Origin: Fibrobacter sp. UWH6
Lineage (GTDB): Bacteria > Fibrobacterota > Fibrobacteria > Fibrobacterales > Fibrobacteraceae
Direction of reading: 5' to 3'
Assembly (NCBI RefSeq): GCF_900142465.1
Contig: NZ_FRAX01000001.1
Span: 1 to 64,000, forward strand
Length of the DNA: 64,000 nucleotides
Numbering within the stretch: the stretch's first letter is position 1; each line of letters begins with the position of its first letter. Shown here in pieces: positions 1 to 64,000 of the stretch. Position numbers and translations under genes: made by a program. The notes beneath the pieces were generated by a model. It saw only the letters and a program-made list of their open reading frames with translations. It was not told the origin of the DNA and did no database searches.

Positions 1-98
1 TGAACAATAGACCAAGAAAAAGGCTTGACTACCTAACACCAAATGAGTATCTTTTGAAAAAGTTCAACATTATGCGTTAGCGATTAGAAATCGCCTCT
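1..98 (+). mobile_element. 3' end of an IS30-family insertion sequence
   Basis: The window opens inside an insertion sequence. The transposase C-terminus ends at 80, and the next ~18 bases (around GCGATTAGAAATCGC, 82-96) look like the terminal inverted repeat. The right border near 98 is an estimate because the left end lies outside the window. The element sits at the outer edge of an AT-rich polysaccharide region. Confidence 0.55.
3..80 (+). CDS. IS30-family transposase, C-terminal fragment (cut by window start)
   Basis: The 25 residues in frame from base 3 begin NNRPRKRLDYLTPNEYLLKK and stop with TAG at 78-80. NNRPRK-x-L-x-Y-x-TP-x-E is the typical extreme C-terminus of IS30-family DDE transposases, just after the catalytic core. 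The catalytic residues lie upstream of the window, so whether the enzyme is intact cannot be judged. Confidence 0.75.
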   Translation, partial: NNRPRKRLDYLTPNEYLLKKFNIMR

Positions 99-301
99 GG
101 TAAAAAACGATTTGTGTTTGGGACTAAACAACCATTTTCTTCTTTGTAGAAATCGTTAAAAAGAAATCTTTTGTTGACTGGGGTGTTTTCGGTTTTTAGA
201 AAAGCAAAATCATTTTCAGATAGTAGATTCTTATAAATGGATTTGTTTTTTTTCCATTGTTTTTTTGTTGCCGTAATTTCAAGACAATTGATGCTGAACA
301 T
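77..301 (-). pseudogene. Unknown short gene truncated by the IS30 element
   Basis: A 74-residue frame rich in Lys and Asn that I cannot assign to a family. Its last residues (about EAISNR) and its stop at 77-79 are encoded by what appears to be the IS terminus, so the original gene probably continued past 98 and was cut by the insertion. It starts 7 bases after the stop of the next gene on the same strand and has the same AT-rich composition. It could also be a spurious frame. Confidence 0.35.
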
Positions 302-308
302 ATTGGAT

Positions 309-770
309 TTATAGCCTTTTCATTGGGTTAAAATACTGATCAATTTCGTCTTTTGGTAAACATTTTTCGCCGGAAACATCGGCTTTCATCGCAATTAATA
401 ATTGCGTGATGTATCGGCATTCTTCTTCGTACCAATCTTCGCCATTATCACTAGCTGATTTATCAACGCTTTTTACAAAAGAAACCCAGGCTTTTAGTAC
501 ACTTTTATTTCCGTAAAGGAACAATTTCGTCCGAAGTTGAAGTAACTTTTTCTTTTGTTGACATTTAGATGGATCTTCGTTATCTAATATGCCTTCTATA
601 TGTCCATCAATAAAATCATCTAAAAAATCTGAATAGATTTTCCGAGCTTTGTTTTGCCGTTGTTCATTTCTTTGACGTTGCGTTTGTAATTTGAAAACGA
701 TGATACTTGTGATGGCTGCTATAATTGGACTAATTATATACGGGAACAAAGAACTTAAATTTTGCAGCAT
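309..770 (-). CDS. Small membrane-anchored protein of unknown function
   Basis: 153 residues. One hydrophobic segment (about residues 8-26, FPYIISPIIAAITSIIVFKL) is followed by a strongly basic, Gln/Arg-rich stretch (TQRQRNEQRQNKARK), suggesting an N-terminal anchor with the rest in the cytoplasm. The remainder is polar and probably helical. No enzyme motif is visible and I do not recognise the family. It follows two glycosyltransferase genes on the same strand (20 bases after the first), so it may be co-transcribed, but it shows nothing specific to sugar metabolism. The whole stretch is AT-rich compared with the core genes further right. Confidence 0.6.
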   Translation of the reverse strand: MLQNLSSLFPYIISPIIAAITSIIVFKLQTQRQRNEQRQNKARKIYSDFLDDFIDGHIEGILDNEDPSKCQQKKKLLQLRTKLFLYGNKSVLKAWVSFVKSVDKSASDNGEDWYEEECRYITQLLIAMKADVSGEKCLPKDEIDQYFNPMKRL

Positions 771-791
771 AGTTATGATTTTTTCTTTTTT

Positions 792-1733
792 TTACAGTAA
801 CTTGTAAATAGAATATTTTTCGAAAACGGCTTTAATTTGAATATCGTTAAGACAATTTTGAGGATTGTTGTTGTTGTGACCAAGTCCCGCTTCCAATGGG
901 GATAACTTGTCTAAATAGTCTTCACCGATGTTACTGTGGGTGAAGGCTTTGCATATTGGGGTTCCTTGGAGTCTAGCCATGGCGTTGAACCATACATCAT
1001 CTGCTGTGGGGCAAATTGATAAGAAAACATCTTCGTTGAAGACTTCTTTGTGCAAAGAGTTTGGCGGGTATAAAACTCCACCAACGCCGGTGAAAAAATT
1101 CAATGAAGAAATCGTTGTATCGTTTCCTAGATTCCATTTCCAGTTAAGGTAACTGTCTAATTTTCCGTTATTTAATTTTTTGATTTGGTGAATCCTATTT
1201 GCGCAGATACATTTGGTATCCTTTAAGTGGGACCTAATTAGGTTTTCTACAAGGTCGTATTTGTAAATAATGTCGTCGTCAATTGTGATTATATTGGCGT
1301 TAGGATATTTTTTTAAAGCGTAGATCAATTTTGTGTAAGATTTTATATCCTTGCAAAATTCTATTTCAAGTCCACGATTTTGCTGATTTTGTAAAGAAAC
1401 CGGTAATTTTTCTTTTTTTAAGGTTTCCTCATCAAGCCAGAGTATGATTTTATTTGGCTTTACGCTACCTTGCATTATTGATTCAATTGCGAGATAGACA
1501 TCGTGAATCCGTTTTCCGTAGCTAGTCAGAGAGACGATAACCTCGTTATCGCAAATTTTTTCTGTGGAAATACCATTTTCTTTCGAACTTAAGCTTTGTT
1601 TTGTTAAATCGTAAGCCGTGTATTCAAAGATATTGCTGATGTTTTTTTGCAGCTCGGAATTCTTTGAATCAATGATACTTGCTATGGTATCAAAAGGATG
1701 GATGAGGGCGTTTATGTATCTTAGAATGTTCAT
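792..1733 (-). CDS. Glycosyltransferase (GT-A fold, paralog of the next gene)
   Basis: About 313 residues. The N-terminal sugar-nucleotide domain begins with EVIVSLTSYGKRIHDVYLAI, and the probable metal-binding DxD motif is IITIDDDIIY. A second acidic site (CPTADDVWFNAMA) is conserved with the neighbouring paralog at 1760-2743. Both carry SLTSYGKR, SYTKLIYALK-like and PTADD blocks, so they form a tandem duplicated pair probably adding different sugars to one surface glycan. I chose ATG 1733 because it aligns with the paralog's start and has AAAGGGAT about ten bases upstream; an in-frame start at 1802 would overlap the previous gene. Acceptor and donor cannot be read from the sequence. Confidence 0.75.
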   Translation of the reverse strand: MNILRYINALIHPFDTIASIIDSKNSELQKNISNIFEYTAYDLTKQSLSSKENGISTEKICDNEVIVSLTSYGKRIHDVYLAIESIMQGSVKPNKIILWLDEETLKKEKLPVSLQNQQNRGLEIEFCKDIKSYTKLIYALKKYPNANIITIDDDIIYKYDLVENLIRSHLKDTKCICANRIHQIKKLNNGKLDSYLNWKWNLGNDTTISSLNFFTGVGGVLYPPNSLHKEVFNEDVFLSICPTADDVWFNAMARLQGTPICKAFTHSNIGEDYLDKLSPLEAGLGHNNNNPQNCLNDIQIKAVFEKYSIYKLL

Positions 1734-1759
1734 GGAATCATATCCCTTTACCGCAAGAA

Positions 1760-2743
1760 TTAGATTGATGCAAAATATTCGTATAAATCGTAATGTAAGC
1801 AAAGATTGTGCAATTGAACATCATTTTGTCCGTTCGCAACATTTGTAATCCCGAGTGCATTGTCTTGCACGTATTCTATTCTCCATAAGACGGAATCAAA
1901 ATTATGAATTTGTCCGGTTAGGCCGCATTCAGACCAGTCTTTGGTAATAACTTCAACTTGAGTGCCTTTCTTGATAGCCATGATTTTGAACCATAAATCA
2001 TCTGCAGTAGGTGCTAGTTTTAGATAAACGGTCTCATCGAATACATCTTCGTGAAGGCTGTGGGGGGGGTATAGGCAGCCAAATGCTCCATATTGAAGAT
2101 ATAAAGGAGATGATGTTGGATGATTGTGTCTAGGAACTTGCCATGATGTGTAGGATGTGAATTTTTTTTCTTTTTTGTTGAATTTCATCTCCTTTACTTG
2201 GCCGCAAATTATATTGTTCGGATTCTTTTGGTGTTCATTAATGATTTTTTCAATGTGGTCTATGGGATAAATAAAATCGTCATCAACGTTTATGATTGAT
2301 GCTTCAGGATAATCTTTGAGGGCATAAACTAGTTTCGTATAGCTACGCTTATCTTCTACAAAACGAACTGAAAGACCTCTTTTTTGTTGTTTTTTTATTA
2401 TTTCTGGAATCGTCTCTAATGAAAATTCCTTTTTAGAAAGATAAAGTACAACATGATTTGCTTTTAATGTCTGTTGAAACAGACTCTCTATAGTCAAAAA
2501 AACAGATTGTACACGCTTTCCGTATGATGTTAAGGAAATGACTATTTCTTCATTTCCATACTTGTTTGGAGTTGTTCCATTTTCATTTGAGTGGAAAGCA
2601 AGAAGTTCGTATCGTTGCCTAACTAGTGCGTAGTTAAGATTTAACTCAACATCATGGATTGATTTCTTTAATTTTTCGTAATTTTGGGTTGGGTGGATTA
2701 CATAGTTGAGCAGCTCTTTTATCCAAATATAAATTTTGTGCAT
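1760..2743 (-). CDS. Glycosyltransferase (GT-A fold, paralog of the previous gene)
   Basis: 327 residues with the same architecture as 792-1733: EEIVISLTSYGKRVQSVFLT near residue 65, a predicted DxD site in ASIINVDDDFIYP, then a conserved LAPTADDLWFKIMA block. These features fit a family-2-like inverting transferase acting on the cytoplasmic face during surface polysaccharide assembly. It begins 3 bases after the FkbM methyltransferase gene stops and ends 26 bases before the next transferase, so the group is one transcription unit with wzt. The donor sugar is unknown. AT-rich codon use matches its neighbours and not the core genome. Confidence 0.75.
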   Translation of the reverse strand: MHKIYIWIKELLNYVIHPTQNYEKLKKSIHDVELNLNYALVRQRYELLAFHSNENGTTPNKYGNEEIVISLTSYGKRVQSVFLTIESLFQQTLKANHVVLYLSKKEFSLETIPEIIKKQQKRGLSVRFVEDKRSYTKLVYALKDYPEASIINVDDDFIYPIDHIEKIINEHQKNPNNIICGQVKEMKFNKKEKKFTSYTSWQVPRHNHPTSSPLYLQYGAFGCLYPPHSLHEDVFDETVYLKLAPTADDLWFKIMAIKKGTQVEVITKDWSECGLTGQIHNFDSVLWRIEYVQDNALGITNVANGQNDVQLHNLCLHYDLYEYFASI

Positions 2744-2746
2744 GCG

Positions 2747-3562
2747 CTACCTTGTGTACAAATAATTAGCCATTAAATCATTAGTTTCAATTATCTTGTA
2801 CTTATATCCATTTTCTTCTAAGATACAATTGACATCTTTAAAGAGTGTATGCCGAATTTCAATCATTAAGGATGGGTGGTTTTTGACAAGAGTATTTCTC
2901 ATGCCTTTTACAACTTCTAACTCGAATCCCTCCACATCGATTTTTATGAAGGCAATTTCATCTTGAATATGTAAATCATCTAATGAGCTTATATTAATAT
3001 TACCACAAGAATCGCTTTTTAGAGATGTTGATCCGATATTTTCTTTTGAGTAATAGGAAATAGAGGCTACATCAGTTTTTGCACCTAGTGCAAAATTATT
3101 CAATTCTGTTTTGGATGTCAAATTGTTAATTTCGATATTTTTTTTGAGAATTCTGAACGTGTCTTTGATCGGCTCAAAGCAAATGACTTTTGAAGCGTTG
3201 CATTCTAAAAGAAAAAACAGAGTGTGGTTACCGATGTTAGCTCCGATATCAAGAATGCATTTTTGGGAAATTTTGGATATCAGGGGTCCATTTTCTGGAT
3301 TGAAAATAATGTCCTTTAGGTATGAGAATTCGTAATAATTTTTTTCAGAAATAATTTTTTTTTGAATGTAATCTTTTTTATAGTAGGGAAGATAAAAGGC
3401 TGGCTTTAAATTGTTGTGTCTAAAGATAAAACCATTTTTTTTCATTTTCAAATCAAACAAAAATTGTTTGAATGTGGGAATTATCTTGTTCCAAGGAAAA
3501 ATGGAATAAACTTTGATGATAAAGCGATTGCGTTGAAGCTTTTTTCGAATACTGTGGATCAT
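2747..3562 (-). CDS. FkbM-family SAM-dependent methyltransferase
   Basis: 271 residues. The SAM-binding motif is CILDIGANIGNHTLFFL (about residues 103-119), followed by the acidic ribose-binding residue in VICFEPIKDTF and the FkbM hallmark IAFIKIDVEGFELEVVKGM near residue 205. FkbM enzymes typically O-methylate sugars or small molecules. In this cluster the likely substrate is a sugar hydroxyl, perhaps the non-reducing end of the exported glycan, where methylation commonly sets chain length in Wzm/Wzt systems. That role is inferred from position: the gene lies 3 bases after wzt and 3 bases before a glycosyltransferase. The composition is AT-rich. Confidence 0.85.
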   Translation of the reverse strand: MIHSIRKKLQRNRFIIKVYSIFPWNKIIPTFKQFLFDLKMKKNGFIFRHNNLKPAFYLPYYKKDYIQKKIISEKNYYEFSYLKDIIFNPENGPLISKISQKCILDIGANIGNHTLFFLLECNASKVICFEPIKDTFRILKKNIEINNLTSKTELNNFALGAKTDVASISYYSKENIGSTSLKSDSCGNINISSLDDLHIQDEIAFIKIDVEGFELEVVKGMRNTLVKNHPSLMIEIRHTLFKDVNCILEENGYKYKIIETNDLMANYLYTR

Positions 3563-3565
3563 GTT

Positions 3566-4864
3566 TTAAGGAACCTGTAAAAAAACTTTGCTAGGAGTGT
3601 ATGCTAAACTGCATTTTTTGGGCCAAGATAGGAATGGCTTTTGGTGAGCTTCATCAACGAAATTTACTTCAAATGAGATGATGTTATAAACAACATCAAA
3701 GGTTCGCTCTCCCGCGATTTTATCATTTTGACAAAGGCTAAATACCATGCTGTATTCGCCTTTCGCTAACTGATGATTGTGAAAATCAATAAGTGCTATA
3801 AATTCGGAGCCATCACTAGGCAGATTTACTTCTTCCGAAAAATTTACGCCAATCTCTTCACCGCTAGCATTGTTTATCGCCATGCCAAATTGACATTTAC
3901 GTATGCTTTTATTGTTTCTTCTAAAATGTAGCTTTAATTTTATTGGTTCTTCATTGGACATGTTGTCCACGTCATTCAGCATTTCAATATCAAGATACTC
4001 TAATTCAAGTGTGTTATTAGACTTAATTTTTTTTCGGTCAATAACAGCATGTGATACATGTTGGTTAATTATGTTACTATTGGTGTAAAAATCTACGGCT
4101 TCTTCCGCGCTTCCTGTAAAAGCAACTTGTCCTTGGTTCAGCACAATCCCCGTCTTGCACAAATTCCTAACAGCCCCCATATTATGGCTCACAAACAGCA
4201 CGGTTCGGCCTTCGCCTTTGCTGACGTCCTGCATCTTGCCGATGGCTTTCTTCTGGAATTCGGCGTCGCCTACGGCAAGCACTTCGTCCACCACGAGAAT
4301 TTCGGGTTCCAGGTGGGCGGCGATGGCGAAGCCCAGGCGGACGGTCATGCCGCTGGAGTAGCGCTTGACGGGGGTGTCGAGGTAGCGTTCGCAGCCGCTG
4401 AAGTCTACGATCTCGTCCAGCTTGCGGGAGATTTCGGCGCGGGTCATGCCCATGATGGCGCCGTTCATGTAGATGTTCTCGCGGCCGGTCATTTCGGGGT
4501 GGAAGCCGGTGCCCACTTCAAGCAGGCTTGCGATGCGGCCCTTGGCGCGGATGATGCCCGTGGTGGGTGCGGTCACGCGGGAGAGCAGCTTGAGGAGCGT
4601 GCTTTTGCCAGCGCCGTTGCGGCCGATGATGCCCACGACGTCGCCTTGTTCCACCTTGAAGTTGATGTCCTTCAGGGCCCACACGTAGTCGCTGGAACCT
4701 TTGCTTGCGCGGTCATTGGTTTCGCCCACTTTAAGGTAGGGGTCTTCGCGGCGCAGGATCTTGGTCTGCCAGAATCGATTGAGGTCGTGGCTGAGCGTGC
4801 CCGTGCTTACCAAGCCCAGGCGGTACTGCTTGCTGATATTCTCGAATTCGATTGCGGATGACAT
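3566..4864 (-). CDS. wzt: ABC polysaccharide exporter ATPase (Wzt-like) with C-terminal glycan-binding domain
   Basis: 432 residues. The N-terminal ATPase (to about 250) shows Walker A GRNGAGKST, signature YSSGMTVRLGFAIA, Walker B EILVVDEVLAVGDAEF and the switch His in FVSHNMGA. The C-terminal ~180 residues form a beta-rich domain like the Wzt carbohydrate-binding domain, which recognises the finished chain before export. It should work with the permease at 7934-8794, from which it is separated by an inserted block on the other strand. Base composition changes sharply near 4150: the ATPase half is GC-rich, the C-terminal half AT-rich. ATG 4864 gives the normal start MSSAIEFENISK; a TTG at 4897 is possible. 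No clear Shine-Dalgarno is seen. Confidence 0.9.
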   Translation of the reverse strand: MSSAIEFENISKQYRLGLVSTGTLSHDLNRFWQTKILRREDPYLKVGETNDRASKGSSDYVWALKDINFKVEQGDVVGIIGRNGAGKSTLLKLLSRVTAPTTGIIRAKGRIASLLEVGTGFHPEMTGRENIYMNGAIMGMTRAEISRKLDEIVDFSGCERYLDTPVKRYSSGMTVRLGFAIAAHLEPEILVVDEVLAVGDAEFQKKAIGKMQDVSKGEGRTVLFVSHNMGAVRNLCKTGIVLNQGQVAFTGSAEEAVDFYTNSNIINQHVSHAVIDRKKIKSNNTLELEYLDIEMLNDVDNMSNEEPIKLKLHFRRNNKSIRKCQFGMAINNASGEEIGVNFSEEVNLPSDGSEFIALIDFHNHQLAKGEYSMVFSLCQNDKIAGERTFDVVYNIISFEVNFVDEAHQKPFLSWPKKCSLAYTPSKVFLQVP

Positions 4865-4960
4865 GTGTGGGAATGTAGTAAAAAATATGGAGCCCAAGTC
4901 TGGTCGGGGGTGACGGGAATGGGGATTTTGGGGAACGTGGAAAAATTTATTGCAGGTGTC

Positions 4961-4989
4961 TTGTCAAATTTCTAAAACTAGTGTATATT
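4961..4989 (+). promoter_or_regulatory. Promoter of the ORF6N-domain gene
   Basis: TTGTCA (4961-4966) and TATATT (4984-4989) are 17 bp apart and sit about 60 bases before the ATG at 5052. The spacing and both hexamers fit a vegetative sigma-70 promoter. The region also lies in the 187-bp gap shared with divergent wzt. Confidence 0.55.
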
Positions 4990-5051
4990 TGTGCAGTCTA
5001 ACCAAAGTAAATCCGTTTTTGTTCACGCCTGTAAAACGGAAAGGATATGTT

Positions 5052-6101
5052 ATGAAGAAGAAAGAAGTCCTTGTTGCGGGGAACAGTGCTGTTCCGGCCA
5101 ATGTTGCCGAGAAAACGAAAGAAATAGTCCTTATTGATGAAAATCTCCTGAAGAACAAGGTTTATACCATTCGCGGTGTAAAGGTGATGCTTGACGCCGA
5201 TCTGGCGGAAATTTATGGGTATTCGGTCAAGGCTTTTAATCAGCAAGTTAAGAATAATGCTGAAAAATTCCCAGAGGATTTTAGATTTCAGGTGTCCGAA
5301 AAAGAAGTAGATGCATTATCGAGGTCAAATTTTTTGACCTCGATGCAAGCAAAGGGAATAAAAGGGGGACGAACTTATCGACCTTATGCCTTTACAGAGC
5401 AAGGCATTTACATGCTTATGACCGTTCTCAAAGGCGAATTGGCAACTAAGCAAAGTATTGCCATCGTTCGTCTTTTCAAAGACATGAAGGACTACATAGC
5501 CTCAGAGAACCAGCAGTTACTCGGTTGTTCTAATTGTGTCCAAATCGCTGCTTTGACTGTCCAAAATTCAAAGGATATTGCCGAAATTCGCTCCGATTTT
5601 AATTTTTTTAAGAATGAAACTCAGGAATCCTTGGGCAAGGTCATGGAGTTTTTCCACGACCCGTCTACTTACAAGCACCACTTGATTCTGAACGGGCAAA
5701 AGCTGGAGGCGGATGTCGCCTACACGCAGATTTATGGCATGGCACAGAAGTTGATTTTCGTATTTGATGACTATGTTGGTGTAAAAACGCTGGACTTGTT
5801 ACGAGGTGTCGCGCAGAACTTGAAGGTTACAATTTTTAGCGACCAACGAAGTGGCTGCGTGTTGACGGATTCCATGCTTGCGGACTTCAATGCCACTAGG
5901 CCCGACGTTGCCATAGAGCTGCGATCTGCTGGCGGCATTTTCCATGACCGCTACATTGTGCTGGATTACGGAACAGAAAAGGAGAAGATGTTCCATTGTG
6001 GAGCTTCTAGCAAAGATGCCGGTGGCAAAATCACTACGATTATGGAAATTGAAAATCCAGAAGTATATAGGGAGTTGATGGAGGCTTTGTTTAATAGCTA
6101 A
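5052..6101 (+). CDS. ORF6N-domain protein with C-terminal phospholipase-D-like domain
   Basis: 349 residues. The N-terminal half carries an ORF6N (KilA-N-like) DNA-binding domain: YTIRGVKVMLDADLAEIYG, then ALSRSNFLTSM and PYAFTEQGIYMLMTVL. The C-terminal half (about 220-349) ends in GGIFHDRYIVLDYG, an H-x-R-x4-D variant of the phospholipase-D HKD motif, followed by CGASSKDAGGK. Such proteins are widespread on mobile DNA; nuclease or regulatory activity is inferred. ATG 5052 is preceded by GGAAAGGAT at good spacing; an in-frame start at 4950 lies upstream of the promoter and is rejected. With hipBA it forms a plus-strand block wedged between wzt and wzm. Confidence 0.75.
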   Translation: MKKKEVLVAGNSAVPANVAEKTKEIVLIDENLLKNKVYTIRGVKVMLDADLAEIYGYSVKAFNQQVKNNAEKFPEDFRFQVSEKEVDALSRSNFLTSMQAKGIKGGRTYRPYAFTEQGIYMLMTVLKGELATKQSIAIVRLFKDMKDYIASENQQLLGCSNCVQIAALTVQNSKDIAEIRSDFNFFKNETQESLGKVMEFFHDPSTYKHHLILNGQKLEADVAYTQIYGMAQKLIFVFDDYVGVKTLDLLRGVAQNLKVTIFSDQRSGCVLTDSMLADFNATRPDVAIELRSAGGIFHDRYIVLDYGTEKEKMFHCGASSKDAGGKITTIMEIENPEVYRELMEALFNS

Positions 6102-6114
6102 TTTAGCCAAAAGA

Positions 6115-6139
6115 TTGATGTTGATTTTTTCAACATCAA
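6115..6139 (+). terminator. Hairpin after the ORF6N gene
   Basis: A perfect 10-bp stem TTGATGTTGA / TCAACATCAA with a TTTTT loop, 13 bases after the stop codon. It lacks a downstream T-run, so it may be an inefficient terminator or an mRNA 3'-end stabiliser. Confidence 0.4.
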
Positions 6140-6373
6140 ATCTGGAACGAGGTGCATTTTTGGGATCTCAAAGCCCTATTTTTGCCGAATGAAAAAATTG
6201 TCAAACTTGAGACCAAAAATCGACCTTGAAATAGTTTCAATAAGCTGATTTAGATAGAAATCGCGATTTATAATCATATGCTTGGTATAACAAAAAAAAT
6301 GTCGTAAGTAGCAATTTTTTGTTATAGAATGTTAGCTAAGAAAGGATTTGAAAATTGTCTAAATGTCAAAAAT
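6140..6373. other. AT-rich intergenic DNA with several palindromes upstream of hipBA
   Basis: No gene is visible. It contains a gapped inverted repeat ATTTTTGG..TCTCAA (6156-6171) / TTGAGACCAAAAAT (6207-6220), the palindrome AAATCGCGATTT (6258-6269), and a 12-bp inverted repeat TATAACAAAAAA (6286-6297) / TTTTTTGTTATA (6315-6326). These may be further protein-binding sites or scars of insertion. Confidence 0.5.
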
Positions 6374-6440
6374 TATTCCCGTACGGGAATAGTTTGCCGC
6401 AATTCTTGCTGTTTGATGTTGATTTTTCCCGTACGGGAAA
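6374..6440 (+). promoter_or_regulatory. Two palindromic operators controlling hipBA
   Basis: Two perfect palindromes share the core TTCCCGTACGGGAA: O1 is 18 bp (6374-6391) and O2 is 16 bp (6425-6440), with centres exactly 50 bp apart. O2 ends 15 bases before the hipB start. A weak promoter, TTGATT (6419-6424) with TTGTAT (6442-6447), would place O2 exactly in its 17-bp spacer, which is an ideal site for repression. HipB antitoxins bind such palindromes and repress their own operon; assigning these sites to this HipB is an inference from position. With that -10 the mRNA would be nearly leaderless, and no good ribosome-binding site is present. Confidence 0.8.
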
Positions 6441-6455
6441 GTTGTATTTGGCGGT

Positions 6456-6677
6456 ATGAAGGTGCAACAGGTAAATGATATTTCGATTTCTGTGAAAAAA
6501 AGAAGAAATCAGTTAAAACTGACGCAAGCGGAATGCGCTGCCTTTTGTGGTGTCGGAGTTCGTTTCTTCTCGGAACTGGAAAATGGCAAGGAAACGCTAC
6601 AGCTTGATAAAGTATTGCATGTTTTGCAAATGCTTGGTTTAAATCTTCATGTTGTGGAAAGGGAAAATGATCGATGA
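6456..6677 (+). CDS. hipB: HipB-like antitoxin, XRE-type HTH repressor
   Basis: 73 residues, almost all one helix-turn-helix domain: ISVKKRRNQLKLTQAECAAF, then CGVGVRFFSELENGKETLQL, the usual XRE recognition helix. It ends MLGLNLHVVER, the short C-terminal strand typical of HipB. It overlaps the toxin gene by 4 bases (ATGA), so the two proteins are translationally coupled. It should neutralise HipA by direct binding and autorepress through the two palindromes just upstream. ATG 6456 is the only start giving a complete HTH. Confidence 0.9.
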   Translation: MKVQQVNDISISVKKRRNQLKLTQAECAAFCGVGVRFFSELENGKETLQLDKVLHVLQMLGLNLHVVERENDR

Positions 6678-7921
6678 AGTTAAAGGTTTATTTTGCAAAT
6701 AAGCTTGCTGGTAGTTTGTTTTCTACTCCCGATAAAGGGATTGTGTTTGCTTACGAAGATTCCTATGTTAGGCAAAATGGAAATTCTCTTTCGATGTCAC
6801 TTCCATTAAGGTCCGGTGAGTTTTCACAAAAGGAATGTCTGCCGTTTTTCTCAGGAGTTCTCCCAGAAGGTGACGTTAAACGTCGAATTTCAGAATATCT
6901 TCATGTTTCTGAATCGAGTACGCTTAAGTTGCTGCAGGAACTTGGGGGTGAATGTGCCGGTATGATTTCGGTATTGCCAGAAGATGCCGAACCCAATCAG
7001 ACGTTGATTTATAGACTGGATTCTGACAATTACGAGGAACTGTCTGAAGATATTTTACTTGGATATATAAAAAACGCAGAAACGAGGCCTTTGCTGAAGG
7101 CTAATGAAGAGCTGAGACTTTCTTTGGCTGGCGCCCAGGAAAAACTGCCTCTGGCATATTTTGACGGAAAATTTCATTTTCCAAAGAATGGTGCTCCATT
7201 AACGCATATCATCAAACCAACTGGCAAGGGAGAATTGTCGTCGTTTGCAGTAAATGAATATGTGTGCATGAAGCTTGCAAAATATTCTGGCCTAAGCGTG
7301 CCTGATGTGGCTTTGAAGAAAATTCAGGATGAAACGTTCATGATGGTGGAGCGCTATGATAGAATCAAAAGAGGTGATTCTGTTGTTCGTTTACATCAAG
7401 AGGATATGTGCCAGGCGTTGGGAATTCTTAGCGATCGAAAATATCAGAACGATGGTGGTCCGGGCATTGCGGATATTTTTCAGCTGATTAGTAAAAGAAC
7501 ATCAGTTCCACTTTTGGACGCTCGGGCTTTTATTCAGTATGTCCTGTTTAATCTCGTTATTGGCAACTGCGACGCTCACGGGAAAAATTATTCTTTACTC
7601 TATGATGACGATGTCTTGAAACTATCTCCGATTTACGATGCCGTCTGTACGCTTCTGTACCCGACTCTAACAAGAAAGGTTTCCATGAAAATTGGAAGCC
7701 ATTATGAGATTGATAAAATCAGAAAGGTAGATCTCGTTCTCCTGGCGGAACAACTGAAATTAAGACAGTCCGTGATTCTGAATTTGTATTCGGATTTGAG
7801 AAAGAAAGTTCTTCTTGGTTTTGCTTCAATCCGTGAAGATGAATGTCTTGACGGCTGCACAGAAACGATTGATGAAATCGAAAAAATCGTGCAAGAAAGA
7901 GATATAACAAGTGATTGCTAG
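6674..7921 (+). CDS. hipA: HipA-like serine/threonine kinase toxin
   Basis: 415 residues, close to the usual length. The N-terminal subdomain (about 1-110) is the HipA N-terminal fold. The kinase core follows: SLAGAQEKLPLAYFDGKF (nucleotide-binding loop and Lys), FMMVERYDR, RLHQEDMCQALG, the catalytic block VIGNCDAHGKNYSLLY, and the metal-binding LSPIYDAVCTLLYPT. Family members phosphorylate translation-related targets (GltX in E. coli) and cause growth arrest; the target here is unknown. All key residues appear intact. It ends 12 bases from the convergent wzm stop. The block is more AT-rich than the core, consistent with acquisition. Confidence 0.92.
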   Translation: MKLKVYFANKLAGSLFSTPDKGIVFAYEDSYVRQNGNSLSMSLPLRSGEFSQKECLPFFSGVLPEGDVKRRISEYLHVSESSTLKLLQELGGECAGMISVLPEDAEPNQTLIYRLDSDNYEELSEDILLGYIKNAETRPLLKANEELRLSLAGAQEKLPLAYFDGKFHFPKNGAPLTHIIKPTGKGELSSFAVNEYVCMKLAKYSGLSVPDVALKKIQDETFMMVERYDRIKRGDSVVRLHQEDMCQALGILSDRKYQNDGGPGIADIFQLISKRTSVPLLDARAFIQYVLFNLVIGNCDAHGKNYSLLYDDDVLKLSPIYDAVCTLLYPTLTRKVSMKIGSHYEIDKIRKVDLVLLAEQLKLRQSVILNLYSDLRKKVLLGFASIREDECLDGCTETIDEIEKIVQERDITSDC

Positions 7922-7933
7922 GCTTTCTTGGCC

Positions 7934-8794
7934 TTACACCGTATCCATAAAGGTCTTCTGGATTCTATTGAACACGATAATGCCCAATGCCAACAGGACA
8001 ATCATAAATCCTGCGCTGTAACCTAATGCTTGCCAGCTGAATTCGCCTACGCCAAGCCATCCGAACTTGAAAGTTTCCAAGATGCTAGAAAGCGGGTTGG
8101 CCTGCATGAGTGTTTTTAGACGCGGGTCGGTGATTGTGCTTAGTGGGTAGATTACCGGGGTGGCGTACATCCAGAGTTGCACAATAAAGCTGAGCAAAAA
8201 TACAAGGTCGCGGTACTTTGTGGTAAGGCTGCTGAAAAGGATTCCAAAGCCAAGGCCGAGCCCTGCAAGAATCATAATCAACACGGGGGTGAGTAGCGCG
8301 TACAAGTTTGTATGTACCGGTGCGTTGGTGAAAATCAAGTAGTAGGCATACACAATCAAGAATAGCCCCATTTGAATGGATAGCCTCACCAGGTTGCTGG
8401 TGACTGTTGCCATGGGTACTACCAGTCGGGGGAAATATACTTTGCCAAAAACGTTGGCATTGTCAATGAAGGTTTTGCTTGTTTGGTTCAGACATTCCGC
8501 AAAGTACTGCCACAGGCAGATTCCCGCCAGGTAGAACAGGGGCTGAGGTAATCCGTCGGTACTGATCTTTGCGATTCCGCCAAAGACAACCATAAACATG
8601 ATGGTGGTCATAATGGGCTGAATAAAGAACCAGAGGGGACCAAGAATGGTCTGCTTGTACCATGTGACAATGTCTCTCTTCACAAACATTCTATAAAGGT
8701 CGCGGTACTGCCAAAGTTCCTTGAAGTCAATGCTTAGTAGGCTGGATTTTGGCCTAATTTCGGTAGTCCAATTTTCGGTATTTATTTCACTCAT
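7934..8794 (-). CDS. wzm: ABC-2 polysaccharide export permease (Wzm-like)
   Basis: 286 residues. A cytoplasmic N-terminus is followed by the ABC-2 entry motif ELWQYRDLYRMFVKRDIVTW and KQTILGPLWFFIQPIMTTIM, then about six membrane segments and a C-terminus ending FNRIQKTFMDTV, all characteristic of O-antigen and teichoic-acid exporter permeases. It should pair with the Wzt ATPase at 3566-4864 to move a lipid-linked glycan across the inner membrane. The two genes are normally adjacent; here 3 kb of opposite-strand genes lies between them. Its start overlaps the previous gene by 4 bases. Confidence 0.92.
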   Translation of the reverse strand: MSEINTENWTTEIRPKSSLLSIDFKELWQYRDLYRMFVKRDIVTWYKQTILGPLWFFIQPIMTTIMFMVVFGGIAKISTDGLPQPLFYLAGICLWQYFAECLNQTSKTFIDNANVFGKVYFPRLVVPMATVTSNLVRLSIQMGLFLIVYAYYLIFTNAPVHTNLYALLTPVLIMILAGLGLGFGILFSSLTTKYRDLVFLLSFIVQLWMYATPVIYPLSTITDPRLKTLMQANPLSSILETFKFGWLGVGEFSWQALGYSAGFMIVLLALGIIVFNRIQKTFMDTV

Positions 8795-10482
8795 TTGTGT
8801 ACCAGCCTGTACTTGAAAAAGTTCATTTCGCCAATGGAACGGAGAGTGTCGACTATAATTGTATCGCTTGTGGCGTTTTCTAGATTGTTTTCTCCGTAAT
8901 AGTGGCGCATCAAAAAATCGCCCAGCTTATCATCATTGATGACGATGACATTGCTATCCGTCACTTGCCTCATTGGATTTGTAATGCCGTAATTTGCTAG
9001 GGTTTTGGTAATTTCCGGTAAGTAAGGGGTCCAATAGCCTAAACTGATTGTGTTGTGGTAACTACCTATGGGCTCGGCTTTATAAGGTGGCATCTTATGA
9101 TGGCTAAAACGCATGTAGGCATTCATGCTCAGCAGGAACATTTTGTCTTGGTTGCTGTCAATGTAGTCAAAGACTTGCTTGTAATCAGTGGAGTCTTCTA
9201 TAGTTAGGGTTCGTGACCTGCCATTGCTGGGATCTCGAACGGTATTGCCTTCGGTGGCGTATGCATAGATATTTGCAAAGGCTATTAAGAATAGAATTAA
9301 TGTTACGTTTTTTTTGTTAATAATTCTATTCAGCTTTTCTTGAGAGATTTGGTTCCATAGGGGAATCGCCAGCATTGATGCATAAAGCCAGAAACCTCCT
9401 TCCACTCGATATACAAGACGATTTTGTGCTAAAAGCACGGTCATTAGATAAAAGATTGCTGCAATGCTTGCCCACAGATATGGGAACTGTTTTCTATTTG
9501 TGCCTAATATGATGAGACATGCAATAAACCAGGTCCAGAACAGGGGCGTTTGTAAACTGTGTCCAAGGGATTTTAGGAGCTGGGCAGGAATTTCATTGTG
9601 GTGATTTTTTCTTGTGTAATTGCCGATGATATTGACAATTGCTTGCATGCTGTCTTTGGCGAAGGCTTCCGTGTCATAGAAAGTCCAGCTTGTGAGCATG
9701 TGATAATCCTTGCCGGACTTTCCCATTTCGTCAAGATCTTCATAAACTGCATTCTGATTGTAATTCGAACCGTCTCCAAGAGCCGCTCTCGGTCCCTGGA
9801 TTTCCATATAGGGTTTATATTCAGGGGTGTTATAAAGATTTCGGTCCCAATGGTGTAACCCGTAAGATATGCCGAACATCAAGGCCAGGGTGGTGATTAC
9901 GGGAATTTTATTTGCCCAGCACTTTTTGATAAGGAACAGAAGACCGATGCAGAAGAAGGGCATGCCCATGAGGAATGCTTGCCAGCGCATGACGCTACCC
10001 CAGAGAAGAAGGAACAGTGCATAGGCAAAGGGGAGTCGACGGCCTTCGCAGACGGCGATAGCGAATACAAGCATGCCTGTGGCGCTGAGTAGGCTGGCGC
10101 ATTGGGTGAATTGGACTACCAGGTAGAAGTCGCTGGCGAACATGGCCACAAAGAGTGCCGCAATGATGGATCCCCACTGCAGCCCCATTTTCTTGATGAT
10201 GGTGTAACTGATGGTGGTGAGACATAGGAAAATGCTGGACATCTCGCCAATGTAATACCAACCGATGGTAGGGAACAGCTTGTAGAGGGGTATCAGGGCG
10301 TAGCCGTAAAGGGCGTTTACAAAGAGCAGGTGAGGGTTGTAATCGGTGCCGTGGGCGCCGGTCAAAACTGCTGCCATAAAGTAATCGTCGATGGCGCCGT
10401 ATTTGAGGTCGCCAAAGATGAGGCATAGGGCCAGGAAGAAAAGGTTAATGCAAAGCGCAATGGCTAGGTTGCGTCGAATCAT
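8791..10482 (-). CDS. Polytopic membrane protein, probable GT-C-type glycosyltransferase
   Basis: 563 residues with about ten hydrophobic segments in the first 400 residues and a soluble C-terminal ~130-residue domain. An early acidic pair in YGAIDDYFMAAVL, in the first extracytoplasmic loop, fits the catalytic site of GT-C enzymes, which use polyprenyl-phosphate sugars. The gene overlaps the GtrB-like gene upstream and wzm downstream by 4 bases each. That arrangement resembles gtrA-gtrB-gtrC glycan modification loci: GtrB makes an undecaprenyl-phosphate sugar and a large membrane protein transfers it. No flippase-like gtrA is seen. Specific activity is unknown. Confidence 0.65.
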   Translation of the reverse strand: MIRRNLAIALCINLFFLALCLIFGDLKYGAIDDYFMAAVLTGAHGTDYNPHLLFVNALYGYALIPLYKLFPTIGWYYIGEMSSIFLCLTTISYTIIKKMGLQWGSIIAALFVAMFASDFYLVVQFTQCASLLSATGMLVFAIAVCEGRRLPFAYALFLLLWGSVMRWQAFLMGMPFFCIGLLFLIKKCWANKIPVITTLALMFGISYGLHHWDRNLYNTPEYKPYMEIQGPRAALGDGSNYNQNAVYEDLDEMGKSGKDYHMLTSWTFYDTEAFAKDSMQAIVNIIGNYTRKNHHNEIPAQLLKSLGHSLQTPLFWTWFIACLIILGTNRKQFPYLWASIAAIFYLMTVLLAQNRLVYRVEGGFWLYASMLAIPLWNQISQEKLNRIINKKNVTLILFLIAFANIYAYATEGNTVRDPSNGRSRTLTIEDSTDYKQVFDYIDSNQDKMFLLSMNAYMRFSHHKMPPYKAEPIGSYHNTISLGYWTPYLPEITKTLANYGITNPMRQVTDSNVIVINDDKLGDFLMRHYYGENNLENATSDTIIVDTLRSIGEMNFFKYRLVHK

Positions 10483-11438
10483 ACCTTCTCTCTAATGACG
10501 TACTGCGGGCTTTGATTGATGCTGATGTAGATGCGGCCTACGTATTCACCGATAAGTCCCAATAGTAGCATGATCATGCCTCCGATAAAGAGCATGGTGG
10601 CAAGTATGCTGGTGTAGCCTACGGGAATTTCGGGACGCATGAATTTCTCGTACACGACGCAGCCACCGGCCGCAAGACCCACGATAGCGCAGATAATGCC
10701 GACGAGGGTGGCTGCACGGAGTGGCTTGACGCTAAAGGCGGTAAAGCCGTTAATCCACAGACGGATAAGACCGCTGATGGTGTAGCCGGATTCTCCTTCT
10801 AGTCGATTGCGATGCTCGACCTGGACGTTGCCTAGATTTTTGGTGGCGCGGAAAACCAGACCGCTGATGTAGGCGAAGGGGTGGGGGTAGCGTACGATTT
10901 CATCCACGATGAACTTCTTCATAATGAAGAAACTGGTGGTCTGTAAAGTTTTGGGCTGGCCGATGATTGCTTCAGCCATTTTCTTGTTGGTCCAGCTGCC
11001 GAAGCGACGGAACAGATGTTCCTTTTTGTGGGCATAATAGCCATAGACCACATCGAAGCCTTCTTCAAGTTTGTCAACGAGCTTGAAGGTTTCGTTGGCG
11101 GGGGTTTGACCGTCATCATCCAGGCTTACTACGTAGTCTCCTGTGGCGGCGCCGTAGCCTGCCATGAGGGCGCAATGCTGCCCGAAATTCTTGGCGAGGC
11201 AAATGCCCTTGATTTTGGGGTCTGCTGCAGCAAGGCGCTTGATGACTTCCCAGACGTTGTCGGGGCTGCAGTCATTGACGAGGACAATTTCGTAATCGAA
11301 TACATCGGCAAACTCGCTTGCCTTGTTGTGTGCAGAGACTGTTTCGCGAATTTCGTTGACAACAGTCTCGATGGTTCCCTGGCTACGATAGCAGGGAATC
11401 ACGAAAGAAATCTTTTTGGCGGTATTTTGCTCGCTCAT
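10479..11438 (-). CDS. GtrB/DPM1-like polyprenyl-phosphate glycosyltransferase
   Basis: 319 residues. The GT2 domain starts ISFVIPCYRSQGTIETVV, with metal/nucleotide motifs VLVNDCSPDN and VVSLDDDGQTP and the acceptor-region block LAKNFGQHCALMAGYG. Two C-terminal membrane helices (about residues 233-255 and 268-290) precede GEYVGRIYISINQSPQYVI, a sequence typical of GtrB/ArnC-type enzymes that load a sugar on undecaprenyl phosphate. It is first in a minus-strand operon with the GT-C-like protein and wzm (4-base overlaps). Divergent from the sugar operon starting at 11498, with a 59-bp shared promoter region. Confidence 0.88.
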   Translation of the reverse strand: MSEQNTAKKISFVIPCYRSQGTIETVVNEIRETVSAHNKASEFADVFDYEIVLVNDCSPDNVWEVIKRLAAADPKIKGICLAKNFGQHCALMAGYGAATGDYVVSLDDDGQTPANETFKLVDKLEEGFDVVYGYYAHKKEHLFRRFGSWTNKKMAEAIIGQPKTLQTTSFFIMKKFIVDEIVRYPHPFAYISGLVFRATKNLGNVQVEHRNRLEGESGYTISGLIRLWINGFTAFSVKPLRAATLVGIICAIVGLAAGGCVVYEKFMRPEIPVGYTSILATMLFIGGMIMLLLGLIGEYVGRIYISINQSPQYVIREKV

Positions 11439-11497
11439 ACGATGGAATATAAAAAGAAAAAGTTTTTCTGGTTGATTTTAATTTACATTTATCCCGT

Positions 11498-12832
11498 ATG
11501 ATGCGTTTGCTTTACCCTTTGATCGGCAGTGCCCTGATCACCATAGTGCCTTTCTTGATGACTTTTGAGAAGGGGCAGAATATTGTGCGTGGAATCTTTG
11601 GGTATAGTGAATTTGCGTTGTTGCTTTTATTCGCATGGGTGAAATCCTGGATTGGAGCTTCGACTGCATCTGGTTTGGCTCGCCGTAATGTTGTAACCAT
11701 TGCAACTTTGGTTGTCATTATTGTCGCGATGCTTGTTGTTGCCTTTATGGATCTGGGCAACTTGCTTGCCATGAAGGGCTGGGATATGGGCTGGCGAGCA
11801 GTTGTTCCTTTTGCGACCTGTGGCTTGGCTGTAGCCATGATGTGGAAGGTTCCCCCCTTTAAATTTACCACTATCAATTTGATTCTATTTGTGTCTTTGG
11901 CGACGCATTTAGCTGCTCTTAATTATTATGCGGCGCAACCCTTGGCGCAGTTTCCTGTAATTGAGTATTTGGATCGCATGGCTCCTGTGCCTGTAGAGCG
12001 AAAGTTTTTGCCGGATGAATTTGTTTCCAGGTATGGTGTGGTGGATTCTGCTTCGGTAACTCACAATTTTGTGGACTCCACTCGTAGCAATGTAATTGTG
12101 TTAGTGGAAAGTTGGGGAATCCCGTTGGATAACGACGCTTTTGAAAAGGAACTTCAAATTTTTAGGGACGCTGGTTTTGCCGAAACTGTGAGGGACTCCG
12201 TTTTGACGGCTGGAACAATGAAGGTGGGGGTCCATAGCCGCATGTATAGTCGAACCCGGACTGCTGAAAGAGAAGATTTGATTTACGTTATAACTCGCGA
12301 CACAATGAATCATCGAAAGGATACAACTTTCCTGCCCAATGTCTACAAGGGCCTGGGTTACAAGACTGCGTTCCTGTTCGGTGGTGATAGCTTGGAACAG
12401 TACCGCTACAAGTATATCCGCAATGTTGGGTTTGATGATTTGTTGTGGGGAAATAAATCCCTAGGCAGTCGTGAATTTTATGCGGCAGATTCCGTGATGG
12501 TTGCGAAGATGGATAGCTTGCTGGCTGAAACTACTGTTGACTCCGTGGCTATGAAAAATCGCTCGGTTGCAAAACGTTTTATCACTTTAACGACAAGTGA
12601 TACTCGATTCCCTCTGCCTGGTTTTGACAATCCCTACTCAGGATCGGCAGATTCTATACAATCAGTTTATTATACCCAACTTTATAGAACATTAAAACTT
12701 GTTGCTGACCTTGCACGAAAGTATCCCGAGGTTCGTTTTGTTGTTCAGGGTGACCATGAACCTATTTTGTCGCCCTTGGCTTTCCAGGAACGTTTTTATA
12801 AGCGCTGGATTCCCTTCGTTGTTTTGAATTGA
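11498..12832 (+). CDS. Membrane protein with sulfatase/phosphoglycerol-transferase fold
   Basis: 444 residues. Four to five N-terminal membrane segments (to about residue 150) are followed by an extracytoplasmic alkaline-phosphatase-superfamily domain: NVIVLVESWGIPL holds the strand that normally leads to the nucleophile, and RFVVQGDHEPILSPL holds the C-terminal Asp-His metal ligands. The build resembles LTA synthase and phosphoglycerol transferases, which decorate glycans with phospho-substituents outside the membrane. The usual nucleophile Thr/Ser is not obvious, so activity is uncertain. It heads the four-gene plus-strand operon ending at 16515; its stop lies 7 bases before the wecE ATG. 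ATG 11498 and ATG 11501 are adjacent candidates. Confidence 0.65.
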   Translation: MMRLLYPLIGSALITIVPFLMTFEKGQNIVRGIFGYSEFALLLLFAWVKSWIGASTASGLARRNVVTIATLVVIIVAMLVVAFMDLGNLLAMKGWDMGWRAVVPFATCGLAVAMMWKVPPFKFTTINLILFVSLATHLAALNYYAAQPLAQFPVIEYLDRMAPVPVERKFLPDEFVSRYGVVDSASVTHNFVDSTRSNVIVLVESWGIPLDNDAFEKELQIFRDAGFAETVRDSVLTAGTMKVGVHSRMYSRTRTAEREDLIYVITRDTMNHRKDTTFLPNVYKGLGYKTAFLFGGDSLEQYRYKYIRNVGFDDLLWGNKSLGSREFYAADSVMVAKMDSLLAETTVDSVAMKNRSVAKRFITLTTSDTRFPLPGFDNPYSGSADSIQSVYYTQLYRTLKLVADLARKYPEVRFVVQGDHEPILSPLAFQERFYKRWIPFVVLN

Positions 12833-12839
12833 GGTGTGT

Positions 12840-13970
12840 ATGCGGATTCCTTTTAACAAGCCTCCTTTTGTTGGTCCTGAGATAGATTATGTCCGTGCGG
12901 CTGTTGAGAGCGGCCGTATTTGTGGGGATGGTCAGTTTAATCAGAAGTGCCATGCCTGGCTGAAGGAACAAACGGGAACGGCAAAAGCCCTGTTGACTAC
13001 CAGCTGTACTCACGCATTGGAAATGGCCGCGTTGCTTTGTGATATCAAGCCAGGCGATGAAGTAATCATGCCGTCCTTTACGTTCGTGTCTACGGCTGAC
13101 GCTTTTGCTATGCGTGGTGCCAAATGCGTGTTTGTGGACATCCGTCCTGACACCATGAACCTAGATGAAAATCTGGTGGAGGCCGCCATCACGTCCAAAA
13201 CTCGTGCAATCGTTCCTGTTCATTACGCTGGTGTGGCCTGTGAAATGGATGCAATCAACGAAATTGCGAAACGCTATAATTTGTTTGTAGTGGAAGATGC
13301 TGCCCAGGGAATGATGGCTACTTATAAGGGACGCTCTCTTGGATCCCTTGGTGATTTTGGTTGCTATAGTTATCATGAAACCAAGAACTACAGCATGGGT
13401 GAAGGTGGCGCTCTTCTCATTCGTGATCCCAAATTTGCGGACCATGCGGAAATCATTCGTGAAAAGGGAACCAATCGTTGCCAGTTCCATCGTGGTGAAG
13501 TTGATAAATACACCTGGGTGGAACTGGGATCTAGCTACTTGCCTAGTGAATTGAATGCCGCTTATTTGTATGCTGAATTGGAACGAGCTCAGGATATCTA
13601 TGATAACCGCATGGCGAGTTGGAATGCCTATAGGGAACGTTTGTCTGTGTTGGAAGAACGGGGCTTGATTCAATTGCCGCAGGTTCCCGAACATTGCAAG
13701 CATAACGCACATATGTTCTACATCAAGATGCCGGATCTGGATGGGCGAACCAAGATGATTGCGCACCTGGTAAAGAATGAAATTCTGGCGGTGTTCCATT
13801 ATGTGCCTTTACATAATGCTCCTGCAGGTAAACGCTATGGAGAGTTCTGTGGCGACGATCGTTTTACTACGGCAGAAAGTAATCGCTTGCTGCGTTTGCC
13901 TATGTTCTATGGATTGAAACGAGACGATCTGAACTTTGTCTGTGATAAGGTCGAGAACTTTTTTAAATAA
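12840..13970 (+). CDS. wecE: dTDP-4-keto-6-deoxy-D-glucose (hexose) aminotransferase, WecE/RffA
   Basis: 376 residues, very similar along its length to E. coli WecE/RffA: IPFNKPPFVGPEIDY, then LLTTSCTHALEMAALL, DEVIMPSFTFVSTADAF, RAIVPVHYAGVACEMD, VVEDAAQGMMATYKGR and the PLP-lysine site CYSYHETKNYSMGEGGA. The enzyme makes dTDP-4-amino-4,6-dideoxygalactose from dTDP-4-keto-6-deoxyglucose using glutamate, feeding surface-glycan synthesis. ATG 12840 is preceded by GAGGTG five bases upstream; an in-frame GTG at 12834 lies inside that site. The 4-keto-sugar-forming genes (rmlA/rmlB) are not in the window. Confidence 0.95.
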   Translation: MRIPFNKPPFVGPEIDYVRAAVESGRICGDGQFNQKCHAWLKEQTGTAKALLTTSCTHALEMAALLCDIKPGDEVIMPSFTFVSTADAFAMRGAKCVFVDIRPDTMNLDENLVEAAITSKTRAIVPVHYAGVACEMDAINEIAKRYNLFVVEDAAQGMMATYKGRSLGSLGDFGCYSYHETKNYSMGEGGALLIRDPKFADHAEIIREKGTNRCQFHRGEVDKYTWVELGSSYLPSELNAAYLYAELERAQDIYDNRMASWNAYRERLSVLEERGLIQLPQVPEHCKHNAHMFYIKMPDLDGRTKMIAHLVKNEILAVFHYVPLHNAPAGKRYGEFCGDDRFTTAESNRLLRLPMFYGLKRDDLNFVCDKVENFFK

Positions 13971-13995
13971 ATTCTTCGACTACGCTCGGAATGAC
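13971..13995. repeat. Short dispersed repeat overlapping the start of the ATP-grasp gene
   Basis: ATTCTTCGACTACGCTCGGA followed by ATGAC begins directly after the wecE stop. A related copy (ATTCTTCG..GCTCaGgATGAC) lies inside the next gene at 14981-15004. This matches a common bacterial intergenic repeat type whose consensus reads roughly ATTCTTCG(N4-5)GCTCxGxATGAC. Here it may supply the start context of the downstream gene. Confidence 0.6.
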
Positions 13996-13996
13996 A

Positions 13997-15346
13997 ATGA
14001 TTGAAAAAAAACGTTTATTGCTTTTAGGTGGTGGCCATGCGGAAATTCCGCTGATACAGGCAGCTCAGGAACTGGGCTACTTTGTTATTACCACTGGTAA
14101 TGCCCGCGAAGGCCTTGGTCACCCTTACGCCGATAAAAATGTTTTTGCAGACTTTAGTGACAAGGAGGCTATGCTTGATTTGGCTCGATCCGAAGGCGTT
14201 AGTGCCGTCTGCTCTGGATGCAATGATTTCGCCTTGCTCAGCACAGTTTATGTTTGCGAAAAGTTGGGCTTGTCTGGCCACGATAGTTTTGAAACTAGCT
14301 TGCAGATTCATCACAAGGATAAGTACCGCGCCTTGGCGGAACGTTTGCAAATTCCCACGCCTAGAGCTCGTGTGGTTCGAAGCCTAGATGAATTCAAGTC
14401 TGTAATCGGACTTGGTTCCGGTTCTTCATGTTGCGAGCTTGCTGGATTTGCTCAAAAGAATTTCTGCCCCCTTCAGTTTCCGCTGATTGTAAAGCCGGTA
14501 GACCTTACGGGAGGTAAGGGCATTCATCGGGTGAATAATGCTGCGGAAGCGATTGCCGCCTATGAGGATGCCGTTTCTCGTACTCGTGAGGACCATCTTG
14601 TTGTAGAAGAGTTTGTGATTGGATCAAACCACGGTTTCAGTGCCTTTTTGGTGGGGGGCAAGGTGGTGTTCTACTTTGCAGATAACGAGCAGTACTATTT
14701 GAACAAGTACATGGTCAGTGGTGCAAATACTCCAAGTACAACAAGCCGCCGAGGTCTTGATTTGCTGGTGGAATACAGCGAACGTATCGCCGCGGATTTA
14801 AAGTTGGTGGATGGTATTTTGCATATTCAGTATATCGAGAAATCCGATGGAACTCCGTATATTATTGAAATTTGCCGTAGGCCTCCTGGAGATTTGTACA
14901 TCAAGTTTGTGAAGTACGCCACGGGTGTAAATTATCCGAAGGTGATTATCGCTGCTGAGTGCGGAATGGATGTTTCTTGGATTCTTCGCGATGCTCAGGA
15001 TGACGTAACGGACGCTTCTAATGTCATCCCCGGAGATTTAAATATCTTTTCGAGGGGCTTTTGCCTATCGGGGATGAGCCGCGAACTTTCTTCCATAGCT
15101 CAAACTCGGCCTTTCCTTCGTCATTGTGTTATGACAGATCGTACTGGTGTTGTTACGGGTGTTGAGTTTGCTCCAGAAGTTCGAAAAAATATTGTTGAAA
15201 AATTCCTGTGGTATAAGGATGGTGAGGTCGTTTCGGATCCGATGCATTACAAGGCTGGAATTGTGTTTATGCAGTTTGACTCCGTGGAAGAAATGATCGA
15301 AAAGACGGGTAAGATGACGGAGTACATCAAGATTCGATTCAAGTAG
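13997..15346 (+). CDS. ATP-grasp ligase-like protein in the sugar operon
   Basis: About 449 residues. The N-terminal Rossmann-like domain begins RLLLLGGGHAEIPLIQAAQE and continues ITTGNAREGLGHPYAD. The ATP-grasp core has FPLIVKPVDLTGGKGIHRV, LVVEEFVIGSNHGFSAFL and the Mg-binding PYIIEICRRPPGDL. Relatives ligate a carboxylate to an amine through an acyl phosphate. Next to an aminotransferase it may acylate the new 4-amino group of the sugar; that is inference. A repeat-like segment (14981-15004 and following) is read in frame as WILRDAQDDVTDASNVIPG, an apparent insertion into the C-terminal part. ATG 13997 has GGAA five bases upstream; ATG 13991 is also possible. Confidence 0.8.
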   Translation: MIEKKRLLLLGGGHAEIPLIQAAQELGYFVITTGNAREGLGHPYADKNVFADFSDKEAMLDLARSEGVSAVCSGCNDFALLSTVYVCEKLGLSGHDSFETSLQIHHKDKYRALAERLQIPTPRARVVRSLDEFKSVIGLGSGSSCCELAGFAQKNFCPLQFPLIVKPVDLTGGKGIHRVNNAAEAIAAYEDAVSRTREDHLVVEEFVIGSNHGFSAFLVGGKVVFYFADNEQYYLNKYMVSGANTPSTTSRRGLDLLVEYSERIAADLKLVDGILHIQYIEKSDGTPYIIEICRRPPGDLYIKFVKYATGVNYPKVIIAAECGMDVSWILRDAQDDVTDASNVIPGDLNIFSRGFCLSGMSRELSSIAQTRPFLRHCVMTDRTGVVTGVEFAPEVRKNIVEKFLWYKDGEVVSDPMHYKAGIVFMQFDSVEEMIEKTGKMTEYIKIRFK

Positions 15347-15384
15347 TCGTTTCTATCTCTTTTAAAAAGATTATATTGAAAAAT

Positions 15385-16515
15385 ATGCAGAAAAATCCGT
15401 ATAACATTGCATTTATTGGTGGTGGAATTAATTCGGCGATTGGCGAAGTTCACAAGGCGGCAAGCCAGATGGATGGATGCTTTAAGCTAGTGGCAGGTGC
15501 GTTCAGTACACATGACGATGTAAATGTAGCTACTGCCGATGCCTGGGGCGTTGCTCCTGAGCGAACTTATGGTGATTACAAACAGTTACTTGTTGCTGAA
15601 AAAGGCAAATTGGATGCTGTGGTTGTTTTGGCTCCCACGGATGCCCACGAAGAAATCGTGATAGCCGCTCTTAAAGCTGGTTTCCCTGTGATTTGTGAAA
15701 AATCCTTAGCAACAAGTGTTGCTGAGGGTGAGCGAATTGCGGCTGCTGTTGCCGAAACAAAGGGATTTTTCTGTACAACTTACAATTACACGGGCTATCC
15801 TATGGTTCGTGAATTGAAACAACTTATTGAAGATGGCAAATTGGGGGCAATCCAGCAGGTTCAGGTGGAAATGCCTCAGGAAGGTTTTATGCGTCTGGGT
15901 GCTAACGATGAACCGCCCAAACCTCAGGCTTGGCGTTTGGTGGATACCGTGATTCCAAAGATTTCATTGGACTTGGGAAGTCATCTTCACAACATGGTGT
16001 ATTTCCTAACGGGGGAACGTCCTACTCGCATTGTTGCTGACCAGGCAACTTTTGGTTTGTTCTCTGTTGTGGATAATGTGGGTGCCCTCGTTCAGTACAC
16101 CAATAATGTTCGTGCTCAAATTTGGTTTAGCAAGACGGCGCTTGGAAATCGTAATGGTTTGCGCATTCGAGTTTACGGAAGCAAGGGGAGCGCGGAGTGG
16201 TTCCAGCTTGAGCCGGAGACTATGAAAACGTGTGACTTGCATGGCAATGTTTTTTTGCGGGATCGTACGGGTAATGTGAAGGTTGCGAATCAGCCTCGCT
16301 ACAATCGTTTTAAGGCGGGTCATCCGGCAGGCTTTATTGAAGCTTTTGCGAACTACTATCGCGATATTGGTGATTGCCTAGGGCAGTATTTTAAAACGGG
16401 GTCTTTTGCCTGTAAGTACGTTTGCGATATCAAAACTTCTTTGGAAGGCCTTGCCATGATGGAGGCTGCGGCTATTTCCGCAAAGTCCCAGAAGTGGGAA
16501 AATATACCCGCATAA
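15385..16515 (+). CDS. Gfo/Idh/MocA-family NAD(P)-dependent oxidoreductase
   Basis: 376 residues. The N-terminal dinucleotide-binding motif is NIAFIGGGINSAIGEVH, followed by VVVLAPTDAHEEIVIAALKA and the catalytic-lysine motif FPVICEKSLATSVAEGE (EKP-like, with Pro replaced by Ser). The C-terminal alpha/beta domain includes KISLDLGSHLHNMVYFLTG, with the His used in catalysis in many members. The family oxidises or reduces sugar carbons; here it is probably a modification step for the amino sugar made by WecE. A TTG at 15376 is in frame; ATG 15385 gives the usual short N-terminus before the first beta strand. It is last in the operon, before a bidirectional terminator. Confidence 0.88.
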   Translation: MQKNPYNIAFIGGGINSAIGEVHKAASQMDGCFKLVAGAFSTHDDVNVATADAWGVAPERTYGDYKQLLVAEKGKLDAVVVLAPTDAHEEIVIAALKAGFPVICEKSLATSVAEGERIAAAVAETKGFFCTTYNYTGYPMVRELKQLIEDGKLGAIQQVQVEMPQEGFMRLGANDEPPKPQAWRLVDTVIPKISLDLGSHLHNMVYFLTGERPTRIVADQATFGLFSVVDNVGALVQYTNNVRAQIWFSKTALGNRNGLRIRVYGSKGSAEWFQLEPETMKTCDLHGNVFLRDRTGNVKVANQPRYNRFKAGHPAGFIEAFANYYRDIGDCLGQYFKTGSFACKYVCDIKTSLEGLAMMEAAAISAKSQKWENIPA

Positions 16516-16546
16516 AAATTCAACAAGCTTTAAAAACTCAGCCAAT

Positions 16547-16582
16547 AAAAAATCGATCCCGGTGGGCCGGAATCGATTTTTC
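16547..16582. terminator. Bidirectional rho-independent terminator
   Basis: AAAAATCGATCCCGG / CCGGAATCGATTTTT with a TGGG loop, flanked by A-runs and T-runs on the two sides. It lies between the convergent oxidoreductase gene (ending 16515) and the outer-membrane protein gene (ending 16597), so it can serve both. Confidence 0.85.
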
Positions 16583-16596
16583 ACGTTAAATTGGTG

Positions 16597-17448
16597 TTAG
16601 CCTCTGGTTACCCTGAACATGAAGCTGATTACGTTCGAGTCAAAGGTGTTTTCACTATCATCACTGGCGCCAAACGTATACAAATAGCCGATGCTCAATC
16701 CGACGGACCATGTGTCAGAGATCCACCAGTCCTTGCCGATTTCTACTTGCATTTCGTAGTCGAGCATTTCGAATGTTTGATGGAGGTTCTCTTTGTTGTG
16801 GTTTATGTCTTCACCGAAGAATGCAAACCCATTTGCGATGCTAAAGAAGGCGCCGTTCATTACGGAATGGGGATTTCTAAAGGGGTAGAATGTAAATCCT
16901 ACTCCTACAAAACTATAAAAGCCATAGGCATCGTCATCCTTGCTGTTTTTTTCTTTAAGGTTTTGTGGCGAAGATCCTAAGACCGAATATTGATTATCGA
17001 AGTTATGTTCGTAAGAAGTTTCACTATACTTGCCTTCGCCTATCAGCATGGCAAAGTCTAGTTCAAAGAACAGCGCCACGAGGTTCCCAAAGGATCTACC
17101 GAATCTCAAGCCGAGAGTCGGTATGGCGAAATCGTTGAATTCATAAACTTCCTCTACTACTCTTTCGTACGAATATGAATCGTCGTTGTTGTTATAGTCA
17201 TAATGATGTTTGTATTGGTAATCGGATTGCTTGTAATTAAAACCTACATAGGTTGCGCCAAGGCTTGCGTTAAAGTAGAATCCACGATGCTCCCTTGGCG
17301 GTCGATAAAGTTTTACCGGCTTTTGGGGGGTAACGGTTTCTTCGACTGTTTCTGCGGGATTTTCTTCGGATTCCTGTGCAAAGACTGTGGTCGCTGCAAG
17401 CATTCCGGCAAGAACCATCTGGACGAAGTGACTATGAAAATTTTTCAT
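16597..17448 (-). CDS. Secreted outer-membrane beta-barrel-like protein (paralog A)
   Basis: 283 residues. A signal peptide (about 1-24, ending TTVFAQ) is followed by an acidic/Pro-rich linker and a repetitive beta-rich body with PREHRGFYFNASLGATY at its start and FMFRVTRG at the end. The alternating aromatic strands and terminal Arg/Gly suggest an outer-membrane barrel. The next gene (17458-18228) is a clear paralog sharing PREHRGFY, YPFRNPxSxMNGxF and the C-terminal FRxTRG. I do not recognise a named family; the pair looks lineage-specific. It ends at the bidirectional terminator. Confidence 0.7.
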   Translation of the reverse strand: MKNFHSHFVQMVLAGMLAATTVFAQESEENPAETVEETVTPQKPVKLYRPPREHRGFYFNASLGATYVGFNYKQSDYQYKHHYDYNNNDDSYSYERVVEEVYEFNDFAIPTLGLRFGRSFGNLVALFFELDFAMLIGEGKYSETSYEHNFDNQYSVLGSSPQNLKEKNSKDDDAYGFYSFVGVGFTFYPFRNPHSVMNGAFFSIANGFAFFGEDINHNKENLHQTFEMLDYEMQVEIGKDWWISDTWSVGLSIGYLYTFGASDDSENTFDSNVISFMFRVTRG

Positions 17449-17457
17449 ATTCGTCTC

Positions 17458-18228
17458 TTAGCCTCTTGTCAAGCGGAACGAAAGGGTGTACACTGTTTCT
17501 GTACCTTTAGCTTCATCAAAATTTGTTGAAGAATGGTTGTATGAAAATCCAATACCTATGGACAAGTGGTTGCTTACCCACCATTCCTTGCCAATTTCTG
17601 CGATAAAGCTTCTTCCAAAGGAGGCGATGTTTCCTGCGGAGTAGTCGTCCGCTACAAAACATGCATAAATAACGTAACCAAAAGATCCGCCGATAAAGAA
17701 ACCGTTCATGGCTGAATTTGGATTTCGGAACGGGTAGATTGTCGTGCCGAAGCCAACGAAGGTTCTTAAATTTACTGCATCGCCCGAAAATCCTTCGGAA
17801 TCGTAAGCTCTCCAATCTTCCGCGTAAACCTTATCCCCTTGTTTGTCATAGAGCGGATTGCCGTTCTCGTTTTGGGCGATCTCTCTATCGTAGTTAACCT
17901 CTTCGTAGTCCATAACGCCTGAATAGATCGCGAAATTGAATGTTGTATGAAAGGCAATCAGGTTTGCAATGGCTGTACCGAACTTAAAGTCGAATGAAGG
18001 GGTTGTGATTCCCCAAAAATCAAATGATTCGATATCTTTTTTATCAATTCTGGTGTTGTCCAGATCTTCCCATGTACTTTTGGCGCTGATTTTGTTGTAG
18101 CCAATGCCAAAGCCTACGCTATTGTAGAAACCGCGATGTTCCCTTGGGACAAAAGATGAAGTAAGATCTTCGGCGAAAATGCCAGAAACAAGAATTGCAA
18201 AAATAAAAAGGAATGTATTTTTTAACAT
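17458..18228 (-). CDS. Secreted outer-membrane beta-barrel-like protein (paralog B)
   Basis: 256 residues from ATG 18228, which gives a good signal peptide (MLKNTFLFIFAILVSGIFAE); the longer frame from 18321 would add 31 residues with no signal sequence. The body matches its neighbour: VPREHRGFYNSVGFGIGYN, TIYPFRNPNSAMNGFFIG, AEIGKEWWVSNHLSIGIGFS and final LSFRLTRG. It lies 9 bases upstream of paralog A in the same direction, so the pair is a tandem duplication in one operon. It is divergent from the xylanase gene with 79 bp between starts. Function unknown. Confidence 0.7.
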   Translation of the reverse strand: MLKNTFLFIFAILVSGIFAEDLTSSFVPREHRGFYNSVGFGIGYNKISAKSTWEDLDNTRIDKKDIESFDFWGITTPSFDFKFGTAIANLIAFHTTFNFAIYSGVMDYEEVNYDREIAQNENGNPLYDKQGDKVYAEDWRAYDSEGFSGDAVNLRTFVGFGTTIYPFRNPNSAMNGFFIGGSFGYVIYACFVADDYSAGNIASFGRSFIAEIGKEWWVSNHLSIGIGFSYNHSSTNFDEAKGTETVYTLSFRLTRG

Positions 18229-18307
18229 GGTGCGGATAAAATAAAAAATTATTATGTTTTTGTGTAGACGCGTGTAAATGGGTCTACACTTGGTTTTAGG
18301 ATTAGAT

Positions 18308-20206
18308 ATGAAATTTGGCATTTTTCTTTTTGTGGCAGGAGTGTCCTGCGCGGTGGCTGCGGAAGCGGATAGTACTCTTCGTCAGTTGGCGGAGGCTCGT
18401 GGCCGCATGGTGGGTTCTATTCTGAATTCCAATTGGTTTAGCTATGGTCTTGGGGACGATGCCGAGGTTTATGAGAATACTCATAAGTCGCAGTTCAATA
18501 TCGTGGTTGCCGAAAACGAAATGAAGTTTGACGCCACGGAACCGTCTCGTAATTCCTTTAACTTCAAGAACGGCGACAAGCTGATGGCGTACGCCGCAAA
18601 GAATGGCATGCAGGTTCGTGGTCATGCGCTGGCCTGGCATAGTCAGGTTCCTCAGTGGGTGCCTGATCTGGCTGCGAGTGTGGCTACTGCGGGTGGATCT
18701 GCCAAGGACACTTTGCTTGCCGTGCTGAAGAACCATATCGAAAATGTGGTGGGACATTACAAGGGCAAGGTCCGCGAGTGGGACGTGGTGAACGAAGCCA
18801 TTGCTGATGGTACTCCTGCTGCTTGGCGTGATGGCGCGACTTCTGTTTGGTACAAATATATTGGTCGCGAGTTTATTGACTCTGCCTTTGTGTGGGCCCA
18901 TAAGGCGGACCCGGACGCAAAGCTTTATTATAACGATTATTCCCTGGAGTGGGGGTTGGCTGCAGGGGCGAAGGGTAAGTTCGCTGTGGATTCCGTGGCA
19001 AAGCGCCTGAAGGCTGCGGGCATTTACATTACGGGTCTTGGGACACAGACTCATATTTCTGATTACCATGTGACGACGCCTCCTAACGTAAAGGCCTTGG
19101 CTCAGGCTCTTGAAGCGGAGGGCTTGACTTTGCAGATTACGGAATTGGATATTGGCTTCGATAAGAAGGATGTTGCCAAGGCGGATTTTGAGGCCCAGGG
19201 AAGTTTGTACCGTCAGTTCATGGATGTGTTCCTGGAGGCTCCCAACATGGAGGCTTTTGTTATCTGGGGATTTTCTGATAAGTATAGTTGGCTTGCTGAT
19301 TTGTATAAGTATAATGGTCTGGTTTTCGATTCCAGTTTTGCAAAGAAGCCTGCTTACGATAGTTTGGTTGCTAGTTTGAAGGCTCATAGTGCAGACAAGG
19401 TTTCTAAGGTTAAGGATATTGTCCCCTTGGTTTGGGAGGATGCTTCGCCTTTTGGAAACGGTTCCTACGTGATTGTGGATTACAGCCAGGCCGGTGCTGA
19501 ATCTCGTGGAGAGTGGTCTGGCGATGTTAAGAATGGCAATGGAAAGTTTGAATCAGAACCGCTGGCTGGCAAGACGGGCTACATGAATGTTCCGTTGGCG
19601 GGTTGCGACCAGAATGCGGATTATTGCGGCTACCAGCATGCGATTTACACGTTGCCTCAGGATGTGGTGGACTCCAATTTCCTGTCGAAGTGTGAGGCTC
19701 TTGTATTTACCGCCTATGGGCCTACGGGTAGTACTGCTTACGTGAATATTGGAGTCAACGACCCGAAGATGACTTTGCAGAATGGACGGCCCTTGAGCGC
19801 CAAGGTCTGGAGTGGTATGACGGTGGACCTGCAGGCTGTTCGCGATGCTATGGCCGGTGATGCCGCCGTTAGGCCCACGCAGTTGACTTTCAACAGCAGC
19901 AACACTTCCGCCATGTACATTGCGAAGATCGAGGCCGTGGGCTGCCCTGATGGTTCCGAACGTCCGGCTGCGATCCGTGGTGTTTCTGCTAGGGGCGAAT
20001 TGAAGGTCGTGATGAGTGGCCGCACCTTGAATCTTGTAGGTGTAGCGTCTGCTCGTGTGGACGTGATGGATTTGCAGGGACGTCCGGTATTTTCCGCTAA
20101 TGATGTTCGGGGCTCGCAGAACCTGGAGGGGCTTGCAAGTGGAACTTACATCGTTCGCGTTCAGAGTGGTAACTTACAACGTATTGGCCGCATGACTTTG
20201 AAGTAG
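18308..20206 (+). CDS. Secreted GH10 endo-1,4-beta-xylanase with C-terminal accessory and sorting-like modules
   Basis: 632 residues. After a signal peptide (to about residue 18, VSCAVAAE) comes a complete GH10 barrel (about 25-355): FNIVVAENEMKFDATEPSR, VRGHALAWHSQVPQWVP, the acid/base Glu in WDVVNEAIAD and the nucleophile Glu in LQITELDIGF. It hydrolyses internal beta-1,4 links of xylan. A beta-rich module of about 170 residues (possible carbohydrate-binding domain) follows, then a ~70-residue C-terminal module ending GLASGTYIVRVQ..RIGRMTLK, similar to the secretion/sorting domains on fibre-degrading enzymes of Fibrobacter and Bacteroidetes. ATG 18308 begins the signal peptide; an in-frame upstream start at 18278 is unlikely. 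Confidence 0.93.
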   Translation: MKFGIFLFVAGVSCAVAAEADSTLRQLAEARGRMVGSILNSNWFSYGLGDDAEVYENTHKSQFNIVVAENEMKFDATEPSRNSFNFKNGDKLMAYAAKNGMQVRGHALAWHSQVPQWVPDLAASVATAGGSAKDTLLAVLKNHIENVVGHYKGKVREWDVVNEAIADGTPAAWRDGATSVWYKYIGREFIDSAFVWAHKADPDAKLYYNDYSLEWGLAAGAKGKFAVDSVAKRLKAAGIYITGLGTQTHISDYHVTTPPNVKALAQALEAEGLTLQITELDIGFDKKDVAKADFEAQGSLYRQFMDVFLEAPNMEAFVIWGFSDKYSWLADLYKYNGLVFDSSFAKKPAYDSLVASLKAHSADKVSKVKDIVPLVWEDASPFGNGSYVIVDYSQAGAESRGEWSGDVKNGNGKFESEPLAGKTGYMNVPLAGCDQNADYCGYQHAIYTLPQDVVDSNFLSKCEALVFTAYGPTGSTAYVNIGVNDPKMTLQNGRPLSAKVWSGMTVDLQAVRDAMAGDAAVRPTQLTFNSSNTSAMYIAKIEAVGCPDGSERPAAIRGVSARGELKVVMSGRTLNLVGVASARVDVMDLQGRPVFSANDVRGSQNLEGLASGTYIVRVQSGNLQRIGRMTLK

Positions 20207-20211
20207 CTGAA

Positions 20212-20237
20212 AAAGGCGTCCTTTCGTGGACGCCTTT
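20212..20237 (+). terminator. Rho-independent terminator of the xylanase gene
   Basis: AAAGGCGTCC / GGACGCCTTT with a six-base loop, 5 bases after the stop codon and followed by GCTTTTG. Confidence 0.8.
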
Positions 20238-20271
20238 GCTTTTGACTGTAATCCGCATTTTTTGGGGGCGC

Positions 20272-20459
20272 TACTAACCAAATAATCCTGTTTGTGGAAT
20301 TTGGTTAGTAATATTTGCCTCAAAAATCCCGTTTTACAGTCGAATTACTAACCAATTTGGCTAATGGAGCTTGATTGGTTAGTATATTACTTGTTAATTT
20401 GTATTAAATTAGGCGTTTTTTACTAACCAAAATTCCCTTTTTAAGCGGCTTGGTTAGTA
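20272..20459. repeat. Array A: three phased inverted-repeat elements
   Basis: Three 39-bp elements (20272-20310, 20346-20384, 20421-20459). Each consists of TACTAACCAA, exactly 19 variable bases, and TTGGTTAGTA. Arms are identical in all three; the stems extend to 12, 11 and 11 bp. Elements repeat every 74 and 75 bp, about seven helical turns. The inner and linker sequences are unrelated. The array lies between the 3' ends of the xylanase and rlmB-like genes, so it is not in an obvious promoter. Compare arrays B (55570) and C (27066). Confidence 0.85.
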
Positions 20460-20473
20460 ACACCTGTAGCCTT

Positions 20474-21526
20474 TTATTTAATTCGCAGACGGGCGTACTC
20501 GTACAATCCTAGGGACAGTGCCACGGAGGCGTTGTAGGAATGGGCTTCGGGCATCATGGGGATGCGAAGGATGGAGTCGCACTGCTTCTTGATGAAGGGC
20601 GGGAGGCCCACGTCTTCGCCACCGACTGCAATAACGGCCTGATCGCTGAACTGGAAGTCAGCCAGGTTGGTTTCGGTGTCGGCATCCAGACCGAGAATCT
20701 GGTAACCGGCCTGCTTCAGTTCGCCAACGGCAGCTTCCAGGTTGTTGGGGCGGCAGATGCGCATTTTTTCAAGAGCGCCTGCGGAGGTGCGGGCTACACT
20801 GGGAGTAATGCCGCACATGCCCTTGGCGGGGAGCAGCAAAATGTCGACGCCCAAGGCGAGGGAGCTACGGATGCAAGCGCCCAGGTTGCGGGGGTCTTCG
20901 ATGTTGGTTGCCACAGCGATGAGCTTGCGTTCGCCGTTATCGATGGCCTTGAAGAATTCCTCACGGACGTCTTCCCAGACCAGCAGTTCCTTTTCGTTCA
21001 TGAGGGCGACCACGCCGTGGTTGGGGGTGGCGTAGCTGTTCAGGATCTTGGAGTCCACCTGCTGTACGTGTACGTGTACGCGCTTGGCCAGCTTCTGCAG
21101 TTCATAGAGCTTGGGGTTGCCGGACTTGTGCATAAAGAGCACGCGGTGAACCTGCATGGGGCTCTTGGTCAGGAGTTCGGTGACTTCCTTGACGCCACCT
21201 ACGGCGACCTGGGGGGCGGCGTCGGCGTCGCCTACTGCGGGGATCACGCCGTCTTCATAGGCGCGGGCTGTGTCCTGGGGACGTTCTTCAAAGCGGGGCT
21301 TAAAATCGCGGCGGTCATTGAAGTCGCGACGGTCATTGTTGCGGAAACCTTGAGTAAAGTCGCGGGGGCCATCGCCCTGGGGGCGTGCGGGGCGGAACTC
21401 GTTGTCTTCGCGGACGCGGTAGTTCTGACGGGGAGCGCGGCCGAAGCCTCGGCGTTCGCTTGTTTCGCGACGATCGTTGAATTCACGGCGGTCACCAAAA
21501 TTTTTGTTGTCTCTATCAAATGCCAT
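20474..21526 (-). CDS. rlmB: TrmH/SpoU-family 23S rRNA 2'-O-methyltransferase (RlmB-like)
   Basis: 350 residues. The first ~90 residues are a charged, probably disordered extension rich in Arg, Asp, Phe and Asn with repeats such as NDRRDFNDRRDF. A substrate-binding domain follows (VLFMHKSGNPKLYELQKLAK, then TPNHGVVALMNEKE). The SPOUT catalytic domain has VATNIEDPRNLGACIRSSLA, the knot motif VIAVGGEDVGLPPFIKKQ and LRIPMMPEAHSYNASVALSL. RlmB methylates a ribose in the peptidyl-transferase region of 23S rRNA. The RNA-binding-like N-terminal tail is unusual for RlmB. Assignment as RlmB rather than another TrmH paralog is likely but not certain. Confidence 0.85.
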   Translation of the reverse strand: MAFDRDNKNFGDRREFNDRRETSERRGFGRAPRQNYRVREDNEFRPARPQGDGPRDFTQGFRNNDRRDFNDRRDFKPRFEERPQDTARAYEDGVIPAVGDADAAPQVAVGGVKEVTELLTKSPMQVHRVLFMHKSGNPKLYELQKLAKRVHVHVQQVDSKILNSYATPNHGVVALMNEKELLVWEDVREEFFKAIDNGERKLIAVATNIEDPRNLGACIRSSLALGVDILLLPAKGMCGITPSVARTSAGALEKMRICRPNNLEAAVGELKQAGYQILGLDADTETNLADFQFSDQAVIAVGGEDVGLPPFIKKQCDSILRIPMMPEAHSYNASVALSLGLYEYARLRIK

Positions 21527-21579
21527 GGTTGTTTCCTTTCTTCTTGTTTAAAAGTATGCGTTCCCTTTTTGCGAACCCA

Positions 21580-22152
21580 TTATTCTTTCGCTCTGCACAC
21601 AATTACCTGGTTCATACGGATGTCGGTTTCCTTTTGTTCCAGAGGCTCCACCTGGATTTGTTTCGGGGTGGCGATGCCTGCCTTGTAGGCGTCGGGGTGT
21701 TTTGCTAAAAAGCGGTCGTAGTAGCCCTTGCCGTGTCCTTGGCGCTGGCCTGTTACGTTAAACTTTGTGCCGGGGACCAGGAATACGGTGAAGGGGCCGG
21801 TGTAAGGCGGAATGTCTGCTCGGGGTTCCATGATGCCGAAACGTCCGGGGGCCAGGTCCTTTTTCAGATTGTCGATGGGGTAGAACTCCATGGTGGTCTC
21901 GCCGGTCACTCGGGGCAGGAGCAGACGGTTTTCGCGGACCAGCTGTTCCAGGACGGGAGTGATGTTGGGTTCACCTTTCAGGGGGTAGAAGGCTGCAACT
22001 TTACGGGATTCCTTGTAGCCAGGTATGGCGTGGATTTCTTCCCAGGGGTTGTTGATCAGCTCTTCGCCGGGGCGCTTTCTTTTGGCCGGGTCAAAGAACC
22101 CGCGGGCGCCCAGGACCACGATGAAGAGGAGTATGAGGAGTGCTGCTTCCAT
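21580..22152 (-). CDS. 5-formyltetrahydrofolate cyclo-ligase-like protein with N-terminal membrane segment
   Basis: 190 residues. The C-terminal two thirds fit the 5-FTHF cyclo-ligase (MTHFS) fold: KVAAFYPLKGEPNI, RLLLPRVTGETTMEFYPI, FGIMEPRADIPP, FLVPGTKFNVTG and the signature GHGKGYYDRFLAKHP. The enzyme converts 5-formyl-THF to 5,10-methenyl-THF with ATP. The normal N-terminal helices with an ATP-contacting Lys/Arg are missing; instead residues 3-18 are hydrophobic (ALLILLFIVVLGARGF) and look like a membrane anchor. Activity may therefore be altered, or the true start may differ. It lies in the same direction as rnd (33 bp) and rlmB (53 bp). Confidence 0.75.
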   Translation of the reverse strand: MEAALLILLFIVVLGARGFFDPAKRKRPGEELINNPWEEIHAIPGYKESRKVAAFYPLKGEPNITPVLEQLVRENRLLLPRVTGETTMEFYPIDNLKKDLAPGRFGIMEPRADIPPYTGPFTVFLVPGTKFNVTGQRQGHGKGYYDRFLAKHPDAYKAGIATPKQIQVEPLEQKETDIRMNQVIVCRAKE

Positions 22153-22185
22153 AATTTTTTTGCAGGCGCTGTGCCCGCTGTTGAG

Positions 22186-23346
22186 TTAGTCGGGATCGCC
22201 TACGCGCTTGGCCTTGGGAAGGTTTTCCTGGAGGATCTCGTTCCAGATTTTCTTCTGCCAGTTCATGAGGTGGGCTTCTTCGTAACGTTCTTCCCAGGGC
22301 ATGGTTCCGGGGGCGGCCAGCCAGATGAGTTGCGCCCTGTTGCCCAGCATGGAGGGGTCCAGGTTCAGGGTGGCTGCCTTTTCGTCGCGCCAGGTCTTGA
22401 GTACCGAGAGCAGGTCGGAATTGGGGACTACGGGCGGGGGCGGTGCCTTGGGGAGGCGTTCGGGCCAGTCGCTTTCGGGGGTGGCCATGGCGGTTTCCAT
22501 CATGTTGACGAAGGAATCCAGGCGTTCGTCCCTGAAGTTGCGGGGGAGGCGGGGCAGGTGGTCCAGCAGTACCTGGGGGTAGGTGTCGACGGCGTGGCGT
22601 ACGATGGCTAGCATCAGGTCGCCGGGCATCACCTTGTAGGGAGGGCGGTCCATTTCTTCGGCCTGTTTTTCGCGCCATTCCCAAAGGTACTTCAGGATGT
22701 TCAGGGCGCAGGGGCTAAAGACGCTGCTGCCGGTAATGCGCCAGGGATCCTTTTTGGGCGGGGCCGGATTACGGGAATGCTCGATAAGGGCGTCACACTG
22801 TTCGGTGAGCCAGCTCATGCGTCCGGCGGCCTGCAGTTTTTCTACCAGGATGGCGCAAAGTTCATGAAGGTAAAAGGTGTCGTGGATGGCGTATTCGCAC
22901 ATTTCCAGGGGCAGGGGACGAGTGGTCCAGTCGGCACGCTGGTTTTCTTTTTTCAGTTCGTCGCCAAAATATTCGCGGACCAGGTCGGCCAGGCCTAAAT
23001 GGGGTTCGCCCAGGATCTTTGCGGCAAGCATGGTGTCGAAGATGTGGGTGGGGCTAAACTGGTAAGTCTGCCAGAGCAGTCGCAGGTCGTAGTCGGCCCC
23101 ATGGAAAATCAGGGTCTGCATGGCGCGTGCCTTGAACAGGGGGGCCAGATCCAGGCCGCAGAGGGGGTCTACGATATAATGGTGGTCGCCAATGGTGATT
23201 TGAATAAGGCAAAGGCGTGCTGTGTAGTGATACATGGAGTCAGCCTCGGTGTCCACCGCGGCCATGTCATAATTCTCCAGGTCCAATAGAAGGTTGGCTA
23301 GTGTCTCCTCGCTATCCACCAATATGTACTTTTCGTCTTGCATCAT
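22186..23346 (-). CDS. rnd: Ribonuclease D-like 3'-5' exoribonuclease with HRDC domain
   Basis: 386 residues. The DEDD exonuclease domain has Exo I MAAVDTEADSMYHYTARL, Exo II LIFHGADYDLRLLW and FDTMLAAKILGE, and Exo III MCEYAIHDTFYLHEL (Tyr variant, DEDDy). An HRDC-like helical region follows (about 215-300, LKYLWEWREKQAEEMDRPPY and KVMPGDLMLAIV). RNase D trims 3' ends of tRNA precursors and other structured RNAs. The start is at ATG 23346 or 23343. A much longer frame to 24300 runs antisense through trpS and is not credible. It is divergent from trpS with 60 bp between starts. Confidence 0.9.
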   Translation of the reverse strand: MMQDEKYILVDSEETLANLLLDLENYDMAAVDTEADSMYHYTARLCLIQITIGDHHYIVDPLCGLDLAPLFKARAMQTLIFHGADYDLRLLWQTYQFSPTHIFDTMLAAKILGEPHLGLADLVREYFGDELKKENQRADWTTRPLPLEMCEYAIHDTFYLHELCAILVEKLQAAGRMSWLTEQCDALIEHSRNPAPPKKDPWRITGSSVFSPCALNILKYLWEWREKQAEEMDRPPYKVMPGDLMLAIVRHAVDTYPQVLLDHLPRLPRNFRDERLDSFVNMMETAMATPESDWPERLPKAPPPPVVPNSDLLSVLKTWRDEKAATLNLDPSMLGNRAQLIWLAAPGTMPWEERYEEAHLMNWQKKIWNEILQENLPKAKRVGDPD

Positions 23347-23406
23347 TTGGGTAGAAAATGTAATAAATGTATTTGTCATTACGAAAATGTTTCTAAATTT
23401 GCGCCT

Positions 23407-24402
23407 ATGAAAAAGATTTCTCTTACCGGTATCAAGCCGACTGGCACTCCGCACCTCGGCAACTATGTGGGCGCAATCCGCCCGGCTCTCGAACTTACTA
23501 AGACTTACGATGCAGTCTACTTCATTGCGGACTATCACGCTCTGACCACCGTGCAGAACGGCGCCGAAATGCGCGACAACATCTACAAGGTGGCCGCCAC
23601 TTGGCTGGCTCTTGGCCTGAACCCGGAAGAGACTTTGTTCTATAAGCAGAGTGACATTCCCGAAATCTTTGAACTCAGCTGGGCTCTCAGCTGCTTTACC
23701 CCCAAGGGCTTCATGAACCGCGCCCACGCCTATAAGGACAAGGTGGCAAAGAATGAAGCCGCCGGCGAAGATGTTGACGCAAACGTGAACATGGGTCTTT
23801 ACTGCTACCCCTGCCTCATGGATGCCGACATTTTGATGTTCAATGCAGACATCGTTCCCGTTGGCAAGGACCAGAAGCAGCATGTAGAATTTGCCCGCGA
23901 TATCGCCATCAAGTTCAACAAGCACTTTGGCCAGGATGTGTTCACTGTTCCTGAACCGGTTTTCCAGGAATCCACCGGCGTGATCCCGGGTCTGGATGGC
24001 CGTAAGATGAGTAAGTCCTACGACAACTACATCGACATCTTCCTGGATTCCAAGGCTCTCAAGAAGCGCCTGGGCAAGATCGTGACCAACTCCCAGGGTA
24101 TTGAAGAACCCAAGGATCCGGATACCTGCAACGTGTTCAAGCTGTACAAGCTTTTCGCAACTCCGGAACAGTGCGACGCGCTGGCTGCCCGCTACCGCGC
24201 AGGTGGCCTGGGCTGGGGCCACGCCAAGCAGGAACTGCAGAACGTCCTCGAAGAACATCTGGGCGCCGCTCGCGAAAAGTACTTCGACCTTCTGGCCCAC
24301 ACCGAAGAAATCGACAAGATTCTCGCCTACGGTAAGGAAAAGGCCAGGGCGAAGTCTAAAGTTATGATGGATCGCGTGCGAGGCCTTCTCGGAACGTATT
24401 AG
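23407..24402 (+). CDS. trpS: Tryptophanyl-tRNA synthetase
   Basis: 331 residues, normal length. Class I motifs: ISLTGIKPTGTPHLGNYVGA (HIGH-equivalent HLGN) and GLDGRKMSKSYDNYI (KMSKS). Also VGKDQKQHVEFARDIA, typical of bacterial TrpRS. It charges tRNA-Trp with tryptophan using ATP. ATG 23407 places the first beta strand correctly; an in-frame frame from 23338 would add 23 unlikely residues. A separate, diverged copy of the last ~20 codons lies 90 bp downstream (24495-24560). Confidence 0.97.
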   Translation: MKKISLTGIKPTGTPHLGNYVGAIRPALELTKTYDAVYFIADYHALTTVQNGAEMRDNIYKVAATWLALGLNPEETLFYKQSDIPEIFELSWALSCFTPKGFMNRAHAYKDKVAKNEAAGEDVDANVNMGLYCYPCLMDADILMFNADIVPVGKDQKQHVEFARDIAIKFNKHFGQDVFTVPEPVFQESTGVIPGLDGRKMSKSYDNYIDIFLDSKALKKRLGKIVTNSQGIEEPKDPDTCNVFKLYKLFATPEQCDALAARYRAGGLGWGHAKQELQNVLEEHLGAAREKYFDLLAHTEEIDKILAYGKEKARAKSKVMMDRVRGLLGTY

Positions 24403-24494
24403 TCAAGCGGGAACGGCTTGTATTAACAAGCCGTGGGAGCGCGAAGCAATTGGCGTCATAGGTTCTTATGGGACGAAGGCCAATTGCGGAGTCG

Positions 24495-24560
24495 TATAAG
24501 GCCCGCGTCAAGTCCAAGGCTATGATGGACAAGGTCCGCTCCTTGCTGGGTACTTACTAG
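24495..24560 (+). pseudogene. Remnant 3' end of a second trpS
   Basis: In frame it reads YKARVKSKAMMDKVRSLLG-TY followed by TAG, matching the last residues of intact TrpS (KARAKSKVMMDRVRGLLG-TY) with several amino-acid and many silent differences. It has no start and is preceded by unrelated sequence, so it is a leftover gene end, not a gene. The divergence suggests a different trpS allele and not a fresh tandem copy. Confidence 0.8.
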
Positions 24561-24605
24561 TCGGCGACTCCGGCTCACAGTAGTCCTTAGAAGCATTTTT
24601 ACAAC

Positions 24606-24633
24606 AGCCCCCGGCAATACGCCGAGGGCTTTT
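24606..24633 (+). terminator. Terminator following the trpS remnant
   Basis: AGCCCCCGGC / GCCGAGGGCT with loop AATAC and trailing TTTTG. One C-A mismatch. It probably terminated the older trpS and may still serve the current one. Confidence 0.7.
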
Positions 24634-24649
24634 GTGTTATACTTTTTAT

Positions 24650-24655
24650 TATAAT
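24650..24655 (+). promoter_or_regulatory. -10 element very close to the 24666 start
   Basis: A perfect TATAAT ends 10 bases before the ATG. Transcription would begin about 3-5 bases before the start codon, implying a nearly leaderless mRNA. No good -35 hexamer is obvious upstream. Confidence 0.5.
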
Positions 24656-24665
24656 TATCCACGAT

Positions 24666-25733
24666 ATGAAATCAGTCCTGTCCGTCATCCTTTTTTTAGT
24701 ACTGAATGCGTTTGCAGTATCCGCAAATGGTTCTTTTGGGGTGACTGCAGATGGCTCGATAAGTCCCTTGGGAATGGTGCTGATGGGAGCTGCCACGGGA
24801 TCGTTTAATGCGGATTCGGTCATGGCGGCTGAAGCGGAAGGTGCAGAATCTTGCGAAGGCGATGACTGCGAAGATGATGACGATGACTGCGAGGGCGAAG
24901 ATTGTGAAGAATCGGAAGATTGCTCCGAAGAGGACTCTGAAGATTGTCTGGATTCCGCTGCGGTTGCCGCCCGCAATATGAAAAATGTTCCTCTTCCACG
25001 TCAGACTGCCTATACTGGCAAGGGCCTGTCTATTGGTCTTGGTGGTGGAATTTACAATCCTACGGAAGATTGTGATTGCATGGGTATTTGGCAAGGGCAG
25101 CTGGAATACTTTTATGCCGATTGGATTAGTGGCGGTATCGATGTCCGTTTCTTTGGGGGCGACCTGGATAGCGATGTGATGGTCATGTACCAGCGCTACC
25201 GTACGAACCTCAGGTTCCATAAGGCCTGGCAGAAATTGGATATTTACCTGGAATCGGTGTTGGCCTTTGAAAATACAAGCATTTCTGAATTGCGTGACCA
25301 GATCAATAGCCGCGGAAAGTATTCTACGGAGGTCGTTGGCGATTTTACCGATGATATGCCGGATTGGGTTGTTGGCGTTACCACGGATACAATTCTCGTT
25401 GAAGACACGACCTTTGTGAAAGACAAGGAAGCTTGTGAACGGATGCTGTCGCTGGATGGTTTTTCTGTGGGCGTGGGTGCTGGTTTTGGTTTGAATCTGA
25501 CTCGCCTCTGGGGTGTGACTGGAAGTGTTCTTTTCGAATACAATTTCTCGAAGGTTATGGAACTCTCCTTGGTGCCCGGTGTGGCCTTCAATTTGCGCGA
25601 AGTTTGGGGTTGGGCCAAGAAAAATCTGCTTTCTACCTGGATTATGGTGGAATTTGGCGCCCAGCGATACTTCAATAATGGTGTAAAGGATTGGGCGAAT
25701 TACGGTCTTGTGGGCATCCAGTTGGGCATTTAA
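24666..25733 (+). CDS. Secreted outer-membrane barrel-like protein with acidic Cys-rich segment
   Basis: 355 residues. A signal peptide (about 1-20, ending AFAVSA) precedes a low-complexity segment (about residues 58-96) made almost wholly of Asp, Glu and Cys, with eight or so cysteines spaced 4-7 residues apart (for example CEGDDCEDDDDDCEGEDC). The rest (about 115-355) is beta-rich with repeated Gly-aromatic strands and ends YGLVGIQLGI, typical of an outer-membrane barrel. The acidic Cys cluster could bind divalent metal or form disulphides in the periplasm or at the surface. I do not recognise a family. A TATAAT lies 10 bases upstream. Confidence 0.75.
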   Translation: MKSVLSVILFLVLNAFAVSANGSFGVTADGSISPLGMVLMGAATGSFNADSVMAAEAEGAESCEGDDCEDDDDDCEGEDCEESEDCSEEDSEDCLDSAAVAARNMKNVPLPRQTAYTGKGLSIGLGGGIYNPTEDCDCMGIWQGQLEYFYADWISGGIDVRFFGGDLDSDVMVMYQRYRTNLRFHKAWQKLDIYLESVLAFENTSISELRDQINSRGKYSTEVVGDFTDDMPDWVVGVTTDTILVEDTTFVKDKEACERMLSLDGFSVGVGAGFGLNLTRLWGVTGSVLFEYNFSKVMELSLVPGVAFNLREVWGWAKKNLLSTWIMVEFGAQRYFNNGVKDWANYGLVGIQLGI

Positions 25734-25755
25734 CCCTTGGACTGCCCCTTCCAGT

Positions 25756-25783
25756 TTGACAAAACGGTTTGATTTTCTATATT
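25756..25783 (+). promoter_or_regulatory. Promoter of the rpsF-rpsR-rplI operon
   Basis: A perfect -35 TTGACA (25756-25761) and TATATT (25778-25783) are 16 bp apart. They predict a start near 25790 and a 5' leader of about 70 bases. Confidence 0.8.
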
Positions 25784-25789
25784 TGAGCC

Positions 25790-25859
25790 ACCGATTTTTA
25801 TCGGAACCCTCCCGGGGCCAATGTTGGTAACCTGGGCGAAAGACCAAAGGGATCTCATT
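25790..25859 (+). promoter_or_regulatory. Structured 5' leader of rpsF
   Basis: The leader contains the hairpin CCGAT-TTTT-ATCGG (25791-25804) followed by G/C-rich complementary segments around CCCGGGGCC and CCTGGG. rpsF leaders in many bacteria bind the S6:S18 complex for autoregulation; that this one does so is inference, since I cannot confirm the consensus fold by eye. Confidence 0.35.
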
Positions 25860-26228
25860 ATGAGACAGTATGAAACTATGGTGATCATCGACGCTATGAT
25901 CTCCGACGACGCCATCAAGGCTGAAATCGAGACCATCGCCGCTGCAATCACTAAGGGTGGCGAAATTGTTCGTCGCGATGATTGGGGCAAGCGTAAGCTC
26001 GCTTATTCTATCAACAAGCGCCAGCACGGCTTCTATGTTATCTTCTACTACAAGGCAGAAGTTGCAACTGTTGCCGCTATGGAAGCTGCTCTCAAGCTCA
26101 ATGAAAACGTTCTCCGTTGGATGACCCTCGCTGATTATCCGATGTCCGAAATCGTTTACAATGCAGACATGGCTCAGTCTACCGAAGAAATCGTTCCGGT
26201 TGACGCAGAAGAAGGGGAGGCTGAATAA
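25860..26228 (+). CDS. rpsF: 30S ribosomal protein S6
   Basis: 122 residues. [16 protein letters not shown] is the first strand and helix of S6, followed by [20 protein letters not shown] and VIFYYKAE, then an acidic tail ([14 protein letters not shown]) as is common for S6. It binds 16S rRNA and S18 in the small-subunit platform. ATG 25860 begins the conserved domain; an in-frame upstream ATG at 25821 lies in the leader and is rejected. Its stop overlaps the rpsR ATG by one base (TAATG), giving coupled 1:1 translation. Confidence 0.97.
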
Positions 26229-26479
26229 TGGCTTTTGAAGATAAGAAGCAGGCAACCCGTATTCGTCGCAAGAAGACTTGCTGGTTCACCGAAAACAACG
26301 TTCAGTTCATTGACTACAAGGATGAAAAGACTCTCCGTCGCTTCATCTCTGAACGCGGTAAGATTATTCCTCGCCGTATTTCTGGCACCTCTGCTAAGTA
26401 TCAGCGTATGCTGAACGAAGCTATCAAGCGTGCTCGTCAGATGGCTATCCTTCCGTTTGTCTCTGACAGCATGCGCTAA
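26228..26479 (+). CDS. rpsR: 30S ribosomal protein S18
   Basis: 83 residues. [20 protein letters not shown] and [20 protein letters not shown] are the S18 core, followed by [15 protein letters not shown]18 forms a heterodimer with S6 on the 30S platform. The single Cys in KKTCWF fits a zinc-free S18. It is middle gene of the conserved rpsF-rpsR-rplI operon, starting on the last base of rpsF and ending 17 bases before rplI. Confidence 0.98.
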
Positions 26480-26496
26480 TAAGGAGGAACTAGACT

Positions 26497-26946
26497 ATGG
26501 AAATTATTCTTAAGGCTAACGTACCTCACCTCGGTAAGATGCTCGACGTTGTGAAGGTTAAGAATGGTTATGCAAATAACTACCTCTTCCCCCGCAAGCT
26601 CGCTGTTCGCGCTACCAAGGAAGCTATCGCTGAAATCGAAAACAACCGCGCTGCTGTTGAAGCTGCATTCCAGAAGGAATTGGCTGCTGCAGGCGACGTA
26701 GCTGCAAAGCTCTCTCAGATTTCTGTGAACATGGAACGCCGCGTTGTTGAAGGCGAACGTCTGTACGGTTCTGTATCCGCATCTGACATCGCTGACGCAA
26801 TCACCAAGCAGGGTGTCAAGGTGACCCGTGCTCAGGTCGAACTGGCTGAACCCATCAAGCAGCTGGGTGTCTACACCGTGACCATCAAGGTCTTCGGTGA
26901 CGTCGAAGCTCAGGTTAAGGTTTGGGTCGTTAAGGAACAGGCTTAA
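26497..26946 (+). CDS. rplI: 50S ribosomal protein L9
   Basis: 149 residues, the normal length. MEIILKANVPHLGKMLDVVK with VKNGYANNYLFPRKLAVRAT is the N-terminal rRNA-binding domain, then a long connecting helix and the C-terminal domain (RLYGSVSASDIADAI, QVELAEPIKQLGVYTV). L9 reaches from the L1 stalk base and helps maintain reading frame. A strong ribosome-binding site (AAGGAGG) lies about ten bases upstream of the ATG. Last gene of its operon, followed by a terminator. Confidence 0.98.
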   Translation: MEIILKANVPHLGKMLDVVKVKNGYANNYLFPRKLAVRATKEAIAEIENNRAAVEAAFQKELAAAGDVAAKLSQISVNMERRVVEGERLYGSVSASDIADAITKQGVKVTRAQVELAEPIKQLGVYTVTIKVFGDVEAQVKVWVVKEQA

Positions 26947-27008
26947 TTAGCTGCCGGACGCGAAGTGTCCACAGGCTTAAGCCAATCCCTAAAGACTAGA
27001 TCTTTTGG

Positions 27009-27047
27009 ACCGCTCCCCTCCTAATCGGGGGGGGGCGTTTTTTTTGT
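27009..27047 (+). terminator. Rho-independent terminator of the ribosomal protein operon
   Basis: A G/C-rich hairpin (CGCTCCCCTCC / GGGGGGGGGCG around a TAATC loop) is followed by a run of eight or more T. Confidence 0.85.
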
Positions 27048-27065
27048 TGGAAAATAGTTGGTTGG

Positions 27066-27291
27066 AAAAGGCGGTGGAAATATTTGAAAAAGAGGGTTTT
27101 ACACCGCCTTTTTATTATGTTGTATGAAAATTAGACGGTTTTGGAAGTACTTTTTTGGCTTTTGGCCTCCGTAAAAGCCTGATTTTGCGATTTGTTATGA
27201 ACACTCTCCCCCTAAAAAGGTGTTTTATTGTAGGCAAACTAACGAAAAGGCGGTGGCGGGGCGGCTGTTTTCGGCTTTTCCACTGCCTTTT
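27066..27291. repeat. Array C: two long-spaced inverted-repeat elements
   Basis: Element 1: AAAAGGCGGTGG (27066-27077) and ACACCGCCTTTT (27101-27112). Element 2: AAAAGGCGGTGG (27245-27256) and CCACTGCCTTTT (27280-27291). The 12-base arms are separated by exactly 23 bases in both and each pair has one mismatch. The elements are 179 bp apart. Between them lies a short hairpin (GGCTTTT / AAAAGCC, 27157-27179). No gene is present in 26947-27380. Confidence 0.65.
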
Positions 27292-27380
27292 TTCTGAATT
27301 TTTGCGGAAAAACGTATTTATAGGCCGTTGCGGCCGCCTGAGGTTTGGTTTATGGTGGGTGAGTTTTCTATTTTTGGGGC

Positions 27381-28928
27381 ATGCGCAAGATTTCGTTGAT
27401 GTCTTTTGTTAAGGTTATGGCCTGTGCGGCCAGTTTGTTGGCTGTTCAATCTTTTGCACAGCCCCGTGATTTATTTGCTGAATTTGAGGAAGAAGCCGCT
27501 GTGGCCGATAAGGCCGCCGCTGATTCTGTAGAGGCTGCCAAGAAGGCCGAGGCGGATAAGAAAGCTGCCGAAGAAAAGGCCGCCGCCGAGAAGGCTGCAG
27601 AGAAGGCCGCCGCTGATAGCGCCGCTGCTGCCCAGGCTGCTGCAGCCGCTCCCGTAAAGACCGAAGAAGAATTGGCTGCTGAACAGGCTGCAAAAAGAGC
27701 TGCTGCAGAAAAGGCGGCTAACATCATGCGCTCAACGGCAGAAGGTGCCGCTGCCGAAGCTGAAAAGGCTAGGGCTGCGTCCGATTCCTCCGCTGCCTCG
27801 CAGGACCCCTACGAAGGTGTAGACCGCAACGAACTTTACGCCCGCGAAATGCAGCGCATCAGTGATTCCCTGCAGTATATCAGCGATTCTATCGCTCTTG
27901 CTCAAATGACTGCCGATAGCATTGCCGCTGTCGAAAAGGCTAGGAACGATAGCATCCAGGCTTATAACGATTCTATTCAGGCAGCCAGCGCCAGTTCTAC
28001 AGCAATTCCCTCTTCCAGCTCCATGAGCCGTCGCGACATTCTTGGCCCCGTCAAGGTTTCCAAGGTGAATGGCCTCGACGATATGAAGGGTAAGTACAAG
28101 AGCCCCCGCAAGGCCATGTTCATGTCTCTGGTGGTGCCGGGCGCCGGTCAGCTGTATGTGGGCGGATCCACCTTTACCAAGGTCCGCGGTGGTGTTTATC
28201 TAGCTCTCGAAGCCGCTCTCTGGGGTAGCTGGTATTACTATTCCGTGTACAAGTATGATCGACAGGTAAACAGATACAAGAACTTTGCCAACGACCATTT
28301 CTCCATTGGTACCTACGAAACGAAGATGCGTAAACTGTATAAGGATGTTTCTGAGAATGGGGCTGAATTCCGTTCCCGTTACCTCGGTTCTCGTGAGTCC
28401 TTCTGCGAAGCCATTTTTGGTGATGCGAATAGGGAAGGTTGCTACAACGATTCTTACGTCTACTACAAGGATACTGACTATAGAAATCGTTTTGTCAATA
28501 ATCCTAAGTCGCTGGGTGATGATCGCAAGAAGAACGGCTTCTACGATGAATCTGCTGTGTACCAGCATGTGTCCGATGGCTCTTACGTGCTGGGCTGGGA
28601 CGACGTGAAGGATGAAGCTGTTGCTGCAAGCCTTGATCTTGAAACTAACGGTTCCGAAGTTGTGGCCCTAGGTACATCCTCCAATCAGGACACCTACCGC
28701 AGCATGCGCAACAAGGCTAACGACTATGCCGATATGCAGGCCTGGTTCTTTGGCGGCATCATCCTGAACCACATTGTGTCTGCCGTTGATGCAGCCTTTA
28801 CGGCCCACGCTCATAACAAGGCTCTGTATCAGGAAGATCTTTCCTGGTATGACCGTCTCCACTTTGACGGTGGTGTAGTTCTTGGTGAATCTGTTGGCGT
28901 AAATGTAATGGCTAGCTGGGGATTCTAA
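27381..28928 (+). CDS. Secreted protein with Ala/Lys/Glu helical region and C-terminal DUF5683-like domain
   Basis: 515 residues. A signal peptide (to about residue 26, LLAVQSFAQ) is followed by ~150 residues of Ala/Glu/Lys-rich, probably coiled-coil sequence with AAEKAA repeats (about 45-140) and a Ser-rich linker. The C-terminal half begins PRKAMFMSLVVPGAGQLYVG, the DUF5683 hallmark (serine, proline, GxGQ/ELY), and has two further hydrophobic stretches. A paralogous domain is in the next gene (MGASALLPGMGELYLG), which overlaps this stop by one base (TAATG). The coiled region could span the periplasm; function unknown. Confidence 0.8.
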   Translation: MRKISLMSFVKVMACAASLLAVQSFAQPRDLFAEFEEEAAVADKAAADSVEAAKKAEADKKAAEEKAAAEKAAEKAAADSAAAAQAAAAAPVKTEEELAAEQAAKRAAAEKAANIMRSTAEGAAAEAEKARAASDSSAASQDPYEGVDRNELYAREMQRISDSLQYISDSIALAQMTADSIAAVEKARNDSIQAYNDSIQAASASSTAIPSSSSMSRRDILGPVKVSKVNGLDDMKGKYKSPRKAMFMSLVVPGAGQLYVGGSTFTKVRGGVYLALEAALWGSWYYYSVYKYDRQVNRYKNFANDHFSIGTYETKMRKLYKDVSENGAEFRSRYLGSRESFCEAIFGDANREGCYNDSYVYYKDTDYRNRFVNNPKSLGDDRKKNGFYDESAVYQHVSDGSYVLGWDDVKDEAVAASLDLETNGSEVVALGTSSNQDTYRSMRNKANDYADMQAWFFGGIILNHIVSAVDAAFTAHAHNKALYQEDLSWYDRLHFDGGVVLGESVGVNVMASWGF

Positions 28929-29650
28929 TGAAGACTTTTGGAAAGGTCCTTCAAGTTCTACTTCTTGCCGCCGCGGTCGCTTTTTCGCAGGTGGTCATCT
29001 CTGTTGATGACAATGTTTCTAAGAATAGCGACAAGAGCTGGTGGAAAGCCATGGGTGCTTCGGCACTCCTTCCGGGTATGGGCGAACTGTACCTGGGCGA
29101 GCAGGAATTTGTGCGGCCTTTCGTGTGGACCGACGTTGCCCTGTGGGTGACTGCCATTGGATCCTATTTTATTGGTGAACGCTATGTGACATCCGCTCAC
29201 GGATATGCGGTTCGTCACGCAGGGCTTAATACTTCCAGCAAGAACGTCGATATGCTGAATACCGTGGGCGATTATCGTAGCCGTGGCGGTGTTGACGGTC
29301 AGAACTCTTCACCTGATATGGATGAAGATTACAATCAGGCCATGATTCGTGCTGGCAAGAAAATCGATGAAGACCTGTCGGCTGAAATCCAGTGGGACTG
29401 GGGTAGCTCCGACAATCCCGAAACTTCGGAACACATTGATGAATATAAAAGTCGCTTGCGCCATTATCGTGTGAGCCGCATCGTTTTCCAGGCTAGTGTT
29501 GGTGCGTTGGTCTTGAATCGTGTGGTTTCTATGCTGAACACGATCCGTGTTTATCGACGTACTTCTTCTAAGGCCTTCTCGGAACGGATTGAGTTTGTTC
29601 CCGAGTTCTATGAAGATGGAAGCGGCTTGTTGATGAACGTTAAATTTTAG
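28928..29650 (+). CDS. DUF5683-like membrane-associated protein
   Basis: 240 residues. A signal peptide or anchor (about 1-20, VLLLAAAVAFSQ) precedes KAMGASALLPGMGELYLGEQ, the same motif as in the preceding gene, then a hydrophobic segment (VWTDVALWVTAIGSYFIG) and a polar middle. Near the end LVLNRVVSMLNTIRVYRR is another membrane-like stretch. It starts on the last base of the previous gene, so the two are translationally coupled and probably act together at the envelope. No enzymatic residues are evident. Confidence 0.75.
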   Translation: MKTFGKVLQVLLLAAAVAFSQVVISVDDNVSKNSDKSWWKAMGASALLPGMGELYLGEQEFVRPFVWTDVALWVTAIGSYFIGERYVTSAHGYAVRHAGLNTSSKNVDMLNTVGDYRSRGGVDGQNSSPDMDEDYNQAMIRAGKKIDEDLSAEIQWDWGSSDNPETSEHIDEYKSRLRHYRVSRIVFQASVGALVLNRVVSMLNTIRVYRRTSSKAFSERIEFVPEFYEDGSGLLMNVKF

Positions 29651-29711
29651 GCGGATTTAGGCAGCTGTTTGAGACCGCGGAGCACCTAAACAACATTATA
29701 GGATTGAACAA

Positions 29712-30890
29712 ATGCATGCAGGTACTTCTAATTTTTTAAAGGCATTCCCCATAAAGTTTGCGATTCTAATTGCGACGTTCATTTCGTTGTTGTTAGTGGG
29801 GTGTAGCGATGAAGCTCCTGGTGCAAAGGTGCCTGCTTTCAAGGCTCCTGATTCCAAGGCTGCGGCCAAGAGTGGTGCGCCCGGTGGTAAGGGGCCCGGT
29901 GGCCCTGGTGGTCGTGGCAACAAGACTTTCGCCGTTGAAGGTTATATTGCAGAATTCCACAAGCCCAGTGGATCTTTCCAGACAATGGCTACCTTGGAAG
30001 CTTTGAACCGTGTGGAGTTGTCCGCTGCCGCCAACGGTCGTCTGGTGAATCTTTATGCAAAGGATGGCGCTTCTGTACAGAAGGGTTCGCTCCTTGCCAA
30101 GATTGATGATTCCGAATTGAAGGCACAGTTGAAGCAGGCTGAATCCAGTCTGCATCTGGCTCAGCAGAAAATGGAACGTACCAAGGGTTTGGTCGAAAAG
30201 AACGCCGCGACGACGACGGATATGGAAGCTGCTGAAGCCTCCCTCAAGTCTGCCGAGGCCAGCGTCGAATTGATAAAGGCTCAGATTGCAAAGACTGAAG
30301 TCCGTGCCCCCTTTAGCGGTAAACTCGGTTTTGTGAATGTTTCTGTGGGCGCCTGGGTGACCACGGGCACTTCCATTGCGACTTTAAGTGAAGTGACGAA
30401 ATTGAAGGCCAAGTTCGCCTTGCCGCAACGATATGCGACTACCTTGAAGGTGGGCAATCCCATTACCTTGATTGACGAAGAACGGGCCATCCAGAAAGTG
30501 GGGAAGGTGACAGCCCTTGACGCCACGATTTCGGAAAGCAGCCGTACCCGCCAGATTATGGTGACCGTGGATAATTCCAAGGGCGAATTGATTGCTGGCG
30601 GTTATGCCAAGGTTAGCGTTGAATTGCAGTCTGGCCGAACCCAGACAATTCCCGTTCCCGCCGAAGCTCTTACGCTGGACAAGGATGGCGCCTATATCTT
30701 TGTGGTGCAGGATGGCAAGGCTTCTATGCGCCGTGTGGAGACGGGCCTTCGCACTCCCATTGCAGTTGATGTAATTTCTGGGCTGAATGAAGGCGATACC
30801 GTTATTACTTCGGGCTTGATTAGCATCCGTCAGGGAAGTTCTGTTCGTATCCGAGAAATCCGTAACAACACCGATTACGAAGTGGATTAG
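29712..30890 (+). CDS. RND efflux periplasmic adaptor (membrane fusion protein), lipoprotein
   Basis: 392 residues. The lipobox SLLLVGC (Cys about residue 31) marks an inner-membrane lipoprotein, followed by a Gly/Pro/Lys-rich linker. The fold reads in order: lipoyl half (ALNRVELSAAANGRLVNLYA, then ASVQKGSLLAKIDDSEL), alpha-hairpin coiled coil (about 135-190), second lipoyl half (KTEVRAPFSGKLGFVNVSVG), beta barrel and membrane-proximal domain. It links the RND pump encoded 18 bases downstream to an outer-membrane channel; no TolC gene is in the window. Substrates unknown. Confidence 0.92.
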   Translation: MHAGTSNFLKAFPIKFAILIATFISLLLVGCSDEAPGAKVPAFKAPDSKAAAKSGAPGGKGPGGPGGRGNKTFAVEGYIAEFHKPSGSFQTMATLEALNRVELSAAANGRLVNLYAKDGASVQKGSLLAKIDDSELKAQLKQAESSLHLAQQKMERTKGLVEKNAATTTDMEAAEASLKSAEASVELIKAQIAKTEVRAPFSGKLGFVNVSVGAWVTTGTSIATLSEVTKLKAKFALPQRYATTLKVGNPITLIDEERAIQKVGKVTALDATISESSRTRQIMVTVDNSKGELIAGGYAKVSVELQSGRTQTIPVPAEALTLDKDGAYIFVVQDGKASMRRVETGLRTPIAVDVISGLNEGDTVITSGLISIRQGSSVRIREIRNNTDYEVD

Positions 30891-30908
30891 ACGAGAGACG
30901 AAAGAAAA

Positions 30909-33900
30909 ATGAGTGTTGCAAATCTATCTGTTCGTAGACCTGTCCTAATGACGGTGATGGCCTTGGTCATCATCTTGCTTGGCGCCTTCGGTATGAGTGA
31001 GTTGGGTATTCGTGAATACCCGAACGTAGACTATCCCATTATTCAGGTTAGAACTTCTTATCCTGGCGCAAACGCTGCCGTGGTGGAAGCCGAAGTTACC
31101 GAAGTCCTGGAATCATCCATTAACAGTGCCCCGGGTATTAAGGCCCTGACCTCTACCAGCTCCGATGGCTTTTCTTATATCAGTGTGGAGTTTGAAACGG
31201 GCATGGATCTGGAGGATGCCGCCAACGATATCCGTGACCGCGTAAGCCGTGTCCGCCGTAAATTGCCTGACGATGTGGACGAACCGACGGTGAACAAGAG
31301 CGACTCCGATTCCGACCCCATCTTGATGATCAGCTTGGTCAGCGATAAGCTGGACGCCATGGACGTTTCTGAAATCGCACGCAATCATGTGAAGGAACGT
31401 CTGCAGACCATTAACGGTGTTTCCGAAGTGGTTATCTGGGGTGAAAAGCAGCCTACAGTGCGTCTGTGGATTGACCCCATCCGTATGCAGGCCATGGGCG
31501 TTACCGGAAGCGAAATGAGTGCCGCCCTTTCCAAGGGCAACCTGGAACTTCCCGCAGGCTCTATCGAAGGTTCCGAAACAACCCTTTCTATTCGTACTCT
31601 GGGCCGAATTTCTGACCCGGAAGCTTTTGCAAACATTGCGGTAAAAACTGCGGCCGATGGCACTGTAATTCGCGTGTCCGACGTTGCTAACATCCATTAC
31701 GAACCGCTGGATACCCGTAAGGGATTTAGACGTAACGGCAAGAACACGGTGACCTGCGCTCTGGTGGCTCAGCCTGGCAGTAACCATGTGAACATCGCTG
31801 ACGAATTCTACAAGCGTGTGGAAGAACTCCGCCGGGAATTGCCTGAGGGTGTCGAGATGCTTTATGGTCGCGACACTTCCATTAATATCCGCGCTTCCAT
31901 CAAGGAAGTGGTGGAGACCATCTTTGTGGCGTTCCTTCTGGTGATTGCCATTATCTTTGCATTCCTGCGTGAAGGCCGTACGACAATTATCCCCATGGTG
32001 GTGGTGCCGGTGGCTGTGATTGGAAGTTTCTTTGTGCTGTACCTTTGCGGCTTTAGCATTAACGTTCTGACGCTTCTGGCCATGGTGCTTGCCATTGGCC
32101 TTGTGGTGGATGATGCTATCGTGATTGTGGAAAACATTTACGATAAGATTGAAAAGGGCATGACACCTAAGCAGGCTGCCGTGGCGGGAACAAATGAAAT
32201 CTTCTTTGCCGTGATTGCAACGTCTGTGGTCTTGATGGCTGTGTTCATTCCGGTGCTTGCCCTGGGCGGTACCACGGGTCTTCTATTCCGCGAATTTGTG
32301 GCGGTGATGATCGGGACGGTCTTCCTTTCTACCACTTGCGCCTTGACACTTTCTCCCATGCTTTGTTCGAAGTTCTTGCGTCATCAGAAGAAGGGATCGT
32401 TCTACAAGATAACGGAACCGTTCTTTGAAGGTCTGAATAAAATTTATGCCGTGCTTCTGGGTGGCTTCCTTAGATTGCGTTTCTTGTTGTTCCCGGTGGT
32501 AGCCGGGCTCCTGTTTGCGGCTTATTTCTGCTTCAACAACATGAGCTCTGAAATGGCTCCCACAGAAGATTCGGGCTCTGTCATGGTGAACGTGAATATG
32601 CCCGAAGGTGTGACCCTTACCCGTACCAAGCGCATGGCCGATGCGTTTGTGGATGAGGTCATGACCATTCTGGATAGCGGTGAGTATAAGGAAGTGCAGG
32701 CTGGCGCTTGGAATGCCGGTAACTCCAGAATTCGTTTGTCCTTGAATGACGACAAGACGGCTCGTCGCCCCCAGAGCGAAATTGCCCATGCCATCCAGAT
32801 TCTGGGTAACGAATACCCGGACTTGCGCGTGATGGTGTTTGAACCTCAGAGTATCAGTACCCAGCGAGGTGGTCTGCCGGTGCAGTTCGTGTTGCAGGCG
32901 GGGTCCATCGAAACTTTGCGTACCTTGGTTCCCAAGTTCATGGAAGCGGCTAGCAAGAGCCCCATATTCAGCGTGGTGAACACCAACCTGAAATTTACCA
33001 AGCCTGAATTACATATTGAAATCCTGCGAGACAAGGCTGACGAGGAAGGGGTATCCGTAAATGATATAGCCCAGGCCGTTCAGCTTTCTATCAGCGAAAA
33101 GAGCTATGGTGAATATTATCGTGAAGGCCGCCAGTACGACGTGATTGGTGCCGTGGGTTATCAGTACCGCAGTTCTCCCCAGAATCTTTCTCTGTTGACG
33201 GTGAAGAACCGCAAGGGGGAGGCCGTTAGCCTGGATAACTTCATCACTTATAAGGAACGTTCTGCATCTCCGTCGTTGCCCCGTTACAACCGATTCAGTT
33301 CTGCGACCATTCAGGCAGGGCTTGTTCCCGGGATGACCATCGGCGATGGCGTTGAAGAAATGCGCAGAATCGCTAAGGATGTACTGAAGGAATACCCCAA
33401 CGTGAGCACGACCCTTAGCGGTGCTTCCAAGGAATTCGAGGAAAGTTCTTCGGGATTGTATATCGTGTTCTTGCTGGCTCTGGCGCTGGTGTTCCTGGTG
33501 CTGGCGGGTCAGTTTGAAAGTTTCCGCGCTCCCCTGGTGATTTTCTTTACGGTGCCCCTGGCTTTGGCCGGTGCGTTGGCTTGCCTCTACCTGACAGGTC
33601 AGACCTTGAATATCTTCAGTGAGATTGCCTTGATTCTGTTGATTGCCCTTGTGACCAAGAACGGCATCCTGATTGTGGAATTTGCAAATCAGATTGCGGC
33701 GGCTACCGGATGTACAAAGCTTGAGGCGGCTAGGCAGGCGGCGACCCGCCGCTTCCGCCCAATCCTTATGACGAGCCTTTCTACGGTATTGGGCGCAGTG
33801 CCCCTGATCCTCACGGGCACGCCTAGCCGTATCGCAATGGGTATTGCCATTGCGGGCGGTCTCACCTTTGCGACCTTCATGACCCTCTTTGTGGTGCCTG

Positions 33901-33968
33901 CGGCCTACAGCTACTTCGCCGGGAAGGTGGAGCACGTCAGCTCTACTGACGCAAGTAAGATGGCTTAA
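30909..33968 (+). CDS. RND-family (HAE1-type) multidrug efflux permease
   Basis: 1019 residues, full length for AcrB/MdtB-like pumps. N-terminus: NLSVRRPVLMTVMALVIILL, then RNY-type pore loop region EYPNVDYPIIQVRTSYPGAN. Twelve membrane segments occur in two six-helix repeats; the proton-relay motif in TM4 is AIGLVVDDAIVIVENIYD, and the large porter and docking loops lie between. The C-terminal repeat includes ALVTKNGILIVEFANQIAAA. It uses proton import to export drugs or envelope compounds with the adaptor just upstream. Convergent with the FtsB-like gene, with 2 bp between stops. Confidence 0.95.
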   Translation: MSVANLSVRRPVLMTVMALVIILLGAFGMSELGIREYPNVDYPIIQVRTSYPGANAAVVEAEVTEVLESSINSAPGIKALTSTSSDGFSYISVEFETGMDLEDAANDIRDRVSRVRRKLPDDVDEPTVNKSDSDSDPILMISLVSDKLDAMDVSEIARNHVKERLQTINGVSEVVIWGEKQPTVRLWIDPIRMQAMGVTGSEMSAALSKGNLELPAGSIEGSETTLSIRTLGRISDPEAFANIAVKTAADGTVIRVSDVANIHYEPLDTRKGFRRNGKNTVTCALVAQPGSNHVNIADEFYKRVEELRRELPEGVEMLYGRDTSINIRASIKEVVETIFVAFLLVIAIIFAFLREGRTTIIPMVVVPVAVIGSFFVLYLCGFSINVLTLLAMVLAIGLVVDDAIVIVENIYDKIEKGMTPKQAAVAGTNEIFFAVIATSVVLMAVFIPVLALGGTTGLLFREFVAVMIGTVFLSTTCALTLSPMLCSKFLRHQKKGSFYKITEPFFEGLNKIYAVLLGGFLRLRFLLFPVVAGLLFAAYFCFNNMSSEMAPTEDSGSVMVNVNMPEGVTLTRTKRMADAFVDEVMTILDSGEYKEVQAGAWNAGNSRIRLSLNDDKTARRPQSEIAHAIQILGNEYPDLRVMVFEPQSISTQRGGLPVQFVLQAGSIETLRTLVPKFMEAASKSPIFSVVNTNLKFTKPELHIEILRDKADEEGVSVNDIAQAVQLSISEKSYGEYYREGRQYDVIGAVGYQYRSSPQNLSLLTVKNRKGEAVSLDNFITYKERSASPSLPRYNRFSSATIQAGLVPGMTIGDGVEEMRRIAKDVLKEYPNVSTTLSGASKEFEESSSGLYIVFLLALALVFLVLAGQFESFRAPLVIFFTVPLALAGALACLYLTGQTLNIFSEIALILLIALVTKNGILIVEFANQIAAATGCTKLEAARQAATRRFRPILMTSLSTVLGAVPLILTGTPSRIAMGIAIAGGLTFATFMTLFVVPAAYSYFAGKVEHVSSTDASKMA

Positions 33969-33970
33969 AA

Positions 33971-34252
33971 TTATTCAACTAGCTGGAAGACGACTTCACC
34001 CTTGCGGCTCATGCCATAGCGTGTGCGGAGAAGCCCTTCCTTGTAGAGGGAGTCGGTCTTCAGTTGCTGAATCTGCACTTTGCGCTTGTCGATCACCATC
34101 TGCAGCGAATCAATCTGATGCTGGTAGCTGGCGATCTCGCGGTTGATTCTACGCTGCTGTCTGATGCTGTTCTTTCCGAACATCATCTGGGCCACTACGA
34201 TGATGGCGAAGATAAACAGTGCGAGAATGACTAAGTGCTTCTTCAAGCTCAA
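33971..34252 (-). CDS. FtsB/DivIC-family septum formation protein
   Basis: 93 residues. A single N-terminal membrane helix (about 7-23, VILALFIFAIIVVAQMM) is followed by a coiled coil (about 30-68) and a C-terminal block YKEGLLRTRYGMSRKGEVVF, the E-xx-ARE-like end typical of FtsB/DivIC. Such proteins join FtsL and FtsQ at the division site. It starts 2 bases after dprA ends, so the two are co-transcribed. Confidence 0.8.
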   Translation of the reverse strand: MSLKKHLVILALFIFAIIVVAQMMFGKNSIRQQRRINREIASYQHQIDSLQMVIDKRKVQIQQLKTDSLYKEGLLRTRYGMSRKGEVVFQLVE

Positions 34253-34254
34253 AA

Positions 34255-35172
34255 CTAAAGGCTCCCATTAAAGTAGAACTGCATATTGTCCTTCGTCTGG
34301 ACCAATCCTGCAATCTCAAGTTCCGTTAATATAGCTAAAATGTTGCCAGTCTTAAAGTTACAATCCGCTTGAATTTCTGAAAAAGTCTTGCGGAATCCGT
34401 TGAACTTTGTAAAAATCATGGTGGCCTCCTGGGAAAGCTGGCAGCCGGTGTGGGCGAGATTCTGCAAAGAGGGAGCTTCCTGGCTATGGGCGGTCAAGGG
34501 AATTCCTGCCTGCACTCTCAGACTTTCCGGTAAAAAAATTGGCTTTGCCTTCCCGCAGTCCAAATAAAGATTGGGGCCGCAGGCCACTTCGCTGTCAAAA
34601 TCTCCCGGCACGGCTAATAGCAACTTGCCCTCTCCAAGGCAGTAATCCGCCGTGATCAGGGCCCCGCCCTTGCTCTTGCTCTGTACCAGTACCGTAGCGC
34701 GGCTAAGACCGCTGATGATGCGGTTACGGGCCGGAAACATGCCCTTCAGGGAGGCCTGGTCGCCGGCGTACTCGCTAAGGATAGCGCCTCCGGATTCCAG
34801 GATGCGGCGGGCCAGGTCGGCGCGTTCTCCGGGGATTCTTGCGTCGATTCCCTGGGCGATGACGGCGATGGTGGGGAGGCCCGCCTCCAGGGCGGCTTCG
34901 TGGCAGTAGCTGTCGATGCCTTGAGCGAGCCCCGAGACGATGACCGCCTTGGTGCCTTTCAGGGAATGTACCAGCCTGCGGCAAAGTTCTGGGGCGGAAC
35001 TGCCTGGACGTCGGGTGCCTACCATGGCAATTCCAATGGAGTCTTTTTCTGGCAGTGCGCCCTTGTAGAATAGACGCTTTGGCCTCAAAGACGATTCGCC
35101 CAGCAGTAGCGGAAACAGTTTCGGTTCTAATTCCTGGCTGACGTACTCTTCGGCTTTTCTATTTTTACCCAT
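34255..35172 (-). CDS. dprA: DNA-processing protein DprA
   Basis: 305 residues. The Rossmann-like core has LFYKGALPEKDSIGIAMVGT (Walker-like VGTRRPG), VIVSGLAQGIDSYCHEAALE, MFPARNRIISGLS and GALITADYCLGEGK. A C-terminal winged-helix region (about 245-305) resembles the DprA DML1-like domain. The N-terminal SAM domain is absent. DprA loads RecA on incoming single-stranded DNA during transformation. ATG 35172 abuts the divergent mazG ATG at 35173 (CATATG); its ribosome-binding site AAAGGA lies inside mazG. The long in-frame N-terminal extension to 35379 is antisense to mazG and rejected. Confidence 0.9.
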   Translation of the reverse strand: MGKNRKAEEYVSQELEPKLFPLLLGESSLRPKRLFYKGALPEKDSIGIAMVGTRRPGSSAPELCRRLVHSLKGTKAVIVSGLAQGIDSYCHEAALEAGLPTIAVIAQGIDARIPGERADLARRILESGGAILSEYAGDQASLKGMFPARNRIISGLSRATVLVQSKSKGGALITADYCLGEGKLLLAVPGDFDSEVACGPNLYLDCGKAKPIFLPESLRVQAGIPLTAHSQEAPSLQNLAHTGCQLSQEATMIFTKFNGFRKTFSEIQADCNFKTGNILAILTELEIAGLVQTKDNMQFYFNGSL

Positions 35173-35982
35173 ATGAAGTATTCCTTTCAAGATCTTGTGA
35201 ATATCATGGCCACCCTCCGCTCGGAAAATGGCTGCCCCTGGGACCGTAAGCAGACGCACCAGTCCCTGCTCCCCTACTTGGTGGAAGAATCCCACGAATA
35301 TATCGACGCAGCCCAGGCCAACGACAAGGTTCACATGGCCGAGGAACTGGGAGATGTGCTCTTCCAGGTGGTATTCCATTCACAGGTCGCGAAGGACAAT
35401 GGCGATTTCTGTATCGACGACGTTGTGCAGGGAATCTGCGAAAAAATGGTCCGACGTCATCCTCATGTGTTTGGCGATGCCAAGGTGGATGATGCCTCCG
35501 AGGTGACCCGTAGATGGGAACGCATCAAGGCTGCGGAAAAGAACAATCAGGACATGGTCGGCAAGTCCGCTATGGATAAAGTAAGCAAGAGCATGCCCAC
35601 GCTGGCCCGTGCCCAGGAAATCCAGCGGCGTGCCGCCAAGGTCGGATTTGATTGGGTCGAGGCAGAACCTGTATTCAACAAAGCTGTGGAGGAATTTAGC
35701 GAATTCCGTGCCGAAATGCAAGCCTCCTCTGCGGAATGCAACAACATCGACCGCATGGAAGATGAGTTCGGCGATATCTTGTTCAGCCTGGTGAACGTGG
35801 CCCGCCATTGCGGCTTCAATGCGGCCCTGGCACTGGAACGGGCCAACACCAAGTTCGAAAAGCGCTTCCGTATCGTGGAACAGATGGCTCGCGACGAAGG
35901 CAAGGAAATGAAGGAGGAAACTCCTGAACGTCTGCAGGAATTCTGGCGCGCTGCCAAGAAGGCCACAAAGGTGCTGCCCTAG
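35173..35982 (+). CDS. mazG: Nucleoside triphosphate pyrophosphohydrolase MazG
   Basis: 269 residues, the usual tandem-domain length. Domain 1: RSENGCPWDRKQTHQSLLPY, then LVEESHEYIDA and AEELGDVLFQVVFHS carry the metal-binding E-x2-E...E-x2-D residues. Domain 2: FNKAVEEFSEFRAEM and EDEFGDILFSLVNVARH repeat the pattern. MazG hydrolyses NTPs to NMP and pyrophosphate, clearing aberrant nucleotides and modulating stress alarmones. The start codon is back to back with that of dprA, leaving no intergenic space. No Shine-Dalgarno is seen, so initiation may depend on other signals. Confidence 0.95.
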   Translation: MKYSFQDLVNIMATLRSENGCPWDRKQTHQSLLPYLVEESHEYIDAAQANDKVHMAEELGDVLFQVVFHSQVAKDNGDFCIDDVVQGICEKMVRRHPHVFGDAKVDDASEVTRRWERIKAAEKNNQDMVGKSAMDKVSKSMPTLARAQEIQRRAAKVGFDWVEAEPVFNKAVEEFSEFRAEMQASSAECNNIDRMEDEFGDILFSLVNVARHCGFNAALALERANTKFEKRFRIVEQMARDEGKEMKEETPERLQEFWRAAKKATKVLP

Positions 35983-36077
35983 GCCGCCGATTTAATACAA
36001 ATTGGAACGTTCTTTTTGGGAATAGGGGTTTAGCAGAAAAAGTTTCCGCTAACCGTTTTGCGAGGTATATTATTATC

Positions 36078-36296
36078 GTGCTTCCAATCTATTTCTGGTT
36101 CTAGAGAAGGGATGCCGGATCGAACCATACGGGTAGGAATAGATAGGAAGCACACTTGTTCTCTTCTAATTCCACTGAGTCCCGCGGGCTTGTCCCGCGG
36201 GGCTCTTGTGTATTTATGGGAGGGTGTCGGTAAAACACCCTTCCTTGTGTTGTGTACATGTGAAAAAGTCCCGCGGTTTCCCGCGGGACTTCTTCT
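36078..36296 (+). ncRNA. Candidate structured small RNA with four hairpins
   Basis: TATATT (36066-36071) lies 6 bases before GTGCTTCC (36078-36085), which pairs perfectly with GGAAGCAC (36146-36153). Nested inside are ATCTATT/AATAGAT and TGGTTC/GAACCA, so the first 76 bases can fold into one long hairpin that begins at the predicted transcription start. Three hairpins follow: 36177-36205 (12-bp stem with core CCCGCGGG), 36218-36244, and 36266-36291 (11-bp stem AAGTCCCGCGG), the last with a T-rich tail. No credible reading frame. Not recognised as 6S, SRP, tmRNA or RNase P RNA. Confidence 0.5.
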
Positions 36297-36331
36297 AATT
36301 CTGAGTTGAACTCAATTAAACGTTTGGGGCC

Positions 36332-36521
36332 GTGAGCAAAAAAAGACCTCGGTATTAACCGAGGTCTTTTTTAGCGAGAGTGAGGGCCTGCCAGAACTTG
36401 CATTCTGAATGGGCCCGAACGGTCTCCCTGTGAGCAAAAAGACCTCGGTATTAACCGAGGTCTTTTTAGCGAGAGTGAGGGCCTGCCGGAACTTGCATTC
36501 TGAATGGGCCCGAACGGTCTC
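36332..36521 (-). terminator. Tandemly duplicated terminator region behind fusA
   Basis: Two ~92-95 bp direct copies (36332-36426 and 36430-36521) each contain a hairpin GACCTCGG-TATTAA-CCGAGGTC flanked by A- and T-runs (36341-36370 and 36436-36467), plus matching flanks (GCGAGAGTGAGGGCCTGCC). The copies differ at very few bases, so the duplication is recent. The second copy reaches to within one base of the fusA stop. The hairpins terminate on either strand. Confidence 0.85.
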
Positions 36522-36522
36522 G

Positions 36523-38652
36523 TTAAGCGCGTGCGCCAGCCTTGTCGCCGTACTTCTTGATGAGTTCTTCCTGGATGTTCTTGGGAACCGGAGAGTACTT
36601 GCAGAATTCCATGGTGAATTCTGCCTTACCCTGGGTCATAGAACGCAGGTCAGTTGCGTAGCCGAACATTTCGGACAGCGGAACTTCAGCGGTGATGGTG
36701 GTCATGCCCAGTTCTTCGTTAGTACCAGCGATGGTACCACGACGCTGAGAAACGTTACCAACAACGGAACCCTGGAATTCGGTCGGGGTCTGGATTTCAA
36801 CCTTCATGATCGGTTCGAGGATCTGAGCGCCGGCCTTAGCGAAAGCTTCGCGGAAAGCCATACGAGCAGCAACCTGGAAGGCCATATCAGAGGAGTCAAC
36901 CGGGTGGAATGCACCATCCTGAACGTCCATTTCGATACCCACAACCGGGAAGCCGATCAAGGAACCTGCTTCCATGCAGCTCTGGAAACCCTTATCGCAG
37001 GACGGGATGTATTCCTTAGGAATACGGCCGCCAACGACGGAGTTAACGAAGTTGTAAACCTTTTCGGAGTCGCCTTCGACAGCCATCGGACGCATTTCGC
37101 CGACAACCTTAGCGTACTGACCGCTACCACCGGTCTGCTTCTTATGAGTGTAGTCGAACTTGGAAGAACGAGTGATGGTTTCGCGGTATGCAACCTGCGG
37201 AGCACCAGTCTGGACGTCAACCTTGTATTCACGACGCATACGTTCGATGTAAACGTCAAGATGAAGTTCGCCCATACCCTTGATGATGGTTTCGCCAGAT
37301 TCCTTGTTAACTTCAACCTGGAAGGTGGGGTCTTCCTTGGTGAAGCGGTTCAGGGCCTTAGACATGTTGTCCAGGTCGTCACGGTTCTTAGCTTCGATCA
37401 CCAGTTCGATAACCGGGTTAGGAACGTGCATGGAGGTCATGTTGTAGTGGTTCTTGCCATCGGTAAAGGTAGTACCGGATGCGCAGTCAATACCGAACAG
37501 AGCAACGATGTCGCCTGCACCAGCTTCGGTGATATCCACCATTTCATCAGCGTGCATACGAACGAGACGGCCAACGGAAACCTTCTTGGTGGTTGCCATG
37601 TTGGTGATCATGTCGCCCTTCTTGATGGTACCCTGGTAAACGCGGATGTAGGTCAGCTGACCATAGCGGTCGTTGACCAGCTTGAATGCGTAGCAAACCA
37701 GCGGTTCAGCATCTTCGGACTTCAGGACAACTTCTGCTTCGTTGTTGTCGATGTCCAGAGCCTTGTTTTCAACTTCGGTCGGGTTCGGGAGGTAGTCCAC
37801 AACACCGTCGAGGAGCTTCTGGATACCAATGTTCTTGTGAGCGGAACCCATGAACACCGGAGTGATTTCGAGAGAAATGGTAGCTTCGCGGATGGTCTTC
37901 TTGATGAGATCCTTGTCGATTTCATCAACGCCATACATGCCTTCCATAGCCTTTTCCATGATTTCGTCGTTGTAGTCTGCGCAGCAGTCAACGAGCTTTT
38001 CACGGTATTCCTGAGCCTGGTCAACCAGTTCAGCCGGAATTTCCTTTTCGATCATGTCGTCGCCGTTGGCGCCTTCGAAGTAGTAGGCCTTCATTTCAAC
38101 CAGGTCGACCACACCCTTCAGTTGGTCTTCGAGACCGATAGGAATCTGCATAACGCAGGGCTTGTGGTTCAGCTTTTCCTTGAGCATAACTGCAACGCGG
38201 AGCGGATTTGCACCGGAACGGTCGCACTTGTTGACAAACACAACGCGGGGCACATGATAGCGGCGCATCTGGCGGTCAACGGTAATAGACTGAGACTGAA
38301 CGCCTTCCACGCCGGTAAGAACGAGGATAGCACCGTCAAGCACACGGAGAGAACGTTCAACTTCGATAGTGAAGTCCACGTGCCCCGGGGTATCGATGAT
38401 GTTGATGGTGTCAGCTTCGCCAGACTTGGTGTGAGTCCAGCTTGCGAAGGTAGCAGCAGACTGAATGGTAATGCCGCGTTCGCGTTCGAGTTCCATGGAG
38501 TCCATCGTGGCACCGACGCCGTCCTTACCACGAACTTCGTGGATAGCGTGAATACGCTTGGTGTAGTAGAGGATACGTTCGGTAAGAGTGGTCTTACCGG
38601 AGTCGATGTGGGCAGAAATACCAATGTTTCTGTGAGTTGCAATGTTTTTCAT
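36523..38652 (-). CDS. fusA: Elongation factor G
   Basis: 709 residues. G-domain motifs: G1 [19 protein letters not shown]2/G3 [12 protein letters not shown] and [18 protein letters not shown]4 [13 protein letters not shown]. Domains II-V follow, including PEPTIDE-like signature regions [19 protein letters not shown] and [10 protein letters not shown]-like [20 protein letters not shown] drives ribosomal translocation with GTP and helps ribosome recycling. The G1 sequence AHIDSGKTT, not the more common AHIDAGKTT, and the [19 protein letters not shown] block are more like the spd/mitochondrial EF-G1 subgroup; this is impression, not phylogeny. A good promoter and duplicated terminators flank it. 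Confidence 0.97.
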
Positions 38653-38696
38653 TTTTTATTCCACAAATGGAGTTGATGTTATTTGAGTTGCGCGCA

Positions 38697-38725
38697 AAGA
38701 TAGAAAAAAAAGGGGGTGGGGTCAA
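38697..38725 (-). promoter_or_regulatory. fusA promoter
   Basis: On the minus strand TTGACC (38720-38725) and TATCTT (38697-38702) are separated by 17 bp. The expected start near 38690 gives a ~38-base leader before the ATG at 38652. Confidence 0.75.
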
Positions 38726-38849
38726 GGGCGGGGTATTTTTGGGGCCATTAAACAGCGAAATCCAGGCCTTTTTGACCCGGATTTCTTGAAATTTTTAAAA
38801 ATAAAAGGTTTTTTATAGGTTTGCGGGACCGACCTGCTAAGCCTATATA

Positions 38850-39479
38850 TTAATCTTGGGGCTCGGCAGGTTCTGCATCCTGAACTTCCGGATCCTGGTC
38901 CGAAAGGGCCTTGAAGTAGGCAGCAGCCGTTTTTCCCACCTCGTTGGTGTCGTAGAAGGTGTAGGCTCCGTTGCCGATGGCGCCGATGGCTGGGATGGCT
39001 CGGAGGGCCACTCGACCAAGCATCTTGGTAGAAACTTTCAGACCGATTTTCTGGAGGATCTTTTCCAGAGCGCTGAGGGAAAGCTTTTGCACGATAATGC
39101 GACTGCCGGTGCGGACTGCCAGGTCGCGGAGGAGGGAGGCGGCGCTGTGGCGGAAGAGGCACCAGACCATGGCTTCGCGGCTGAGGAGGGCTACCTTGCC
39201 ATAAGTAGCGGCAATGTCGGAGACCAGCTGGGCCTGTATACGCCAGACGGAGGCAATGTCGGGGATGGAGGTCAGGACTCCGGTAAAGCCAGCGGGGATA
39301 GAAAGTGTGGCACTGACGGCTGCTGCCTTGATGGCTGCCTGCTGGGTCAGTTTCTTCACTTTTTCGCCGGGGTCGGCTGTTTCGACATAGAGGGATTCGG
39401 GAATCTCGGTAATCAGTTCGAAAAGAAGCTTGGAAAATTTATCCTTAAGCATGTCGGCGGTCTTGTCGTTTATTTCCAT
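38850..39479 (-). CDS. EcsC-like protein of unknown function
   Basis: 209 residues. Hydrophobic, Gly/Ala-rich segments (about 50-80, IKAAAVSATLSIPAGFTGVL and SIPDIASVWRIQAQLVSDIA) followed by amphipathic helices and a final Gly-rich stretch (RVALRAIPAIGAIGNGAYTF) resemble the EcsC family, membrane-associated proteins of unclear role. The C-terminal tail is acidic (DQDPEVQDAEPAEPQD). It lies upstream of fusA in the same direction, but fusA has its own promoter. Family assignment is tentative. Confidence 0.6.
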   Translation of the reverse strand: MEINDKTADMLKDKFSKLLFELITEIPESLYVETADPGEKVKKLTQQAAIKAAAVSATLSIPAGFTGVLTSIPDIASVWRIQAQLVSDIAATYGKVALLSREAMVWCLFRHSAASLLRDLAVRTGSRIIVQKLSLSALEKILQKIGLKVSTKMLGRVALRAIPAIGAIGNGAYTFYDTNEVGKTAAAYFKALSDQDPEVQDAEPAEPQD

Positions 39480-39556
39480 AGAGTCCTCTTGAATCCTTCT
39501 GGTGCAAAAAAAATGTGAGTGCCCTTGAAATATACAATAGAATTTGAGGATCGTTC

Positions 39557-39682
39557 ATGAAATGCGCAAACATCAGTGTCTTATTTTGCGGAGGTTTTCG
39601 TTTCGTTCTACGATTATCGGAATTCTGGAAAGTAATCTATTGGCGGTTTGACAGCGAAGTGGAAAGATTGCTCGTGAAGTGA
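39557..39682 (+). CDS. Possible 41-residue small protein
   Basis: A short frame beginning MKCANISVLFCGGFRFVLRL, with GAGGA six bases before the ATG at 39557 and a TATACAAT-like -10 around 39532. It is basic and moderately hydrophobic. No homolog is known to me and the frame could be chance; the upstream signals are the only support. Confidence 0.25.
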   Translation: MKCANISVLFCGGFRFVLRLSEFWKVIYWRFDSEVERLLVK

Positions 39683-39745
39683 TGATTCTCACGTTTGTGA
39701 GAGTTCCCTTTAAGAATTTTCGTTTTGTACGATATATCTAAAAGA

Positions 39746-40123
39746 ATGATTGATAGGACCCTTGTAGACATGATGCAACCTATAAACTGACTTTCAAAAA
39801 GGAAGATGGTTCACCCGACAATGCCATGGCAGAAAAGGTTTTTGACTGGTGCCGGAGCGAATACGACTGGTTCCTAGAGTGGGGCGATGCTCCTTTTGGC
39901 AGATCTTGATATTGAGAAAAGCTTTAGTAATTGTCCCGATGTTAAGGGGATGAAATTCCTTGGGATTATATTCGGGGCCTTAGAAAAGCCGATTTTCCTT
40001 GAAGAATGGGAAAAAGGTGCGAGGCCTGCTGCCAAGAAACCTGCAGAAAAGAAGGTGACAGCGAAAAAGGCAACAGCAAAGAAATCGACTGCTGCGAAAC
40101 CAAAAACCGCAAAAAAGAAATAA
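39746..40123 (+). pseudogene. Frameshifted gene with Lys/Ala-rich C-terminal tail
   Basis: Reading starts MIDRTLVDMMQPIN then stops; the neighbouring frame continues YKLTFKKEDGSPDNAMAEKV and FDWCRSEYDWFLEWGDAPFG; the original frame resumes ADLDIEKSFSNCPDVKG and ends in a basic tail of AKKxTAKK-type repeats like histone H1 or DNA-compacting tails. Two compensating frameshifts (near 39779 and 39890) break one coherent protein of about 125 residues. A GATATATCT -10-like sequence and an A/G-rich site precede the ATG. Either a decaying gene or assembly error. Confidence 0.6.
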
Positions 40124-40204
40124 TGGCTTAAACTGAAAAATCTCCGCCTCACTGGGGCGGAGATTTTTTTGAATGTCTCGTTTTCGGATCTATTTATTGA
40201 TGGA

Positions 40205-40540
40205 CTAGAACAATACCTTGGCCAGGCCTCCGGCTAATCCAGGAAGTGTATAGCGCAGAGTCTTATCGCCCAGCCAGTATTCCAGGGCTTCATCAATCCA
40301 CTGTCGTTCGCTGGTAATCTTGCGGATCACGATGTCGGTACCTTTATCGGTATCATCAAAGTAATAGTAACCGCGGAACTTGATTGGGAAGATTTCTCCA
40401 TGGAGCAACACGGAAACGTCTGCAGTTCCTTTGTCTGAATCTATAGACACGGACTGGACATCACCGAACTTCTTGACTAGTTCGTGATTCTTGACGAAGG
40501 CTACCACAGCTTTGTCGCGGAGATTACTGAGCAGAGACAT
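40205..40540 (-). CDS. Conserved-looking small protein, function unknown
   Basis: 111 residues, soluble, no signal peptide. An N-terminal helix (MSLLSNLRDKAVVAFVKNHE) is followed by beta strands (VQSVSIDSDKGTADVSVLLH, then FPIKFRGYYYFDDTDKGTDI) and a C-terminal helix. The strands could form a lipid-binding-type sheet, but no family is recognised. Coding quality (codon use, Asp/Lys pattern) looks real. It is flanked by short AT/GC intergenic repeats and lies downstream of map on the same strand. Confidence 0.6.
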   Translation of the reverse strand: MSLLSNLRDKAVVAFVKNHELVKKFGDVQSVSIDSDKGTADVSVLLHGEIFPIKFRGYYYFDDTDKGTDIVIRKITSERQWIDEALEYWLGDKTLRYTLPGLAGGLAKVLF

Positions 40541-40559
40541 TGTTGTGAAGAGTGAATAG

Positions 40560-40687
40560 TGAACAGTGAATAGTTGTGAGCGATGAGTAATGAGCTGTGA
40601 GCTAAAGTTAGGCGCCTTTGTCGCGATTATCTAGCTGAAAGGAGCCGAAGGCTCCGTCCTCATACCTCGCGCCTCACACCTTTTCGA
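40560..40687. repeat. Short intergenic repeats downstream of map
   Basis: Contains the near-repeats GTGAATAGTGAACAGTGAATAG and related GTGAGC/GAGTAATGAGC words, then AAGGAGCCGAAGGCTCCGTC (hairpin) and CCTCATACCTCGCG. Similar words occur at 41455-41600 on the other side of map. No gene seen. Confidence 0.5.
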
Positions 40688-41449
40688 TTAGCGGGGGAGG
40701 GTCAGAATTTCGATGCCGTCCTTGGTCTTGACCACGGTGTGTTCCCACTGGGCGCTGAGGGTGCCATCGCGGGTCACTGCAGTCCAACCGTCAGACAGAG
40801 TCTTGGTGCCGGGCTTGCCTGCATTCAGCATGGGCTCGACGGTGAACACGTTGCCGGGTTCAATGAAACTGGTCAGTTCGTTGTTGCGGAAGTGGAACAC
40901 CAGGGGCTCTTCGTGGAAACCACGGCCGATACCATGACCGCAGTAGTCTTGAACCACGCTGAAACCGTGTTCGTCGGCAATGTCATTGATGGCGTAACCG
41001 ATGTCGTTCCAGCGGGCACCCTGTTCGCCTGCAACGCGGATGCCTTCTTCCATGGCGAACTTGGCGGTGTCCACCAGTTCCTGTGCTAGCTTGCTGACCT
41101 TGCCTACGGTAAACATGGCGGAAGTGTCGCCGTGATAACCTTGGAGGATGGTGGTGATGTCGATGTTTACGATGTCGCCTTCCTTAAGGATGGTCTTGGC
41201 GTCGGGGATGCCGTGGCAGATAACTTCATTGATACTGATGCAGGCATAGCGGGGGTAACCGTGGTAACCCTTACAGGCGGAAATGCCCTTGTGCTGACGG
41301 GTGTAATCACCGATGAATTCATCGATTTCCAGGGTGCAGACACCGGGCTTGCACATTTCGCCTGCGCGAATCAGGGTTTCTGCTGCCAGAGCGCCTGCGT
41401 CGCGGATCAGTTCAATTTCTCTTGCGTTCTTTACTTTAATCTTAGCCAT
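40688..41449 (-). CDS. map: Methionine aminopeptidase, type I
   Basis: 253 residues, typical length. Five metal ligands are visible: Asp in VNIDITTILQGYHGDTSAMF (two), His in YCGHGIGRGFHEEP, Glu in NVFTVEPMLNAGK and Glu in LSAQWEHTVVKTKDG. It removes the initiator Met from nascent proteins. The block KGYHGYPRYACISINEVICH includes the substrate-contacting His. The start MAKIKVKNAREIELIRDAGA fits the family. Intergenic DNA on both sides carries related short repeats (CCTCATACCTC and GGAGCC/GGCTCC). Confidence 0.97.
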   Translation of the reverse strand: MAKIKVKNAREIELIRDAGALAAETLIRAGEMCKPGVCTLEIDEFIGDYTRQHKGISACKGYHGYPRYACISINEVICHGIPDAKTILKEGDIVNIDITTILQGYHGDTSAMFTVGKVSKLAQELVDTAKFAMEEGIRVAGEQGARWNDIGYAINDIADEHGFSVVQDYCGHGIGRGFHEEPLVFHFRNNELTSFIEPGNVFTVEPMLNAGKPGTKTLSDGWTAVTRDGTLSAQWEHTVVKTKDGIEILTLPR

Positions 41450-41602
41450 TTTGAGGTGTGAGCTCGCGCTTCGCGCTTTGAGGTATGAGGTCGCTCGCGT
41501 TGCTCGCTTTGAGGTGAGATTTTAAGGAACTATGTGGTAGAGTTTTTGGATATACCTCAGAGGCTCCTTTAGGAGCCGACCTCATACCTCATAGCCCAAG
41601 AC
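41450..41602. repeat. Short intergenic repeats upstream of map
   Basis: Two copies of TTTGAGGT(A/G)TGAG with (T)CGCTCGC- or CGCGCTTCGCGC-type inserts, then GAGGCTCCTTTAGGAGCC (hairpin) and CCTCATACCTC. The words mirror those at 40560-40687. No gene seen. Confidence 0.5.
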
Positions 41603-43003
41603 CTATTTTTTCCAAACATACCGGTCCAGCAGGTAGGCTAGGAGCATCTGCTGATCCTGGGTTCCGTTAGCCAGTTCCCTGGCCAGGGGGATGAAGTGGC
41701 TGATGCGTTCCTTGGCCTTCTGTCCACCGAAGTGCTTGCTAACCTCTTGCAGTTGCTTGAGGGTGCGTTCGCCAACCTTCTTGGCGATGGCTTCGTTGGT
41801 CAGAGGTTCCTGCTTGATGAAATTGATACCGAAGTCTGCTGCAGTCTTCTTGATTTCAATTTCTTCCACCGGGGTAATCAGGGAAATGCAGACACCGCTA
41901 CGGCCTGCACGGGCGGTACGTCCGCTGCGATGCACGTAAACTTCATGATCGTCCGGGTGGTCGTAAACGATAACGTGGGTGACGTGGTCCACGTCAATAC
42001 CGCGGGCGGCAACGTCTGTACAAATCAAGATGCGCAATTTCTTTTCGCGGAAGGCGTTTAGGGTCTTTTCGCGGAGAGACTGGCTAACGTCGCCAGACAA
42101 TGCGCCAACGTTAAAACCGTAACCGGAAAGAACCTGTTCCAGATAGCTGACGTCGCATTTCTTGTTGCAGAAAATCATGCAACTTTCGGGGTTCTCATAT
42201 TCCAGAACCTTGATGGTCATGGAATCCTTATCCATTACGTCGCAGGAATACCAGCGGTGTTCAAGATTGTTTGCGATAACCTTGTCATAAGACAGAGAAA
42301 GGAACTCTGCGGAGGGTCGCTGGAATTCGCGGGCCAGGCTCTTGACGGTCTGGGGAATGGTGGCACTGAACATGGTACAGGCCAACTGCTTGGGAAGATA
42401 CTTGCGGATCTTCTGCATGTCGGGGTAGAAACCCATGGAAAGCATTTCGTCGGCTTCGTCCAGAACCAAGTCGCGGATGTCCAAAAAGTCTACGTTACCG
42501 CGCTGCACATGGTCCATCAGACGGCCCGGTGTGGCTACGATAATATGCACGCCTTCCTTAAGAGCCTTCAGCTGGGGTTCGTAAGAAACGCCACCGAAGA
42601 TGGCCACAGACTTGATGCCTGTCCCTGCAGAAAGTTTCTGAACTTCGTCCTGCACCTGAATTGCCAATTCGCGGGTGGGCACCAGAATCAATGCCTGGGG
42701 AAACAGGTGGTCACGAACGATGACCTGCAAAAGGGGCAGCACGTATGCGCCGGTCTTGCCGGAACCTGTCTTGGACTGCACCAGCATATCGCGGGCGGCC
42801 AGCATATAGGGCATGGTCTTACGCTGGACGGGCATCAGGTCGGTCCAGCCGTGGCTTGCGAGAATGGCCTTCTGTTCGGCCGGCAGCATGTCAAAAGTAT
42901 AGTCGGGGAGCTTGTGCTCGGGCTCAATAATATTAATCGGAGTCAAAAACGGGTTGACTTTTGTTTCCTTGGAAACGTTTTCTTCTTTTACTTCTTCGCT
43001 CAT
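41603..43003 (-). CDS. DEAD-box ATP-dependent RNA helicase
   Basis: 466 residues. Motifs in order: Q motif region PAEQKAILASHGWTDLMPVQ, motif I QSKTGSGKTGAYVLP, Ia PTRELA, Ib TPGRLMDH, II DEADEMLS, III SATIPQ, V CTDVAARGIDVDHV and VI HRSGRTARAGRSG. It unwinds RNA or remodels ribonucleoproteins using ATP; the C-terminal ~90 residues may be an RNA-binding extension. The N-terminus (VNPFLTPINIIEPEHKLPDY) is family-atypical. ATG 43003 starts MSEEVKEENV; the longer frame to 43045 overlaps the previous gene. Which of rhlE/deaD/csh it corresponds to is not clear. Confidence 0.93.
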   Translation of the reverse strand: MSEEVKEENVSKETKVNPFLTPINIIEPEHKLPDYTFDMLPAEQKAILASHGWTDLMPVQRKTMPYMLAARDMLVQSKTGSGKTGAYVLPLLQVIVRDHLFPQALILVPTRELAIQVQDEVQKLSAGTGIKSVAIFGGVSYEPQLKALKEGVHIIVATPGRLMDHVQRGNVDFLDIRDLVLDEADEMLSMGFYPDMQKIRKYLPKQLACTMFSATIPQTVKSLAREFQRPSAEFLSLSYDKVIANNLEHRWYSCDVMDKDSMTIKVLEYENPESCMIFCNKKCDVSYLEQVLSGYGFNVGALSGDVSQSLREKTLNAFREKKLRILICTDVAARGIDVDHVTHVIVYDHPDDHEVYVHRSGRTARAGRSGVCISLITPVEEIEIKKTAADFGINFIKQEPLTNEAIAKKVGERTLKQLQEVSKHFGGQKAKERISHFIPLARELANGTQDQQMLLAYLLDRYVWKK

Positions 43004-43016
43004 AATGAGCGCAAAG

Positions 43017-44291
43017 TTAGAAAATTTTGTTCCAGTGGTATTCAATACCGAAGCTGATGAACCAGTCTACAGTGGATGCGCCAACTGTTGTGGGCTCCGC
43101 CGCAGCCTCGGGAGAGGGGGCTGTGTAGACATCGCGTCCGCGGCTAGAAATTCCTGTACGGACACTAAATCCATAATGGTCGAGGAATACGAATTGCCCA
43201 CCAAAACCTAGTAGGGCTCCCTTATAGGCGTCTTCAAACTTGACTCGGGATTCGTAAGATCTAGAAGGCTTGCTGACCGTATTCTTGACCGCGATATCTT
43301 CGGAGTAGAAACTGTATTGGAAACCCAGGAAGGCAAAACTGTGAATGTCGAGCCATTTGAAAGGATCGAAGGATTTAGAAAACATGACGTTTAGACCGAC
43401 TTCGTGTTGCGTAAAGTCCCAGTGGTCCAACTCGTTATATATGGTATCCCTATCATCTGTTTTTGCGGCGTGTTTGGAATAACGATAGAATATTTCGCCG
43501 CCGATAAAGCCGTACCAAGTTCCGCCTGCGTACAAAGTAAATAATGGTGTGGAGTCGTCAATGAAATTCCACAGAGAAACGGAATCCTTGGTGGTGCGGT
43601 AATTGTGAATGCGACTTCTTGTGTGGCTGTTGTACCAGCTGTCCGGAGTAAAGGGAATTTGGGCCTGGGCGTAACCGGCTGAAATACCGGCCCATGCTCT
43701 GAAATCGGGAACTTCCTTGTAGAAGTCATCGGGTTCGGTTAGCTTCTTGGCCCGTTCTTCCTTGCTGAGCCTGCGGGTTGTATTGCGGTCGAAAAAGGTG
43801 CCTGCAATGTCGTCGCCAAGGGCGATCTTGTCGGCTTTCTTTGGTACTGTTCCCGCAGATCTTGGTTCAGAAGAGGTCTCGTCAAAAATGGCAATCAGGA
43901 GCTCGCTACCCTTGTCCGAAATGAACATGACGATCTTGTCTTCGACAGACTGAATCTTTGCACTCATGGAAGGGTGTCGTGCCTTGAGGTGGCCCGACGT
44001 TAGACCCGGCTCGATGTTGGCGCTGAGCCAGCTTCCGTAACGGACCGCGATAGAGTCTCGTTCCCATTCGCCTAGGGTACGGCATTTGGGTTCGCCGATG
44101 CCCATGTTGGTTCTGCGGAGGGAAAGGCAGAACTCCTTGGGGTCGATGGGAAGTTCCTTATCGATGTTCCAGATAAGAATGTCTGCATTCTGCCAGAGGG
44201 TCCACCTGGAATCGAAGTAGACGTTGCCTGCATTGGCGATGGTTATGAAGACGAATAACAGCAAACCGATTAAAGAACGGAAGGACTTCAT
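43017..44291 (-). CDS. Secreted outer-membrane protein of unknown function
   Basis: 424 residues. A signal peptide (to about residue 22, LFVFITIANA) precedes a globular region with several Trp and Arg, and a C-terminal half (about 230-424) of beta strands with aromatic/Gly alternation ending WFISFGIEYHWNKIF, whose terminal Phe is typical for barrel insertion by BAM. It starts 4 bases inside the preceding lipoprotein gene (ATGA), so the two are coupled and probably partner in the outer membrane. No named family recognised. Confidence 0.7.
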   Translation of the reverse strand: MKSFRSLIGLLLFVFITIANAGNVYFDSRWTLWQNADILIWNIDKELPIDPKEFCLSLRRTNMGIGEPKCRTLGEWERDSIAVRYGSWLSANIEPGLTSGHLKARHPSMSAKIQSVEDKIVMFISDKGSELLIAIFDETSSEPRSAGTVPKKADKIALGDDIAGTFFDRNTTRRLSKEERAKKLTEPDDFYKEVPDFRAWAGISAGYAQAQIPFTPDSWYNSHTRSRIHNYRTTKDSVSLWNFIDDSTPLFTLYAGGTWYGFIGGEIFYRYSKHAAKTDDRDTIYNELDHWDFTQHEVGLNVMFSKSFDPFKWLDIHSFAFLGFQYSFYSEDIAVKNTVSKPSRSYESRVKFEDAYKGALLGFGGQFVFLDHYGFSVRTGISSRGRDVYTAPSPEAAAEPTTVGASTVDWFISFGIEYHWNKIF

Positions 44292-44977
44292 TTATTCACT
44301 CCCGTATAAAGGTTGCTGCGAATCTGTCGCACGGAGGCTCGAACAAGAAGCTCCAGGTCCTGCAAACTGAACTTGACAATGGGATGCTGAATTTCATCGA
44401 CGGCGCTAAACAGCGGACGTTGCTTCAGATTGTCCCATAAAGTGTAGGATACGATGGCGCTGATATTCTGGACTACGGATTTTTCCTGACTTTCATTGTG
44501 GATCAGGGCGTAATCAAAGTAGTCTTCCCGCTTCAGGTCGGTTCCGACGATAACTTCATGAATCAGTAAAATCTCGGGCGGCACTTTGCCTGCGCTGTCC
44601 TTGACGACGACTCCCTGTTCAGGAAGTTTGCCCTTCATGAAAATGCGGTCGTCCAGTTTCTGACTTTCTTCGGGGAAGCCGGCGAGGACTTTTTCCGAAA
44701 GGACATTCAGCTTGCTATATCCGCCGCGAAGTTCGTCCAGCATAATCTGGGCGCAGAATTCCGTTGACTTGATCTGGGTGCTGTCTCCAAAGTCAAGTCG
44801 CTTGGCAAACCAGCTGGTGCGTGTCAGGACAAATGCGTCCTGTACGCCGGCAACGGCCAGTTCCCCGTAGGGGGCCTTATGGTATGCGGGATGAGACTTG
44901 GTCCAATGATAACTTTGGCTGCACCCAACAAGAGTGCAAACCAAAATAGCTATCATCAGAACAAGAACATTTCTCAT
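44288..44977 (-). CDS. Lipoprotein of unknown function
   Basis: 229 residues from ATG 44977: a short signal peptide with lipobox CTLVGCSQ (Cys about residue 19). A longer frame to 45034 hides the lipobox behind 19 extra residues and is rejected. The mature domain has VAGVQDAFVLTRTSWFAKRL and PPEILLIHEVIVGTDLK with predicted alpha/beta character. No family recognised. Translationally coupled to the next gene, an outer-membrane barrel-like protein, suggesting a lipoprotein-barrel pair. Confidence 0.75.
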   Translation of the reverse strand: MRNVLVLMIAILVCTLVGCSQSYHWTKSHPAYHKAPYGELAVAGVQDAFVLTRTSWFAKRLDFGDSTQIKSTEFCAQIMLDELRGGYSKLNVLSEKVLAGFPEESQKLDDRIFMKGKLPEQGVVVKDSAGKVPPEILLIHEVIVGTDLKREDYFDYALIHNESQEKSVVQNISAIVSYTLWDNLKQRPLFSAVDEIQHPIVKFSLQDLELLVRASVRQIRSNLYTGVNK

Positions 44978-45049
44978 AGCGATATTAGCGTAAAGGTTAA
45001 AGTGTAAAGAAAATCTTTCTCCTTTAACCTTCATTCTTTAACCTTTATC

Positions 45050-45721
45050 CTAAACAGCGCCCCACTGTTCACGGTAGGCGTAAACCTTTTCCAGGATGCC
45101 TTCCGGAGCGTTGATGGCCTTGCGGTTTTCTTCCTTTTCCAGGAAGGCGATGATGTCGTTGATGTTCACGATGGAGTGAGCTTCAATTCCGTATTCTTCC
45201 TGAACGGTCTGCAGGGCAGACTTGCCGTTGTCCAACTTTTCCTTGCGGTCCACGGAAATCAGAAGACCGATCACATTTGCGTTTTCGATGTTCTTGAGGA
45301 TCTGGAGGGTTTCGTTCACGGAAGTACCAGCGGTAATCACATCTTCGATAATGACTACGTTGGTCTTTTCAGCATACTTGTAGCCTACCAAGGAGCCGCC
45401 TTCACCGTGGTCCTTCACTTCCTTACGATTGTAGGTGAAGGTCAGGTTCTTGGCGTACACGTCGGAAAGCTTCATGGCGGTAGCTGCGCACAGGGGGATG
45501 CCCTTGTAGGCGGGACCATAGAGGTTGGTTGCCTTGCCGTCAAAATGTTCGACGAAAGCGGCGGCGTAGAATTCTGCCAGCTTGGAAAGGGATGCGCCGG
45601 TACGGAATTCTCCGGTGTTGATGAAATACGGGGTGTTACGGCCGCTCTTGGTTACGAAGTCGCCGAACTTGAGGGCGCCGGATTCTACCAGAAAATGGAC
45701 GAATGCATCAGTCTTTGTCAT
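45050..45721 (-). CDS. pyrE: Orotate phosphoribosyltransferase
   Basis: 223 residues. The PRPP-binding motif is VVIIEDVITAGTSVNE, preceded by KEVKDHGEGGSLVGYKY, and the N-terminal region GALKFGDFVTKSGRNTPYFI binds orotate. It forms orotidine 5'-phosphate in pyrimidine synthesis. Downstream of purU and a small membrane protein in the same direction (42 bp after the latter); whether they share a transcript is unclear. Confidence 0.96.
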   Translation of the reverse strand: MTKTDAFVHFLVESGALKFGDFVTKSGRNTPYFINTGEFRTGASLSKLAEFYAAAFVEHFDGKATNLYGPAYKGIPLCAATAMKLSDVYAKNLTFTYNRKEVKDHGEGGSLVGYKYAEKTNVVIIEDVITAGTSVNETLQILKNIENANVIGLLISVDRKEKLDNGKSALQTVQEEYGIEAHSIVNINDIIAFLEKEENRKAINAPEGILEKVYAYREQWGAV

Positions 45722-45763
45722 TTTAAAACTCGCTGTTTTTTATGGATATACAAAATTTGGGTT

Positions 45764-46243
45764 CTATGCGTTTGCCCCGGTCAGCATGGCGGCGATATTT
45801 GCAAAGACGCCAGTCTGTTCGGTCAGGATTTCTGCGGCAATCAGGATGGCTACCACCAGCACGCAGACTCCGATATAAACGTAGAAGGATTTCTTGAAAC
45901 CCTTAATCTTAAGCTTGAAGATCAACCAGACTACAACGCTCAGCACGGCGCTGAAAACCCATGCGGCCATGGCGCCCAGGCTTACGCCGGGAATCATGTT
46001 GATGACATAGGTGAGGGCGATGCCCGGTGCGAAGTAGAAGAGGATGCACAGGACGCACAACAGGGCGAAACCCACATAGTGGGAAAATCCGCGTTCCCTC
46101 TGGACGATGACCTGAGGTTGTGTCATGGAGGGGTCGTAAGTCGGTTCTGCAACAGGTTCGGCAACCGGTTCCACGGGAGCAGTTGCGGCCTGGATTTCGG
46201 CTTCCTGATTTTCAACTTCCTGATTGTTCTGTTCTTCGGACAT
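45764..46243 (-). CDS. Small membrane protein with acidic N-terminal tail
   Basis: 159 residues. The first 45 residues are Glu/Ala/Pro-rich and probably cytoplasmic, followed by three or four membrane helices (about 56-75, 85-106, 126-143) with no charged residues inside. Its ATG is 9 bases after the purU stop. The fold is not recognised; small integral proteins with this build are often of unknown role. Good coding signal and consistent hydrophobic pattern support a real gene. Confidence 0.7.
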   Translation of the reverse strand: MSEEQNNQEVENQEAEIQAATAPVEPVAEPVAEPTYDPSMTQPQVIVQRERGFSHYVGFALLCVLCILFYFAPGIALTYVINMIPGVSLGAMAAWVFSAVLSVVVWLIFKLKIKGFKKSFYVYIGVCVLVVAILIAAEILTEQTGVFANIAAMLTGANA

Positions 46244-46252
46244 AATTCCTCC

Positions 46253-47098
46253 TTAGAGAATAAAGGTACGGCCGTTATAAACGAATACGCGATGTTCCAG
46301 CCAGAGCTTCAGGGCCTGGGACAGGGTGCGCTTTTCGATATCCTTACCCAGTTCCACCAGTTCATTGATGCTGGCGGTTTCGGGCACGCGCTGGATGTCC
46401 TGGGCGATAATGGGGCCCTGGTCCAGGTCTTCGGTTGCGAAGTGGGCGGTGGCACCGATAATCTTCACACCCTTGTTCCATGCCTGATGGTAGGGCTTGG
46501 CACCCTTGAATGCGGGCAGGAAGCCGTGGTGGATGTTGATGATGCGGTACTTGAATTCTTCGGTAAAGGCGGCAGAAAGAATCTGCATGTAGCGGGCGAG
46601 CACCACGGTGTCGGTCTTGGTTTCTTCGATAATTTCGCGGAAACGGTTTTCCGGAATGTTCTTGTCGGGATTAGACGGAACATAGTAGAAAGGCACGCCG
46701 AAGGAGCCGCCTACAGCTGCCAAGTCAGTGTGGTTGCCTACGATACAGCTGAATTCGCAGGGGAGATCACCGTCGCGGTGCTTCAGGAGCAGGTCGTAAA
46801 GGCAGTGGTCTGTCTTGGAAACGAAAATAGCGACGCGTTCCACCTTGGTGGTGTCGAAAAGTTTCCAGTTCAGCTGGAGGTGACCTTCCAAGGTTTCCAG
46901 ATGCTTGCGGACTTCTTCAATATTTTCTGAATCTGCTTCGAAAACTGCACGGAGGAAGAACGTTTCGATGTCCTTGGCGGTATGCTGCTGGAGATCGATG
47001 ATGTTTGCACCGGCCTTGGCAAGAACTTGCGTGGTGCCGGCAATAAGGCCCTTTTGGTCAGGGCAATGAATTTGTAAAATGTAACGTGTGATAGCCAT
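46253..47098 (-). CDS. purU: Formyltetrahydrofolate deformylase
   Basis: 281 residues. An N-terminal ACT domain (about 1-80, RYILQIHCPDQKGLIAGTTQ) is followed by the formyltransferase-type catalytic domain with IINIHHGFLPAFKGAKPYHQ and VKIIGATAHFATEDLDQGPI, holding the His and Asp used in catalysis. PurU hydrolyses 10-formyl-THF to formate and THF, supplying formate for PurT or balancing one-carbon pools. The ACT domain implies allosteric control (Met/Gly in E. coli). Confidence 0.95.
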   Translation of the reverse strand: MAITRYILQIHCPDQKGLIAGTTQVLAKAGANIIDLQQHTAKDIETFFLRAVFEADSENIEEVRKHLETLEGHLQLNWKLFDTTKVERVAIFVSKTDHCLYDLLLKHRDGDLPCEFSCIVGNHTDLAAVGGSFGVPFYYVPSNPDKNIPENRFREIIEETKTDTVVLARYMQILSAAFTEEFKYRIINIHHGFLPAFKGAKPYHQAWNKGVKIIGATAHFATEDLDQGPIIAQDIQRVPETASINELVELGKDIEKRTLSQALKLWLEHRVFVYNGRTFIL

Positions 47099-47213
47099 GG
47101 ATAAAAAGTTAAAAAATCCCTGTTGACTTTATTGTTTTGTTTACAAAAAACAGGCCCTTTTAGGCCGTTGTTTATTTTGGGTCCTTGTTGATTTTAGTTT
47201 ATAAAAAGATGGT

Positions 47214-47241
47214 TTGAAAGTGTACCGAAAAATGCTATAAT
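47214..47241 (+). promoter_or_regulatory. Promoter of the FISUMP-domain gene
   Basis: TTGAAA (47214-47219) and a perfect TATAAT (47236-47241) are 16 bp apart, with transcription expected near 47248 and AAGAAGGAA just before the ATG at 47276. Confidence 0.8.
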
Positions 47242-47275
47242 TATATCACAAATCTCTTTTGGAAAAGAAGGAACA

Positions 47276-48415
47276 ATGAATTTCAATCGCATGATCAAGA
47301 GCGCTGTCTTTATGGCATTTGGCATGGCTGCAGTCTGCTCTTTTGCAATTCCTCCCAAGACTTGGGACGCTATTTACAACGCAGAAAACGAAGGTGATTA
47401 CACTTCTGCAAAAATCGAAGGCGATATCCGCTTTGGCAAGTACACCCATTACAAGGCTGTGCAGCCGGTGTCCTTCAAGGTTGAAGAAGGTCCGTTCGCA
47501 TTCTCTGTAGCCGGTAATCTGACTGTCGTTGCAGATAAAATTGAAAAAGAAAATTTCTATGAAGTCTGCGGCGAAACCAAGGAAGCCTGGATTTCCTATT
47601 TCAACAAGCCTCGTACTTTTGTAACTGGCAAAGGTAAGGAAAAGTCTGAAGTAGAACAGATTATCAATATTGCCGGTGTGGATCTGGCTTGCGGCAATGA
47701 GCTGTTTGCCGTGTCCGATCTTCGCATCAAGTTTACCAACGAAGCTGCCCAGGAAGCCTGGAAGAAGGAACTGGAAGGCCGCGAAAAGTACCGCCGCGAA
47801 AAGGTGGCTGAATTCCGCCTGGCCGAACAGGAAAAGCGTGCTTCCCTCCGCGAAGTTTCTGGTATGTTTACCGACCCCCGCGATGGTCAGGTTTATCGTA
47901 CCATTAAGGTGGAAGGCCGTGAATGGTTTGCCCAGAACGTGAACTTCAACGTAGATGGTCATTCCTGGTGCTACGAAGATAAGGAATCCTACTGCATGCG
48001 TGGTGGCCGCCTCTACGATCTGGAAGGCGCTCGTAAGGCTTGCCCCGAGGGCTGGCATCTGCCCCGTGACCGCGAATGGCAGGACATGATTACTGGCCTT
48101 ACCCACTGCTATGATGGTGTTGACAAGTGCGAAGCTTTTGCCAAGAAGATGAAAGCTACCACTGGCTGGCAGGGCGGTGGCGGTACCGATGAATATGGCT
48201 TCTCCGTATTCTCTTCCGGTTACCGTAAGATGATTGGTAAGTCTACCGTTCGTTACGAAGACATGGGTGAATACGCCGGTTTCTGGTCTGCTCAGAATGG
48301 TCGTAACGAAACCATCTGGATTTGGGCTATGGGCCGCATGAGTGACCAGATGGTCCGTCAGCTGGTTCCCAGCAAGACCAACGCCTACTCTGTCCGCTGC
48401 ATCAACGGAAACTAG
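47276..48415 (+). CDS. Secreted FISUMP-domain protein
   Basis: 379 residues. A signal peptide (to about residue 25, MAAVCSFA) is followed by a mixed domain and a basic helix (KKELEGREKYRREKVAEFRL), then a FISUMP domain (about 200-375): DGQVYRTIKVEGREWFAQNV, NFNVDGHSWCYEDKESYCMR, RLYDLEGARKACPEGWHLPR, and SVRCINGN at the end. This domain is massively expanded in Fibrobacter, where it occurs on secreted and surface proteins; its exact role is unclear. The conserved Cys pairs suggest disulphides. Single-gene operon with its own promoter and terminator. Confidence 0.92.
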   Translation: MNFNRMIKSAVFMAFGMAAVCSFAIPPKTWDAIYNAENEGDYTSAKIEGDIRFGKYTHYKAVQPVSFKVEEGPFAFSVAGNLTVVADKIEKENFYEVCGETKEAWISYFNKPRTFVTGKGKEKSEVEQIINIAGVDLACGNELFAVSDLRIKFTNEAAQEAWKKELEGREKYRREKVAEFRLAEQEKRASLREVSGMFTDPRDGQVYRTIKVEGREWFAQNVNFNVDGHSWCYEDKESYCMRGGRLYDLEGARKACPEGWHLPRDREWQDMITGLTHCYDGVDKCEAFAKKMKATTGWQGGGGTDEYGFSVFSSGYRKMIGKSTVRYEDMGEYAGFWSAQNGRNETIWIWAMGRMSDQMVRQLVPSKTNAYSVRCINGN

Positions 48416-48461
48416 TATTGAGTTTTGAACAACGAGCGATGAGCCGTTGTTGCGAATAAAA

Positions 48462-48491
48462 AAAGAACCGCGGTTTTGATCGCGGTTCTTT
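48462..48491. terminator. Bidirectional terminator between the FISUMP gene and argS
   Basis: AAAGAACCGCG / CGCGGTTCTTT with an 8-base loop, a T-run on the plus strand and an A-run on the other side. It lies 46 bases after the FISUMP stop and 40 bases from the argS stop. Confidence 0.85.
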
Positions 48492-48531
48492 TTTGTTGAA
48501 GGTGCCGCAGGTTTTGGCTGCGGCTTCTGTA

Positions 48532-50244
48532 TTACATGGAGCGAATCGGGAAGAGGCCCAGGAGGTCCAGGACGTTTTCCAGGACGATCTGGGTGGACTG
48601 CACCAGGAACAGACGGGACTTTTCTTCGGCGCTGCCGAGAACTCGGTCTTCGTGGATGAACTTGTGTGCGGCTTCTGCGATTTCCAATGCATACTGGGCG
48701 AGAACGCTGGGTTCGTCAGCGGCGACAGCGCCGAGAATCTTGTCGGCCTTCTTGGAAAGAAGGTTGATCAAGCTATAGGCGGCATCGTCTGCCAGCTGGT
48801 CGTAGTTCACGTCGGAAACGGGAACGGTGTAGCCGGCCTTGCGCATGATGCTGCAGAGACGGACGTGTGCGTTCTGGACATAAGGACCAGTGTCGCCTTC
48901 AAAGCTCATGACGGCATCCCAATCAAAACGGACGTCCTTCACGCGGCTGTTCTTCAGGTCGTTGAAGGTCAGTGCGGAAATACCGATCTGGCGGGCAATC
49001 AGTTCCTTGTTTTCCAGTTCCGGATTCTTGGCGTCGATGAATTCAAGAATCTTCTTCTGTGCGGCTTCAATGACGTCACGCAAAAGGCTTGCGGTACCTG
49101 TACGAGTCTTACCCTTTTCCCACTTGCCGTCCACCAACTGGAGGATCACGCCAAAGGGAATGTGGTACATATTGGTGTACCATTCGCGGCCCATCTTCTT
49201 AAGAACATGGAATACCTGCTTGAAGTGCAGGGCCTGGCCCAGGTCGACCACATAGAGGCACTTGTCGAAGTTGTATTCCTTCATGCGGTAGTCTGCTGCG
49301 GCCAAGTCGCGGGTTGCGTACAAGGTAGAACCGTCGCTCTTGCGGATCAGGCAGGGATTCAGGTCGAATTCGTCCAGCATCACCACGTCCAGATCCTGGC
49401 TCTTGATCATCAGGTTCTTTTCGCGGAGTTCGTCGAGGATCGCGGGAATCTTGTCTTCGAAGAAGGATTCGCCAGTGTAATGGTCAAAGCCGACGCCCAT
49501 CATGTCGTAGATGCGCATCAGTTCCTTCAGGGTTGCGGCCTTAAAGGCAGACCACAGGGTGCGGTAGAATTCATCGCCCTGTTCCAGCTTGGTAAATGCG
49601 GCGCGTGCTTCGTCTTCGAGACCCGGCTCTTCCTTGCATGCCTTGGAGAAGGCTGCATAAAGGATGTTCAATTCCTTGACTGTCAGGGAATCCAGGGTGG
49701 CCTGGTCGGTGGGACGATTTTCGCGGAGGTACATCACGATCAGCTTGCCGAATGCGGTACCCCAGTCGCCCAGGTGGTTGATTCGTTCGACCTTGTAACC
49801 GGCGGCCTTGTAAATACGGCTCAGGGAGTTACCGATCATGGTGGAACGGAGGTGGTGGAAAGCCAGTTCCTTACCGATGTTGGGGGAGCTGAAGTCAATG
49901 CACACGACCTTGCCGTTGGATTCCTGGTGGCCGTAGGCGAGACCCTTTTCGGCGATAGCTTCGAGAGTGGACTTTGCCAGGAAGTTGCGGTCGATAAAGA
50001 AGTTCAGGTAACCGTTCACGGCTTCCACCTTGGAAAGGCCGGCGGGCAGCTTTACCTGACCAGCCAATTCTTCGGCGATAATCTTCGGAGCCTTGCGCAT
50101 GGTCTTTGCCAGCGAGAAGCAGGGAAGGGTGAAGTTGCCGTGGGTGGTATCAGGCGGCACAGAGATAAGCTTTAGGGCGGCGTCGGCTTCGAATGCGCCG
50201 GTGGCTGCCAGGGCGTTTGCAATTTCTTGCTCAAACGAGTTCAT
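48532..50244 (-). CDS. argS: Arginyl-tRNA synthetase with variant HIGH motif
   Basis: 570 residues. The class I signature region reads DFSSPNIGKELAFHHLRSTM where most ArgRS have SPNIAKPMHVGHLRST, so the first His and the Gly of HxGH are replaced (AFHH). The KMSKS region is also degenerate (WEKGKTRTGTASLLRD), common in ArgRS. The C-terminal domain has HEFIHEDRV-like AAHKFIHEDRVLG and an anticodon-binding DALR region. It charges tRNA-Arg. ATG 50244 has GGAG seven bases upstream and overlaps the rsfS 3' end by 14 bases. Confidence 0.93.
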   Translation of the reverse strand: MNSFEQEIANALAATGAFEADAALKLISVPPDTTHGNFTLPCFSLAKTMRKAPKIIAEELAGQVKLPAGLSKVEAVNGYLNFFIDRNFLAKSTLEAIAEKGLAYGHQESNGKVVCIDFSSPNIGKELAFHHLRSTMIGNSLSRIYKAAGYKVERINHLGDWGTAFGKLIVMYLRENRPTDQATLDSLTVKELNILYAAFSKACKEEPGLEDEARAAFTKLEQGDEFYRTLWSAFKAATLKELMRIYDMMGVGFDHYTGESFFEDKIPAILDELREKNLMIKSQDLDVVMLDEFDLNPCLIRKSDGSTLYATRDLAAADYRMKEYNFDKCLYVVDLGQALHFKQVFHVLKKMGREWYTNMYHIPFGVILQLVDGKWEKGKTRTGTASLLRDVIEAAQKKILEFIDAKNPELENKELIARQIGISALTFNDLKNSRVKDVRFDWDAVMSFEGDTGPYVQNAHVRLCSIMRKAGYTVPVSDVNYDQLADDAAYSLINLLSKKADKILGAVAADEPSVLAQYALEIAEAAHKFIHEDRVLGSAEEKSRLFLVQSTQIVLENVLDLLGLFPIRSM

Positions 50245-50644
50245 TGTCGTCTCCAGACTTCTTGGTGGCTTCGCGAACGAAGTCGGCTTCATTCAGTTCT
50301 TCAATCTTGCCGTCGGCATACAGACGGTCCAAAGAAATTTCGGCGCGCTTTTCTTCTTCGAACAGGTGTACCATCAGGTCCAGGCCTGCGTCGAATACGG
50401 CCCAACGAACACCTTCCTTGTATTCCACACCAAGGGATGAAAGCTTGTTGGCCTTGAATTCCTTGTGGAGTTCATTGAGGATAGCCTGCATCTGGGCTTC
50501 GCTTTCGCAAGTAGCAACCAGGAAAAAGTCGGTTACGTCCTTGATGCCGCGAAGGTCGATAAGTTGCACGTTCTGGGCGCGCAGTTCAAAAAGAATGCTT
50601 GCTCCCAGCTGGATGGATTCCGGCAGGTCATTTCTTGTTGTCAT
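50231..50644 (-). CDS. rsfS: Ribosomal silencing factor RsfS
   Basis: 137 residues. Core motifs: NVQLIDLRGIKDVTDFFLVA, then EGVRWAVFDAGLDLMVHLF, the RsfS/YbeB signature. It binds L14 and blocks subunit joining in slow growth. The gene overlaps the LytR_C lipoprotein gene by 4 bases and argS by 14 bases, a tightly packed operon. Confidence 0.95.
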   Translation of the reverse strand: MTTRNDLPESIQLGASILFELRAQNVQLIDLRGIKDVTDFFLVATCESEAQMQAILNELHKEFKANKLSSLGVEYKEGVRWAVFDAGLDLMVHLFEEEKRAEISLDRLYADGKIEELNEADFVREATKKSGDDNELV

Positions 50645-51051
50645 TTTGTATTTCCCTCTTCGGGTTCGATGATTTGTTTAAAGTCTTTTCCGATATATAC
50701 CGCTGCGTCTACCACGGCTCGCTTACTTGCCACAACCAGCACGTTGTCGGTCTTGAGCGCCCTGGCCAATGCCTGCGCGCCTTCCCATTCCGGATTTCGC
50801 AGCACGATGATCGTCTCGTCGTAATTCTGCAACCGGTCATTGCGGGAACTGACCACGTCAAAACCATTCTGTCTCAGGTAATTTCTCATGGAGGCAGCAG
50901 CACCCTGCATACCACAGCTGTTCAGGACTTCTACGTCGCCCTTGTAAGAGCGGACTTCCTGAACTTTCGGGGCTTCAACTTCTTCCTTGCACCCGAAAAT
51001 TGCCAAACACGCAATGAGACAAAAAGGTATTCTTGCCAGTGATAATCGCAT
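50641..51051 (-). CDS. LytR C-terminal-domain lipoprotein
   Basis: 136 residues from ATG 51051, whose TGATG overlaps the previous gene's stop; a TTG at 51060 is in frame but less likely. Lipobox CLAIFGCKEE (Cys about 21). The mature part, EVEVLNSCGMQGAAASMRNY through ALARALKTDNVLVVASKRAV, matches the LytR_C domain found on LytR-CpsA-Psr and related proteins; here it is free-standing. It lies between an outer-membrane protein and rsfS in one operon, a position also seen for LytR_C genes in other bacteria. Role unknown, perhaps at the envelope. Confidence 0.75.
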   Translation of the reverse strand: MRLSLARIPFCLIACLAIFGCKEEVEAPKVQEVRSYKGDVEVLNSCGMQGAAASMRNYLRQNGFDVVSSRNDRLQNYDETIIVLRNPEWEGAQALARALKTDNVLVVASKRAVVDAAVYIGKDFKQIIEPEEGNTK

Positions 51052-51620
51052 CAGTGACAAAAAATAGAATTTCTCCAGGGGGAGCAGGGACCGTCGTAGT
51101 ATCTGTGAGGCCCATAAGCCTTAACTGCATCGTTTTCGTTTACCAGCATCAGGCGGACGCGGGTATTTTCGCTGGGTTTATACTCCAGGGCCACGTCGGG
51201 AAGGATGAAATCCACCTTTCCCTGACGCAAATCTTCCTTGGCGATGGGCATCCCGAAACGCAAATTGCTGTATAGCGGCATCCAAAGGCCAAGGTCGGCG
51301 TAAAGGTGCAGATCCGGGGTGAATTCGTATGCCAGGTGGGCCATGTAGGTCTGCTGGGCGAAACTGCCGAAACTGCCGCCCACGAAGCTGACGGAGTAGC
51401 TGTAGCCCACAGACAGGGCCGGATCCAGCGAGGAATGGCGGAGCAGACGGTCACGGTCGAAACGTTCCCGATTCCAGGGGATGCCGCTTCGTGAGGCCTC
51501 CACGGGCAATTCTTCCACATAGACGGTGTCCACGATGGTATCCCTGGAAACCTCCACCGGCGAACTTGCTGCGGACGATAAGGCGAGCTGGCTCGCGACA
51601 ATGGCGGTTAGGATATCCAC
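51051..51620 (-). CDS. Probable outer-membrane protein of unknown function
   Basis: 189 residues from a GTG start. A short hydrophobic N-terminus (VDILTAIVASQLALSSAASS) could be a signal peptide. The body contains repeated aromatic/Gly strands (ALSVGYSYSVSFVGGSFGSF, AHLAYEFTPDLHLYADLGLW) fitting a small barrel or its partner. The end YDGPCSPWRNSIFCH has two Cys. It heads the operon with the LytR_C lipoprotein, rsfS and argS. Signal peptide and start are uncertain. Confidence 0.6.
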   Translation of the reverse strand: MDILTAIVASQLALSSAASSPVEVSRDTIVDTVYVEELPVEASRSGIPWNRERFDRDRLLRHSSLDPALSVGYSYSVSFVGGSFGSFAQQTYMAHLAYEFTPDLHLYADLGLWMPLYSNLRFGMPIAKEDLRQGKVDFILPDVALEYKPSENTRVRLMLVNENDAVKAYGPHRYYDGPCSPWRNSIFCH

Positions 51621-51670
51621 ATCCAGAATATAGAAAAGCTTGGAGGGGAGGCTTGGCTTTTATATAAGCA

Positions 51671-51696
51671 GAAGAGCACCCGCCAAGGCGAGTGCT
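51671..51696 (-). terminator. Hairpin after panD
   Basis: On the minus strand GAGCACTCGCC-TTG-GCGGGTGCTC is followed by TTCTGCTT. The stem has a mismatch and the T-tract is weak, so termination may be partial. Confidence 0.55.
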
Positions 51697-51723
51697 CACA
51701 GTCATATGGTAAAAAGAAAGAAA

Positions 51724-52077
51724 TTACTTCTGGACGATTTCGTTCTTTTCGTTCACGTGAACCACGGTGGGAGTCCAGCTCTTTGCTTCTTCAGGGCTCA
51801 TGGTGGCGTAGGCGACGATAATCACCAGGTCGCCTGGCTGAACCAGTCGGGCGGCGGCGCCGTTCAGGCAAATCACGCCAGACTGGGCGGGGCCTTCAAT
51901 GACATAAGTATCCAGACGGGAACCGTTGTTCACGTCAAGAACGCCGACTTTTTCGAAAGGGAGGATTCCTGCAGCATCCATCAAGTCGCGGGCAATAGTG
52001 ATGGAACCTTCGTAATTGAGGTTGGCATCGGTAACTGTTGCGCGATGAATTTTGCTTTTGAGTAATTCTAGCTGCAT
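51724..52077 (-). CDS. panD: Aspartate 1-decarboxylase (pyruvoyl enzyme)
   Basis: 117 residues. The self-cleavage site is intact: [20 protein letters not shown] with Gly-Ser at about 24-25, giving a pyruvoyl-Ser cofactor. Also [14 protein letters not shown] with the catalytic Lys/Arg and [20 protein letters not shown]-like [20 protein letters not shown]. It makes beta-alanine for pantothenate and coenzyme A. It lies 9 bases after the next upstream gene. Confidence 0.95.
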
Positions 52078-52086
52078 TTTAAGCGC

Positions 52087-52776
52087 TTAGAACTTTACGC
52101 CGAAGAAACCTACAACACCCTGATCCGGAGTGGGGAGGATTCCATAGCTGAAACGGTTTGCGTCGGGATTGTTTTCCCATTGAGTGCTGAAGAATGCGTC
52201 TGCGAAAGACCAGATGTGTGCGCCGGCGACAGCCAGCAAGCCATACCACCAGTCAGAAGCGCCATCAGCTGCAAGATAAACGGTAACACCAATGCCAACT
52301 ACTTCGAGAGCGTCCATCCAGATTGCCTTCATGGACTGATCGGTCTTCCACTGGTACAGGGACGGGAGCAGGAGGGAGAGGTAAGCATACTGCTGATCGC
52401 CAGAGTGATTGCGGTAGGAACGGTCGATATCTGCATCTTCCATGCCACCAGTACGCTGGTTCAGCCATTCTTCTTCGGAAACGCCCAGCTTTTCCCACGG
52501 CTTCTGGAGGTATTCAGAGGGGCGAACGCCAGTTTCAACCAGGTGGGTCAGCTTATCGCGAGACAGGCCTTCTTTCTTAGCCTGCTGGAATTCCCACTGG
52601 GTGAGACCAATTTCTTCGTAATTAAAACCAGCCCATTCATCGCTGGATGCGGTTGCTTCACCGACTTCTTCGGTGTCATCGGAGCCATAAGAGTAGGATT
52701 CTTCGTCGTCGGACTGTGCAAAAACAAGTCCTCCGCAGAGAAGCAGCATACTTGCAATTTTACACAATTTTGACAT
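52087..52776 (-). CDS. Secreted DUF5683-like membrane-associated protein
   Basis: 229 residues from ATG 52776, giving a clean signal peptide (SMLLLCGGLVFAQ). An acidic linker (SDDEESYSYGSDDTEE) is followed by a helical segment and LSLLLPSLYQWKTDQSMKAI, then VVGIGVTVYLAADGASDWW and LLAVAGAHIWSFADAFFSTQ. The Leu/Pro/Tyr motif and membrane pattern resemble the DUF5683 proteins at 27381 and 28928, but more weakly. It may be a third member of the same envelope family. Not recognised otherwise. Confidence 0.65.
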   Translation of the reverse strand: MSKLCKIASMLLLCGGLVFAQSDDEESYSYGSDDTEEVGEATASSDEWAGFNYEEIGLTQWEFQQAKKEGLSRDKLTHLVETGVRPSEYLQKPWEKLGVSEEEWLNQRTGGMEDADIDRSYRNHSGDQQYAYLSLLLPSLYQWKTDQSMKAIWMDALEVVGIGVTVYLAADGASDWWYGLLAVAGAHIWSFADAFFSTQWENNPDANRFSYGILPTPDQGVVGFFGVKF

Positions 52777-52813
52777 TTTCCAATCCTTTCTTAGCCCATT
52801 CACTCGAATTTAA

Positions 52814-52897
52814 TGCCGGGGGAGGGAATCGAACCCTCACACTCTCGCGAGTACCGGATTTTGAGTCCGGCGCGTCTACCAATTTCACCACCCCGGC
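52814..52897 (-). tRNA. tRNA-Leu (anticodon CAA)
   Basis: 84 nt with a 7-bp acceptor stem (GCCGGGG / CCCCGGC), a D-arm (TGGTGAAATTGGTAGACGC), an anticodon arm CCGGA-CTCAAAA-TCCGG giving CAA, a long variable arm as expected for Leu, and the T-arm GAGGGTTCGATTCCCTC. Discriminator A; CCA is not encoded. It decodes UUG. Confidence 0.95.
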
Positions 52898-52974
52898 TAG
52901 GGGTACAACAAATATAGAACACTTTTCTTTTTTTGGGAGGCAGAAAAGCTAAAAAACCGCGATTTTATGTAAAA

Positions 52975-54096
52975 TTATTTTCTCAAAAGGGGCTGGTACT
53001 CGATTTTCTGCTTTACCAGTTTGTCTGCGGCGAAGTCAATGGCCGCTTCCTTTGTCGCAAAGTGACCTGTATGCACCAGGTACAGGATCTTTTCGCCGCG
53101 GGGCTGCTCCACGATAGTGCAGGCAATTTTCTGCTTTTTCAGGTTGTTCACCATCAAGTCCGCATAGGCCTTTACGCTGTAGGCGCCCAACTGGAGGATC
53201 CAGTATTCTTCGGAAGGCTTGTCGGCTGCCGGGGCTGCAGCGGGTGCTGGAGTTGTTGCGGGGGCTACAGCCGGAGCGCTTGCTTGAACTGCAGGTGCCG
53301 GCTGGGCGGCAACAGGTGCTGCGGGCTTGGTTGCTTCCACTGCGGGTTTAGGAGCTTCTGCAGGCTTCGGACTTTCTGCCGCGGGTTTTACTTCTGCAGT
53401 CTGAGTTGCCGGAGCGGGTTGCGCCGCAGGCTGGGTGGTCGGCTGTGCAGGAGCCGCAGCTTGTACAGGGGCGGTGGCTTGCGTCGGGGCAGGTGCTGCA
53501 GCCTGTGCTGGAACGGCAGGTGCTGTTGTGGCGGGTTGTGCCTGTGCGGGAGCTTCGGCGGCTTCAGTCTTTGCCTTCTGCATGGCGGCCAGGGAATCTG
53601 GATTCTTCAGCAGTTCGCAACGTTCCTTCAAGTCTTCGTTGCTGCTCTTTGCCTTTACTGCGGTACAAACCTTCTGGAGTACCACGTTGTGGTGGGGCTT
53701 GGATGTCTCGATGGCGTGGATCAGGTCCTGGGCGGCCAACTCGTACTTGCCCAGGTAAAGGCGGAACTGGGCGCTGGTCATCATCAGGTCCGCGTACAGG
53801 GATTCCTGGGGGCTAACCTTCTGGACCAGACTATCAAGGCGCTTGCCTGCCTTCTTGAAAGAGGCTGCGTCGCCGGTTTGAGAAAGGGCGAGGATGTTCC
53901 ACAAAAGGCATTCTGCCTGCTTTTCCTTGGGCTGCATGGGGCATGCCTTTTCGTAGGCGCTTGCCGCTTCTTTCCAGTTGCCGGAAACATAGGACTTCTG
54001 TGCGTTTGCCAGGGCTGTTGCTGCGTCCTGTGCGCTAACGCTAATTGCGGATAAAAGAATTGCTGCTAGGGTTAAATGCTTGCTAATGTAATTCAT
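52975..54096 (-). CDS. SPOR-domain periplasmic protein with tetratricopeptide-like N-terminus
   Basis: 373 residues. Signal peptide (to about 22, AISVSAQ), then helical repeats (about 25-160, ALANAQKSYVSGNWKEAASA and LYLGKYELAAQDLIHAIETS) like TPRs. A long Ala/Pro/Gln-rich linker (about 170-290) leads to a C-terminal SPOR domain (about 298-373): EEYWILQLGAYSVKAYADLM, VEQPRGEKILYLVHTGHFAT. SPOR domains bind septal peptidoglycan lacking stem peptides, so the protein likely acts at division sites. Lies 29 bases after miaB on the same strand. Confidence 0.88.
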   Translation of the reverse strand: MNYISKHLTLAAILLSAISVSAQDAATALANAQKSYVSGNWKEAASAYEKACPMQPKEKQAECLLWNILALSQTGDAASFKKAGKRLDSLVQKVSPQESLYADLMMTSAQFRLYLGKYELAAQDLIHAIETSKPHHNVVLQKVCTAVKAKSSNEDLKERCELLKNPDSLAAMQKAKTEAAEAPAQAQPATTAPAVPAQAAAPAPTQATAPVQAAAPAQPTTQPAAQPAPATQTAEVKPAAESPKPAEAPKPAVEATKPAAPVAAQPAPAVQASAPAVAPATTPAPAAAPAADKPSEEYWILQLGAYSVKAYADLMVNNLKKQKIACTIVEQPRGEKILYLVHTGHFATKEAAIDFAADKLVKQKIEYQPLLRK

Positions 54097-54125
54097 CCTG
54101 ATGCCTTTTTTAGTCCAATAAAATC

Positions 54126-55448
54126 TTAATCGTCCAACAAAGTGCCGCGAAGGGTCCAGCCCTTCATGTCGTCAATTTTCACCTTCACGTAGTCGCCGGG
54201 CTTCACGATGCGGGTGGGCTTGAAGATGACCTTCTTGAAGTTGTCGGTCTTGCCCATAAGTTCATTTTCGTCGCGGCTGGAACTGCCTTCCACAAGGAGG
54301 GTTTCGGTGCGGCCGATCATGAGCTGGTTACGCTTGGCGGTAATCTCATTCTGCAAGGCTACCAGGCGGGTGTGACGTGCCAATTTTTCTTCGGCGGTCA
54401 GAGTTTCCGTTTCCTTGTAGGATTCAGTTCCCTTGCGGGGGCTGTAGATAAACATGTAGGCGCTGTCGAACTGGCAGGCTTCAAATGCCTTCATGGTGTC
54501 TTCGAAGTCTTCGTCGGTTTCGCCAACGAAACCGCAAATCACGTCGGTGGAAATACCGTACAGCGGGTCCTTGCTGCGGAGTTGCTCGATAACGCTCATG
54601 TACTGTTCCATGTTGTGCTGGCGACGCATCTTCTTCAGCATGGCGTCGCTGCCGCTCTGGATAGGAATGTGGGCGTAATGGCAAACCTTGGGGTTGTTCA
54701 GCAGAACATCGATGAGTTCGTTGGTGTAGTGGCGAGGATGGGGGCTGGTAAAGCGGATTCGTTCAATGCCGCCAATCTCGGACACGCGGGTAAGCAGGTC
54801 TGCGAAATTGTGGTCGCCGTTTTTGTAGGCGTTCACCGTCTGGCCCAGCAGCATCACTTCGGTAATGCCCTTGTCCGCTGCCTTCTGGACTTCCGTCAGA
54901 ACGTCGTTCATGTCGCGGTACTTTTCGGGGCCGCGGAGGTAGGGAACGATGCAGTAACTGCAGCGCTTGTTGCATCCACGCTGGATGGTAACGAAGGTGC
55001 TAAAATCGTGCTTCACCTTGGCGTAATCGCCGACGTAGTTCTGGGTGATGTCTTCATCCAGGAACATGCGGTGGTGAGTCTTGTGCAGCGGGCTATCGGG
55101 GCCTGCCAGCAGCAACTCGGGAATATTCTTGTACTGGTCCGGACCTACGACGTAGTTCACCACCTTCAGTCGCTTGAGAATTTCCGGACCGCGGTTCTTG
55201 GCCATGCAACCGCAAACCACCACCTTCAAGTCCGGGTTAGCTTTCTTCAGCTTGCGGTACTTGCTGATGTTGGCGAATGCGGTGTCTTCTGCCTTTTCGC
55301 GTACGGAGCAGGTGTTGACGATGATGAAATCGGCTTCGGTAATGTCGCCGGTTTCCATACAGCCTTCCATGTCCAGTTTCTGGGCAATGAGGGCCGAGTC
55401 ATATTCGTTCATCTGGCAGCCGTAAGTGGCCAAGTAATATTTCTTCAT
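54126..55448 (-). CDS. miaB: tRNA-2-methylthio-N6-isopentenyladenosine synthase MiaB
   Basis: 440 residues. MTTase N-terminal cysteines: YGCQMNEYDSALIAQ, IVNTCSVREKAEDTAF, VVCGCMAKNRG. Radical-SAM cluster: IQRGCNKRCSYCIVPYLRGP. A C-terminal TRAM domain (about 380-440, RTETLLVEGSS and KPGDYVKVKIDDMKG). It adds a methylthio group to A37 of tRNAs reading U-starting codons. Length and motif order are normal. Confidence 0.96.
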   Translation of the reverse strand: MKKYYLATYGCQMNEYDSALIAQKLDMEGCMETGDITEADFIIVNTCSVREKAEDTAFANISKYRKLKKANPDLKVVVCGCMAKNRGPEILKRLKVVNYVVGPDQYKNIPELLLAGPDSPLHKTHHRMFLDEDITQNYVGDYAKVKHDFSTFVTIQRGCNKRCSYCIVPYLRGPEKYRDMNDVLTEVQKAADKGITEVMLLGQTVNAYKNGDHNFADLLTRVSEIGGIERIRFTSPHPRHYTNELIDVLLNNPKVCHYAHIPIQSGSDAMLKKMRRQHNMEQYMSVIEQLRSKDPLYGISTDVICGFVGETDEDFEDTMKAFEACQFDSAYMFIYSPRKGTESYKETETLTAEEKLARHTRLVALQNEITAKRNQLMIGRTETLLVEGSSSRDENELMGKTDNFKKVIFKPTRIVKPGDYVKVKIDDMKGWTLRGTLLDD

Positions 55449-55569
55449 GAGGATTGCAGTCTGCTTATGGTTTTAACGGCGGGTAAGATAGAAAAATTCA
55501 GTGTGTGGGCTGCTGCGCGGGGTGCTTGCGAGGGACTTTTCTGCGGAGGATGAGGTGTTTTCCCGAAAA

Positions 55570-55791
55570 ATGGGCTCCATTGGGAGGGAAAGTGGTGATT
55601 TGGAGTCCATGATTTTGAATAAATTAGTTGAAAATGGGGCGGTTGAGTAAACTGTAGGCCGGACATTGGACTCCGATATGACCAATATTGTTTATTTGGA
55701 GTCTATATAAATACCCATAACACAAAATCTACTATAGACAAAGTAATTTTATGGGCTCCATTTGCCTACTAACTGACTATTTGGAGTCCAA
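55570..55791. repeat. Array B: three phased inverted-repeat elements
   Basis: Three ~41-bp elements: ATGGGCTCCA (55570-55579) with TGGAGTCCAT (55601-55610); TTGGACTCCG (55666-55675) with TGGAGTCTAT (55697-55706); ATGGGCTCCA (55751-55760) with TGGAGTCCAA (55782-55791). The gap between arms is exactly 21 bases in all three, and start-to-start 31. Elements repeat at 96 and 85 bp. Arms tolerate 1-2 changes; loops are unrelated. Located in the 463-bp region between miaB and the divergent gene at 55912. Confidence 0.8.
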
Positions 55792-55911
55792 AAATCATCG
55801 AAAACTCATTTTGCAACCGTGAAAAAGCTGTTTTTACAAGGCGATTTTTGTAAATTCGTTCTGTGCGTGAGTGCGCACTATTTTGTATATGGCCCATAAC
55901 CAAAGGTATTT

Positions 55912-56742
55912 ATGAAGACTTTGGAACTTTTACCGCCAGATACAATTCTGGCGTCAGTCCAGAAACGTGCAGAAGAACTGCTCTTTATTATAGAAGAAAA
56001 GATGCGCTCTTTAAGTAAGGCGCCAGCGGGGCGAATCAAACTGATTCGTCGTGGCGGGAACATTCACTGCTATCATGTGACAAGTTCAGCAAAACCTGCC
56101 GGTAAGTACATTCCCGTTTCGGAGCAAAAATTCATCAAGGCGCTTATTCAGAAGGAATACGATCAGACGGTTTTAGCGGAACTGCAATATCAGCTAAAAC
56201 TGATAGATAATTTCATAAAGAAGTATAATCCTTCTATGGTGCGGGAATTATTCGGATCCCGCGGAGAATTGCGTCGCAGTTATATCTCTCCGGTAACGCT
56301 ATCCGATGAGGATTATGCGGCCCGCTGGCTTGCCCAATCATACAAGTGCAAATCATTTCGTGAAGGGGAGCCTGAATTTCTCACCAGTCGCGGGGAACGA
56401 GTCCGCTCCAAGTCTGAGATGATTATTGCAGACATCCTGGCGAAAAACAACATTCCTTACAAGTACGAGCTCCCTCAGCAAATGAAGGCCGCGGGCGGCA
56501 AGCTGATTCCGGTCTATCCCGATTTCACCTGCGTGAATCTCCGGACTCGTCAGGAGTTTTTGTGGGAGCATTTAGGACGTATGGATGATTCGGACTACTC
56601 GATGAAAACGGTGATGAAATTGCGCACCTACAGCAAGAACGATTTTATCCCTGGCAAGAATCTGATTCTGACCATGGAATGCGATGGCATCCCGCTGGAT
56701 CGTAAGGAAGTGGAAGCCCTTGTAAAAACCTTTTTGCGGTAG
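55912..56742 (+). CDS. PD-(D/E)XK-like putative nuclease
   Basis: 276 residues. The N-terminal half is helical and charged (LLFIIEEKMRSLSKAPAGR, EYDQTVLAELQYQLKLIDNF). The C-terminal half has VRSKSEMIIADILAKNNIPY (Glu), PVYPDFTCVNLRTRQEF (PD) and LWEHLGRMDDSDYSMK, which together read E...PD...(D/E)x(K/H), the restriction-endonuclease-like fold. Relatives are single-domain proteins of unknown role, sometimes fused to helicases. No toxin, methyltransferase or phage gene is next to it. Array B lies immediately upstream. Function not established. Confidence 0.65.
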   Translation: MKTLELLPPDTILASVQKRAEELLFIIEEKMRSLSKAPAGRIKLIRRGGNIHCYHVTSSAKPAGKYIPVSEQKFIKALIQKEYDQTVLAELQYQLKLIDNFIKKYNPSMVRELFGSRGELRRSYISPVTLSDEDYAARWLAQSYKCKSFREGEPEFLTSRGERVRSKSEMIIADILAKNNIPYKYELPQQMKAAGGKLIPVYPDFTCVNLRTRQEFLWEHLGRMDDSDYSMKTVMKLRTYSKNDFIPGKNLILTMECDGIPLDRKEVEALVKTFLR

Positions 56743-56776
56743 ACCGCGGCTCTCGTCGTCCGAGCTTTCTTATATT

Positions 56777-57406
56777 ATGGACATGGCCCGTTTCTTCTAC
56801 AAATGCTTAGGCCGTTTTGCCCTTATGACTGCAGCCGCCCTGTGGGCAGGTTGCGACAATGCTGAGAAGAGAGAATCTGTAAAGGAGGAGCCTGCAAGGG
56901 ACATTTCTTCTAGCTCCTTGCTGAAAAAAGAAATCAAGGATTCCAAGTATCTTCCAAAACAAGAAAGTATTGTTGTCCAGGGAACTACTGTTCTCTACGG
57001 AACGATGCCTGTTGTTGGGGATTGTCTTTATGGTTGTCATACACCGATTGGCGAATCAAAAGCGAAAGGGCTAGTGAAGAAATTGACTGAACGGGATCTT
57101 AAATTTGAGGGATCTCTTTCTGGTGAGCAACTATCTAAAATTGTATGTCCACGAACACAAGGTCTTCGCCATATCTACAATAAGTTCTTAAAAAAGAAGC
57201 CTGGATTTGAAGGCCGCTTGGTGTTGCAGCTGACCATTGCTCCTGACGGCTCGATAACCAATGCTGTCGTAAAATCATCAACCACTGGTTATGACGATTT
57301 TGACGCAGAAATAAAGATGGCTGTAAGTCGTTGGAAATTTGAAAAATCCGACGGAATCACCTCTGTGACCGTTCCGTTTGAATTTTCGGAATCGTCGGAT
57401 AAATAG
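56777..57406 (+). CDS. Lipoprotein with AgmX/PglI-like C-terminal (TonB-like) domain
   Basis: 209 residues. Lipobox region ALWAGCDNAEK (Cys about 25). A Ser/Lys-rich stretch is followed by a C-terminal domain (about 125-205): KPGFEGRLVLQLTIAPDGSI, TNAVVKSSTTGYDDFDAEI and VSRWKFEKSDGITSVTVPFE, the beta-alpha-beta layout of the AgmX/PglI and TonB C-terminal family common in Fibrobacter. It may contact peptidoglycan or an outer-membrane partner. Two in-frame ATGs (56777, 56783) are possible. Confidence 0.75.
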   Translation: MDMARFFYKCLGRFALMTAAALWAGCDNAEKRESVKEEPARDISSSSLLKKEIKDSKYLPKQESIVVQGTTVLYGTMPVVGDCLYGCHTPIGESKAKGLVKKLTERDLKFEGSLSGEQLSKIVCPRTQGLRHIYNKFLKKKPGFEGRLVLQLTIAPDGSITNAVVKSSTTGYDDFDAEIKMAVSRWKFEKSDGITSVTVPFEFSESSDK

Positions 57407-57420
57407 GGCTGAGCGTCCTA

Positions 57421-58266
57421 TTATACCAGCTTCAGCAAGTCCTTGATGTGCCTAATGGTATAGCGGGGCTCTAAGGGCAATAAATTTTCGGGGCGACCGA
57501 AACCTTCCAGGCAGATGATGCTGTCAATGCCTGCGTTCTTGGCGGCCGTCACATCCGGGGTGTCGTCGCCGATCATGACCGCCTTTTCCGGGGCGACGCC
57601 CAACTTCTCCAAAATCGCGTAAATGCCGCCGGGGCCGGGCTTGCGTTCCGGTGTGGTGTCTCCGCAGAGGTAAGTGACAATTTTGTCCGCGGCGTCCCCC
57701 TGCACGGAATCCCCGTTCCCAATCAATCCAAACTTTTCCAGGATTTTCTTTGCAGGTGCCACAGGCTTGTTGGTTAGCATGGCGGCGATTTTCTTACCTT
57801 CGCCGCGACTTTCGCTGCTACAAATCCAGTCTATAAATTCAAGCACACCTTCGTAGGGTTCCGTGTCGATGGTGCAGTGATCCCAGTAATAATCGGAGTA
57901 AACTTTCAGCACTTCATCGATTTTAGCTTCGTCAAAACCTGCGCCTTCTAAAATCGCATTTACCGCTTCCTTGTCGCGAACGTCCAAATGTTCGGCGCTG
58001 CTCTTACCTGCAATGGGTTCGCCGGCGGTTTTGCCCGCACCGAACATAATGCCCGACGCTACAGACCTGCGAATCAAATTCCTGGATCCGTTGCCGATGC
58101 AACTGCGAACATTTTCCATTGAAATTTCCTGAATGCCGAACTGCTTCAAAGCGTAATTCACCGCGGGAGCCAAGTCCCCCAATGAATTGAACATGGTGCC
58201 GTCCAAGTCGAAAATGAACAGTTCCTTGCGGGCCAATAATTCTTTCAGTTCTTCGCTGTTAGTCAT
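57421..58266 (-). CDS. HAD-superfamily phosphatase (phosphoglycolate-phosphatase-like)
   Basis: 281 residues. Motif I FIFDLDGTMFNSLGDLAPAV (nucleophile Asp and acid/base Asp), motif II IAAMLTNKPVAPA, motif III Lys region ERKPGPGGIYAILEKLG, motif IV AVMIGDDTPDVTAAKNAGID. A helical cap lies between I and II (about 25-150). Family members dephosphorylate phosphoglycolate, sugar phosphates or other small molecules; the substrate is unknown. Starts 4 bases inside the Vat-like acetyltransferase gene (ATGA). Confidence 0.9.
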   Translation of the reverse strand: MTNSEELKELLARKELFIFDLDGTMFNSLGDLAPAVNYALKQFGIQEISMENVRSCIGNGSRNLIRRSVASGIMFGAGKTAGEPIAGKSSAEHLDVRDKEAVNAILEGAGFDEAKIDEVLKVYSDYYWDHCTIDTEPYEGVLEFIDWICSSESRGEGKKIAAMLTNKPVAPAKKILEKFGLIGNGDSVQGDAADKIVTYLCGDTTPERKPGPGGIYAILEKLGVAPEKAVMIGDDTPDVTAAKNAGIDSIICLEGFGRPENLLPLEPRYTIRHIKDLLKLV

Positions 58267-58892
58267 TTCAAAAGCTCTTTGATTTTTTCTTTGACGATTC
58301 CGAGATTGTTGTTGGTAAGAATGGGTATCAAACTATTGATTTCTTCAATGGATTTGTCCCACCATTTCCATTCTAGCATCAGGTTGATGAGTTCGTCGTC
58401 AAAACGTTTGCGGATGGTTTTTGCTGGGTTCCCTGCGACAATGGTGTAGGGGTCTACGATTCCTGAAACAACACTGCAAGCTCCGATGATTGCGCCATCC
58501 CCAATTTGTGTTCCCGGGAGGATTGTCGCATTCTGACCAATCCAAACGTCGTTGCCGATGACTGTATTCCCCTTGAAGGGCATGTCCTCTGGCTTTGGCG
58601 GAGCCATGTCCCACCCTTCAAGAGTGTAGAAGGGGAATGTGGACACGGAGTTCATTTGATGATTGGCGTCGTTCATGACAAACTCAACACCCGCTGCAAT
58701 CTGGCAGAATTTTCCGATAATCAGCTTATCTTTGCTCCAGGGGTAAAAATGGGTGACATGACTTTCGAATTCAGAATCAGCTATATAAGTAAAATCCCCA
58801 ACGATGATGTTTGGATTTTTGATGGAGGGTTTTACGTAGATTTCTTTATCGTATCCGGCGATGGGATGAATATTGTTTGGATTCGGATTCAT
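58263..58892 (-). CDS. Hexapeptide-repeat acetyltransferase, Vat/XAT (streptogramin A) family
   Basis: About 209 residues. The start MNPNPNNIHPIAGYDKEI matches the family N-terminus (MGPNPxxxYPI in Vat proteins), so ATG 58892 is preferred over 58961. The core reads NIIVGDFTYIADSEFESHVT, DKLIIGKFCQIAAGVEFVMN with the catalytic His in DANHQMNSVSTFPF, then NTVIGNDVWIGQNATILPGT (left-handed beta-helix repeats). Vat enzymes acetylate streptogramin A antibiotics; family members also have other acceptors, so resistance is not proven. Upstream lie a TATAAT -10 and a methyltransferase remnant. It overlaps the HAD gene by 4 bases. Confidence 0.88.
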   Translation of the reverse strand: MNPNPNNIHPIAGYDKEIYVKPSIKNPNIIVGDFTYIADSEFESHVTHFYPWSKDKLIIGKFCQIAAGVEFVMNDANHQMNSVSTFPFYTLEGWDMAPPKPEDMPFKGNTVIGNDVWIGQNATILPGTQIGDGAIIGACSVVSGIVDPYTIVAGNPAKTIRKRFDDELINLMLEWKWWDKSIEEINSLIPILTNNNLGIVKEKIKELLK

Positions 58893-58947
58893 ATCAGCTA
58901 TCAAAAATAAAAAACTATTTTTGCATCCATCAAAAGCTGCTTGGTTT

Positions 58948-59112
58948 ATGTCTAAATTCATAGATTATATAGCCTTCCAGTTCGGAAATCCCCGAGATTT
59001 TGTGGGAAAGGTTTGCTGCCGTTTCATCCGTCAACAGGTGGATTTTGAGAATCACCAGGTCAAGGATATTGTAAAAGACAAAAGCTTTGTGGTTATTTAC
59101 ACCAAGACGTAA
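58948..59112 (+). pseudogene. Remnant of a class I SAM methyltransferase
   Basis: A 54-residue frame reading MSKFIDYIAFQFGNPRDFVG, then VDFENHQVKDIVKDKSFVVI. The first part is the N-terminus of small SAM methyltransferases (F-G-N-P-x-G-x-x-G) and the second their C-terminal strand; the catalytic middle is missing. It looks like an internal deletion. It overlaps the acetyltransferase promoter on the other strand. Confidence 0.55.
58964..58969 (-). promoter_or_regulatory. -10 element upstream of the acetyltransferase gene
   Basis: Minus-strand TATAAT. The in-frame start at 58961 would leave no leader, whereas ATG 58892 gives about 65 bases. This supports the later start. No -35 of note (GGGGAT region). 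Confidence 0.5.
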
Positions 59113-59132
59113 AAAGTTTGTATATTCATGCC

Positions 59133-59876
59133 ATGAAGAAATTTTTTAATACCCGCGCAATTATCGGCGCATCCATTTTTGCTTCGGCCCTTGCAACCGC
59201 TGCATTTGCTATTGATCCCGTTGTCTTTACCCCGGCCGTTTACCCTATCGGTGAAGTGAACCAGGGCGACGTCAAGCATTTTGTCTTGAAGGGGGCTAAT
59301 GTCTCCGGCAAGGAAATCAAACTAGAAAATGTAATGTGCCAGGGGAATGGCTGCTCCAATTTCAAGTTCCCGGCATCCATTGCCAATAAGGGACCGGTGG
59401 TTGTAGAATTCGACATGGACTTCTCTGAAATGGAAGGCCCTATTAGCCCCACCGTCGTGCTGGTGGGCACCGATGGCAAACCCTATACCGCCGCTATGGA
59501 AGGTACCGTTAAGGCTCCTTTCTTCTTTAGCGAAAAGATGTTTGACGCTGGTTACTATACCGCCGGCGAGAAGCGTGAATGGTCCTTCTACGTGTGGGAG
59601 ACCGACAAGAAGGCTCGCCCGGATCTGACCCTTTCAGATGAAGCCGCCAAGGATTTCTCCATCAAGACCAAGAACGTGAAGGTTAAGGTGGACGAAAACG
59701 GCAAGGTCACCGAAGGCGGTAAGATTCCCGCTCTCAAGATTACCTTGACTACCAAGGGTCTGAGTCGTGAAGGTTGGGAACAAAAGCAGCAGAGTATCCG
59801 CAAATTTGTGGGCTTTAAGAGCAAAAAATACCCCAAGGCCACCCCCGAAGTGCTGGTTGTTGGCTTCTGGAAGTAA
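59133..59876 (+). CDS. Secreted DUF1573-like protein
   Basis: 247 residues from ATG 59133 (signal peptide ASIFASALATAAFA; a start at 59118 adds 5 residues). The mature part begins VVFTPAVYPIGEVNQGDVKH, the DUF1573 pattern of an Ig-like strand with ..G.V..G....F.., and a second similar domain starts FFFSEKMFDAGYYTAGEKRE. DUF1573 proteins are secreted, often with choice substrates unknown. It is followed by the tRNA-Pro gene. A single-gene unit. Confidence 0.75.
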   Translation: MKKFFNTRAIIGASIFASALATAAFAIDPVVFTPAVYPIGEVNQGDVKHFVLKGANVSGKEIKLENVMCQGNGCSNFKFPASIANKGPVVVEFDMDFSEMEGPISPTVVLVGTDGKPYTAAMEGTVKAPFFFSEKMFDAGYYTAGEKREWSFYVWETDKKARPDLTLSDEAAKDFSIKTKNVKVKVDENGKVTEGGKIPALKITLTTKGLSREGWEQKQQSIRKFVGFKSKKYPKATPEVLVVGFWK

Positions 59877-59955
59877 AAATTTGAACTTTTTTCGGCGTAT
59901 TGCCTTGCAAATTTTCAAATATTAACTACCTTTGGTTCACTCTTAATTGAGACCT

Positions 59956-60029
59956 CGGGATGTAGCTCAGCCTGGTAGAGCGCTTGAATGGGGTTCAAGA
60001 GGTCGCTGATTCGAATTCAGTCATCCCGA
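59956..60029 (+). tRNA. tRNA-Pro (anticodon GGG)
   Basis: 74 nt: acceptor CGGGATG / CATCCCG, D-arm TAGCTCAGCCTGGTAGAGCG, anticodon arm CTTGA-ATGGGGT-TCAAG giving GGG, T-arm CTGATTCGAATTCAG, discriminator A. CCA is not encoded. It decodes CCC. Confidence 0.95.
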
Positions 60030-60031
60030 TA

Positions 60032-60067
60032 GAAAAACCACAACGAAAGTTGTGGTTTTTCTTTTTT
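60032..60067 (+). terminator. Rho-independent terminator of the tRNA-Pro gene
   Basis: AAAAACCACAAC-GAAA-GTTGTGGTTTTT is followed by CTTTTTTT, three bases after the tRNA end. Confidence 0.9.
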
Positions 60068-60120
60068 TGTGCCTAGTGCGATTATGGGCGTTTAGAAAAG
60101 TTCTAATCAACGTTCAAATG

Positions 60121-60149
60121 AAAAAGGCCTTGGCTTTTGCCAAGGTCTT
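60121..60149 (-). terminator. Terminator of the diguanylate cyclase gene
   Basis: Read on the minus strand, GAAGACCTTGGC-AAAA-GCCAAGGCCTTTTTC; the T-run follows the stem. It lies 20 bases from the gene's stop. Confidence 0.75.
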
Positions 60150-60169
60150 CTATAAAGTTTGCGGGACTA

Positions 60170-61984
60170 TTAAGCTTTATTAATATCTTCGTCTGTGAAG
60201 TTCAGACCATTTCCCGCAGCGCGTTCCCCAAAATCGGTAACTACGGTCGGGACGCCATTCTTTGAAATTTCATTCATTTCGATGGCTGCCGCTTCGTAGT
60301 CTGACTCGGTGGTCCATTCGGGTTGCCATACCACAACCTTGTTTCTGCCGGATTCCTTGCCCTGGTACAGAGCCTTATCGGCCAGCTGGATGCTACGGTC
60401 GGCTCCGAGACGGTGGTCAAACTGGGAGACGCCCAGGGTGATGGTAATGTTGATGGTGTAGTCGGCGTAATGGACTGTCATCATCTCGATTTGACGGCGG
60501 AAGCGTTCTGCAACGGCGGTTGCCCCTTCCAGATCTGTTTCGGGCAGGAGGGTCAGGAATTCTTCGCCACCATAGCGGGCAAAGACGTCGTACTTGCGTA
60601 ATAGTCCGCGGATAGTCTGCGATACGGATTTTAGGATGACGTCACCGCAAGCGTGGCCGTAGGTGTCGTTAATTACCTTGAAATGGTCAATGTCCACGAA
60701 GATGAAACAGAATGGCTTTCGACTGCGCAGGGTCCTTTCGATTTCATTGGCTATAGTCTCATTCATGTCACGGCGGTTGGGGAGTCCGGTCAGTTCGTCT
60801 GTTCTTGAAATCAGGTCCAGTTTCTTGTTGGCGATTTTCAATTCCTTGGTTCGTTCGGAAACTTCCTGTTCCAAGCTCTTACGATGGGCTTCCAATTCGC
60901 GGATTTGTCGCTGGATTGTTGAAATCATGACGTTAAAGGCTTTGGACAGCATGCCGATTTCGTCATTGCGGTTACCCACATGAATCTGCTCCATTTCCTT
61001 GCCTTCGACGATTTCGTAGATATGGTAGGTCAGATTGTTCAGAGGCAGGCCCATCTTGGCAAACATCCAGGCGGCCAGGAAGAAAATGATGAACATGGAA
61101 GCTACCAGGATGACCCAGTTGCCCACGGAAGACGATGTTACCATGTTGTCAATTTCGCTCTTGGGCTGGAAGGAGAATAGGGCGAAGTCGTAGGCAGAAT
61201 CATATCTGAAGTTGGTCAGATAAGTGACTCCATCGGCCAGGGTGTGGTATTCTGCACTCTTCGTGTCAAAATTTTTGGGGTCAATATTTAGTCCCAATTC
61301 TGCAATCTTGTGGGTTCCCGTGAGCCATTGTTTCAAGTCCGGATGGTAGAGGATTTCGCCTAGGCTATTGACTGCCATAACGAAACCATTCTTGCCGACC
61401 TTATACTCTACCAGGTGCTTCCAGATGCGGCGCAGAGAGAAGGTGGCTACCAGGCTACCGTCACCGGCAGCGCGGTTGACGATACCGATTGCAAAGATCC
61501 TCTGGGGAGGGGCGTCTTGTGACGTTCTAAACCAGGGGGTAATGTAGGGGCGGTGGGGGGTTATTCTGGAAAATTCAATGGGGTAGGGGGATTCCGTGGG
61601 GGAACTGACCATGGCGTTGTCGCATACGAACTTGTCTTCGCGGTCGTAAACGGTAACTGTTTCTCCTGAGATAAACAGGGACGAAACGCTGTAGCTTTTA
61701 AGGAAGCTTGCCGCTGTTGTCGGTTCCATGCCCTGCAATTCGGACGTCTTGGTCAAGAGCGAAAGCCTGTCACCGAACTGTCGCATTTCGGTTGTGGCTG
61801 TGTTCATGATCTGGGCTAGCTGGGCTTCGTTATTGTTGAAGTTCCACTCTAGCATCAGGTCGTTCTGTTTGTCGTTCATGAAGAACGTACTTCCCGTGAC
61901 CACAATGGTCATGGAAACTAGCAGGACCAGGATCACCTTGAAGATGATACTTCTGGAAAACCTTGTTGCCAGGGACTCGTTCAT
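60170..61984 (-). CDS. Membrane diguanylate cyclase (Cache-like sensor, HAMP, GGDEF)
   Basis: 604 residues. A membrane helix (about 14-34, IIFKVILVLLVSMTIVVTGS), a ~260-residue periplasmic dCache-like sensor (LYHPDLKQWLTGTHKIAEL is typical), a second helix (about 288-310), HAMP (about 311-365), a coiled coil, then GGDEF (about 400-560): RTDELTGLPNRRDMNETIAN, FVDIDHFKVINDTYGHACGD and ARYGGEEFLTLLPETD. The active site GGEEF and the inhibitory RxxD site (RKYD, five residues before) are intact, so it should make c-di-GMP under product inhibition. It begins 8 bases after the solute-binding protein gene, implying a shared transcript. Confidence 0.95.
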   Translation of the reverse strand: MNESLATRFSRSIIFKVILVLLVSMTIVVTGSTFFMNDKQNDLMLEWNFNNNEAQLAQIMNTATTEMRQFGDRLSLLTKTSELQGMEPTTAASFLKSYSVSSLFISGETVTVYDREDKFVCDNAMVSSPTESPYPIEFSRITPHRPYITPWFRTSQDAPPQRIFAIGIVNRAAGDGSLVATFSLRRIWKHLVEYKVGKNGFVMAVNSLGEILYHPDLKQWLTGTHKIAELGLNIDPKNFDTKSAEYHTLADGVTYLTNFRYDSAYDFALFSFQPKSEIDNMVTSSSVGNWVILVASMFIIFFLAAWMFAKMGLPLNNLTYHIYEIVEGKEMEQIHVGNRNDEIGMLSKAFNVMISTIQRQIRELEAHRKSLEQEVSERTKELKIANKKLDLISRTDELTGLPNRRDMNETIANEIERTLRSRKPFCFIFVDIDHFKVINDTYGHACGDVILKSVSQTIRGLLRKYDVFARYGGEEFLTLLPETDLEGATAVAERFRRQIEMMTVHYADYTINITITLGVSQFDHRLGADRSIQLADKALYQGKESGRNKVVVWQPEWTTESDYEAAAIEMNEISKNGVPTVVTDFGERAAGNGLNFTDEDINKA

Positions 61985-61992
61985 AAGTTCAG

Positions 61993-63525
61993 TTATCTCT
62001 TTGTTTTTCTACGGAAATTAAAGGCGAAACCAAGGGCTATCATAACGATAAATACCAGGGGTGCCTTTTTAAGATTGTCGTTGACGATGTTGTTTTCTGC
62101 AGTGTTTGTGTCCGCGGTTGCGGTGGCGGACTGATCTTCTTTTTTCTTGTTCAGTTTTCCCCACAAATTCATGAACTCGGCCTGGGTCATGATATTGTTG
62201 GACGGGTAGTTAAGCTTTCTGTCGATTTCAATGGTGTACTGCTTGAAAACATCGTACAGCTTTTCTTCGGAGTACAGGGAAGGAATTTCAACCTGTTCCC
62301 AGACGGAACTGAACATGGCGACAAATAACTGTTCCAGATCGCCCCATTCAGGGATGGCGACGTAAGTTTTGCCGGTTGCGAGTGCGTTTATCAGTTCGCG
62401 GTAGTCTTCGTCTTCGGACCACTTTTCAAGCACTTTCTTGGAAGTGGGCAGGAAGCCAATCTGCTTGGTATAGGCGTCCTGATTTTCGTCTTCGACCAGG
62501 AACTTTAGCAGGGCCTTTGCCTCTTTACGTTCGTTTTTGGCGGGAATGGCCAGGTTGCTTCCGCCGATGAAGCTGACAGAACCAGCGGAACCTCTGGGGA
62601 TAGGAACCACCATGACGCTATCTGTGCCGATGCGGGCGTTGGATAGACCGCCTTGGGTGCCGTGGATTCGGGTCTGCATCACGATTTCGGAAGTGCTGAT
62701 GATAAAGGCCAATTCGCTATTGTTGAACTGCTGGGCGATTTGGGCTGTGTTGGCCTGAAGGGCTTCGGTTTGGACCAGGCTGTCCAAGATGAAGTTCAGA
62801 TAGAGGGAAATGCCGTGGAGAGTTTCCTTTGAGAGAATATTGGCGTGCCACTTGCCGTTATTGTCTTTTTCGATGAACGATCCGCCGTTGCTCCAGATCC
62901 AGGGGGCGAAGTTGTGGGGGATGTTCCAGTCGCTCTTGCCCGGGAAGGCGTAGCCGCGGATGGTGGAGCCGTCGTCCTGCACTTCCTTGGCGGCATTGAC
63001 TTCACGGATTGCCTTGACAAAGCCATCGTAAGTGGCTAAGTCGTTCTTGGAAATGTTGTGCTCCTTGAGGATGCGCTTGTTGGCGAGAATGGGGCGAATA
63101 TCGATAAACCAGGGCACGGAATAGATGGTGGTATCACCGTCTATATGGGTGGTATTCCAGCTAACAGAAACGAAACGGCTAGGGTCTACTTCGTTAATCC
63201 AGTCGTTTAGGGGCTTGATTTCGTTGCGGGAGGCAAAATAGGGAATCCAGGTGGTGCCCAACTGAAGTACGTCGGGGGCATCCTGACCGGTTGCCAGAGC
63301 CTGTGAAATGCGGTTCCAGGCTTCTCCCCAGTCTAGGACCTGAACTTTTGTGGGAATACCGGTTTTCTTGGTGAACTGTTCAAGTCGTTGCTCAAGTTTT
63401 TCCTGAGGGGTGGCTCCGTTCGGCATGATCCACACGGTAAGGGGCTGATTAGCGGCCCAGACTGCGGTAGATGTTACCATTGCCATGATCGTGGCTGTAA
63501 CGGTTTTTTTGAGATAATTGAACAT
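61993..63525 (-). CDS. Membrane-anchored extracellular solute-binding protein (family 1, sugar type)
   Basis: 510 residues from ATG 63525, which follows a strong AAGGAG site; an upstream in-frame start at 63678 has none. Signal peptide (MVTSTAVWAA), then the bilobal binding domain (about 30-440) with QPLTVWIMPNGATPQEKLEQ, DAPDVLQLGTTWIPYFASRN, YSVPWFIDIRPILANKRILK and GSVSFIGGSNLAIPAKNERK. After a Lys/Ser/Thr linker, a C-terminal membrane helix (KAPLVFIVMIALGFAFNFRR) anchors it. Family members usually feed ABC sugar importers; no permease or ATPase is nearby. It is followed 8 bases later by a diguanylate cyclase, so it may act as a tethered sensor. Confidence 0.9.
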   Translation of the reverse strand: MFNYLKKTVTATIMAMVTSTAVWAANQPLTVWIMPNGATPQEKLEQRLEQFTKKTGIPTKVQVLDWGEAWNRISQALATGQDAPDVLQLGTTWIPYFASRNEIKPLNDWINEVDPSRFVSVSWNTTHIDGDTTIYSVPWFIDIRPILANKRILKEHNISKNDLATYDGFVKAIREVNAAKEVQDDGSTIRGYAFPGKSDWNIPHNFAPWIWSNGGSFIEKDNNGKWHANILSKETLHGISLYLNFILDSLVQTEALQANTAQIAQQFNNSELAFIISTSEIVMQTRIHGTQGGLSNARIGTDSVMVVPIPRGSAGSVSFIGGSNLAIPAKNERKEAKALLKFLVEDENQDAYTKQIGFLPTSKKVLEKWSEDEDYRELINALATGKTYVAIPEWGDLEQLFVAMFSSVWEQVEIPSLYSEEKLYDVFKQYTIEIDRKLNYPSNNIMTQAEFMNLWGKLNKKKEDQSATATADTNTAENNIVNDNLKKAPLVFIVMIALGFAFNFRRKTKR

Positions 63526-63726
63526 TCCAACTCCTTGACAAACACTCAAAAACGGGGGGGGTGTGTGTACCACCCGCAATGTTAAAAGTATATTATTTTT
63601 ATAATAAGATGGGCGTTTTGTGCATAAAAATGGATTTTTTCGCCGGTTCTTCGAGGTCCTCTCCGTGAGCCAAATCAAGGTGAAAAAAAAATACCGGACT
63701 GATGACGAAAATCTTATTTTTTTACC

Positions 63727-63732
63727 TATATT
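63727..63732 (+). promoter_or_regulatory. -10 element of the DUF3332-like gene
   Basis: TATATT, with TGACGA 18 bp upstream as a weak -35. It is 47 bases before the ATG at 63780. Confidence 0.5.
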
Positions 63733-63779
63733 TTCTTATGTCGAACCTAACCGACAATTTCTTTACTAAGGAGTATACA

Positions 63780-64000
63780 ATGAAAAAAGGTCTCATTACC
63801 CTTCTCTGCGCAGGCATGATCGTTCTTACCGGTTGCTATGGCAAGAATGCTTGCTTCAACAAGATTCACCAGTGGAACGGCACCCTCGGTGACAAGTGGA
63901 TCAACTCCATCGTCCACTTCTTCCTGATGGTTATCCCGGTTTACGGTATCGCTCTCGGCCTGGTTGACGGTCTCGTTCTTAACACTGTTGAATTCTGGAC
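63780..64000 (+). CDS. DUF3332-like lipoprotein (cut by window end)
   Basis: The first 73 codons read MKKGLITLLCAGMIVLTGCY, with a lipobox (LTGC) at about residue 19, then GKNACFNKIHQWNGTLGDKW, VHFFLMVIPVYGIALGLVDG and VLNTVEFW. The pattern LTGCYGK...WNGTxGDKW...NTxEFW is that of DUF3332, small lipoproteins of unknown function. AAGGAG lies eight bases before the ATG. The rest lies beyond the window. Confidence 0.85.
   Translation, partial: MKKGLITLLCAGMIVLTGCYGKNACFNKIHQWNGTLGDKWINSIVHFFLMVIPVYGIALGLVDGLVLNTVEFW

Follow-up and report, generated by a model that had tools for sequence, protein, structure and literature searches.

An apparently undescribed bacterial system of helically phased inverted-repeat arrays matched to copies of a PD-(D/E)XK-like protein

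Transcription factors can bind cooperative, helically phased operator arrays, which are built from inverted half-sites at a fixed spacing and phased by whole turns. MITEs are short non-coding units with inverted arms at their ends, and they vary in presence or absence between relatives. Tn7-type ends contain several protein-binding sites, and TnsA has a nuclease fold of restriction-endonuclease type. In REPtrons, a TnpA-REP (RAYT) gene is bordered by palindromic REP/BIME repeats, solo repeats occur in intergenic DNA, several families are found per genome, and protein and repeat co-evolve (PMC8266576, PMC3116915).

The arrays studied here belong to a widespread and apparently undescribed bacterial system, in which paired DNA words recur at whole helical turns and each wording is matched to its own copy of a nuclease-like protein. 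The open-access literature on Fibrobacter repeats, phased inverted repeats and nuclease-linked repeats contained nothing matching. Like REPtrons, the system has a gene bordered by repeats, solo intergenic copies, several families per genome and co-evolution. In contrast to RAYT, a HUH/Y1 transposase, the partner protein is PD-(D/E)XK-like. The repeats consist of 9-mer pairs that enclose a free interior of 20–21 bp, not of GTAG-tagged palindromes or hairpins of 20–50 nt, and several such elements make up an array with whole-turn helical phasing. No GTAG-type tetranucleotide was found in the aligned array flanks. Lacking both an HUH/Y1 match in its protein and GTAG-tagged hairpins among its repeats, the system is not a REPtron member, although REPtrons are the closest to it in behavior.

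The inverted half-sites at fixed spacing and the whole-turn phasing are shared with phased operator arrays, but here the arrays are genome-wide, including between convergent genes, the protein has a nuclease-like domain, and the arm sequence of an array, which we call its address, changes at fixed loci. Both MITEs and the arrays are short, do not code for protein, end in inverted arms and are present or absent between relatives; the arrays differ in that no target-site duplication was seen, copies have little similarity to each other, and internal palindromes lie at phased spacing. Several putative protein-binding sites and a nuclease-like domain recall Tn7-type ends, but here there is no recurrent transposase-type neighbor gene and no cargo, and solo arrays occur. 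A CRISPR array, which would have identical direct repeats and unique spacers beside cas genes, is excluded by the inverted pairs, the phased unconserved spacers and the lack of recurrent neighbor genes.

The window analyzed is a stretch of 64,000 nucleotides from the genome of Fibrobacter sp. UWH6 (G000), and the features in it are listed in Table 1 together with related arrays of the same genome. The three elements, the gap of 21 and the two pitches given for array B in the original prediction were confirmed. Each element reads TGGRCTCC[A/G]-N21-TGGAGTC[C/T]A, which can be summarized as TGGRCTCCA-N21-TGGAGYCYA, and the interior is exactly 21 bp in three of three elements. Array B scores 50 out of 54 in a triple-array finder, compared with a background maximum of 39 across 0.8 Mb taken from elsewhere in the same genome, and with a laxer finder spurious matches reach only 44 in 1.5 Mb scanned. 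The array is far beyond chance expectation. Array A, for which the same plan with different arms had been proposed, is real; its plan is identical to that of array B, its pitches are 74 and 75, and the two arrays have CCA-N21-TGG in common. The presence of a PD-(D/E)XK-like gene downstream of array B was also observed correctly (it starts about 120 bp away), and its family recurrently adjoins arrays; miaB, which had been mentioned as well, is an incidental neighbor.

Table 1. Positions of arrays, motifs and genes. Positions without a prefix are those of the window; C-prefixed positions are those of the same genome.
Feature	Position	Strand	Details
Array A	20272..20459	.	elements 20272-20310, 20346-20384, 20421-20459; TACTAACCA-N21-TGGTTAGTA
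Array B element E1	55571..55609	.	arms TGGGCTCCA 55571-55579 and TGGAGTCCA 55601-55609; interior 21 bp
AT-rich motif M1	55618..55626	.	AATAAATTA; from 29-array alignment
Array B element E2	55667..55705	.	arms TGGACTCCG and TGGAGTCTA; 96 bp past E1
AT-rich motif M2	55734..55746	.	ATAGACAAAGTAA; directly 5' of E3; from array alignment
Array B element E3	55752..55790	.	arms TGGGCTCCA and TGGAGTCCA; 85 bp past E2
Partner gene	55912..56742	+	276-aa protein; from family loci, alignments and structure model
B-address arrays (pitches)	C1:55571 (96,85); C3:236311 (96,85); C4:27214 (96,85)		
B-address arrays (pitches)	C4:248961 (95,85); C5:61001 (85,86); C17:61243 (85,95)		
A-address array and gene copy	array C5:111218-111427; gene C5:111446		array at 3' end of gene

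A whole-genome pattern search revealed six arrays with address B, with three elements in each, and eight with address A, some of which contain a decayed element. An address-free pattern, CYA-N21-TRG-N17-AAAYTAA, was built on M1 and run over 18 Fibrobacter genomes, where it matched 33 places, compared with 9 for a reversed control. The addresses obtained with it are GGTTACTA (E), GGGGTACYA (D), TAGTACTA (C) and TGGGACCA (G). Address E, the third in this genome, is present in at least four arrays. Scanning without a given address covered about 1.5 of 3.9 Mb of the genome. Arrays that differ in address but follow a common plan do form a family, as proposed (A, B, C, D, E and G), but the idea that each array has its own address does not hold. 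One address is common to about 4–8 arrays per genome, one of which adjoins a copy of the partner gene, and all three addresses that have solo arrays here (A, B and E) are also found in an array beside a family gene.

An alignment of 29 arrays from several species defines the common plan. The elements have 9-bp arms and an interior of 20–21 bp without conservation, with AA/TT at the interior edges and a T-then-A tract outside the outer arms. The AT-rich motifs M1 (after E1) and M2 (before E3) stand at fixed offsets, and M1 is common to arrays with different addresses. Three inverted pairs had been taken as a fixed number; 3–8 elements per array were seen. The pitches are confined to about 53, 64, 74–75, 85–86, 95–96 and 105–106 bp, which are whole helical turns, in agreement with the proposal that one turn is the unit. 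For 48 pitches in 24 arrays that were found without a pitch filter, R is 0.954 with a best period of 10.48 bp and a Rayleigh p of about 1e-19, a value to be read as a guide, as some of these arrays may share ancestry. At partner-gene loci, using a finder without pitch filter or arm requirement, R is 0.916 at 10.5 bp (n = 82 pitches). Whole-turn phasing characterizes double-stranded DNA that is bound along a single face.

In this genome, gene copies stand beside arrays with address A on C5, B on C1 and E on C27; the address is D in G009, G025 and G078, and G in G007. Three family copies in this genome (C2:20248, C7:10312 and C5:131603) have no detectable array. Among 30 fetched family loci, arrays were found in 23, with scores of 43–53 and many new addresses, against a background maximum of 39 in 0.8 Mb. 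With a finder filtered for the CYA end and pitch, 31 of the best 80 GTDB loci score at least 40, compared with none in shuffled sequence; two of the 31, L317 and L325, scored only 41 and 43 and were excluded from the layout list. The unfiltered finder places a triple-dyad array upstream of the gene in 41 of 70 loci with a complete gene, compared with one control stretch. The array is situated just upstream of the gene in most members and on both sides in some, with differing addresses, and in most family loci it starts about 200–650 bp upstream. Phased tandem units that do not have the CYA-type arm end are present at L282, L283, L285, L287, L292, L312, L325, L334 and L336 (Treponema, Clostridia), which suggests that the array plan varies more widely.

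The partner protein consists of an N-terminal domain (about residues 1–140) and a C-terminal PD-(D/E)XK-like domain (about residues 160–276). In the AlphaFold2 model (pLDDT 96), the N-domain contains a helix (12–35), strands (41–47, 50–56 and 65–67) and a long helix (72–104). Searched alone, the N-domain gave no significant fold match and no informative relative among solved structures. The best PDB match of the whole model with Foldseek is DrdV (E 8e-3), and MunI is also found (E 8e-2), both weak. Residues Glu-169, Asp-204, Glu-219 and His-220 of the C-domain are invariant in 67 sequences. The canonical PD-(D/E)XK lysine is not conserved at its usual place (WEHxG), so that catalysis by the partner protein is uncertain. 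No Pfam or NCBIfam family matches the protein. The PADLOC profile PDC-S68 matches its C-terminal half only (E 1.5e-24); a C-terminal nuclease-like domain is common to both, but PDC-S68 is about 1200 aa, and the N-domain lies outside the matched part. When the partner protein was searched across the genus, this genome proved to have six copies, and 50 of 80 genomes had matches. Among GTDB genomes at least 582 relatives were found, in Fibrobacter, Treponema and Lachnospiraceae/Clostridia; the family is present in gut and rumen bacteria of at least three phyla. No recurrent neighbor gene or defense-gene neighborhood was found at family loci, and viral contigs contained no full-length homologue, their partial matches falling mainly in the C-terminal half.

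The address was compared with the two domains in 33 independent protein/array pairs, with the N-domain taken as residues 1–140. Arm distance correlates with N-domain distance (r = 0.32, 0 of 5000 permutations), also when the C-domain is accounted for (partial Mantel 0.31, 0 of 5000), and there is no residual correlation with C-domain distance (−0.09, p = 0.89). The correlation with the N-domain is independent of any single locus. A column-by-column co-variation test gave no clear separation of the N- and C-domains. At the lysC locus, the array and residues 1 to about 130 have been replaced together, and the remainder of the protein is near-identical. Array and N-domain are likewise swapped together at the miaB locus, where the C-domain is kept. 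The reverse case is seen between G076 and G077, with the same array and N-domain and a different C-domain. Because the array adjoins the N-terminal end of the gene, the co-swaps can be explained by linkage. The evidence is indirect, but it supports well that the arrays are recognized by the partner protein in an address-specific manner, which we regard as very probable.

The arms were predicted to be conserved among close relatives, and over eight orthologous array comparisons identity is 95.6% in the arms, compared with 89.7% in interiors, 88.3% in spacers and 86.7% in flanks. One and the same locus can carry different addresses. Downstream of glyS, there is a B array in G000 and G066, a C array in G076 and a single B element in G009; in G024 the downstream gene is present and the array is absent. 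Upstream of miaB, the address is B in G000, G024, G077 and G076 and D in G009, G025 and G078. Solo arrays are intergenic and differ between species, as at a convergent site with an array in G076 and none in G000. Their neighboring genes have every orientation, and by the gene calls made in this analysis, with a few orthologues entered twice, they are convergent in 10 of 29 cases compared with 27 of 173 background intergenic regions. None of the empty sites showed a clean insertion with target-site duplication; the species compared have diverged too far for exact ends to be read. No empty site was found for the array A locus in relatives because the neighbor genes differ there.

Same-address arrays in this genome are not near-identical copies. 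When B arrays were compared, only about 60 bp (E1 plus M1) could be aligned between two of them, at 80%, and recent copying inside this genome is therefore not seen. A MITE reading by whole-array similarity was rejected on this basis; near-identical pairs that flank the gene are found elsewhere. At L293, from a Fibrobacter, the gene is flanked by array copies that are 97.6% identical over 335 bp, with identity beginning and ending at the outermost arms and no target-site duplication seen. These limits of identity indicate that the array behaves as a discrete unit. L265 repeats this pattern (80% over 312 bp). Direct repeats also flank the partner gene at L338 (94.8% over 290 bp), L309 (71% over 289 bp) and L262 (74%, within 250–290 bp), and they are probably further flanking arrays. 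At L270 (Treponema), positions 2165-2868 contain eight 95-bp array units in tandem that are about 72–81% mutually identical; arrays can thus grow by unit duplication.

Architecture, phasing, co-location, co-variation, co-swapping and presence or absence were all computed directly. They are best explained, at a probability of roughly 0.55, by an array that is a platform bound by the partner protein, within a dispersed system resembling REP/RAYT. Its protein would be unrelated to RAYT and its array architecture new. The array would serve as a binding platform for the PD-(D/E)XK-like protein encoded beside it, a dimer using its N-terminal domains to read the inverted arm pair of every element. 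With whole-turn spacing the elements would all face the same side of the DNA, which would let bound dimers assemble with each other; binding by the N-domain as phased dimers is the most likely arrangement. The gene and its own array would form one unit, with gene-less array copies scattered in intergenic DNA, and paralogous units with different addresses could coexist because N-domain and arms diverge together. As in REPtrons, the arrays may be dispersed units that are copied or maintained with help of the protein. Such copying is suggested by the duplicated units, by the dispersal of arrays and by their gain and loss between species, and the odds of a mobilization step by the partner protein fall just short of even. 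From its position, the upstream array may plausibly control the partner gene itself as well. The protein may also cleave its arrays. More tentatively still, the arrays could represent an undescribed mobile-DNA or genome-marking system across phyla, in which one PD-(D/E)XK-like protein disperses and maintains phased arrays and its N-domain sets the specificity. A modular, fast-evolving N-domain would then read a short variable arm word beside the more conserved CYA-type end.

Alternatively, the protein could act as a DNA-binding regulator, its nuclease-like domain being inactive or playing a secondary part, with the upstream array as its own operator and solo arrays as regulon operators or chromosome-organizing sites. 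The upstream position of the array in most family loci fits a regulator, as do the glyS loci, where the array appears from the sequence to lie just upstream of the probable promoter of the next gene, and arrays are conserved as sites and not as copies. We nevertheless consider a regulator unlikely. The A-address gene copy in this genome has its array at the 3' end, the glyS array was lost in G024 while the gene was kept, and array copies ending at the outer arms resemble mobile units. The frequent location of solo arrays between convergent genes speaks against it too and weakens a promoter-only reading of the arrays. The arrays might instead be ordinary mobile repeats of the MITE or REP type that are mobilized by another enzyme, the PD-(D/E)XK-like gene being a passenger or an insertion-prone neighbor. 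Although dispersal, intergenic location and presence or absence are typical of such repeats, neither the co-variation of address and N-domain nor the co-location of array and gene in three phyla is expected for a passenger, which makes this very improbable.

A nuclease for defense or genome marking, with arrays that hold it, titrate it or signal self while DNA without arrays is attacked, is improbable. The resemblance of the C-terminal domain to PADLOC candidate defense proteins and the fast turnover of addresses between species make a defense role possible, if thinly supported, but that similarity is limited to the C-terminal half, species do without particular arrays, and family loci lack defense genes and a recurrent partner gene. 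The chance that the arrays are RNA hairpins acting in transcripts, an option of the original prediction, is close to negligible. Array B does fold better as RNA than shuffled sequences (z −4.1), and several of the differences between arms are of the G-C to G-U kind; good folding is, however, expected of any inverted repeat. Arm substitutions in the array B orthologues of G076 and G077 occur without a matching change in the opposite arm, and Rfam gave no match, which together speak against a structured RNA. Quantization of the pitch at the helical repeat is meaningless for RNA and points to bound DNA.

The preferred reading, a platform bound by its partner protein, concerns an unannotated protein family in at least three phyla that is linked to a DNA architecture without match in the open-access literature. 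Should the protein move or copy arrays, they are dispersed bacterial repeats of a new kind, served by an enzyme of their own. If binding is all it does, the protein is an unusual phased regulator that acts at many sites and whose specificity diverges. A true cross-phylum system would be a HUH-independent counterpart of REPtrons with a recognition code that might be deduced from genome sequences. As every protein has its site next to it, hundreds of natural protein–site pairs could be read from genomes, which makes such a code testable.

Between array B and the gene (55791-55912) there is a second possible inverted motif, GTGCGTGAGTGCGCAC / GACACGAGTGTGCC, followed by a likely −10 box. Motif and likely −10 box recur at the D-array locus of G009, G025 and G078, and thus with both address types. 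Two solo arrays of this genome, L001 (C5:61001) and L212 (C28), adjoin restriction-like genes, which encode a 138-aa HSDR_N_2 protein (PF13588) and a large restriction/modification-like protein. A match in the window at 36263 was a duplicated terminator, so its reading as an array was dropped. At 36320-36525, a terminator-like hairpin, AAAAAGACCTCGGTATTAACCGAGGTCTTTTT, and about 60 bp 3' of it are duplicated in tandem, the two copies lying about 96 bp from each other.
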